Assembly (NCBI GenBank): GCA_027618475.1
Contig: JAQCEJ010000059.1
Coordinates: forward strand, 1 to 32,286
Length of the DNA: 32,286 nucleotides
Direction of reading: 5' to 3'
Source: Planctomycetota bacterium
Lineage (GTDB): Bacteria > Planctomycetota > Planctomycetia > Planctomycetales > Planctomycetaceae
This document shows positions 1 to 32,286 of this stretch, one piece after another. Both the position numbers and the translations under genes were made by a program. The notes beneath the pieces are model-generated. The model searched no databases and was not told where the DNA came from. It saw nothing but the letters and a program-made list of their open reading frames with translations. Within the stretch, counting starts at the first letter, position 1. Each line of letters starts with the position of its first letter.

Positions 1-188
1 CCGGCGGTATGGTGCTCGGTGAGACGTCGGACGACGGTGGCGTCGTGACCGACAGCGAATACTTCAGCGACGATCTCGCCGCCACGATCTACTACAAACT
101 CGGCCTGCCGTTAGACCTGATGGTAACCGCCCCCGACGGTCGCCCGATCCGCTTGATCGAAGGCCGCGTGATCGACGAATGGGTGTAA
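1..188 (+). CDS. DUF1501-family protein, C-terminal fragment (5' end outside window)
   Basis: The reading frame is open from the window edge, with the first full codon at base 3, to a TAA at 186-188, giving the last 61 residues. The fragment has a 'GETSDDGG' segment, then 'DDLAATIYYKLGL', then 'DGRPIRLIEG'. This order resembles the C-terminus of DUF1501 proteins, which are sulfatase/alkaline-phosphatase-fold proteins very common in planctomycetes and often exported. The catalytic part lies outside the window, so no activity can be judged. The gene converges on the feoA-like gene with only 12 bp between the two stops. The family call rests on remembered similarity of a short tail. Confidence 0.7.
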   Translation, partial: GGMVLGETSDDGGVVTDSEYFSDDLAATIYYKLGLPLDLMVTAPDGRPIRLIEGRVIDEWV

Positions 189-200
189 GCCGCTTGTCGG

Positions 201-449
201 TTAAGTCGATCGCTTGATCTCGACCCGTCTGGCTTCGGTCGAACGTAACGACACGTGATACCCGCGAATTTCATATTCCAGCGGATCGCCCAACGGAGCT
301 TTGCCGATCAAGGCGATCGGTTCGTCGTCGGTCAGCCCCATTTCCATCAGGCGAATGGCGACGGCGTCGTCACCGAGAACCTGCACGATCATCGCTGTTT
401 CACCAACTCGCAGTTGATCGAGTGTCAGCGGCCCCGGCGTGTTAGACAT
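201..449 (-). CDS. feoA: FeoA-family small protein (copy 1)
   Basis: An 82-residue protein covering one whole FeoA/SH3-like domain. It opens with 'LTLDQLRVGE', followed by the 'RLMEMGL' helix and the 'APLGDPLEYEIRGYHVSLR' strand pair, all typical of FeoA. FeoA is a cytosolic partner of the ferrous-iron transporter FeoB. The ATG at 447-449 has an AAGGGA about 12 nt upstream, which is rather far. It lies 39 bp downstream of a second FeoA-like gene on the same strand, so the two are probably co-transcribed. No feoB lies in the window; the neighbour beyond the stop is an unrelated convergent gene. The role in iron uptake is inferred from the family. Confidence 0.88.
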   Translation of the reverse strand: MSNTPGPLTLDQLRVGETAMIVQVLGDDAVAIRLMEMGLTDDEPIALIGKAPLGDPLEYEIRGYHVSLRSTEARRVEIKRST

Positions 450-488
450 GAGTTACGCTTATCCCTTCCAATCATTGATCATTCGACG

Positions 489-743
489 TCATTCCGAAGA
501 GACCTCGATCAGCACAATCGCCGAATCGTCTCCGCGATAGCTCAACCGGTGATCACCCACGGCGACGATGCAGGGTTTACCGGTCGAGACCATGCGAATT
601 CGCACCCCTTCGCGTAATCCGATTTCTTTTAACCGCAGCACCGATTCGGGGAGGCCGTCGATGTCGTGGACTTCGCCGACTTCTCCCTGACGCATCAGTT
701 CCAGCGGTACGATCCGATTCAAGTGACACAAACCTTTCGGCAC
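489..743 (-). CDS. FeoA-family small protein (copy 2, divergent)
   Basis: An 84-residue protein with a FeoA-like plan: 'PLELMRQGEVGEV', 'RLKEIGLREGVRIRMV', then 'KPCIVAVGDHRLSYRG'. It lacks the 'APLGDP' turn of the neighbouring copy and has 'GKPCIV' instead, so it belongs to a different FeoA subgroup. The start used is GTG at 741-743. The frame is open about 95 bases further upstream but I find no ATG there, and the next ATG would cut off the first strand. No clear ribosome-binding site is visible. It is the first gene of a two-gene unit with the canonical feoA. FeoB is absent here. Confidence 0.75.
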   Translation of the reverse strand: MPKGLCHLNRIVPLELMRQGEVGEVHDIDGLPESVLRLKEIGLREGVRIRMVSTGKPCIVAVGDHRLSYRGDDSAIVLIEVSSE

Positions 744-992
744 GATAACCGGCGTGGCGGTTTTTTCCGGGGCGACACGATTCGCAAGAACCTGAATTGT
801 AGCCGCGTGGCGTCGGTCGAAACAATGCGAGGGCTTTTAATTTCTTTCGGGGCTGTTACCATGATCGAGCGGCATTATTTCTACTGACAAGCCGTTTCAT
901 AACCCTCTGGACAACGGTTTTTTAGGACATTTTGTACGCATATGCTGTCGCCAACCGGATTATGAAATCAGTTCTACGATCGAGGATCAGGC

Positions 993-1732
993 ATGTTTCC
1001 CATTCGCGATACGATACCGAGTCGACATCAGCCGGTCGCGATGGGGAGTCTGATCTTCGCCAACGCGCTGATTTTTTTTCTCGAACTGCAACTCCCCCAA
1101 GATGCTATTGAAGAGTTCTTCAAGACCTTCGGTGTCGTGCCGGCGTTGATCACACAACCCGGGCTGCGTCCTCCCGGTGTCGGAAACGAAGTGTATGGAA
1201 CGCTGTTCACCAGCATGTTTCTTCACGGCGGCTGGCTGCACCTGATTTCGAATATGTGGATTTTCTACATCTTCGGCGACAACGTCGAAGACCGCATGGG
1301 CATCGTTCGGTTTCTCGCCTTCTATCTGCTGTGCGGTGTCGTTTCGGCGCTGGTGCATATCGCGACGAATGTGCTTCGACGTTACCGACCGTCGGCGCGT
1401 CGGGGGCCATCGCCGGCGTCATGGGAGCCTACCTGTTGATGTACCCCCGCGCCCGCGTCGTCACACTGATACTGATCGTCTTCTACCCGCTGTTTGTCGA
1501 ACTACCGGCGGTGACGTATCTGGGAATCTGGTTTCTGATGCAGCTCTTCAGCGGCACCGCAGAACTTGGCGTCGCCGAGGCGTCGAGCGGGGTCGCCTTC
1601 TGGGCGCACATCGGCGGCTTTCTGTGCGGCATGCTGACCTACCGCTGGTTCCTGCTCCCCCCGACCAAAGACTCGTGGCCGGTCCGCAGACCGCGTGAGG
1701 TGATTTTGATCGATCGCGGCGAACGATTGTGA
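993..1732 (+). pseudogene. Rhomboid-family intramembrane serine protease, broken by a frameshift
   Basis: The N-terminal half (from ATG 993, GAGG about 10 nt upstream) reads through '[12 protein letters not shown]' and several membrane segments up to 'HIATN' at 1356-1370. The rest continues only in another frame with '[20 protein letters not shown]', including the catalytic Ser in GASG, and ends with 'AHIGG', which carries the catalytic His, before a TGA at 1730-1732. Joined, they make about 245 residues and a complete rhomboid. The join needs one base added near 1371. Without it the first frame ends at about 1439, before the catalytic Ser reads correctly. This is either a true frameshift mutation or a sequencing error. 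I see no slippery sequence suggesting programmed shifting. Confidence 0.8.
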
Positions 1733-1753
1733 CGTGGACATATTGGGTGCCTT

Positions 1754-1801
1754 GTTCCCAAGCTCCGCTTGGGAACACAAGTCTTCGAAGCTCCTGCTTC
1801 G
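1754..1801. repeat. REP-like double palindrome
   Basis: Two adjacent perfect hairpins sit just after the rhomboid stop. The first is GTTCCCAAGC (1754-1763), TCC loop, GCTTGGGAAC (1767-1776). The second is CGAAGC (1786-1791), TCCT loop, GCTTCG (1796-1801). Both carry an 'AAGCTCC..GCTT' style tip. Sequences of this kind recur between genes in planctomycetes and cyanobacteria, as far as I recall. It may also act as a terminator or mRNA 3'-end stabiliser for the rhomboid gene. Only one copy is in this window. Confidence 0.6.
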
Positions 1802-2007
1802 TCGATCGCTGACGCCATCCCGTATGCCTAAGAAGGTCTCTCATTCATCGCGTCCGCAGATTTCTTATAAATGCCGATCTCCGAAAGGGGAGGATAGCCA
1901 CGGCACACAAGGGCTTCATAGCAGAGTGAGAATTGAGCGCAGAAGACCAGAACCACCGTCAACAAAAACAGGGCATCGCACAACGTTGGTCGTATTTTCA
2001 TAATCAC

Positions 2008-3051
2008 TCACCCCGTCACCACCCCCTGGCAACTCGACCCCGCTCCTGCGGTGCAGCCGAAGCAGTGTCGGCCGGTGACGATCTTGCGGTGCGACAGCGA
2101 TTCGAGATCGGCATCGAAAATCGTTCGCGGCTGAGACGGTTCGACTCCCAGTTCGAGCATCTGATTGAAATCGCAGTCGTACAAGTTTCCGTTCCAATCG
2201 ACCGATAACGTGTTGCGGCACATCACTCCGCTGACGGCGGCCGGGTTGAAGGCGTCGACCAGTTTTTGCATATACGTTTCGTAACGGCCGGTTTGCAACA
2301 GGTCATCGAGAAAACGGCTGATCGGCAGGTTCGTGATCGTATACAGGCGGTTGAAGACCACGCCGTAACGTTCACCGAGTTCGCGGTGATAGTCTTCGTC
2401 GAGTTTCTCTTGCGGCGGCGGCAACGAAATTCCCTGCGGGTTGAAGACGAGATTCAGCACTAGCCCGCTCTCTGGTTTTCCGTAACCGAGGTCGTTCAGC
2501 CGTTTGATCGCGGCGATCGATTTGGCGAAGACGCCGTCCCCGCGCTGACGGTCGGTGTTTTCTTCGAGATAGCAGGGGAGTGACGCGACGATTTCGACGC
2601 GATGCCCGGCAAGAAACTCGGCGAGATCGTCGTAGCCGTTGGCGAGCAGGATCGTCAGATTGCAGCGGTCGATGACATGCCGGTCGAGTTTTTTGATTTC
2701 ATCGATAAACCAACAGAAATGCGGGTTCATCTCCGGGGCTCCGCCGGTGATGTCGACGACCGGAGTCTCGGAGGCCGCAAGCAGATCGAGACAGGCTTGC
2801 ATCGTCTCGCGGGTCATGATCTCCCGCCGGTCGGGGCCGGCGTCGACGTGACAATGCCGGCATGTCTGATTGCACAACTTGCCGACGTTGACCTGCAGAA
2901 TCTCGATCCGGTCGGATTGCAGCACAGGAAGGCCGTGCGCGGCGAGCTGTTCTCCAAAGCGTGGGAGGGGCTGATCTCCTTCGAGAATCTGCACCTGCCG
3001 ACGGGCTTCGGAAAGCGGGTGATGCTGACGGAGTAACGTGAGCACGGTCAT
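2008..3051 (-). CDS. arsS: Arsenosugar biosynthesis radical SAM protein ArsS
   Basis: A 347-residue radical-SAM enzyme. The cluster-binding motif is 'CNQTCRHCHVDAGP' (CxxxCxxC) near residue 59, followed by the 'DITGGAPEMNPHF' loop. The C-terminus has 'MCRNTLSVDWNGNLYDCDFN' and 'CFGCTAGAGSSCQG', cysteine signatures of the ArsS/SPASM-like branch that probably hold an auxiliary iron-sulfur cluster. ArsS is known to join a 5'-deoxyadenosyl group to dimethylarsenic species, the committed step towards arsenosugars. The ATG is preceded by AGGAA at good spacing. It is transcribed divergently from a glycosyltransferase fusion gene and arsM, which strongly supports the pathway assignment. Confidence 0.93.
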   Translation of the reverse strand: MTVLTLLRQHHPLSEARRQVQILEGDQPLPRFGEQLAAHGLPVLQSDRIEILQVNVGKLCNQTCRHCHVDAGPDRREIMTRETMQACLDLLAASETPVVDITGGAPEMNPHFCWFIDEIKKLDRHVIDRCNLTILLANGYDDLAEFLAGHRVEIVASLPCYLEENTDRQRGDGVFAKSIAAIKRLNDLGYGKPESGLVLNLVFNPQGISLPPPQEKLDEDYHRELGERYGVVFNRLYTITNLPISRFLDDLLQTGRYETYMQKLVDAFNPAAVSGVMCRNTLSVDWNGNLYDCDFNQMLELGVEPSQPRTIFDADLESLSHRKIVTGRHCFGCTAGAGSSCQGVVTG

Positions 3052-3148
3052 GCAAAGTTCCTGTCACGACGGTGTGAAATAGGCGTTCAAGACGAGATCC
3101 CCACCCCGTCGCTTTGACAGATGGCGATCTCCCTTTCATCATAGAATA

Positions 3149-3186
3149 GTCGTTACGACGATTCAGTTATACATCATCCGTTTGAT
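3149..3186. promoter_or_regulatory. Candidate operators in the arsS / glycosyltransferase divergent region
   Basis: The 157-bp gap between the divergent arsS and glycosyltransferase genes holds a palindrome, GTCGT-T-ACGAC (3149-3159), and a spaced dyad, ATCA-6 nt-TGAT (3173-3176 and 3183-3186). Either could bind a repressor of the ArsR type, but no ArsR gene is in the window and the dyads are short. The call is an inference from position and symmetry. Confidence 0.3.
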
Positions 3187-3208
3187 ATTCTCATAGTCGG
3201 CCAATGAT

Positions 3209-4642
3209 TTGAACGTTGCACCGTCGGCACACATCGAGGACGAACCTCCCCCGTTTGCGAAAATGTCGGTCGTTATTCCGGTCGGACCGGATGAAACGGG
3301 CTGGCGTCGACTGCTGATGCAGATCGAGAGTTGGGATTTTGTACCTGAAGTCATCGTCGTGTTTGCGGAGGGAGACGAAGCGAACGCTCGCGGTTTTCCC
3401 AATTCGCGGCACCTCCGCCACATCTCGTCGCCGCGGGGACGGGCGTTGCAGTTGAATGCCGGAGCGCACGTGGCGTCGCATGCGCTGCTGTGGTTTTTGC
3501 ATGCCGACTCGCAGGTTGATGCGAACGCCTCCCGCGCGATGCGGAACGCCGTACAACGGCAGCCGGACGCGATGTATTTTCTCGATCTTGCCTTTTCGGA
3601 CGACGGTCCACCTCTGATGAAACTCAACGCCTGGGGAGCGAAGATGCGTTCGCGCTGTCTGGGGATGCCGTTCGGCGATCAGGGGTTGTGCCTCTCGCAG
3701 CGGGTCTTCACCCACCTCGGCGGGTACGACACGTCGGCGAAATACGGTGAAGATCATCTGCTCGTCTGGGAGGCGAATCGGCAGAGAGTTCCCGTGAAAC
3801 GGGTCGCGGGAACGATCGTTACCAGTTCCCGCAAGTACGCCGAACAGGGCTGGTTGCGAACGACCTGTCGGCATTTCATCGGGACATGGAAGCAGGCCCT
3901 TCCCGCCTGGATCAAAACGTGGAGATCGGGACGAAAAATCGTAAACGACGATTCGGTGGCGGTCGTCGTTTTCGTAAAAACACCGGGACTCTCCCCCGTC
4001 AAGACGCGACTGGCGGCGGAGATCGGCACCGATGACGCCGAACGGTGTTATCGCCTGTCGGTTCACGCCGTCGAAGCCGTTGTGCAAGAAACACGAGAAA
4101 CGTCGAGGGGGAGGGTGGTCCCTTATTGGGCGGTCGCCGAGCCGGCCGGAATGACCGACCCGCTATGGAAGAACTTCGATCGCCTCGTTCAGCCGGTCGG
4201 CGGATTGGGCGAACGTCTCGCCGGTGTTTACAGTCAATTGGCAGCCCGGCATCGTGGCGTCATCTTTCTGGGGGCCGATGCCCCGCAACTGACACCGGAG
4301 GTGTTGAACGATGCGATCGCCCGGTTGAACGCCGGGTTTCCGTTCGTCATCGGCCCGGCGACAGATGGAGGCTTCTATCTTTTCGGCGGCTCGATCCCGC
4401 TTCCCGACACGCTCTGGACGAGCGTCGAATACAGTTGCGAACGAACGTGCGAGCAACTTTGTCGAAATCTGACAGAGCGCGGACCGATCGTGACCCTTGC
4501 GCCGCTGCGCGACATCGATCAACGGGCCGATCTCGATGCCGTCGTCGCAGAAATCAACGCCGCCAACCCTCAACCGGGGGGAGTCTGGTTAAGCGAGCAG
4601 AAAGAGTTCGGTAACGCCTTCAGGTCGAGGGGGAAAAACTGA
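3209..4642 (+). CDS. Fused arsenosugar glycosyltransferase (TIGR04283-like + TIGR04282-like)
   Basis: One 477-residue protein carries two enzymes that I know as separate arsenosugar-associated families. Residues about 19-245 are a GT-A transferase of the TIGR04283 kind: 'SVVIP', 'GRALQLNAGAHVA', 'FLHADS', 'PFGDQGL' and 'HLGGYD'. Residues about 250-465 are a TIGR04282/DUF2064 transferase: 'VVVFVKTPGLSPVKTRLA', 'IFLGADAPQLTP' and 'GPATDGGFYLFGG'. They plausibly attach the sugar or aglycone parts of the arsenosugar, but the exact reactions are not known to me. The start is uncertain: TTG at 3209 is the first in frame after a stop, while ATG at 3263 begins right at the first domain. Neither has a good ribosome-binding site. 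arsM follows 92 bp downstream. Confidence 0.85.
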   Translation: MNVAPSAHIEDEPPPFAKMSVVIPVGPDETGWRRLLMQIESWDFVPEVIVVFAEGDEANARGFPNSRHLRHISSPRGRALQLNAGAHVASHALLWFLHADSQVDANASRAMRNAVQRQPDAMYFLDLAFSDDGPPLMKLNAWGAKMRSRCLGMPFGDQGLCLSQRVFTHLGGYDTSAKYGEDHLLVWEANRQRVPVKRVAGTIVTSSRKYAEQGWLRTTCRHFIGTWKQALPAWIKTWRSGRKIVNDDSVAVVVFVKTPGLSPVKTRLAAEIGTDDAERCYRLSVHAVEAVVQETRETSRGRVVPYWAVAEPAGMTDPLWKNFDRLVQPVGGLGERLAGVYSQLAARHRGVIFLGADAPQLTPEVLNDAIARLNAGFPFVIGPATDGGFYLFGGSIPLPDTLWTSVEYSCERTCEQLCRNLTERGPIVTLAPLRDIDQRADLDAVVAEINAANPQPGGVWLSEQKEFGNAFRSRGKN

Positions 4643-4676
4643 GCCGATCTGCACAGCATGTCGGTTCCCAATCGGC
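4643..4676 (+). other. Hairpin between glycosyltransferase fusion and arsM
   Basis: GCCGAT (4643-4648) and ATCGGC (4671-4676) form a six-base stem around a 22-nt loop, starting right after the glycosyltransferase stop. There is no U-tract, so a terminator is not supported. It could mark a processing site or a regulatory pause before arsM. Weak evidence. Confidence 0.25.
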
Positions 4677-4734
4677 AAGGAGTCGATATACTCAAGGAAA
4701 CCATAACGCGAGATATCCACCGAGGAGTTTTGAT

Positions 4735-5925
4735 ATGACCGCAATTCAATCGGCATCGGCCGAATCGTCGGCGGGACTGAATGTCGAGCAGTCCGTACGC
4801 GAACGTTACAGTCAAGCCGCCGAGGCGCACGAACCGAGTTTATGTTGTGCCGTCGATTACGACGCCCGGTACCTCGAGGTCATTCCTCAGGAGATCATCG
4901 AACGCGATTACGGTTGCGGCGACCCGTCGAAACACATCGCGGCCGGCGAGACGGTTCTAGATCTTGGTTCGGGTGGCGGGAAAATCGGTTACATTGCCTC
5001 ACAAATCGTCGGCCCGAACGGCAAAGTGATCGGTGTCGATTGCAACGATACGATGCTCGCGCTCGCGAATAAGTACCGCGACGATGTCGGGCGAAAGATC
5101 GGCTGGCACAACGTCGAATTTCGCAAAGGAAAAATTCAGGATCTCGCTCTCGATCTTGATCTGGTCGATCGGTATCTCACCACGCACCCGATCGCCACGA
5201 GTCAAGACTGGCTGCAGGCACAGGAACATCTGCAACAGCTGCGCGAATCGAAGCCTCTGATCGCCGATTCGTCGATCGACGTGGTGATCTCGAATTGCGT
5301 TTTGAATCTGGTTCGCCAGGATGACCGCCGTCAACTCTTTGCCGAGATGCTGCGCGTGCTGAAGAACGGAGGGCGGGCCTGCATCAGCGACATCGTCAGC
5401 GACGAAGATGTTCCAGAACATTTACAGCGCGACGGCACGCTGTGGAGCGGCTGTCTCAGCGGCGCGTTTCGCGAAGACCGGTTTTTGCAGGCGTTCGAAG
5501 AGGCCGGTTTCTACGGCGTCGAAATCATCAGCCGACAGGAAGCACCGTGGTCGGTCATCGAGGGAATCGAATTTCGCAGCATGACGGTGCGGGCCTACAA
5601 AGGAAAAGAAGGGCCCTGCAAGGACCGCCATCAAGCCATGATTTACAAAGGCCCGTGGAAAACGGTCATCGACGACGACGGCCACCAACTGCATCGCGGA
5701 GAGCGGATGGCGGTCTGTGACAAGACCTATCAGATCTATTCGCGTCCGCCGTATCGAGACCAGTTCATTCCGATTCAACCGACGGTCGAAGTTCCGCCGG
5801 GGCAAGCGAGCGATTTTGACTGCCACAGCGGAGCCGTTCGCGCCGCACACGAAACGAAGTACAAGACACCGCCGCTGACACAACTCCCACTCGCCGATAG
5901 CTGCGGTCCTGAGGGATGCTGTTAA
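4735..5925 (+). CDS. arsM: Arsenite S-adenosylmethionine methyltransferase ArsM
   Basis: A 396-residue class I methyltransferase. It has the SAM-binding 'VLDLGSGGGK' at residues 74-83 and 'VIGVD' at 98-102. The cysteines expected to bind As(III) in ArsM are present: a CC pair at 37-38, C61 in 'YGCG', C188 in 'SNCVLNLV' and C240 in 'SGCLSGAF'. The C-terminal domain ends with 'CGPEGCC', a Cys-rich tail. ArsM methylates arsenite stepwise, supplying methylated arsenic to ArsS. A strong GAGGAG lies 7 nt before the ATG. Downstream of the glycosyltransferase fusion and near arsS, it most likely serves arsenosugar synthesis as well as detoxification. Confidence 0.93.
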   Translation: MTAIQSASAESSAGLNVEQSVRERYSQAAEAHEPSLCCAVDYDARYLEVIPQEIIERDYGCGDPSKHIAAGETVLDLGSGGGKIGYIASQIVGPNGKVIGVDCNDTMLALANKYRDDVGRKIGWHNVEFRKGKIQDLALDLDLVDRYLTTHPIATSQDWLQAQEHLQQLRESKPLIADSSIDVVISNCVLNLVRQDDRRQLFAEMLRVLKNGGRACISDIVSDEDVPEHLQRDGTLWSGCLSGAFREDRFLQAFEEAGFYGVEIISRQEAPWSVIEGIEFRSMTVRAYKGKEGPCKDRHQAMIYKGPWKTVIDDDGHQLHRGERMAVCDKTYQIYSRPPYRDQFIPIQPTVEVPPGQASDFDCHSGAVRAAHETKYKTPPLTQLPLADSCGPEGCC

Positions 5926-5931
5926 AATCGA

Positions 5932-5972
5932 TCGGCGAGATCGACTGTCGAGTGGACAGGAAATCTCGCCGA
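5932..5972. terminator. Bidirectional hairpin terminator between arsM and rplU
   Basis: A perfect ten-base stem, TCGGCGAGAT (5932-5941) with ATCTCGCCGA (5963-5972), encloses a second hairpin, CTGTC (5945-5949) with GACAG (5955-5959). Short T runs follow on both strands (TTTT at 5979-5982 on the plus side, and TTTT just beyond the stem on the minus side). It lies between two convergent genes, so it probably stops transcription from both. Confidence 0.65.
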
Positions 5973-5997
5973 GATGGATTTTCGAAACGGTGTGCGT

Positions 5998-6363
5998 CTA
6001 TGTCGCAGCGGCTTCTTCTGCTGGGGTGGTGACGACTTCCAGGCCGGGGACATTGATGGCCGTCACGCGGACTTGCGTATATTTCTGGCGGTGGCCGGTG
6101 TGCCGGCGGGAATTCTTGCGTCGGCGGAGCTTCTGGATTTCGAGCTTCTCCCCTTTGGCTTCGGGTTCGAGAACTTCAGCCTCGATGGTCGCCCCTTCGA
6201 TAATCGGGGTGCCGATGGCGCTCGAACCCCCCGCGTTGGCCAGCAGTACGCGATCGAATGTAATCTGATCACCCTTTTTCGCGGTCGCACGAAAATCGAT
6301 GGTGACCTGCTCACCCTGCTGGACGCGAATTTGCCGGCTGCCTTCTTCAATCACTGCAAACAT
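5998..6363 (-). CDS. rplU: 50S ribosomal protein bL21
   Basis: A 121-residue protein starting 'MFAVIEEGSRQIRVQQGE', with 'GDQITFDRVLL', 'GTPIIEGATIEAEVL' and the basic 'KLRRRKNSRRHTGHRQKYTQVRV' core of bL21, which binds 23S rRNA. It is longer than the roughly 103 residues of E. coli because of a C-terminal 'VINVPGLEVVTTPAEEAAAT'-like tail. An AAGG lies at good spacing before the ATG. It sits 129 bp downstream of the ribonuclease E/G gene on the same strand, a pairing seen in other bacteria. Its usual partner rpmA (bL27) is not downstream: the next gene is the convergent arsM. Confidence 0.95.
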   Translation of the reverse strand: MFAVIEEGSRQIRVQQGEQVTIDFRATAKKGDQITFDRVLLANAGGSSAIGTPIIEGATIEAEVLEPEAKGEKLEIQKLRRRKNSRRHTGHRQKYTQVRVTAINVPGLEVVTTPAEEAAAT

Positions 6364-6492
6364 GATTCAACCTTTTTGTCACCAGATTTTTGCAATTGTA
6401 CTGTTGTTTTTTATGTCGTCGCGCATCGCGTACGGGTCTTGGGCGGACCTCATCGATCGTGCGACCGGCGAGGGACCAAGGAGTGTAACGCA

Positions 6493-8091
6493 TCAATGGC
6501 GAAATTTCGAGTCTTTCACCGGAAGAAATTTCAGCTCGCTGCCAATCTCGTCCTGACAACGAATGATAAGGTGTTCGGGCCCGACGTCGTTTCGGGCATG
6601 AACCGTCACCTTAACATTATATGTTTCCTCAAGTTGCGTAATGTCCTTCCGCTTGCGGTTATTGAGAAAATCGGCGACCCGTTCGTGAACTTCCAGCGAA
6701 ATCCGGCCGACCGCTTCGTTGTTGGCCGAGTTCATCAAGAGCCGCATCACGTCGATCGCCATGCTTTCTGCGGTTTTGACGTGTCCCATGCCGAGACAGC
6801 AGGGGCAGTCTTCGTACACGCTGCGCCGCAACGACGGGCGAATTCGTTGCCGGGTCATTTCGATCAGTCCGAACGGGCTGATCCTTAAAATCTTCGTCCG
6901 GGCCCGGTCTCGGCGAACGGCTTCACGAAGCGCCCGCTCGACGCCGCGGCGATGCCGTTCTTCCCGCATGTCGATGAAGTCGTTGACGATCACGCCGCCG
7001 AGATCGCGCAACCGAATCTGCCGGCTGATTTCTTCAGCGGCACGGAGATTGACCTGATATGCCGATTTTTCGGCGTCGTCGTCAGCGCGGTAGTTTCCGC
7101 TGTTGACGTCGATGGCGACCAGGGCTTCGGTCTGATCGATGACGATCGAACCGCCCCCTCGGAGCGGAACGTGCCGGCTTTGAATCCGCGAAATTTCTTC
7201 TTCGATGCGGTATTTGTGGAAGATCGGTTCGCGGCCTTCGTACAACTTGATGCGATTGACGTGTCGCGGCAACACGATTTTCATGAATTCCCGCGCCCGC
7301 TCGAAGGCCTGCGGTTCGTCGATCCAGATCGATTCGATATCGTTGGCGTAGATATCGCGAATCGTGCGGATGATCATATCGCTTTCTTCGTAGATCTCGG
7401 TCGGCGCGTTCGTCTTTGTGATGCGGCGCACGATCGTCCGCCACAACCGAATCAGATAATTGAGATCGCGCTGCAGATCTTTCTTCGAGCGTTCGATTCC
7501 TGCCGTGCGGATGATGAATCCGAGCCCTTCCGGTGGATTGAGATCGGTCAGCGTCGTGCGAAGTTTGCGACGGAGATCGTCATCGGCGATCTTGCGACTG
7601 ACGCCGACGCGCTGCAGGCCGGGCATTAACACGAGGTATCGTCCGGGAATACTGATATAAGTCGAGAGCGTCGGTCCTTTGGAGCCGATCCCCTCTTTGA
7701 TCACCTGGACGAGCACTTCGCTGCCGCGTTTGAAGATGTCTTGAATCGGGGGTTTGTTACGCACGCTCCGTTCGTTGACGCGTCGCTGTTTGCCGCGCGG
7801 TCGGGGGGGCTCGTCGTCGGAGTCTTTGCCGGGGCCGTTCGGCATCAGGTGTTTGTAGTATTGGTATTCGACGTCGCTGACGTGCAGAAAGCCGTTGCGT
7901 CCGACGCCGAAGTCGACGAACACGGCCTGAATGCTCGGCTCGATATTGACGACCTTGCCTTTGTAGGTGTTACCGACAAGGTTATCGAGGCTGCCGCGTT
8001 CGACGTAAAGTTCTTCGAGAATGCCATCTTCGACGATGGCAATGCGGCTTTCTTCCGACTGCAAGACGTTGATCAACATCTCTTTCTTCAT
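6493..8091 (-). CDS. rng: Ribonuclease E/G family endoribonuclease
   Basis: A protein of 532 residues from the chosen start. It has an S1-like RNA-binding domain ('VGNTYKGKVVNIEPSIQAVFVDFG', roughly residues 35-130, with a charged insert 'DSDDEPPRPRGKQRR'), then the RNase E/G catalytic core with metal-binding Asp in 'AIDVNSG' and 'VNDFIDM', and the zinc-link 'CPCCLG'. It lacks the long C-terminal scaffold of E. coli RNase E, so in size it is closer to RNase G; a specific rne/rng name is uncertain. It cleaves single-stranded RNA in rRNA maturation and mRNA decay. The AAGGA at 8098-8102 abuts the ATG at 8097 but is 6 nt from the ATG at 8091, so 8091 is preferred. rplU follows. Confidence 0.93.
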   Translation of the reverse strand: MKKEMLINVLQSEESRIAIVEDGILEELYVERGSLDNLVGNTYKGKVVNIEPSIQAVFVDFGVGRNGFLHVSDVEYQYYKHLMPNGPGKDSDDEPPRPRGKQRRVNERSVRNKPPIQDIFKRGSEVLVQVIKEGIGSKGPTLSTYISIPGRYLVLMPGLQRVGVSRKIADDDLRRKLRTTLTDLNPPEGLGFIIRTAGIERSKKDLQRDLNYLIRLWRTIVRRITKTNAPTEIYEESDMIIRTIRDIYANDIESIWIDEPQAFERAREFMKIVLPRHVNRIKLYEGREPIFHKYRIEEEISRIQSRHVPLRGGGSIVIDQTEALVAIDVNSGNYRADDDAEKSAYQVNLRAAEEISRQIRLRDLGGVIVNDFIDMREERHRRGVERALREAVRRDRARTKILRISPFGLIEMTRQRIRPSLRRSVYEDCPCCLGMGHVKTAESMAIDVMRLLMNSANNEAVGRISLEVHERVADFLNNRKRKDITQLEETYNVKVTVHARNDVGPEHLIIRCQDEIGSELKFLPVKDSKFRH

Positions 8092-8097
8092 CGACAT

Positions 8098-8138
8098 TCC
8101 TTCACAACTGGAGGCTGCTTAGCGCATATTCAGCCTCC
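8098..8138 (-). promoter_or_regulatory. RBS and leader hairpin of the ribonuclease gene
   Basis: On the minus strand an AAGGA (8098-8102) lies 6 nt before the ATG at 8091. Seven bases upstream of it is a perfect eight-base stem, GGAGGCTG (8110-8117) with CAGCCTCC (8131-8138), around a 13-nt loop. The stem contains its own GGAGG. Ribonuclease E mRNAs in enterobacteria are autoregulated through structured 5' leaders; a similar role here is inference. Confidence 0.5.
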
Positions 8139-8457
8139 GTCGTGAAGCTTCTCGACGAAGCGTCGTGACGTCTGGAATGGCCGTTCTTGTTACCGGTCCA
8201 CATTCTTGTTCGTCGATTGAGTTTGCCGGAAGGCGAAGCCAATCGATCGATACTCGCGACGGAACGTCGAGGAGAAACCGCATCCATCGGGGGATTCAGC
8301 GTCGAGAGGACGCCTTCCCTGCGATGTGGATCATGAGACGGTTGGTGCTCGAAGACAACGTCGGGAGCGAATGAAGGCGGACAGAATTCGGTCTCGTTCC
8401 GCGCCTGGTCGCCATCACTAGCGGGGGCGGAAAAAGCGATCAAACATCGGGACGTCG

Positions 8458-8526
8458 GGTCTGACACATCGACCGCGCGAAAATTCGCGTGCGTGCGATG
8501 CTGTAAATAACTGTCAGACCGGTCTG
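8458..8526. ncRNA. Candidate structured RNA element or operator array
   Basis: Nested pairings: GGTCTGACA (8458-8466) with TGTCAGACC (8512-8520); directly inside, CATCG (8467-8471) with CGATG (8496-8500); inside that, CGCGAA (8476-8481) with TTCGCG (8484-8489). The outer right arm then runs into GGTCTG (8521-8526), making a 12-bp DNA palindrome CAGACCGGTCTG (8515-8526). It could be an RNA with alternative pairings or a DNA site bound by a dimeric regulator. No conservation data; strand and transcription are unknown. Confidence 0.3.
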
Positions 8527-8904
8527 CTTCGATGTCACACCGAATCAGTCGGCAACTAAGACGAATATGCACTGTGTTGGAACCCGGTTTCAGAGCCCTT
8601 CGACGGTAGAATCGTTGCGCCTTCTTGTGCAACGACGATTTCGTCGGCAGAATCTGAAATAACTTGTATGAAACGTGTATCAAATCTGAAGGGGAATGCG
8701 GTCTGGTCGTTCTCGCGATCAAGACATCGCCTTAACCGGCGACGTGTTGATTTCTGTTCGACGACGTATTCGCGTTCCCTTATCAACCCTGTTTGCAACT
8801 ATCAACTTCAGAATCTCGCGACCGGCGGGCATTCGCAACCGGTTGTTCGTGATTCTTTTGATTGTGTCGTGTTTTGTGTTTTCGTGTTCGATGTTTCGGC
8901 GATC

Positions 8905-8934
8905 TCGAACGATCGTGTGAATATCATCGTTCGA
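8905..8934 (-). terminator. Inverted repeat just after the ptsI stop
   Basis: TCGAACGAT (8905-8913) and ATCGTTCGA (8926-8934) form a perfect nine-base stem with a 12-nt loop, beginning two bases beyond the ptsI stop codon on the minus strand. There is no clear U-tract, so it is a poor classical terminator but may end or protect the ptsI transcript. Confidence 0.45.
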
Positions 8935-8936
8935 TG

Positions 8937-10691
8937 TCATGAAGAAAACAGATCGGGACAGATTTTCTTCAATTCGCCTCGCAAATAACTTTCGACGTCG
9001 CGTGCCGTGTCGAATTTCATCACGTGGGCCGCAACCGCTTCGGCGTGTTCGCGCGTCGTGTGACGCAGGACTTCTTTCAATTCGGGTATGGAGAAGGGGG
9101 TGACGCTGAAATGTCTTAACCCCATTCCCAGCAATAAAGGCATAAACTTGGTATCGGAACTCATCTGGCCGCACACCGTCACGGGAACGTTGTGCTTCTG
9201 ACCGACCTCGACGACCTGCTGAATTAACCGTAAAATCGACGGATCTCCCGATCGATATAAATCGGCGACCGCGGGATCGGAACGGTCGACCGCCAATGTG
9301 TATTGAATCAAATCATTGGTACCGATGGAAAAGAAGTCGACTTCTTGTGCGAACTCTTCAGCGAGCAATGCCGCTGCCGGTACCTCGACCATCATACCTA
9401 AAGGAACGTCGCGACGGAATTGCTGATGGGCCTCTTCCAGGTCGTCGATGACATCTCGCAAAATCATTTTGGCCTGACGGATTTCCAGCAGCGTCGAGAC
9501 GAGTGGAAACATGATCCGTACGTCTCCATGCACCGATGCCCGCAGAATAGCGCGTAACTGCGTTTTGAACAACGGCAAATTCTTCAAGGTCAGCCGTATA
9601 CTTCGTAAGCCGAGTTCCGGATTCGGAGAGGCTGTCCAGTGTCCCCCGTTGATTGACGTGGGGATTTTGTCGGCACCCAGATCGAGTGTTCTAATGACCA
9701 CAGGATGCGTGGGGAAGGCCTTGAGAACCTTGCAATAGGCGTCGAAATGGTCGTCTTCCGTCGGTTCGCGGTCCGATTCGAGATACAAAAACTCGGTGCG
9801 ATACAGGCCGACACCGTCGGCACCGCGGGATGTGCAATGCTCGGCTTCATCCGGAAATTCGATATTTCCCAGAAGCGTAATGGGAATATGGTCTTTGGTT
9901 TCGGTCGGCAACTTCAGTAAAGAGTCGAGTCGGGCCGTGACATGTCGCTGGCGTTCTTCGGCGTGACGGTACCGGTCGAGCGTTTCCTCATCGGGATCGA
10001 TGATGATTTCACCCTGATTGCCGTCGACGATCACCGTTTCGCCGCCGGAAACATCAGACAGGAATTCCCCAACTCCGACGATCGCCGGCAGTTCGAGCGC
10101 ACCGGCGAGAATCGCCGTATGACTCGTATGGCCACCGACTTCTGTCGCAAATCCCAGAACAAATTTCTTGTTGAGTTTCGATGTCTCGCTCGGCGTGAGA
10201 TTATGGGCCAGTACAATGACCGGGGCGGCGAGATTCATCAATTCTTCGCGGCGTTCGCCGAGCAGATGTTTGAGCAGACGCTTTTCGAGGTCGAAGATAT
10301 CGGCGGCACGTTCGGCGAGATAGTTGTTGCCGAGATTCTGAAAGATTTTCGCATATTTCCGCAGGACACGGCTGGAGGCAAATTCGGGCGAAAAACACTT
10401 TTCACGAATCAAGGTGAGAATTTCGTCCGTGAGTTTCGGATCCTGCACCATTTGCAGGTGAGCCGAAAAGATCGCCGCGTATTGCTCACCCAGTTGGGAA
10501 GCGGCTTGTTGCTGGTTTTCGTAGATTTCTTCGCAGACGTGCTTCAGGGCGACTTCAAACCGGGCAATTTCAGAATCGACCGCGTCAATCTTGACCAACC
10601 GGCGAGGAATGCGGAAGTCTTCCGTCCCCAGCACAAAGGCCGGACCGGCGACGACTCCAGGAGAAACGGCGATTCCTCGCTTAACAAACAT
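8937..10691 (-). CDS. ptsI: PTS enzyme I (phosphoenolpyruvate-protein phosphotransferase)
   Basis: A 584-residue enzyme, the normal length for enzyme I, with no N-terminal GAF domain (so not PtsP). It has the phospho-histidine motif 'GGHTSHTAI' near residues 187-195, the PEP-binding 'LYRTEFLYL', 'RTLDLGADK', the '[17 protein letters not shown]' segment and the active-site Cys in 'VCGQMSSD'. It takes phosphate from phosphoenolpyruvate and passes it to HPr in the cytosol. The ATG at 10689-10691 is preferred over an adjacent upstream TTG. HPr and an EIIA follow the same strand upstream, with no permease components, so a regulatory phosphorelay is likely. Confidence 0.95.
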
Positions 10692-11033
10692 CAAGTAAAC
10701 CTGTTTCGGGTGACTCCGGGAGACCGAACACGTCGGAACTCAGTTTCGATTTTTTGTGAAAACGATAAACCCTGTTGGGGCCAGTGTGAAGAAGACCGGC
10801 GAATGTGCGCGGTCTGACGCAGGCCATCGGGCCGGGTCCGCAACCCAATGTGACGATTATGGAGCCAATGGTCAATCGCCGAACGAAGAAATCCCGAGGA
10901 GACGCAGGCATTCTGCGGGAGTAGCCCCCAGGATGGGCGAATGATCTGCCGGGGCTGAGGTGATGGAAAGCGAAGACCCTGCCGGGTAAAAATCGACCGA
11001 CGTACCTCAACTCCGTGGCGTAAACTGTTTCCG
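10692..11033. other. 342-bp gap between ptsI and HPr
   Basis: No credible gene. Minus-strand open frames here overlap the ptsI start and encode no recognisable domain. I see no strong hairpin or clear promoter. It may hold the ptsI promoter and leader. Confidence 0.4.
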
Positions 11034-11330
11034 TCAGGGGTTTTCTGCGGTGTTGGGTACAAAATTCGAGTCAAACAGGGCTCCTAAACGGGCGAGAAAC
11101 ATGTCTGCCCCTTCTCCCTGTGCCTGAATTGCCAGAACGGTTCCTTTTTCGGCACTGAGTGTCAGGATGTCGAAAATGTTCTTGGCATCGACGACCTGCG
11201 AGCCTTTACTGAGACGGATCTCACAGGGGGCCTCACGCGCCAATTGAGCGATCATGGAACACGGCACCAGGTGGAGTCCGTTTTCCACATTGATCGTCAC
11301 TTCTCGTTGAATGAGAGGGTATTGGGACAT
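11034..11330 (-). CDS. ptsH: HPr-family phosphocarrier with unusual active-site loop
   Basis: A 98-residue HPr-fold protein. The N-terminal strand 'REVTINVENGLHLVPCSMIAQLA' aligns with the usual GLHARPA segment, placing the phosphorylated His at position 20. The conserved Arg two residues after the His is replaced by Val and the loop reads H-L-V-P-C. Where typical HPr has the regulatory Ser46 ('AKSI'), this one has Asn ('DAKNIFD'), so control by HPr kinase at that site is not expected. It sits between an EIIA gene and ptsI and should relay phosphate between them. It could be an NPr-like nitrogen/regulatory branch protein. The altered loop makes kinetics uncertain. Confidence 0.85.
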   Translation of the reverse strand: MSQYPLIQREVTINVENGLHLVPCSMIAQLAREAPCEIRLSKGSQVVDAKNIFDILTLSAEKGTVLAIQAQGEGADMFLARLGALFDSNFVPNTAENP

Positions 11331-11518
11331 GAAAACCGCTGACTCATTGAGGATTCTGGAAGTTCTCCAAACCGTGTCATGATCGTCGGCGCGGCATCGA
11401 TCGGGAATCTTGCGGACGTGTTTCCCTCGCCAGCCGGGTCATGAAGCCCGCTCGATCCCTGGGCGCAGCCGATCGGATCTTCGGGGCTCGCTCTGGTTCG
11501 AACCTGAGCTGAAAGAAC

Positions 11519-11989
11519 TCAAATCTGGTTGTTGTCCGCCTCCTGTAGAAGTTCGATCACATCTTCGCTCGATTTCGCCTGTCGCAGGAAGTTGCAGAAA
11601 TTGGCATTCCTCAGATGGCGGGAAATATTTTCCAGCGCTCGCAGGTGATCGCCCGGCCGATCGGGGGGAGAGACCAGCAGAATGAGAATGTAAACCACTT
11701 CCCCATCGAGGCTGGCAAAATCAACGCCCTCTTTGGCCAGCGCCACCGCGGCGATCATCTTGTCGACAGAAGGATGTTTAGTATGGGGGACGGCGACGCC
11801 ATGTCCGATACCCGTAGACCCCAATTCCTCTCGTTTCAAAATTGCTGAAACGATGCTTTCTTCGTGTTCTTTTTCGATGCGGCCGCTGGCTGTCAGACTG
11901 GCCACCATGGTGCGAATGGTCTCTTCTTTGCTGTCCCCAGAAAGGTTGGGAATAACGGCTTCCGGCACCACGAAGTCACTGAACTTCAT
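11519..11989 (-). CDS. ptsN: PTS EIIA, PtsN/fructose type
   Basis: A 156-residue EIIA domain alone, starting '[16 protein letters not shown]'. The phospho-acceptor His is H69 in '[14 protein letters not shown]', and the later '[18 protein letters not shown]' matches the family core. PtsN-like EIIA proteins are regulatory, affecting potassium transport, nitrogen and stress responses rather than sugar import. The ATG at 11987-11989 is fixed by AGGAG six nt upstream; a longer frame to 12061 lacks support. HPr lies 188 bp downstream and hpf upstream, matching the hpf-ptsN grouping seen beside rpoN in proteobacteria, though rpoN is not here. Confidence 0.92.
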
Positions 11990-12327
11990 GCATGGCTCCT
12001 TGACCACGTTCACGGGTCGACTTACTCTGCAATTCGCGTATCGCAGTCGGACACCGGTCATTCCGGAGTCGTGCGGCCGAGAATTGCGTTTAACTAAAAT
12101 ACCAAGTCAGAACAATTGTTTTCATTATCCAGTCGAGAGATCAGCACAATAGCACAATCGACGGTCGGTTGTCATGTATCGCGATTCAATTTGAGTTGAA
12201 TCTCCCCGAAAAGTTTTTCGACACGCCAAATCAAGTCTTTCGTGTCGAGCACAATTATCGGAGATCGTCTGAAGAGGGGCCTTTATCGTCTTCACGGGCC
12301 GTCGTTAGAACCAAAATCGAGAGTTTT
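11990..12327. other. 338-bp gap between hpf and ptsN with tandem hairpins
   Basis: No gene is visible. At 12183-12220 two perfect hairpins stand side by side: GATTCAA (12183-12189) with TTGAATC (12196-12202), and CGAAAA (12207-12212) with TTTTCG (12215-12220). They may end the hpf transcript or form part of a ptsN leader. The rest shows nothing I can name. Confidence 0.4.
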
Positions 12328-12711
12328 TCAGTCGTCGACGGGTTCTTCGGGCTGTCGCCCGCGATGGTGATCCTGCACCTTTTCTTTATATTTGCGAATC
12401 TGTTGTTCCATCTTGTGCAACGTGCGATCGAACGAGACGGTGGCTTCTTCTCCTTCGCCCCCTTCGTCGTGAGCGACAAAATTGTGCTTGTGTTCGGCAT
12501 CGACGAGAATTTCGACCCGTACGCGATGATCGACGAATTCAACCGTCACCTGAATCGCGGTGATACGTTCGAACAGTGTGAGCAGTTTTTGCGACTTGTC
12601 CGTCATGTACTGTTGAACGTCGGCGGAAATACTCCCATGTCGGCACGCGATGGCTACCTGCACAGTCTTTGTCTCCTCGGTCTCGCTGTGATCGTTGTTC
12701 GTTTGCTCCAT
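12328..12711 (-). CDS. hpf: Ribosome hibernation-promoting factor, short HPF/YfiA type
   Basis: A 127-residue protein from ATG 12709-12711. The sigma-54 modulation/S30EA domain is seen in 'QVAIACRHGSISADVQQYM', 'KLLTLFERITAIQVTVEFVD' and 'TVSFDRTLHKMEQQIRKYKEK', followed by a short acidic tail. It lacks the extra C-terminal dimerisation domain of long HPF. Such proteins bind the 30S decoding site and inactivate ribosomes during starvation. A TTG 66 bases further upstream keeps the frame open but is less likely. Next on the strand are ptsN, HPr and ptsI, a stress and nutrient signalling neighbourhood. Confidence 0.9.
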   Translation of the reverse strand: MEQTNNDHSETEETKTVQVAIACRHGSISADVQQYMTDKSQKLLTLFERITAIQVTVEFVDHRVRVEILVDAEHKHNFVAHDEGGEGEEATVSFDRTLHKMEQQIRKYKEKVQDHHRGRQPEEPVDD

Positions 12712-12982
12712 ACCCGTCGAGAATGCTTCGAGAGGATGGGCTGGCGAAATGTGATATCGGTTTTGCGTCAGACTCAATTTTAGCCCACACCTTGAGACAA
12801 TACCAGTTACGAAAAATATTCTGTTCCGACGATTCGCAAATATCGAAGACCGCCGATGGATATTCCTGGCGCGAGGTCTTTCGTAGCCGGATCGACCGAT
12901 TCGAGTTCCTCGTTCGAAGTGAGGAATGCCAATGGTGCTTCATCCCGTCGTTGTGCCGTTTCACAGCGGTCGAGAGAGCGTC

Positions 12983-13258
12983 TTAGCGTTGAGATTGCGC
13001 ACGAATGGTCAACCGGCGTTTCTGGTTCGCGGAATCATCCGTCGCTTCGTCGTCGATGGCCGAAGGCGTTTCTTCATGCGGCCGATCGACCTGAGCCGTC
13101 GGAGGCCAGCGAAACTCGAGACCGAAGAAGGGGAGGCGGTTGTTGCTGTCGAATTGAAAATACGACCGATCCCACGTGCATCCGGCAACCAGCAGACAGA
13201 CCATCACCATCGCGATCGACCTTAGCCGTCGATACCGAAAATCGCGATGTCGATTCAT
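12983..13258 (-). CDS. Small lipoprotein, unknown function
   Basis: A 91-residue predicted lipoprotein with a basic N-terminus, a hydrophobic stretch and a lipobox 'LVAGC' placing the lipid-carrying Cys at residue 27. After it come an aromatic stretch ('WDRSYFQFD', 'LPFFGLEFRWPP') and an acidic, low-complexity C-terminus. GGAAG eight nt before the ATG at 13258 favours this start over the ATG at 13273. I do not recognise the family. It is the third of three lipoprotein genes on this strand, 64 bp after the second, so all three may act together at a membrane. Confidence 0.7.
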   Translation of the reverse strand: MNRHRDFRYRRLRSIAMVMVCLLVAGCTWDRSYFQFDSNNRLPFFGLEFRWPPTAQVDRPHEETPSAIDDEATDDSANQKRRLTIRAQSQR

Positions 13259-13322
13259 CGTTCGGTCTTCCATCGATAATGAGGGGAGGGGAGTCTGAAA
13301 TCAGACTCGTAACGCTCGCTTG

Positions 13323-14009
13323 TTACGTCGCATGAGGAATATCGTCGCCGTTGTAGTATTCGTAGAAGATACGGCCGATTTCGTCGCTGAGCCGGGAGAG
13401 GTAGAGTTTCTTAAATTTCGGATACGAGATTTCGGTCGTCGACTTCGGGGCGGTCAAAGGATAACGCGAGATGATTTCTTTCGAATAAATCTTTTCGCCA
13501 TGGCCGACTTCATCCATTTCGAAGACGCTGACCGACCCTTCGGCGCGGCCGCGATAGAGATTGGCGCTGTTCTCTTCGTACAAACTGTACTCGTGCAGAT
13601 CGATGTAGACTACGTACGTGCAATTGAAGGCTTCGCCGATTTCTTCGGGGCGGTCCCAATCGGGGTTTTTGTCGATCCAGGCGATAATCTGATCGGGATT
13701 GATGACCTTGATGTGATGCTCGTGAAGCCGATACGTCACATACTTGGCAAGTTCGTTATCGATTTCGCTGAAATCCCATTTCAATTCGGTTGGTGCATAA
13801 CAGACGACGGCGACGGAGACGTCACGATCGGTAAACGATTTTCGTGTTTGCGTGTCGAAATCGGGCTCGATCGACGGCGGTCCGCCGATGAGATAGCCGA
13901 GCAGAATGAAGTAGTTGCAACCGGTCTGCAACATCAGCAGGCAGCTACAGGCAAGAAATCGGAGACCGATGCCGAGCCGTAGTGCATGATTCGAGTTTTG
14001 CCTCAACAT
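13323..14009 (-). CDS. Lipoprotein, paralogue B of a tandem pair
   Basis: A 228-residue predicted lipoprotein. The signal peptide ends with 'LMLQTGC', lipid Cys at residue 31. It closely resembles the next upstream gene in order and motifs: 'CTYVVYIDLHEYSLYEENSANLYRGRAEG' (shown in part) here against 'ADYIVHIELNEFRYLEEHSRDLYRGRANG' there, and a shared C-terminal 'KLYLSRLSDEIGRIFYEY' pattern. GAGG eight nt before ATG 14007-14009 sets the start. The mature part has a DxxxxWID and an 'LYRGRA' motif that I cannot link to a known enzyme. Function unknown; probably periplasmic, membrane-anchored. Confidence 0.78.
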   Translation of the reverse strand: MLRQNSNHALRLGIGLRFLACSCLLMLQTGCNYFILLGYLIGGPPSIEPDFDTQTRKSFTDRDVSVAVVCYAPTELKWDFSEIDNELAKYVTYRLHEHHIKVINPDQIIAWIDKNPDWDRPEEIGEAFNCTYVVYIDLHEYSLYEENSANLYRGRAEGSVSVFEMDEVGHGEKIYSKEIISRYPLTAPKSTTEISYPKFKKLYLSRLSDEIGRIFYEYYNGDDIPHAT

Positions 14010-14141
14010 TTGGTAAACCTCGTAGGACTGAATTGAAGCAATCTCAAAACCGTCAGGACGTTCCATTCGATCTTTGAAATCATCGTCTTTTCGAATTTCT
14101 GGAGTGATCCGACCCGTCCCTCAGGGGAAGGAACGGCATGT

Positions 14142-14852
14142 TTAGAACGTGTCTTCCATGCGGTAGTTGTACAGTTTGCGCGACAGTTCGCGGCTGACTT
14201 CTTCGAGATACTTCTGACGAAACGATTTATCGGTGATCTGTTCTGAGGGAATTGGTTGCAACGAGGGATATTCGGAGTTGAATTCCTGTACGAAGACCTG
14301 TTGAGCACGGGCTCGTTTTTCTCCTCCTTGAGTCGTCCGAACCACCTCGTACACCATCATGTTCCCGTTGGCGCGTCCGCGATAAAGATCGCGGCTGTGT
14401 TCTTCGAGATAACGAAACTCATTGAGTTCGATGTGGACGATGTAATCGGCGTCAAACTCTTCGGCGAGTTCTGACGGGTGATCGAATTCGCCTCCGTTGT
14501 CATCGATCCAGTGAGCGACGTCGTCGAGATTGACGACTTCAATGCCGCGAGAATTCAGATTCTGGCTCACCTTTTCGAGAATATCGTAATCGAGAGAGGG
14601 CCAGTGCAGTTTCACCGCTTCGGGAGAGCTGCAGATGACCAGAACTTTCTTGTGTTCCTTTTGCAGATTCACGTGGGTTTGCGACGTAAAATCGCAAACG
14701 ATCAGCGGGTCGCCAAAGATCATTTTGCCGGCCATGACAAACAACGAGCAACCGGAGAATGTGGCGAACATTCCGACCAGAAACAGCCAGTGCCACATCC
14801 TGGTACAGCCGCGACGCCTCTGACAGGATTGGTTGGAAAAACGTTTGGTCAC
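14142..14852 (-). CDS. Lipoprotein, paralogue A of a tandem pair
   Basis: A 236-residue predicted lipoprotein starting at GTG (14850-14852), chosen because GAGGAA (14859-14864) lies six nt before it; an ATG at 14798 would leave a shorter signal. The lipobox 'TFSGC' puts the lipid Cys at residue 35. The mature region shares 'DPLIVCDFTSQT'-like, 'AHWID', 'LYRGRANG' and C-terminal 'YLEEVSRELSRKLYNY' segments with the downstream gene, showing a tandem duplication. The genes are 132 bp apart. I do not recognise the family; weak resemblance to stress or assembly lipoproteins cannot be tested here. Confidence 0.78.
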   Translation of the reverse strand: MTKRFSNQSCQRRRGCTRMWHWLFLVGMFATFSGCSLFVMAGKMIFGDPLIVCDFTSQTHVNLQKEHKKVLVICSSPEAVKLHWPSLDYDILEKVSQNLNSRGIEVVNLDDVAHWIDDNGGEFDHPSELAEEFDADYIVHIELNEFRYLEEHSRDLYRGRANGNMMVYEVVRTTQGGEKRARAQQVFVQEFNSEYPSLQPIPSEQITDKSFRQKYLEEVSRELSRKLYNYRMEDTF

Positions 14853-15591
14853 AGAGAGTTCCTCGATCTTCGACAGGTCGACGTAACGGCGGACAAACCA
14901 CAACACGTGCCGCTTAGGTGGCGAAAAATGAAATATTGAAACGAGACGAAATGAAGTTGAAAGTGACGTCAGAACAGAAATGAAATGAAATGAGGGAGAT
15001 TCAGAAGGGGCAGGGGGATGGAATTCGATGGAATGACGAAATGATCCGGGCAAACCATTACCCACGGTGGTGTGGAATGGTGCACGAAACATTAATACGT
15101 GTGTGGAGAGGAAAAACAGGCTGGATGGGAAAAAGGACAGGTGGCGATTCGCCGAGATGGGGATTCAAATTCTTGCAGACCGGGGTTCATAACTTTATTT
15201 CAAAGTCGCTGCAAGAGAGGTTTCGCCACGATCGCGGGAAAATCGCTGTCGGTTGGCAAAAAGTACAGTTCGGAAACGGGTCAAACATTAGCGGTTTGAA
15301 ACCATGTCAAAGTCACAAAGACAAATGGCCGCAAAAACAGACAAAAGCCGCAAAGAATACCAGTAGAAAATTTCGTCAGCGAAAGCATGTCTCTTTTTTG
15401 CGTCCTTTTGCGTCCTTTTGCGTTTTTTTGCGGCTGATTCATCTTTCTCTTCGGACGTCCCTTTCGGCGGACGAGTTACGGTAATTGAAGATTCCTCTCC
15501 AACGAAATCGAGGTTCGGGATACCATGCAAAGCTCAACACCTCTCAAGACATCGATTCGGTGATCCCCTCCCTCCCTTCCGGATTCAAACC
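14853..15591. other. 739-bp gap between divergent lipoprotein and hydrolase genes
   Basis: No gene is supported; open frames on both strands have low-complexity or shadow-like composition. The part nearest the lipoprotein holds a small GAAAT microsatellite (14977-14994). The part nearest the hydrolase holds the 10-bp tandem and inverted repeats at 15328-15434. Promoters for both directions probably lie here but I cannot point to one. Confidence 0.45.
15328..15434. repeat. Inverted A-/T-rich repeat with a 10-bp tandem array
   Basis: The left arm GCCGCAAAAA (15328-15337) is the exact reverse complement of TTTTTGCGGC (15425-15434). Between them a second 'GCCGCAAAG' occurs near 15347, and 15391-15430 is made of four 10-base units: a diverged first, two identical CGTCCTTTTG, and CGTTTTTTTG. 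On the minus strand this reads as repeated 'GACGCAAAAG'. It resembles intergenic 'CGCAAAG' repeats that I recall from planctomycete genomes. Confidence 0.5.
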
Positions 15592-16482
15592 ATGATCACT
15601 TCGCGAATGATCGTTGGCCTGTTCGTTGCCTCGATGCCACTTGGCCTGACGACGGATGTTTCCGCTCAATTGTTTTCGTCGTCATCTCTTTCTTCATCGA
15701 GTCAGAAGGCTAAGAAACCGAAAACAACGCGATCGCTCGACGAAATGTTATTGTTCTATCCGTCGAAATTCCCCGCCGGAAACTGGGAACCGGACAAGCT
15801 GAATTTTGAGGACGCCTGGTTTAAGGCCGCAGACGGGAACCGTGTTCACGCCTGGTATTGTCCCTGCGACGAGCCGAGAGCGACCATTTTGCTGGCACAC
15901 GGCAACGGTGGGAATATTGCATCACGGGCATCGTGGTTAACTTACCTTCAACAAGAGTTGCGGGTCACGACGCTGATGTTCGATTATCGTGGCTATGGTC
16001 GCAGTCCCGGCGTGCCGACCGTCGAAGGGGCATTGCAGGATGCCCGCGCCGCGCGAGTATTTCTGGCGAGTCGTGCCGGAGTCGAAGAGCCGGACATCTA
16101 TCTGATGGGAGAATCGCTCGGGGGAGCGATCGTCGTACAGTTAGCTGCCGAAGCTCCGCCGCGAGGGTTGATTCTGCAGAGTACGTTTTCGTCGTTACGG
16201 GATATTGCGAGCGTGCATTATCCGGCCCTTGCGTGGGTTGTGCCGAAGTCGCGTCTGAATTCCGCCGCACAACTCGCAGGCTACAAAGGCCCGCTGCTGC
16301 AAAGTCATGGCGACGCCGACGGGACGATTCCGTTTTCATCGGGAGAGGCGCTGTTCAATTCGGCGAACGAACCGAAGACGTTCTTGAAGATCAAAGGAGC
16401 CGACCATAACAACTGGCTGTCGGCGGAATACGCTCGGTATCTCGATGCGTTTATCGAGAACGTGGAGACGGGGTCGGAGTGA
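15592..16482 (+). CDS. Secreted alpha/beta hydrolase
   Basis: A 296-residue protein from ATG 15592. It has a signal peptide ending near 'DVSAQ' (residue 26), a Ser-rich linker, then an alpha/beta-hydrolase core: oxyanion 'LLAHGNGGN' (101-109), 'DYRGYGRS', nucleophile elbow 'GESLGG' with Ser175, Asp243 in 'HGDADGTIP' and His272 in 'GADHNN'. The triad is complete. The pattern is that of the Bem46/ABHD13-like branch, usually esterases or peptidases of unknown substrate. The frame is open further upstream into the repeat region, but this ATG gives the clean signal peptide. A small lipoprotein gene follows. Confidence 0.85.
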   Translation: MITSRMIVGLFVASMPLGLTTDVSAQLFSSSSLSSSSQKAKKPKTTRSLDEMLLFYPSKFPAGNWEPDKLNFEDAWFKAADGNRVHAWYCPCDEPRATILLAHGNGGNIASRASWLTYLQQELRVTTLMFDYRGYGRSPGVPTVEGALQDARAARVFLASRAGVEEPDIYLMGESLGGAIVVQLAAEAPPRGLILQSTFSSLRDIASVHYPALAWVVPKSRLNSAAQLAGYKGPLLQSHGDADGTIPFSSGEALFNSANEPKTFLKIKGADHNNWLSAEYARYLDAFIENVETGSE

Positions 16483-16531
16483 TGATCGGGACGTGTGAGA
16501 TTAATCCTGTTGACGATCATGAGGGCCGATA

Positions 16532-16900
16532 ATGCCAATGTTCATGCATGCTCGAATATTGATGACGGTTCTCGTTTCATCAATTATCGGCTGTTCGGTT
16601 TTCGGAGATCGAACGATGCATTACATCGGAAAAACCAACGAGGTTGCCGATCTCGAATCCCCCGTCGGCTTCAAAATCTCTCCGCGAGACGCCGTTGAAA
16701 TCATTAACCGAAGTCGTACGTATCCCCACATTTTAGCAGATGTATTCTATCACGATAACGAAAACTATTACGTTGTCAGTTGCACGTACATTAAATCGAG
16801 AAATTCACGGGCTGCGAAGAGGGGAACGATCATCCACGGTCAAACCGGCAAGATATTCAATCGCGAGACCGAGACGTGGGAAGACGTTCCGGAACGATGA
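16532..16900 (+). CDS. Small lipoprotein, unknown function
   Basis: A 122-residue protein with a short hydrophobic leader and lipobox 'SIIGC' (Cys21). GAGGG lies about 8 nt before the ATG. The mature part contains 'FKISPRDAVEIINRSRTYPHILADVFYHDNENYYVV' type sequence, shown here only in part, and 'GTIIHGQTGKIFNRETETWE'. This helix-then-strand layout, ending in a residue-of-conversion style 'V..GKIF', loosely recalls PepSY-like domains. I cannot name the family. It starts 49 bp after the hydrolase stop and may be co-transcribed with it. Confidence 0.72.
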   Translation: MPMFMHARILMTVLVSSIIGCSVFGDRTMHYIGKTNEVADLESPVGFKISPRDAVEIINRSRTYPHILADVFYHDNENYYVVSCTYIKSRNSRAAKRGTIIHGQTGKIFNRETETWEDVPER

Positions 16901-17019
16901 CGCCGACGAGTGATTTCGATGGAGCCGGGTGAGGTGATGACTGTGTCTCACAAGCGAAAGCGTATACAATTCGGGGAACCTCGTAATGCCGTTTTCGTTG
17001 TACTTCCATTTGCTTCACC

Positions 17020-20000
17020 ATGCTCGGGTTTCCATTGATAGACTCGTCGCTTACCCCTCAGCAACACCCCGAGCCCGTAAGGCCCGGCAGCCGGAAAATC
17101 TGGTTGCGCGGGGCGTTTGTGATGGTAGCCCTTGTGGTCGCCGGCGTCTGGTCAACAGTGTGGTTCAACCGCGAACCGGTGGAAATTCTTCTGCAAAAAG
17201 CAGAATTGGCACTCATTAAAAAGCAATACGATGTCGCCGAGACGTTGGCGTCGCAGGTGCTGAAACGCGATGCCAACTCGTCGTCGGCTCTGGTCATCGC
17301 TGGAGATGCCGCGAAAGAATTAAATGAGTTTGACCGGGCGATTGCTTATTACGATCGAGTCCCCGACGACGGCAGTCCCGCCGCGGTCGCCGCGCGTCGG
17401 AACGCCGGACGCGTCTATCTGCTCAATAAAAAACGGCTGACGCTGGCCGAAGAGCAGTTTCGCCGTTGCCTGTTGCAAGATCCCGATGACATCTATGCCA
17501 ACGACGGGATGGCGTATGCGATGGGAGTATCCGGCCAGTATCTCGAGTTGATCCCCCATCGCTTGAAGTTGATCCGTTCGGGCCAGATTTCCATCAGTAG
17601 TCTGTACGAACTTTCGCTGGGGAGCAAACTGCTGGCTGATCCCATCGATGCCGTTCCTTATATCGAAGCAGCTCCCGATGACACGTTGGAACTTATTTGT
17701 CAGGCTGATATTCGCTTGATTGAAAAGGATTACGCCGGTGCGATCGATCTGGCGAAGAAAGTCGCCAGCCGGTTCCCCGAGTTACCGAAACCTCACTTGA
17801 CGATTCTGAACGGCCTGTTGCAGGTAAACAACCTGCGGGAATTTCAGTCATATCACGCGACACTCGATTCCACACAGCAAGACCATCCCAAAGTCTGGAT
17901 GTTGCGTGCGGACTATTGCCTGCGTTGTGGTTACAACCGCGAGGCGTTGCGTTGTTACTGGGAATCGCTCCGCCGCGATCCGAATCAGCATTATGCGAGT
18001 TTTCAACTGTCGCAACTTCTGATTTCACTCGACCGAGGGGACGAAGCCGCCGTATTCGCGAAGCGGGCAGACCTTCTACGCGAATACATTTCGATAGCGC
18101 AGATTTCGCGCTCGAGTGATGAGTCGGCGATTCGAATGCTCGACAGTTTTGCAGAGGCCGCCCGTATGGCCGAAGAACTCGGTATGATCTGGGAAGCCTT
18201 CGGCTGGTATCGAATCGCCGCCGAACGAAATCCGGCGAACGTGATGCTGGCTGAAAAAACCATACAACTCAAGTCGGCATTGGCCACGCTGCCGCTACAG
18301 CGATCGCTGGCGGAATTCAACCCGACCCACGAGATCGACCTTTTGAATTTTCCATTGCCCGATCTGTCGATCATCTCACTCCCGGATTCGGTCAAGTCTC
18401 AATTTGCCGATGTGCCCCGCAGCGTCCGATTTGAGGAAGTTTCACCAGAACTGGGGATCGACTTCTCGTACTACAGTGGTCGCGATCCCCTGACGCAGCG
18501 AATGCTCGAAATGTTCGAATTCAACGGAGGGGGTGTCGCCGTCATTGATTTCGATCTCGATCGCTGGCCCGATCTCTATTTCACACAGGGTTCAGACTGG
18601 CCGCGCGAACCCGGTCAATCGGACTATCTCGACGCGCTCTATCGCAATGGGGGAGGAGACCATTTTCGGAATGTCGCACCCGCTGCCGGCATTGTCGAAA
18701 ACGGTTACAGCCAGGGGGCGACCGTCGGCGACTTCAACGGCGACGGGTTTCCCGATTTGTATATCGCCAACATCGGTGAAAACCGCTTGTACGAAAACAA
18801 CGGCGACGGGACGTTTACCGATGTGACGGCAGCAGCGGGGATCGACGATCAACGCTGGACGACAAGCTGTCTGATCGCCGATCTGAACGGCGATACGCTT
18901 CCCGATCTGTATGATGTGAATTATTTAGCCGGCGATGATCTTTTCACGCGGATCTGCCTGGCAGACGACGGAGTGCGGCATGTCTGCGCTCCACAGGCGT
19001 TTCCTCCCGAGATCGATCAGCTGTATCTGAATCAAGGTGACGGGACATTCGAAAATGTGTCGTCGGCGAGTGGTCTTACCGACGCCCGCGGTCGTGGATT
19101 GGGCATCGTGGCGTTTGATCTCGATCATTCGGGGATGCTCGATCTGTACGTCGCCAACGACGTCGGCCCGAACTTCTTTTTTTGGAATCAGACCGGCGAC
19201 GACAAATCGATTCCTGCTTTCGTCGAACAAGCAACACTGATGGGATTCGCACTCAACGCCGCGGGAGATTTCGAATCGGGCATGGGGATCGCCTATGGCG
19301 ACGTTGACGGCGACCAGCTGCTCGATCTGTTCGTTACCAATTTCTACAGCGAATCGAACGTTCTTTACCGTCAGCAGCCCGGTTTGTTGTTCGATGATGT
19401 CACGAGGACATCGGGCTTGCACGACGGCAGTTTGTCGATGGTCGCTTTCGGTACGCAATTTCTCGATCCCGATCTCGATGGTCATCTTGACGTGGTGATC
19501 GCGAATGGGCACATCACCGGGGCGCACGAATATCGCAACGAACCGTTACAGATGAGGCCGCAGTATTTTCACAACGACGGCAAAGGGCGATATTCGGAAG
19601 GAACTCCCGCGTCCGTCGGCCCGTATTTCGCTCGCGAACTCCTCGGTCGGGGGTTGGCCCGCCTCGATTGGAACCGCGACGGCCGAGACGATTTTGCCGT
19701 GTCTCATCTCGATGCTCCGGTGGCCCTCGTGACGAATACCTCGTCCGAATTCGGAAATCATATCGCGCTTCGCTTCGTCGGTATCCGCTCGGCCCGCGAT
19801 GCCATCGGCACGTCGATTACGCTGACTGCCGGTTCGCAGAAACGGGCTCATCAGCTCATCGCCGGCGACGGCTTTCAGGCGAGTAACGAACGCCTGATGA
19901 TCGTCGGTTGCGGTCAGGCGACCGTCGTCGATGAATTGGAGATCACCTGGCCGTCGGGAGAAACGCAGAAATTCGCATCGCTGGCAACGAACGAGGAATA

Positions 20001-20070
20001 CCTGATCCTCGAAGGAAACGACGCACCGGTTCTCTGTCGGCGAACGAACCCGTTGACGACTACAAAATAA
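17020..20070 (+). CDS. TPR / FG-GAP (VCBS) repeat protein with C-terminal ASPIC/UnbV domain
   Basis: A 1016-residue protein anchored by one membrane helix (about 29-49). Residues about 50-420 are helical repeats of the TPR kind. From about 468 come seven calcium-binding-like VCBS/FG-GAP motifs such as 'DFDLDRWPDLYF', 'DFNGDGFPDLYI', 'DVDGDQLLDLFV' and 'DWNRDGRDDFAV', predicting a beta-propeller. Residues about 923-990 are the ASPIC/UnbV domain ('AIGTSITL', 'GDGFQASNE', 'ITWPSGE'). The CRTAC-like architecture is frequent in planctomycetes; function is unknown, perhaps surface binding. The last 11 bases overlap the convergent hslU end. Confidence 0.9.
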   Translation: MLGFPLIDSSLTPQQHPEPVRPGSRKIWLRGAFVMVALVVAGVWSTVWFNREPVEILLQKAELALIKKQYDVAETLASQVLKRDANSSSALVIAGDAAKELNEFDRAIAYYDRVPDDGSPAAVAARRNAGRVYLLNKKRLTLAEEQFRRCLLQDPDDIYANDGMAYAMGVSGQYLELIPHRLKLIRSGQISISSLYELSLGSKLLADPIDAVPYIEAAPDDTLELICQADIRLIEKDYAGAIDLAKKVASRFPELPKPHLTILNGLLQVNNLREFQSYHATLDSTQQDHPKVWMLRADYCLRCGYNREALRCYWESLRRDPNQHYASFQLSQLLISLDRGDEAAVFAKRADLLREYISIAQISRSSDESAIRMLDSFAEAARMAEELGMIWEAFGWYRIAAERNPANVMLAEKTIQLKSALATLPLQRSLAEFNPTHEIDLLNFPLPDLSIISLPDSVKSQFADVPRSVRFEEVSPELGIDFSYYSGRDPLTQRMLEMFEFNGGGVAVIDFDLDRWPDLYFTQGSDWPREPGQSDYLDALYRNGGGDHFRNVAPAAGIVENGYSQGATVGDFNGDGFPDLYIANIGENRLYENNGDGTFTDVTAAAGIDDQRWTTSCLIADLNGDTLPDLYDVNYLAGDDLFTRICLADDGVRHVCAPQAFPPEIDQLYLNQGDGTFENVSSASGLTDARGRGLGIVAFDLDHSGMLDLYVANDVGPNFFFWNQTGDDKSIPAFVEQATLMGFALNAAGDFESGMGIAYGDVDGDQLLDLFVTNFYSESNVLYRQQPGLLFDDVTRTSGLHDGSLSMVAFGTQFLDPDLDGHLDVVIANGHITGAHEYRNEPLQMRPQYFHNDGKGRYSEGTPASVGPYFARELLGRGLARLDWNRDGRDDFAVSHLDAPVALVTNTSSEFGNHIALRFVGIRSARDAIGTSITLTAGSQKRAHQLIAGDGFQASNERLMIVGCGQATVVDELEITWPSGETQKFASLATNEEYLILEGNDAPVLCRRTNPLTTTK

Positions 20071-21544
20071 ACTTTGACAAGTCTTCGTTCTTGATGAGTT
20101 CGCCGAGTTCTTGCTGCACGAATGCGGCATCGACTTCGACGCGTTTGTCGAGAATTTCCGGAGCTTCGTAACTGACCGAGTCGAGCAGGCGTTCGAGAAT
20201 CGTGTGCAACCGGCGGGCACCGATATTCTGCGTCGTCTGATTGACTTGAAACGCGATGCGGGCGAGCGACTCGACCCCCTCTTTGGTGAATTCCACATCG
20301 ACGCCATCGGTCTTCAACAGCGAGGCGTATTGTTGAGTCAGCGAGTTCGTCGGTTCGGTGAGAATGCGGACGAAGTCGGTCTGCGTCAGATCCTGGAGTT
20401 CGACCCGAATGGGAAAACGCCCCTGCAATTCGGGCATCAGATCCGACGGTTTCGACCGATGAAACGCCCCGGCGGCAATAAACAGAATGAAATCGGTCTT
20501 GATCGTTCCGTATCGCGTCTGCACGGTCGTCCCTTCGACGATCGGCAACAGGTCGCGCTGCACCCCTTGACGCGATACATCCGGCCCGCGGCCTTCTTCC
20601 GGTCCGCACACCTTATCGATCTCGTCGATGAAGATGATTCCGCTGCGCTCGGCGAGTCGAATCGCTTCTTCATGAATCACGTCCCGGTCCATCAGTGCGT
20701 CGATTTCCTCTTCCCGCAGAATCTCGCGGGCTTCTTTCACTTTGACTTTGCGCGATCGGCTTTGGCGAGGCATGATTTTCTCGAACATGTTCTGCAGATC
20801 GAAATCCATCTGCTCCATGCCCATGTTCGAAAAGACCTGCACGGGGGAGTTTCGCGATTCGATCTTCAGTTCGACCATTCGCTCGTCGAGCAAGCCTTGA
20901 TGCAGCATCTCGCGAAATTTTTCGCGCGTTCGTTCCGAGCGTTTCAACTCGGCTTCGTCGTGCTGTGCGTCCGACGACGTATCGTCTTCGTCATCCGGCT
21001 CGTCATCGTCGGACGGCTGAGTCGGCGAAACGGTGGTCTCCGTCCCTCCCAGCAGTTTTTCGATATCCTGCAGCGTCATTCCGCCAGAGGCTTTTTCTTT
21101 TCCCGGACGCCGGCTCGATGAGGTTGCCAGTTGCGGCAGCAGCAGATCGAGCAATCGTTCTTCGGCGCGATGCTCTGCCTTTTCGGCGATCTCGTTTCGT
21201 TTTGAATTTTTCACCAGAGTGATCGCATTGTCGACGAGGTCGCGAACCATGCTTTCGACGTCGCGGCCGTGATAACCGACTTCGGTGTACTTCGACGCTT
21301 CGACTTTGACCAGCGGCGCACCGGTGAGGTTCGCCAGCCGCCGCGTGATTTCGGTCTTTCCGACGCCGGTCGGGCCGATCATGATAATGTTCTTCGGAGA
21401 AACATCGCGGCGAATTTCTTCATCAAGATGATTCCACCGCCAACGATTCCGCAGCGCGATCGCGACCGCTCGCTTGGCATCGTTCTGGCCGATGATATGT
21501 TTATCGAGCTCGGCGACAATTTGCCGAGGGGTCATGTCCCACAC
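20060..21544 (-). CDS. hslU: ATP-dependent protease ATPase subunit HslU
   Basis: A 494-residue AAA+ unfoldase. It has 'TPRQIVAELDKHIIGQ', Walker A 'GPTGVGKTE', the pore-region 'VEASKYTEVGYHGRDVES', an intermediate domain with an acidic low-complexity insert ('DDDEPDDEDDTSSD'), Walker B 'IIFIDEIDKV', and the C-terminal 'EDLSKFIL' that docks into HslV. It feeds unfolded proteins to HslV. GGAAGGA-type spacing decides the start: GGAGGAA (21550-21556) is 5 nt from GTG 21544 but 14 nt from ATG 21535. It overlaps hslV by 13 bp (or 4 bp from the ATG), implying coupled translation. Its stop lies inside the convergent UnbV gene. Confidence 0.96.
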   Translation of the reverse strand: MWDMTPRQIVAELDKHIIGQNDAKRAVAIALRNRWRWNHLDEEIRRDVSPKNIIMIGPTGVGKTEITRRLANLTGAPLVKVEASKYTEVGYHGRDVESMVRDLVDNAITLVKNSKRNEIAEKAEHRAEERLLDLLLPQLATSSSRRPGKEKASGGMTLQDIEKLLGGTETTVSPTQPSDDDEPDDEDDTSSDAQHDEAELKRSERTREKFREMLHQGLLDERMVELKIESRNSPVQVFSNMGMEQMDFDLQNMFEKIMPRQSRSRKVKVKEAREILREEEIDALMDRDVIHEEAIRLAERSGIIFIDEIDKVCGPEEGRGPDVSRQGVQRDLLPIVEGTTVQTRYGTIKTDFILFIAAGAFHRSKPSDLMPELQGRFPIRVELQDLTQTDFVRILTEPTNSLTQQYASLLKTDGVDVEFTKEGVESLARIAFQVNQTTQNIGARRLHTILERLLDSVSYEAPEILDKRVEVDAAFVQQELGELIKNEDLSKFIL

Positions 21545-22083
21545 GGAAGTTCCTCCACTTCGATATTCGAATTCGTATAGACGTCGATTTCAGATGCAAT
21601 TTCGAGCGACTTGCGGACAATCTCGGCGGCAGTCATGTCGGTGTTTTTAACCAGAGCACGAGCGGCGGCGAGGGCGTACGGTCCCCCCGAACCGATGCCG
21701 ATGATGCCGTCGGTCGGCTGGACGACGTCTCCCTGTCCGGTGATGAGCAGGTTATGCTCGCCGCTGACGACGATCATCAGGGCTTCGAGCCGGCGAAGCA
21801 TGCGGTCGGTCCGCCATTCGCGGGCCAGTTCGGTCGCCGCACGCGGGATGTTACCCGGAAAATCCTTGGCTCGGGCCTCGAACCGTTCGAGCAGGGCAAA
21901 GGCATCGGCGGTCGACCCGGCGAACCCGACCAGCACTTTATGATCGAGAATCCAGCGGAGTTTTCTCGTATCGTGCTTGAGAATCATATTGCCGTAGGTG
22001 ACCTGTCCGTCGCCGCCGACGGCGATGATGCCGTTATGTTTCACCGACAGAATCGTCGTCGAACGCCATTTCGGTTTTTCCAT
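21532..22083 (-). CDS. hslV: ATP-dependent protease proteolytic subunit HslV
   Basis: A 183-residue threonine peptidase of the proteasome family. A short propeptide 'MEKPKWRS' precedes Thr9-Thr10, where processing should expose the catalytic N-terminal Thr. Family motifs are 'GIIAVGGDGQVTYG', 'KVLVGFAGSTADAF', 'GIIGIGSGGPYALAAARAL' and 'EIDVYTNSNIEVEEL'. The ATG at 22081-22083 has AAAGGG about six nt upstream; a TTG just before it is unlikely. First gene of the hslVU unit. Confidence 0.96.
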   Translation of the reverse strand: MEKPKWRSTTILSVKHNGIIAVGGDGQVTYGNMILKHDTRKLRWILDHKVLVGFAGSTADAFALLERFEARAKDFPGNIPRAATELAREWRTDRMLRRLEALMIVVSGEHNLLITGQGDVVQPTDGIIGIGSGGPYALAAARALVKNTDMTAAEIVRKSLEIASEIDVYTNSNIEVEELPCGT

Positions 22084-22347
22084 CAAATGCCCTTTTGTCC
22101 AATGCCTCGCGGGGGGCGGTTGAAATTTGCTAACCGCCTTCCATTCTTCGTGTTCGTTCAGACGAGATCAACGTATCAATTGCGCGAACCGGCGACAAGC
22201 GACTTGCAATTCGTTCACTGTTTTCGCCAAAATGGTAACGCATGACCACCCCGAAGCCGAAACGGGCGACGGATGTCGGCATCGTTCGACAGTGATTCAC
22301 AATTCAATTTTCGACGTTCGTCATTCCCTACGACGCAGGCCGCTGAC

Positions 22348-23886
22348 ATGTTGGCACAACTGCACACGTTCTCACTTTTCGGCATCGATGCACATTCGGT
22401 GCAGGTCGAAGTCGACATTTCTCCCGCGGCACTTCCCAAAACGATTCTCGTCGGCTTGGCTGAAGCCGCGGTAAAGGAGAGCATTCACCGCATCGAACGC
22501 GCGATCGTCAACAGCGGGTTTCATCGACCGATCGACAGAATCGTGGTGAACCTTTCACCCGCCGATCTACCGAAGGATGCCGCGTCGTTCGATTTACCGA
22601 TTGCATTGGGAGTGCTCGCCGCCAGCGGCCAGTTTTCTTCGGCGCGGCTCGATGCTTACGCGGCCGTCGGCGAGCTGGCGCTCGATGGTACGCTTCGGCC
22701 GATCAAAGGGGCGTTATCGATGGCCCTTTCGGCGCGAAAGCAGGGGCTGACCGGTCTCGTGGTTCCGGTCGTCAACGCCTCCGAAGCCGCCGTTGTCGCG
22801 GGACTCGATATCATTCCCGTCGGCTCGCTCAGCGAGGCGGTCGGATATTTCTCCGAAGCGATCGACATCGAACCGACGCAATTTCAGTGGACCGACTACG
22901 CTCAGGAACATGGCCGTTACACAGTCGACTACACCGACGTCAAAGGCCAGGAATTCGCCAAACGGGCGGTGACGGTGGCCGCGGCGGGAAGTCATCACTT
23001 ACTGATGATCGGATCCCCGGGAACGGGCAAAACTCTGCTCGCTTCGCGACTGGGAACAGTGATGCCGTCGCTGTCGCAGGAAGAAAGCGTCGAGACGACT
23101 CGCATCTACAGCGCTGTCGGCCGCTTGTCGCCCGGCGACTCACTCTTGTTGATTCGCCCGTTTCGTTCACCCCATCACACAATCTCGCAAGCGGGACTGG
23201 TCGGCGGAGGGAGCACGCCGACACCGGGTGAGATCAGTCTTTCGCACAACGGCGTGCTGTTTCTCGACGAACTCCCCGAATTCGATCGCCGTACCCTTGA
23301 AGTCTTACGGCAACCGCTCGAAGAGGGGTGCGTGACGATCTCGCGCGCCGTCGGCAGCGTGACGTTCCCCGCGAACGTAATGCTGGTGGCGGCGATGAAC
23401 CCGTGCCCGTGCGGATTTCGAGGCGATCCGCGCAGGCGATGTCATTGCACGCCGATGCAGATTGAGAAATATCTTTCGCGGATCAGCGGCCCGCTGCTCG
23501 ATCGCATTGACATTCACATCGAAGTTCCGGCGGTCCCGTTTGCCGAGTTGTCGGATCGCCGCAGCGGTTCATCGAGCGGTGAGATGCGTGAGCAGGTCTT
23601 GAAAGCGCGAGCCCGCCAGCACGAACGTTTCGGCAGTTCGTCGAGTATTCTGAACGGCAAGATGGCTCCCCGGCAAATTCGCGAACATTGCCGGCTCGAC
23701 GCCGATGCTTCGTCGCTGTTGAAGACGGCGATGGAAGAGATGGGACTTTCGGCACGAGCCCACGACAAGATTCTGCGCGTCAGCCGCACGATCGCCGATC
23801 TGGACGAAAGCGACGCCATCACCGCCGCACATCTCAGCGAAGCGATCAACTATCGAACGCTCGATCGCTCGCGATGGACGGGATGA
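22348..23886 (+). CDS. comM: YifB/ComM-type magnesium-chelatase-like AAA+ ATPase
   Basis: A 512-residue protein starting '[23 protein letters not shown]'. Residues 1-190 form the N-terminal LonC-like/ChlI domain ('[18 protein letters not shown]', '[22 protein letters not shown]'). The AAA+ part has Walker A '[14 protein letters not shown]', Walker B 'LFLDELPEF' and the Cys-rich '[18 protein letters not shown]', then a C-terminal Mg-chelatase domain. ComM is a helicase that helps branch migration during natural transformation in some bacteria. The frame is open 75 bases upstream, but the family-like start is this ATG. It diverges from hslVU. Confidence 0.93.
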
Positions 23887-23972
23887 AACCGGGGAGTCGA
23901 TGGCTCGCGACGAAACCAGGTTTTTTACGTCTTCATATTTTGCAGAAGATGTTCGTCGACGCCGGGCGCGTA

Positions 23973-25013
23973 TCAAAATCCCTTTCCGGCGTCGATCAAC
24001 AGGTCGCGGTACATCAGAGCGATGCGGAAAACAAGCATGATGATAAAGATCGCGACCATCCCCCAGATCACCCAGCCCAATGTTACGGCGAGCGCTCGCA
24101 ATGTCCGCCGGGCTTGATCTTCGAACTGCGGACTCATCCGTTGCAGCATTTCGGGGACCGTTCCCGATGCTTCCCCGACGCTCACCATTTCGATCCATTC
24201 CACGGGAAAAACCCGCGTACCGGCGAGGGCCTCGGTCAGCGTGTCCCCTGTCATGACGTCGTCGATCGCTTCGGGCATGACACGCAAGAATGCACCGTTC
24301 GCCGTCGCGCGAAAACTGGCATCGAGACTCGCCTCGATCGGCATCCCCGCCTGTTGAGTGAGCGAGAAGGCCCACGAAAATCGTGCCACGGCAAACGACT
24401 GCAGGCATTGTCCCACAACCGGAATGCGCAACAACAGCGGATCGAGAATCCGCTTCCCCTCGAAACCGCGCGCGAGCAGTTGATAAGCGACGAACAACAG
24501 AATCGGTCCGCCGAGTGTGATGGTCAGCCAGATCATGGCTCCGCTGCCGCCGGTCAGTCCGAAGCCGAGCACGTCCATCGTCGCCGTGCGGTTCATCTGA
24601 CCGATAATGCCGATGACGTACAGCATCCCGGCGATGACGAACGTGGCGGCGAGATATTGAAACACCGGCCAGGCAATCGCCGTGGTGAAATCGCGGCGCA
24701 GCCGGACGTGATGTTCGTAATGCTCGCTCAGGCTGTGCAGGATCTCGGGGAGCGTTCCGGTCTGCTCGGCGACGGCGACCATTTCGATCATCAATTCGGG
24801 GAAGACGCCGGTCGACCGCATGCTGCCGGCGATGTCGTCCCCTTTTTTGAGCGACGTTTGAATTTCGTGCATCGCATCGCGGGCCTGCGCATCGCGGGCT
24901 TTATCGCCGGCGATTTTGAAGGCTTTGGTGATCTCGACGCCCGAATGAAGCAACGTGCTGAGCGAACGGCACAACGGCGATAACGTCTTGAGGCTCAATG
25001 TCCGACTGAACAC
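23973..25013 (-). CDS. Type II secretion/type IV pilus inner-membrane protein, GspF/PilC family
   Basis: A 346-residue protein with two copies of the GspF domain (about residues 8-130 and 205-325): 'LSTLLHSGVEITKAF', 'AEQTGTLPEIL' in the first, 'LTQQAGMPIEASLDASF', 'GEASGTVPEML' in the second. Membrane helices follow each copy, the last near 310-335. GspF/PilC proteins are the platform of type II secretion and type IV pilus machines. The GTG start at 25011-25013 is set by AAGGAA (25020-25025). No GspE, pilin or secretin gene is nearby, so it is an orphan here; its partner is a thioredoxin-like lipoprotein gene 31 bp upstream. Confidence 0.9.
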   Translation of the reverse strand: MFSRTLSLKTLSPLCRSLSTLLHSGVEITKAFKIAGDKARDAQARDAMHEIQTSLKKGDDIAGSMRSTGVFPELMIEMVAVAEQTGTLPEILHSLSEHYEHHVRLRRDFTTAIAWPVFQYLAATFVIAGMLYVIGIIGQMNRTATMDVLGFGLTGGSGAMIWLTITLGGPILLFVAYQLLARGFEGKRILDPLLLRIPVVGQCLQSFAVARFSWAFSLTQQAGMPIEASLDASFRATANGAFLRVMPEAIDDVMTGDTLTEALAGTRVFPVEWIEMVSVGEASGTVPEMLQRMSPQFEDQARRTLRALAVTLGWVIWGMVAIFIIMLVFRIALMYRDLLIDAGKGF

Positions 25014-25044
25014 GGCAGGTTCCTTATCGCCAGCACCGGAATGA

Positions 25045-25665
25045 TTACGATTTCTTCTTCAACACCTGTTCGACGAGCGTACCGACATCGTCGGCGTGAA
25101 ATTCGTCTTCTTCTTTATACGCCTTGTCGTTGTCGAATTGTTTGACGAGTTTTCCCGATTGATCATAAACGAGCACCGTCGGCGTCGAACGGATGTCATT
25201 GTCATCGAGAAAATCGATAAACGCATCCGTCAGCGCAACATGCCGCGATGCGGAGGGATGCTTTTCGTGTAATTCGAACACCTGGGGAAGATAAAACGCC
25301 GGTGGCTTATCGTCGATACCGTCGTAATCACAGTTGATGTCGTAGAAGACGACATCGTCTTCGGTCCAGCGACGCGACAGCTCGGCATACGCGGGGAATT
25401 CGGCGAGACAGACGGCACACGTATTCGTCCAGATATTGACCACAACCACGCGTCCATCGAGCGTCTTGATCTCCTTCTGCACGTCGGCCCAGCTCATTTC
25501 GCTTACTTCTGTTGTTGTCGCGGTCGACGTCTCACCGGCCAACGGCACGACGGACGCTTCGGCAGGAAGACCTTCATCAAGCGACGTCGGCTCGCAGCCG
25601 GTGATGATCGCGGCCCACATGAGGTACGTGAAGAGTGTGACCCATCGAGAATAAGGCGTTGACAT
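25045..25665 (-). CDS. Thioredoxin-like (TlpA-type) lipoprotein
   Basis: A 206-residue protein with a leader ending in 'IITGC' (lipid Cys24), a low-complexity Thr/Ser/Glu linker, and a thioredoxin fold: 'VVVVNIWTNTCAVCLAEFPAYAEL' with the CAVC redox pair near residue 81-84 and 'STPTVLVYDQSGKLVKQF' containing the cis-Pro. AAGGA lies before the ATG at 25663-25665. It should act on disulfides on the outer side of the cytoplasmic membrane. It is likely co-transcribed with the GspF-like gene. The link between the two is not obvious. Confidence 0.88.
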   Translation of the reverse strand: MSTPYSRWVTLFTYLMWAAIITGCEPTSLDEGLPAEASVVPLAGETSTATTTEVSEMSWADVQKEIKTLDGRVVVVNIWTNTCAVCLAEFPAYAELSRRWTEDDVVFYDINCDYDGIDDKPPAFYLPQVFELHEKHPSASRHVALTDAFIDFLDDNDIRSTPTVLVYDQSGKLVKQFDNDKAYKEEDEFHADDVGTLVEQVLKKKS

Positions 25666-25859
25666 GTCATTCCTTTTTCGGCACGCCTGCCGATGTTATG
25701 CGTCCTTTCATTCTACAGGCCCAGGTCATGCACGGCGAGACGGATCGGCACCGTTTTGCCGACTCCTGAGATGTTGCGTTTCATCGATGAATCTGCCAGA
25801 GTGACGGTTTGAGTTTCGGATCACTTTCAACAGTTTTGCCTTTCTGACAGGCTTCGCAT

Positions 25860-26669
25860 ATGGATTTTCTTCAACTGGCCGGCAAGACGATTGTCGTCAC
25901 CGGAGTGGCCAACCGCAAAAGTGTGGCGTATCACATCGGGCGAGTGCTCCGCGAGGCGGGAGCGAACGTCGTCTACGCCGTCCGGTCGGAAGCCCGCCGA
26001 GAGTCGCTTGCGAAACTACTTGCTCCGGCTTCGATCTATGTGTGCGACGTCGCCGAGCAGACGCAGATCGATGCGCTACGCGACGCTTTGAAGAATGACG
26101 TCGGCACAATCGACGGTTTGGTCCATTCGATCGCGTTTGCCGATTACTCGGCGGGATGGTTGCCGTTTCACGAAACGCCCCGCGCGGCGTTCTTGCAGGC
26201 GGTCGACATTTCGTGCTTCTCGTTGATCGCCCTGTCGAATGCCCTCAAAGACTTGATGAACCCCGAGCATGGCAGCGTGGTGACGATTTCAATCTCGACG
26301 ACGCGCATGGCCGCCGAAAATTACGGCTACATGGCCCCTGTCAAGGCGGCTCTCGATTCGGCGGTCGCTTTTCTGGCGAAGTCATTTTCGCAGTTCTCGC
26401 AGATTCGCTTCAACGCCGTCTGCCCCGGTTTGCTGAAGACATCGGCATCGGCGGGGATTCCCGGTTACGTCGACAGCTACCTGTTCGCCGAGCAAGCGAC
26501 ACTACGGCATCGCGCCGTCGAGACCGAAGAAGTCGCCAACGCCGCGGCGTTTTTGTTGAGTCCACGATCATCGGGGATCAACGCGCAAGGATTGGTGATC
26601 GATGCGGGGATGGGGATTAACTATTTTGATCAGGGGTTGGTGAAAGGATCGACCCACCATCCACTTTGA
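25860..26669 (+). CDS. fabI: Enoyl-[acyl-carrier-protein] reductase, FabI-like SDR
   Basis: A 269-residue short-chain dehydrogenase of the FabI branch. The cofactor loop is '[14 protein letters not shown]', followed by '[11 protein letters not shown]', 'VHSIAFADY' and the catalytic Tyr-(x6)-Lys as Y155 and K162 in '[11 protein letters not shown]', with the FabI-type Met between. '[18 protein letters not shown]' replaces the usual 'NAISAGPIRTLAASGI'. FabI reduces enoyl-ACP in the last step of fatty acid elongation. The position of E. coli Tyr146 is Ile here. An FabI paralogue with another substrate is possible. The ATG at 25860 has only a weak AGG upstream. Confidence 0.82.
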
Positions 26670-26806
26670 CAAATTCACCGGTCGCTGGTAGCGTGCCACC
26701 GGATGCAAATCGTGGGTGATCCTATTCAAGAAATGTCGGGTGTCGAAGCGTCGATAGGCCGAATGCTTGCGATGATCCTGATTCTGAATAAACGGTAGTT
26801 CTGCAC

Positions 26807-27151
26807 ATGACAGACGACATGTCAACGGCCCCGAAAAGTAATGAGCGACCCATGTGGCTGATGGCTTCACTCAGTTGTCTGTCGGCGTGGCTGACGTTCC
26901 TTCACATATTATTCATAAGTCTGTTGCCGGTGAACATGCTCTTTAGTGCGGAAGATCTCACCGGTACGCAGGGAATTGCGGCTCTGATCGTGATTGCCGG
27001 GCTCAGTATTGTCACTGCTGGTTTCGTTACCAGGTGGCAGCACCGCGTGTTGGCACGCCGCTCACGCGGCACCAATTACATCGTCCTCGCGATCCTGATT
27101 CTGTTAACGCTTCTGTTTTTACCAACACTGTTCGTGTACCCGATCAAATAA
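26807..27151 (+). CDS. Small membrane protein, unknown function
   Basis: A 114-residue protein with three predicted membrane helices, roughly at residues 18-44, 56-75 and 90-111, separated by a short loop and a basic 'RWQHRVLARRSRG' stretch that should face the cytosol. The composition is that of a real membrane protein rather than a shadow frame. No domain is recognised. ATG at 26807, with a second ATG four codons on; no strong ribosome-binding site. It stands 137 bp after fabI and converges on the redoxin gene. Confidence 0.6.
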   Translation: MTDDMSTAPKSNERPMWLMASLSCLSAWLTFLHILFISLLPVNMLFSAEDLTGTQGIAALIVIAGLSIVTAGFVTRWQHRVLARRSRGTNYIVLAILILLTLLFLPTLFVYPIK

Positions 27152-27202
27152 GACCGCAAAGAGGTCGGCGCAACAATGACGCCTCTCGACCCACACTGCA
27201 AT

Positions 27203-27799
27203 TTATTCAGCCGCCGGTTGCCCCGTGAAATACGCCGGTTCGCTACCGGCCTTCCATTTGATGTTGCAACCGATACTCGGCTTTTGCTCGGCGGGGACCG
27301 GCTGGCCGGCGAGCACCTGGTCGCACGCCTTCCGCAGATCGGCACCGGTGATCGCTTTGCCGTTGCCGGGACGGCTGTCGTCGAACTGACCGCGATAGAC
27401 GAGGTGCAGATCGTTATCGAACAAAAAGAAATCGGGGGTACAGGCGGCGTGAAACGCTTTCGCGGCCTCTTGCGTTCCGTCGAACAGATAGGGAAAGGTG
27501 TAACCGGCCTCTTTCGCTTCGGCTTTCATCGCGTCGGGTCCATCTTGCGGATACGCCTCGGCGTCGTTCGAACTGATGCCGACGATCGATAATCCCTTCG
27601 CCTGATATTCTTTCCCGAACTCGGCGAGGGCGCTGCGCAAGTGGACAACGAACGGGCAGTGATTGCACATGAAAATCACGAGCAGACCCTTGCCGCTGGA
27701 CACATCGGCGTTACCGATCGTGCGGCCGTCGACGTTGGGAAGAGAAAATTCGGGAAGTTTCGTGCCGAGCGGCAACATCGTGGATGCGGTTTTGACCAT
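27203..27799 (-). CDS. Thioredoxin-fold redoxin (AhpC/TSA-like)
   Basis: A 198-residue cytosolic protein, no signal peptide. It has 'LGTKLPEFSLPNVDGRTI', the active site 'FMCNHCPFVVHLRSAL' with a CNHC pair, 'GISSNDAEAYPQDGPDAM' and 'ACTPDFFLFDNDLHLVYRGQFDDSRPGNG', here quoted by parts of the family pattern. This is the thioredoxin-family peroxiredoxin-like group with CxxC-P common in planctomycetes and cyanobacteria. AAGGA eight nt before the ATG. Probable thiol-disulfide or peroxide chemistry; substrate unknown. Confidence 0.88.
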   Translation of the reverse strand: MVKTASTMLPLGTKLPEFSLPNVDGRTIGNADVSSGKGLLVIFMCNHCPFVVHLRSALAEFGKEYQAKGLSIVGISSNDAEAYPQDGPDAMKAEAKEAGYTFPYLFDGTQEAAKAFHAACTPDFFLFDNDLHLVYRGQFDDSRPGNGKAITGADLRKACDQVLAGQPVPAEQKPSIGCNIKWKAGSEPAYFTGQPAAE

Positions 27800-27881
27800 G
27801 ATCGTAATCCTTTCGTATGACGTAGAGTGGCTTTGAGCGACGGAACACCGCGCTGACCCACCACATGTGTATTACAGAATA

Positions 27882-29033
27882 TCAGCAGCCGCGGCAGCGG
27901 CGGACACGGCGTTGCCGGCGGACCGGTTCGTGGCCGCAACAATCACTCTCTGAATCGATCGATTCGTCCGAGATCGATTCATCTTCTGTCTCGTCGTCGG
28001 CATGCGTTTCTTCTTCCATGTCGGTCTCAACTTCGACGGCGGGGGGAGTCTCTTCTTCGGTCGTGGCCGGTTCGGTTGCGGCGGCTTCGATGACCGGTTG
28101 TGGCACGTCGCCGGCGAGCCAGCCACGATAGACACCGGCGACGTCGGCGGCTTCGGTATCTCCACTGTGGATATACATGCCGTATCGCAACCGCAATGTT
28201 CCACCGGCAGGAATGATGACCGGATCGGCGGGCTGTTCGCCGTTGGTGTATGATTTGGGACCGAACGGGCTGACCGAAAACAGTCCGTAATCGCGAACGT
28301 GATACCGCGATGGGCGGAAGTTGAGCGGGTGATCCATAATCGTCACGCCGAACGTTTTGCCGTCGACTTCACCGTCGTAATCGACCCACGCCGACATCTT
28401 GCCCCAGCATTCGGCGGTTCCTTTCAGGCCCTCGGCGTTGACGACGCGGCCGCCGACTTTTTCGCGCATCGAATCGATCATGCGAAAGCCAAACAGTCCT
28501 TCTTTGGTATCTTCGAACTCGACCATTTCATCGCCGGCCGAGAACGTGATGTCGTATGTGACCAAACGATTCGCATAAATGCTGATGCGCGTCGATTCGG
28601 TGACGGCGACGGTTTCACCATCGACGTTCCTCCATTCGTTAACGACGTCAAGCACGGCGGGGTTTCCTTCCGCCGTGACGATTTTGGTCGACGTGTTGAC
28701 GATCTTGCTTTTTTCGGCCCAGTGCTGGTTGCCGTTGATTTCGTCGACCGAGAGCCAGATTCCCTTATGATGTACGTGATCGAGTTTGTCTTCGGGTTTG
28801 GAATCGAGCCCGTCGATCGGTCGCGTGAGGATGGTCCCATCCGGCCCGCGCACCGGTGCGAAGAACGGTTTCGGGAATTTCGGATCGTTGTGAAAGACCG
28901 TGAATTCCTGACCGTCGATCGTGACGGCGATTTCGTGATCGCTTTCTGTGAGAGTAACGGTTTGGGCAAACGTCGATGAACTGACAAGAATCAGCGACAG
29001 ACATAACCCGAAAGTGGTAAGTCGTTTTTTCAC
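27882..29033 (-). CDS. DUF6807/PmoA-like exported protein with acidic, Cys-rich tail
   Basis: A 383-residue protein from GTG 29031-29033, set by AAGGAGA (29041-29047) seven nt upstream; longer frames to 29147 run into repeat DNA. A signal peptide ends near 'SSTFAQ'. The core (about residues 25-310) has 'LTRPIDGLDSKPEDKLDHVHHKGIWLS' (partly quoted), 'DITFSAGD' and 'DHPLNFRPSRYHVRDYGLFSVSPFG', the PmoA-like/DUF6807 family linked to sugar or membrane-bound oxidation genes in planctomycetes. Residues 312-383 are an unusual tail: Glu/Asp/Thr-rich, then 'DCCGHEPVRRQRRVRRCRGC'. The tail's role is unknown. Confidence 0.85.
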   Translation of the reverse strand: MKKRLTTFGLCLSLILVSSSTFAQTVTLTESDHEIAVTIDGQEFTVFHNDPKFPKPFFAPVRGPDGTILTRPIDGLDSKPEDKLDHVHHKGIWLSVDEINGNQHWAEKSKIVNTSTKIVTAEGNPAVLDVVNEWRNVDGETVAVTESTRISIYANRLVTYDITFSAGDEMVEFEDTKEGLFGFRMIDSMREKVGGRVVNAEGLKGTAECWGKMSAWVDYDGEVDGKTFGVTIMDHPLNFRPSRYHVRDYGLFSVSPFGPKSYTNGEQPADPVIIPAGGTLRLRYGMYIHSGDTEAADVAGVYRGWLAGDVPQPVIEAAATEPATTEEETPPAVEVETDMEEETHADDETEDESISDESIDSESDCCGHEPVRRQRRVRRCRGC

Positions 29034-29094
29034 GGGGGATTCTCCTTGAAGTTTTGGTAAAGTACGCATCGGTACGTTCGCTGTGTTATCTACA

Positions 29095-29140
29095 CCTCTC
29101 CCACCGGGAGAGGTCGGATGCGCAGCATCCGGGTGAGGGG
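29095..29140. repeat. REP-like element, copy 1
   Basis: Two hairpins: CCTCTCCC (29095-29102), ACC, GGGAGAGG (29106-29113); and CGGATGC (29115-29121), GCA, GCATCCG (29125-29131); followed by GGGTGAGGGG to 29140. It is an inverted, diverged copy of the element at 29189-29235, both between the DUF6807 gene start and the PVC cytochrome gene end. Confidence 0.6.
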
Positions 29141-29188
29141 CACGCACGACATTGATTCGTCATTGCTCGCAATCGAACGTCTACCTCT

Positions 29189-29235
29189 CCCCTCACCCCA
29201 CCGCTGCGCGGCGACCCTCTCCCACCGGGAGAGGG
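29189..29235. repeat. REP-like element, copy 2 (inverted relative to copy 1)
   Basis: It begins with CCCCTCACCC (29189-29198), continues with the small hairpin CCGC-TGC-GCGG (29201-29211), then CCCTCTCCC (29215-29223), ACC, GGGAGAGGG (29227-29235). The order matches the reverse complement of copy 1. The pair probably also ends transcription of the PVC cytochrome gene, whose stop lies 16 bp away but upstream transcripts come from the minus strand, so this lies on its promoter-distal side only for plus-strand reading. Confidence 0.6.
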
Positions 29236-29250
29236 TTGTGTTCCCTTTTC

Positions 29251-32200
29251 CTATTTCAATGTCCGTAAATACGCCAGCAAATCGGCGAGTTCCTGCGTCG
29301 AGAGCAGTTTATCGAACCCTTTAGGCATAATCGACGTCGGCGATTCTTTCATTTCGTCGATGTCGTCGCGGGCGATGCGAATCTCTTTGAGGTCGGCGGT
29401 CCGCAGCGTGACCGAGTCGGCCGACTGCTGGCTGATGATGCCGATGAGAACTTTTCCTTCGGTCGTAAGAATCAGATAAGGCCGGTACTCGCGGGCAAAC
29501 GTCGCGCTCGGGAGTACGACCGCTTCCAATAAATCTTCGGGTTTGCGGATACCGCCGATCTTCGTGAGATCGGGGCCGACGCGACCGCCGTCGGCGGCGA
29601 TGCGATGGCAACTTCCGCAGGCGGCCTTCTTGCCGAAGAAGATTTCCTTCCCCTGATCGGCGTTCCCGTCGACGACCTGCGGCAATAAGGCTTCGAGATG
29701 GGCTCGCTGAGCGGCGAGATCGACACCGAGCGATTTGAGCAGTTGCTCTGCCGCCGTCTGCACCGAGGGGGGGTACTTGCGTAAAATTCCCGCGAGTTCT
29801 TCGGGAGCAAGACTTCCTGCAGCACTCGAACTTTCAAGAGTTTTGACGAGTTGCAATCCGACCGCTTCGGTGTCGGACTTCGTGAACGCCTTGAGCAACA
29901 GCGGAACAGCGAGCGTACCGGCGCGGTCGAGGAGTTGCGTCAGTTCCTTCAGTTGAGGTTCACTCAGCGGCAAGTCGGAGAGTGCCCGAGCGGCGGAAAT
30001 CTGCACGAACGGGGGTGTCTCCTCACCAAACTGACCGACGAGGAACGCGAACTGGCTATTGCCAACGCTCGTGCTGCGCGTCGCCACGGCCGCGAGCGAT
30101 TCGACTTTCACGGCGTCGGTCGTCGATTCGTCAGCAATCAGTTTTAACAGTGCACTGTCAAACTGAGCGAGCTTACGGTCTTGAATGATCTGCAACGCCT
30201 GCAACTGCTGGTCGGCGTCGGTGTGTGAGAGCGTCGCGTCGATCAATCCGGTCCAGTCTCCCGGCAACTCGGCGAGCGGTGCCCGATAAATCACTTCCCA
30301 CAGCAACAATTTTACAGCGAGCGAGGTTTCCGACCGGTGCATCGTTTCGGCGATGAGTTGTTGAATCTCGGGCTGCGAGGCCTGTGCCAGCAAGAAACCA
30401 CGAACGACGGCGGAACGGCTGTCGTCCCAGTCGGCCTCTGCGAGCCAACTTCGCAACAAGTCGAGCGTTTCCGTTGCCCAGCCTTCGTGTTTGGTCATGA
30501 TCGCCAGAGCCTGCTGCTGCAGCGCGGGGTCGTCGGTGTCGAGCAGCGGTGTGACGAGTTCGCGCGTCAGATTGCCTTCGTCCATCTGATCGAGGGCGAT
30601 CAATGCGGCCCGGCGGACGACGGGGCTGGCGTCGCTCAGATACGGGATCGTTTTTTCGCGGTCGTTGATGCGGATGACGTTCCAGATCAACGCATGTTCG
30701 AGAATGCGGTCGGCATCGGCTTTTCGCAGACTTTCAAAAAGGGAGGCGAGAGCCGTTTCGCGCGCGGCGTCCGAATATCCCGGACCTTTCTCTCCTGCCC
30801 AGCCGAGCACGTTCGCGGCATCGCGTCGAACGGGAGGCGTATCGTTGACGACAAACGTTGTGAGCGATAACAGAGTCTCTTCCTGCTTGGAGGATCTCAG
30901 CCGCGTGCCGAGGGCCCGCATGGCCGTGAGGCGAACGGTTTCCTGCTCGTCGTTCAAACCGGTTGCAATCGCGAGCACGGCTTCTTCTTCGGGAATGCGC
31001 GACAACGCCCAGATCGCATTGCGGCGGGCTTCAACGCTTGCCGAAGTCTCGCTAACGACGTTTTTCAGCGGTTCGATGGCCGATTCGGACGACAACGCCA
31101 GCAGATCGATCGCATAATTTCGCACGGCGAAACGTTCATCATCGAGTAAGCCGATCAACTTCTCTGAAGAGAGTGACGCCAGCCCCATTTTGACGCCGCG
31201 GGGGTCGTCGAGTACCGGAGCATCCTTTTTACGAATGCGGTAGATCGACCCCATGAGTTCGGGCTTGGCGACCTGCGACACTGGGCAGCCGATGCGAAAC
31301 CAGCCACCGGTATCGATGACCAGCAAGCTGCCGTCGGCATCTTCGAGCACATCGGTCGGGTGAAAATCGGAATCGCTCGAGACGAGGAAATCTTCTTCCT
31401 GCGTCACAAACGTCGCCCCGCTGCGCTCGACTTTCGATCTCACGATTTTATGCGTGTTGAACAGGCAGGTGAAAACGTTCTGCTGATACTCTTCACCGAA
31501 ATGTGGCGAACGGTAGAACATCATGCCGGAGACGGCGACGTGCCCCATTTTTGTCATCGGCTGGAGCAGATCGCCGGTCCGTTTGAATTCGTTGACGGCG
31601 ATGTCGTAATGCGGATAGGTGCCTCCTTCGACCCAATGCATCAGACAATCGACGCGGGGATTGGTGAGGAGAATATTGACGGTCCCGAAGATTTCGCCTT
31701 CGGGGGTGAAATCGATTTCGACGGGGTTATCCATCCCGCCGCCGCAGTAAATCTGTACGTCGCTGCCATCGGTTTTGCACGAAAAAATGCGGGCGCCGAG
31801 CCCTTTGCTGGTGATGTTGCCTTCATCGTCTTTGAATTCGTGCCCATGCCGTCCTTCGACCCAGTAGATGCGTCCTTCGGGACCGAGAAAACAGCCATGC
31901 ACATCGGCGGCGTTTCCGGTGAAGCCGAACTTGGTGACGATCACCTCGCGATGATCGGCGACGCCGTCGTCGTCGGTGTCCTGCAGTTTCCACACGTTGG
32001 GTGGAGACGCGACGTATAAGGCATCGCGATACCAGAGGGCACCCATCGGAAAAGTCATGCGGTCGGCGAAAATCGTACTCTTGTCGAAGACCCCGTCGCC
32101 GTCGGTATCTTCGAGCATGCGGATGAAGTTGGGGAACTCGGTGAGCAGTTCGGCGGCGGGAAGATTCTTCCCCGCACTCTCGGCGATAAATAACCGCCCG

Positions 32201-32286
32201 CGGTCATCGAACTGAGCGAGCATCGGGTGCTCGACCAGCGGATGCCCGGCAACCCGTTCGATTGTGAACCCTTCGGGGACCGTTGG
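29251..32286 (-). CDS. PVC-type dehydrogenase/HEAT-repeat/cytochrome c protein (5' end outside window)
   Basis: The frame is open from the right window edge ('VPEGFTIERVAGHPLVEHPM') through at least 1011 residues. The N-terminal part is a beta-propeller dehydrogenase-like domain ('FDDRGRLFIAESAG', 'LEDTDGDGVFDKSTIF', 'GNAADVHG', 'VIDTGGWF'). The middle is a series of HEAT repeats. The C-terminus is a cytochrome c with heme motif CGSCH (bases 29605-29619), 'GRVGPDLTKIGG' and 'LLAYLRTLK' at the end. Such proteins are exported and abundant in Planctomycetota; they are thought to oxidise sugars or related compounds, but the substrate is not known. The true start and signal peptide are beyond the window. 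Confidence 0.92.
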   Translation of the reverse strand, partial: PTVPEGFTIERVAGHPLVEHPMLAQFDDRGRLFIAESAGKNLPAAELLTEFPNFIRMLEDTDGDGVFDKSTIFADRMTFPMGALWYRDALYVASPPNVWKLQDTDDDGVADHREVIVTKFGFTGNAADVHGCFLGPEGRIYWVEGRHGHEFKDDEGNITSKGLGARIFSCKTDGSDVQIYCGGGMDNPVEIDFTPEGEIFGTVNILLTNPRVDCLMHWVEGGTYPHYDIAVNEFKRTGDLLQPMTKMGHVAVSGMMFYRSPHFGEEYQQNVFTCLFNTHKIVRSKVERSGATFVTQEEDFLVSSDSDFHPTDVLEDADGSLLVIDTGGWFRIGCPVSQVAKPELMGSIYRIRKKDAPVLDDPRGVKMGLASLSSEKLIGLLDDERFAVRNYAIDLLALSSESAIEPLKNVVSETSASVEARRNAIWALSRIPEEEAVLAIATGLNDEQETVRLTAMRALGTRLRSSKQEETLLSLTTFVVNDTPPVRRDAANVLGWAGEKGPGYSDAARETALASLFESLRKADADRILEHALIWNVIRINDREKTIPYLSDASPVVRRAALIALDQMDEGNLTRELVTPLLDTDDPALQQQALAIMTKHEGWATETLDLLRSWLAEADWDDSRSAVVRGFLLAQASQPEIQQLIAETMHRSETSLAVKLLLWEVIYRAPLAELPGDWTGLIDATLSHTDADQQLQALQIIQDRKLAQFDSALLKLIADESTTDAVKVESLAAVATRSTSVGNSQFAFLVGQFGEETPPFVQISAARALSDLPLSEPQLKELTQLLDRAGTLAVPLLLKAFTKSDTEAVGLQLVKTLESSSAAGSLAPEELAGILRKYPPSVQTAAEQLLKSLGVDLAAQRAHLEALLPQVVDGNADQGKEIFFGKKAACGSCHRIAADGGRVGPDLTKIGGIRKPEDLLEAVVLPSATFAREYRPYLILTTEGKVLIGIISQQSADSVTLRTADLKEIRIARDDIDEMKESPTSIMPKGFDKLLSTQELADLLAYLRTLK

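Follow-up and report, generated by a model that had tools for sequence, protein, structure and literature searches.

The window, a 32,286-nucleotide stretch of DNA from a member of the Planctomycetota, carries an arsS gene beside a gene that joins two enzymes in a single open frame, a TIGR04283-like half with the predicted fold of a glycosyltransferase and a TIGR04282-like half with that of a nucleotidyltransferase. Fusions of these two families are common and not special to this genome, the two halves belong together, and the arsenosugar route is incomplete in the three genes of the locus. We regard it as an evenly balanced proposition that the fusion gene encodes one bifunctional protein for the late arsenosugar steps, in a route running through ArsM, ArsS, phosphorolysis, activation and transfer. 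Glycerol arsenosugars are the main arsenic compounds of seaweed, and it is the pathway beyond the ArsS product (5'-arsinoyl adenosine) that is addressed here. Reading TIGR04282 as a nucleotidyltransferase, together with the phosphorylase found in some clusters, turns a gene list into an ordered, testable route, and the fusion offers a single protein in which the last two steps could be assayed together.

The locus and the two halves of the fusion protein

In positions 2008-5925 of the window, arsS and the fusion gene diverge and an arsM-like gene lies downstream of the fusion gene. The initial annotation had described arsS as divergent from one two-domain gene followed by arsM, an arrangement borne out by the profile matches and the single open frame. 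arsS (2008-3051, reverse strand) encodes an arsenosugar-type radical SAM enzyme of 347 aa, which scores 461.6 bits against TIGR04167 (curated cut-off, 300), ends in a DUF3641 domain and carries the CX3CX2C motif; its CNQTCRHC radical SAM motif and its C-terminal HCFGCTAGAGSSC are conserved in an alignment with 11 homologues, and a search against PDB sequences gave no match. The arsM-like gene (4735-5925, forward strand) starts 92 bp after the fusion gene and encodes a putative As(III) S-adenosylmethionine methyltransferase of 396 aa. Its product falls below every curated ArsM cut-off (350 of 500 bits for NF040538, 188 of 263 for PRK11873 and 139 of 400 for NF038099) and retains the As-binding cysteine motifs YGCG, SNCVLN (SNCV.N) and SGCLSGA (SGC.SGA); judged by sequence, it is a relative of the arsenite methyltransferases. 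Upstream in the window, a rhomboid-family gene (993-1732) is split by a frameshift near 1365-1400, either as a pseudogene or through an assembly error.

The fusion gene ends at position 4642 on the forward strand and begins at ATG 3263 (459 aa) or TTG 3209 (477 aa). ATG 3263 is the likelier start, because the 18 extra residues of the TTG start were modelled by AlphaFold with lower confidence and because the nearest separate homologue begins four residues ahead of the first strand. The 477-residue protein had been singled out for a profile search, which found a TIGR04283-like and a TIGR04282-like domain. The N-terminal domain (3263-3883, forward strand) matches TIGR04283 over residues 19-224 with an E-value of 2e-49 and 168.1 bits, or 170.6 bits when the half is searched alone; the curated cut-off of 182 bits is not reached, making it a divergent relative and not a member by that rule. 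All family-invariant residues (R78, Q81, H98, D100, G156, D157 and E181) are present. The AlphaFold model of this half has a pLDDT of 90.0 and its closest matches in the PDB, headed by WrtF, are GT-A glycosyltransferases; profile comparison likewise retrieved GT-A glycosyltransferases and, weakly, glucosyl-3-phosphoglycerate synthase. By its predicted fold and its family residues, the N-terminal half is a GT-A glycosyltransferase.

The C-terminal domain (3962-4540, forward strand), which is TIGR04282-like (DUF2064), matches TIGR04282 over residues 252-442 with an E-value of 2.3e-36 and 125.4 bits, rising to 127.9 for the isolated half, short of the curated cut-off of 134, and its Pfam DUF2064 match of 64.7 bits lies above that model's own cut-off. 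The TIGR04282 invariant residues are all in place, and the KTRLA, GADAP, DGG and DID motifs are conserved. A profile of this half matched structures of CofC/FbiD and 3-phosphoglycerate guanylyltransferase (6bwg, E 1.2e-5; 7p97, E 1.6e-4). In fold, the AlphaFold model (pLDDT 93.9) is closest to 3cgx, which belongs to the same family and is annotated as a putative nucleotide-diphospho-sugar transferase, and to the CofC-type enzymes, the DUF2064/CofC entries giving Z scores of 18.7-25.1. IspD, TarI, GlmU and the CMP-sugar synthetases follow, again mostly nucleotidyltransferases, and the 50 best matches consist of 3cgx and nucleotidyltransferases or their relatives. The likeness to CofC/FbiD, 3-phospho-D-glycerate guanylyltransferase (6bwg, 7p97, 2i5e) and 3cgx lies in the fold, over about 195-215 residues, and in the KTRLA/DVD signature, whereas sequence identity is only 16-20%; at an E-value threshold of 0.001 the window protein did not match the CofC model TIGR03552. 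Going by its predicted fold, the C-terminal half is thus a CofC-type nucleotidyltransferase that is not filed as CofC. Because its fold and profile matches are nucleotidyltransferases, the label 'glycosyltransferase' that NCBI gives to TIGR04282 is probably wrong.

A proposed route for the late arsenosugar steps and its alternatives

ArsM and ArsS perform the first steps of arsenosugar synthesis in Synechocystis, where ArsS adenosylates arsenic (PMC8552651, PMC12159101), and known arsenosugars are built as glycosides, with glycerol and its phosphate as aglycones (PMC10456119). These first two enzymes are common to Synechocystis and the window, whereas the fusion would belong to later steps, which are without assigned enzymes in the literature found. 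The Synechocystis ArsM/ArsS arsenosugar pathway was reportedly the subject of work by Xue in 2019 and Cheng in 2021. The open literature yielded nothing on the function of TIGR04282 or TIGR04283 or on the late arsenosugar steps, and no post-ArsS enzyme is characterised there; a paper on green-algal gene neighbourhoods (PMC7826186) was set aside as dealing with ArsJ/GAPDH and not with the arsenosugar pathway.

In the route that we propose, ArsM would methylate As(III) to a dimethylarsenical and ArsS would put a 5'-deoxyadenosyl group on the arsenic. A riboside of glycerol requires the adenine to be replaced; in the phosphorolysis step that we propose, a PNP/MTAP-type phosphorylase, encoded elsewhere in the genome, would strip the adenine to give 5-dimethylarsinoyl-5-deoxyribose-1-phosphate. 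The CofC-like half would then join this sugar phosphate to an NTP, yielding an NDP-arsenosugar and pyrophosphate, and the GT-A half would move the arsenoribosyl unit to an acceptor of the glycerol type. The expectation that the fusion would make the order of the late steps testable is upheld, with activation by the C-terminal half preceding transfer by the N-terminal half; we infer this order, as well as the substrates and the identities of the NTP and the acceptor.

The phosphorolysis step has a counterpart in gene neighbourhoods. Among 80 named ArsS loci, mainly from Planctomycetota, Nitrospirota and Bacteroidota, 15 contain PNP-type phosphorylase genes, against about 0.5 expected from sequence length, and 11 of the 15 also have TIGR04282 (Fisher p 0.0017); in the majority of ArsS loci, no phosphorylase lies close by. 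Of the 28 named loci that possess TIGR04282, 24 have its start no more than 1.3 kb downstream of ArsS. The cyanobacterium Synechococcus elongatus gives matches to ArsS as well as to TIGR04282 and TIGR04283. A PNP gene adjoins arsS in genomes G048, G069, G181 and G071, the first three of which belong to the window's family. The presence of phosphorylase genes in these loci and clusters leads to a chemically ordinary route of phosphorolysis, nucleotidyl transfer and glycosyl transfer. In the window's genome, contigs C25 and C136 carry the phosphorylases (PNP/MTAP). A second locus with arsS and arsM lies on C102 (1-16000), where neighbouring genes encode redox proteins of the CMD and AhpC types, a VTT membrane protein and an FAD oxidoreductase resembling MerA. 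With phosphorylase and redox partners thus placed elsewhere, the earlier suggestion that the whole route from arsenite may sit in three genes does not hold. Since the genome has no other strong TIGR04282/TIGR04283 copy, the fusion probably serves both arsS loci.

A fuller row of genes was found on an Acinetobacter portensis plasmid (NZ_CP096121), in the order arsS, VTT/FAD oxidoreductase (one fused protein), DUF547, TIGR04283, TIGR04282, ArsM-like methyltransferase, phosphate transporter and mtnP. This cluster has arsS, the ArsM-like gene and the 83-82 gene order (TIGR04283 before TIGR04282) in common with the window, but its two transferase genes are separate and overlapping, and it brings together partner genes that are absent from the window. 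The plasmid, pJNE5-X3_NDM-1 (NZ_CP096121.1), bears a name that denotes NDM-1, and its arsenosugar cluster, with mtnP, is apparently complete.

Several points count against the proposed route. Both halves fall just under the NCBIfam cut-offs and sit on a long separate branch, and their substrate could differ. PNP and MTAP enzymes also salvage the 5'-deoxyadenosine released by any radical SAM enzyme, and CofC-type enzymes activate phospho-acids, not sugar-1-phosphates. An unlikely alternative is that the nucleotidyltransferase half activates the aglycone side, joining an NTP to a three-carbon phospho-acid or to glycerol phosphate, and that the GT-A half couples the product to the arsenoribosyl unit. 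The closest characterised structures do use phospholactate/PEP or 3-phosphoglycerate, the glycosyltransferase profile weakly matches glucosyl-3-phosphoglycerate synthase, and glycerol and its phosphate are the aglycones of the known arsenosugars (PMC10456119); however, GT-A enzymes normally take an activated sugar as donor, and the clustered phosphorylase genes would supply a sugar-1-phosphate ready for activation.

We also considered a general role for the pair in making or modifying a glycan or lipid of the cell envelope, with nothing specific to arsenic and an incidental linkage to ArsS, as the ubiquity of GT2 and nucleotidyltransferase folds would allow. This bears on the distribution of the two families in 199 Planctomycetota genomes, in which ArsS occurs in 65 and, under score limits set at tabulation, strong TIGR04283 in 69, TIGR04282 in 91 and both families in 65. 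Both are enriched in genomes with ArsS, TIGR04283 being present in 44 of 65 against 25 of the 134 without it (Fisher p ~2e-11) and TIGR04282 in 55 of 65 against 36 of 134 (p ~8e-15), although the genomes are related and these p values overstate the evidence. The initial annotation had named homologues of each half in genomes without arsS/arsM as grounds for refuting the shared pathway. This is borne out in part, and speaks for the envelope role: in 24 of the 65 genomes with both halves, ArsS is missing even when searched for at low stringency, the leftover hits being other radical SAM proteins with 42-73 bits. Most of these genomes nevertheless encode a different radical SAM protein, in many cases adjoining ArsM or joined to it; 17 of the 24 carry one other radical SAM family and four more a related radical SAM-ArsM fusion. 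Among the genomes surveyed, the divergent 83/82 subfamily to which the window's halves belong always co-occurs with ArsS, in nine of nine genomes (the window's own, G048, G069, G181, G201, G204, G210, G213 and G217), which agrees with the earlier view that both halves act in one arsenic-linked pathway. We accordingly hold the envelope role to be improbable and retain the late arsenosugar role as the preferred reading.

That the two halves are two glycosyltransferases adding two sugars in succession, as first read from the sequence, is in keeping with NCBI's name for both families, 'arsenosugar biosynthesis glycosyltransferase'. The CofC-type fold and KTRLA/DVD signature of the C-terminal half stand against it, as do its best structural matches, which, apart from the unassigned relative 3cgx, are nucleotidyltransferases, and we consider this reading highly improbable.

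Junction, spread and origin of the fusion

The frame is continuous through the junction, where the domain matches stop at about 3883 and restart at 3962. At the place of the linker between them (3884-3961, forward strand), relatives have the stop codon of the first gene and the start codon of the second. In G048 and G069 the two genes, in the same order as in the window, overlap at ATGGTAG in different frames; in G181 they overlap by a longer stretch, again in different frames; and in G201, G204, G210 and G217 the TIGR04283-like and TIGR04282-like genes are adjacent in separate frames. The second gene's ATG and the overlap are absent from the window, and the GTG that remains has no clear Shine-Dalgarno sequence. 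The least probable explanation, that a single-base assembly error merged two overlapping genes, draws on these out-of-frame overlaps, on an A5 run in the linker followed by a TAA in another frame and on the frameshifted rhomboid gene, but the other long open reading frames of the window are intact, the linker and the loss of the second start codon and of the overlap fit a real fusion, and fusions of the two families are common elsewhere.

The survey of 199 Planctomycetota genomes uncovered 22 fused loci in 21 genomes. In 19 of them the order is 82-83, with TIGR04282 first, and in three (the window, G001 and G044) it is 83-82. The two families had been taken to occur as separate proteins, a view that these 22 loci with their two domain orders correct; they also rule out a fusion unique to the window's genome. 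Comparison of fused with separate genes, which the initial annotation had called for, thus showed that fusions are common and that the window's closest relatives keep separate overlapping or adjacent genes. The 80 named ArsS loci contain one fusion (82-83, from an Isosphaeraceae MAG) and nine separate pairs. The fused TIGR04282-TIGR04283 proteins of other Planctomycetota likewise combine both enzyme types in a single chain, and many of them are encoded next to arsS, but they differ from the window's in domain order and in their branches of the tree. Several 82-83 fusions bear an extra GT2-like domain in front; six loci encode such a domain together with TIGR04282 and TIGR04283 in one open frame.

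When 47 TIGR04283 domains were placed in a tree, the window fell into a group of eight with strong support and was its sole fused member, and its halves form a separate long branch with their relatives. The window's halves share domain content, invariant residues and the ArsS association with the TIGR04283 and TIGR04282 families, whereas they differ in lying under both cut-offs, in forming a separate long-branch subfamily and in having the minority order 83-82. The simplest reading is that the window's fusion arose inside its own lineage, as an event separate from the 82-83 fusions; a fusion ancestral to its subfamily is unsupported, as the relatives keep separate genes and the tree agrees. 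The tree forces at least two separate origins or losses of the 83-82 order. In four arsS loci of relatives, the TIGR04282 gene adjoins a gene for a TauE/SafE-like membrane protein (recognised by eye), which lies on the opposite strand in three of them (L039-L041; the fourth is L114) and is possibly an exporter.

A second radical SAM family in genomes without ArsS

In many of the 24 genomes with both halves and no ArsS, a radical SAM family without a curated name adjoins ArsM and TIGR04282/TIGR04283 (for example at L047, L069 and L184), and ArsM shares one open frame with such a radical SAM domain at seven loci (L048, L070, L185, L187, L191, L194 and L195). A further locus, L193, is also among the ArsS-less Planctomycetota loci with this family. 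No curated model covers it, the best match being Rv1681/NF049973, far under the cut-off. The profile of this second family (A5), which was built from genomes picked for lacking ArsS, detected it in 22 of the 199 genomes, none of them with ArsS. The 17 of 24 ArsS-less genomes with both halves that carry it compare with 5 of the 110 other ArsS-less genomes, a strong association, on which the choice of those genomes, the thresholds and kinship all bear. The divergent radical SAM-ArsM fusion of four more of the 24 (G027, G044, G115 and G188) lies under the profile threshold.

The second family may be a distantly related enzyme that substitutes for ArsS. A tentative extension, to which we give slightly less than an even chance, is that the nucleotidyltransferase and glycosyltransferase pair is a common late organoarsenical module fed by either ArsS or the second radical SAM family, the window's fusion being that module in one chain. 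In G044 the radical SAM-ArsM fusion adjoins an 83-82 fusion, so that two genes could hold almost the entire route. If confirmed, the second family, mutually exclusive with ArsS, would represent another way to carbon-arsenic bonds.

Outside the Planctomycetota, a match to the second radical SAM on a Marinobacter plasmid was discarded, as it came in two pieces with no annotated gene beneath and no pathway genes nearby. A plasmid of Roseomonas haemaphysalidis (NZ_CP061178.1) encodes a window-type TIGR04283 protein (45% identity) alongside VTT, FAD oxidoreductase and DUF547 proteins and without ArsS nearby; at a distance of 9 kb lie a member of the second radical SAM family and genes for a further radical SAM protein, TIGR04282, a metallophosphoesterase and a phosphonate ABC transporter.
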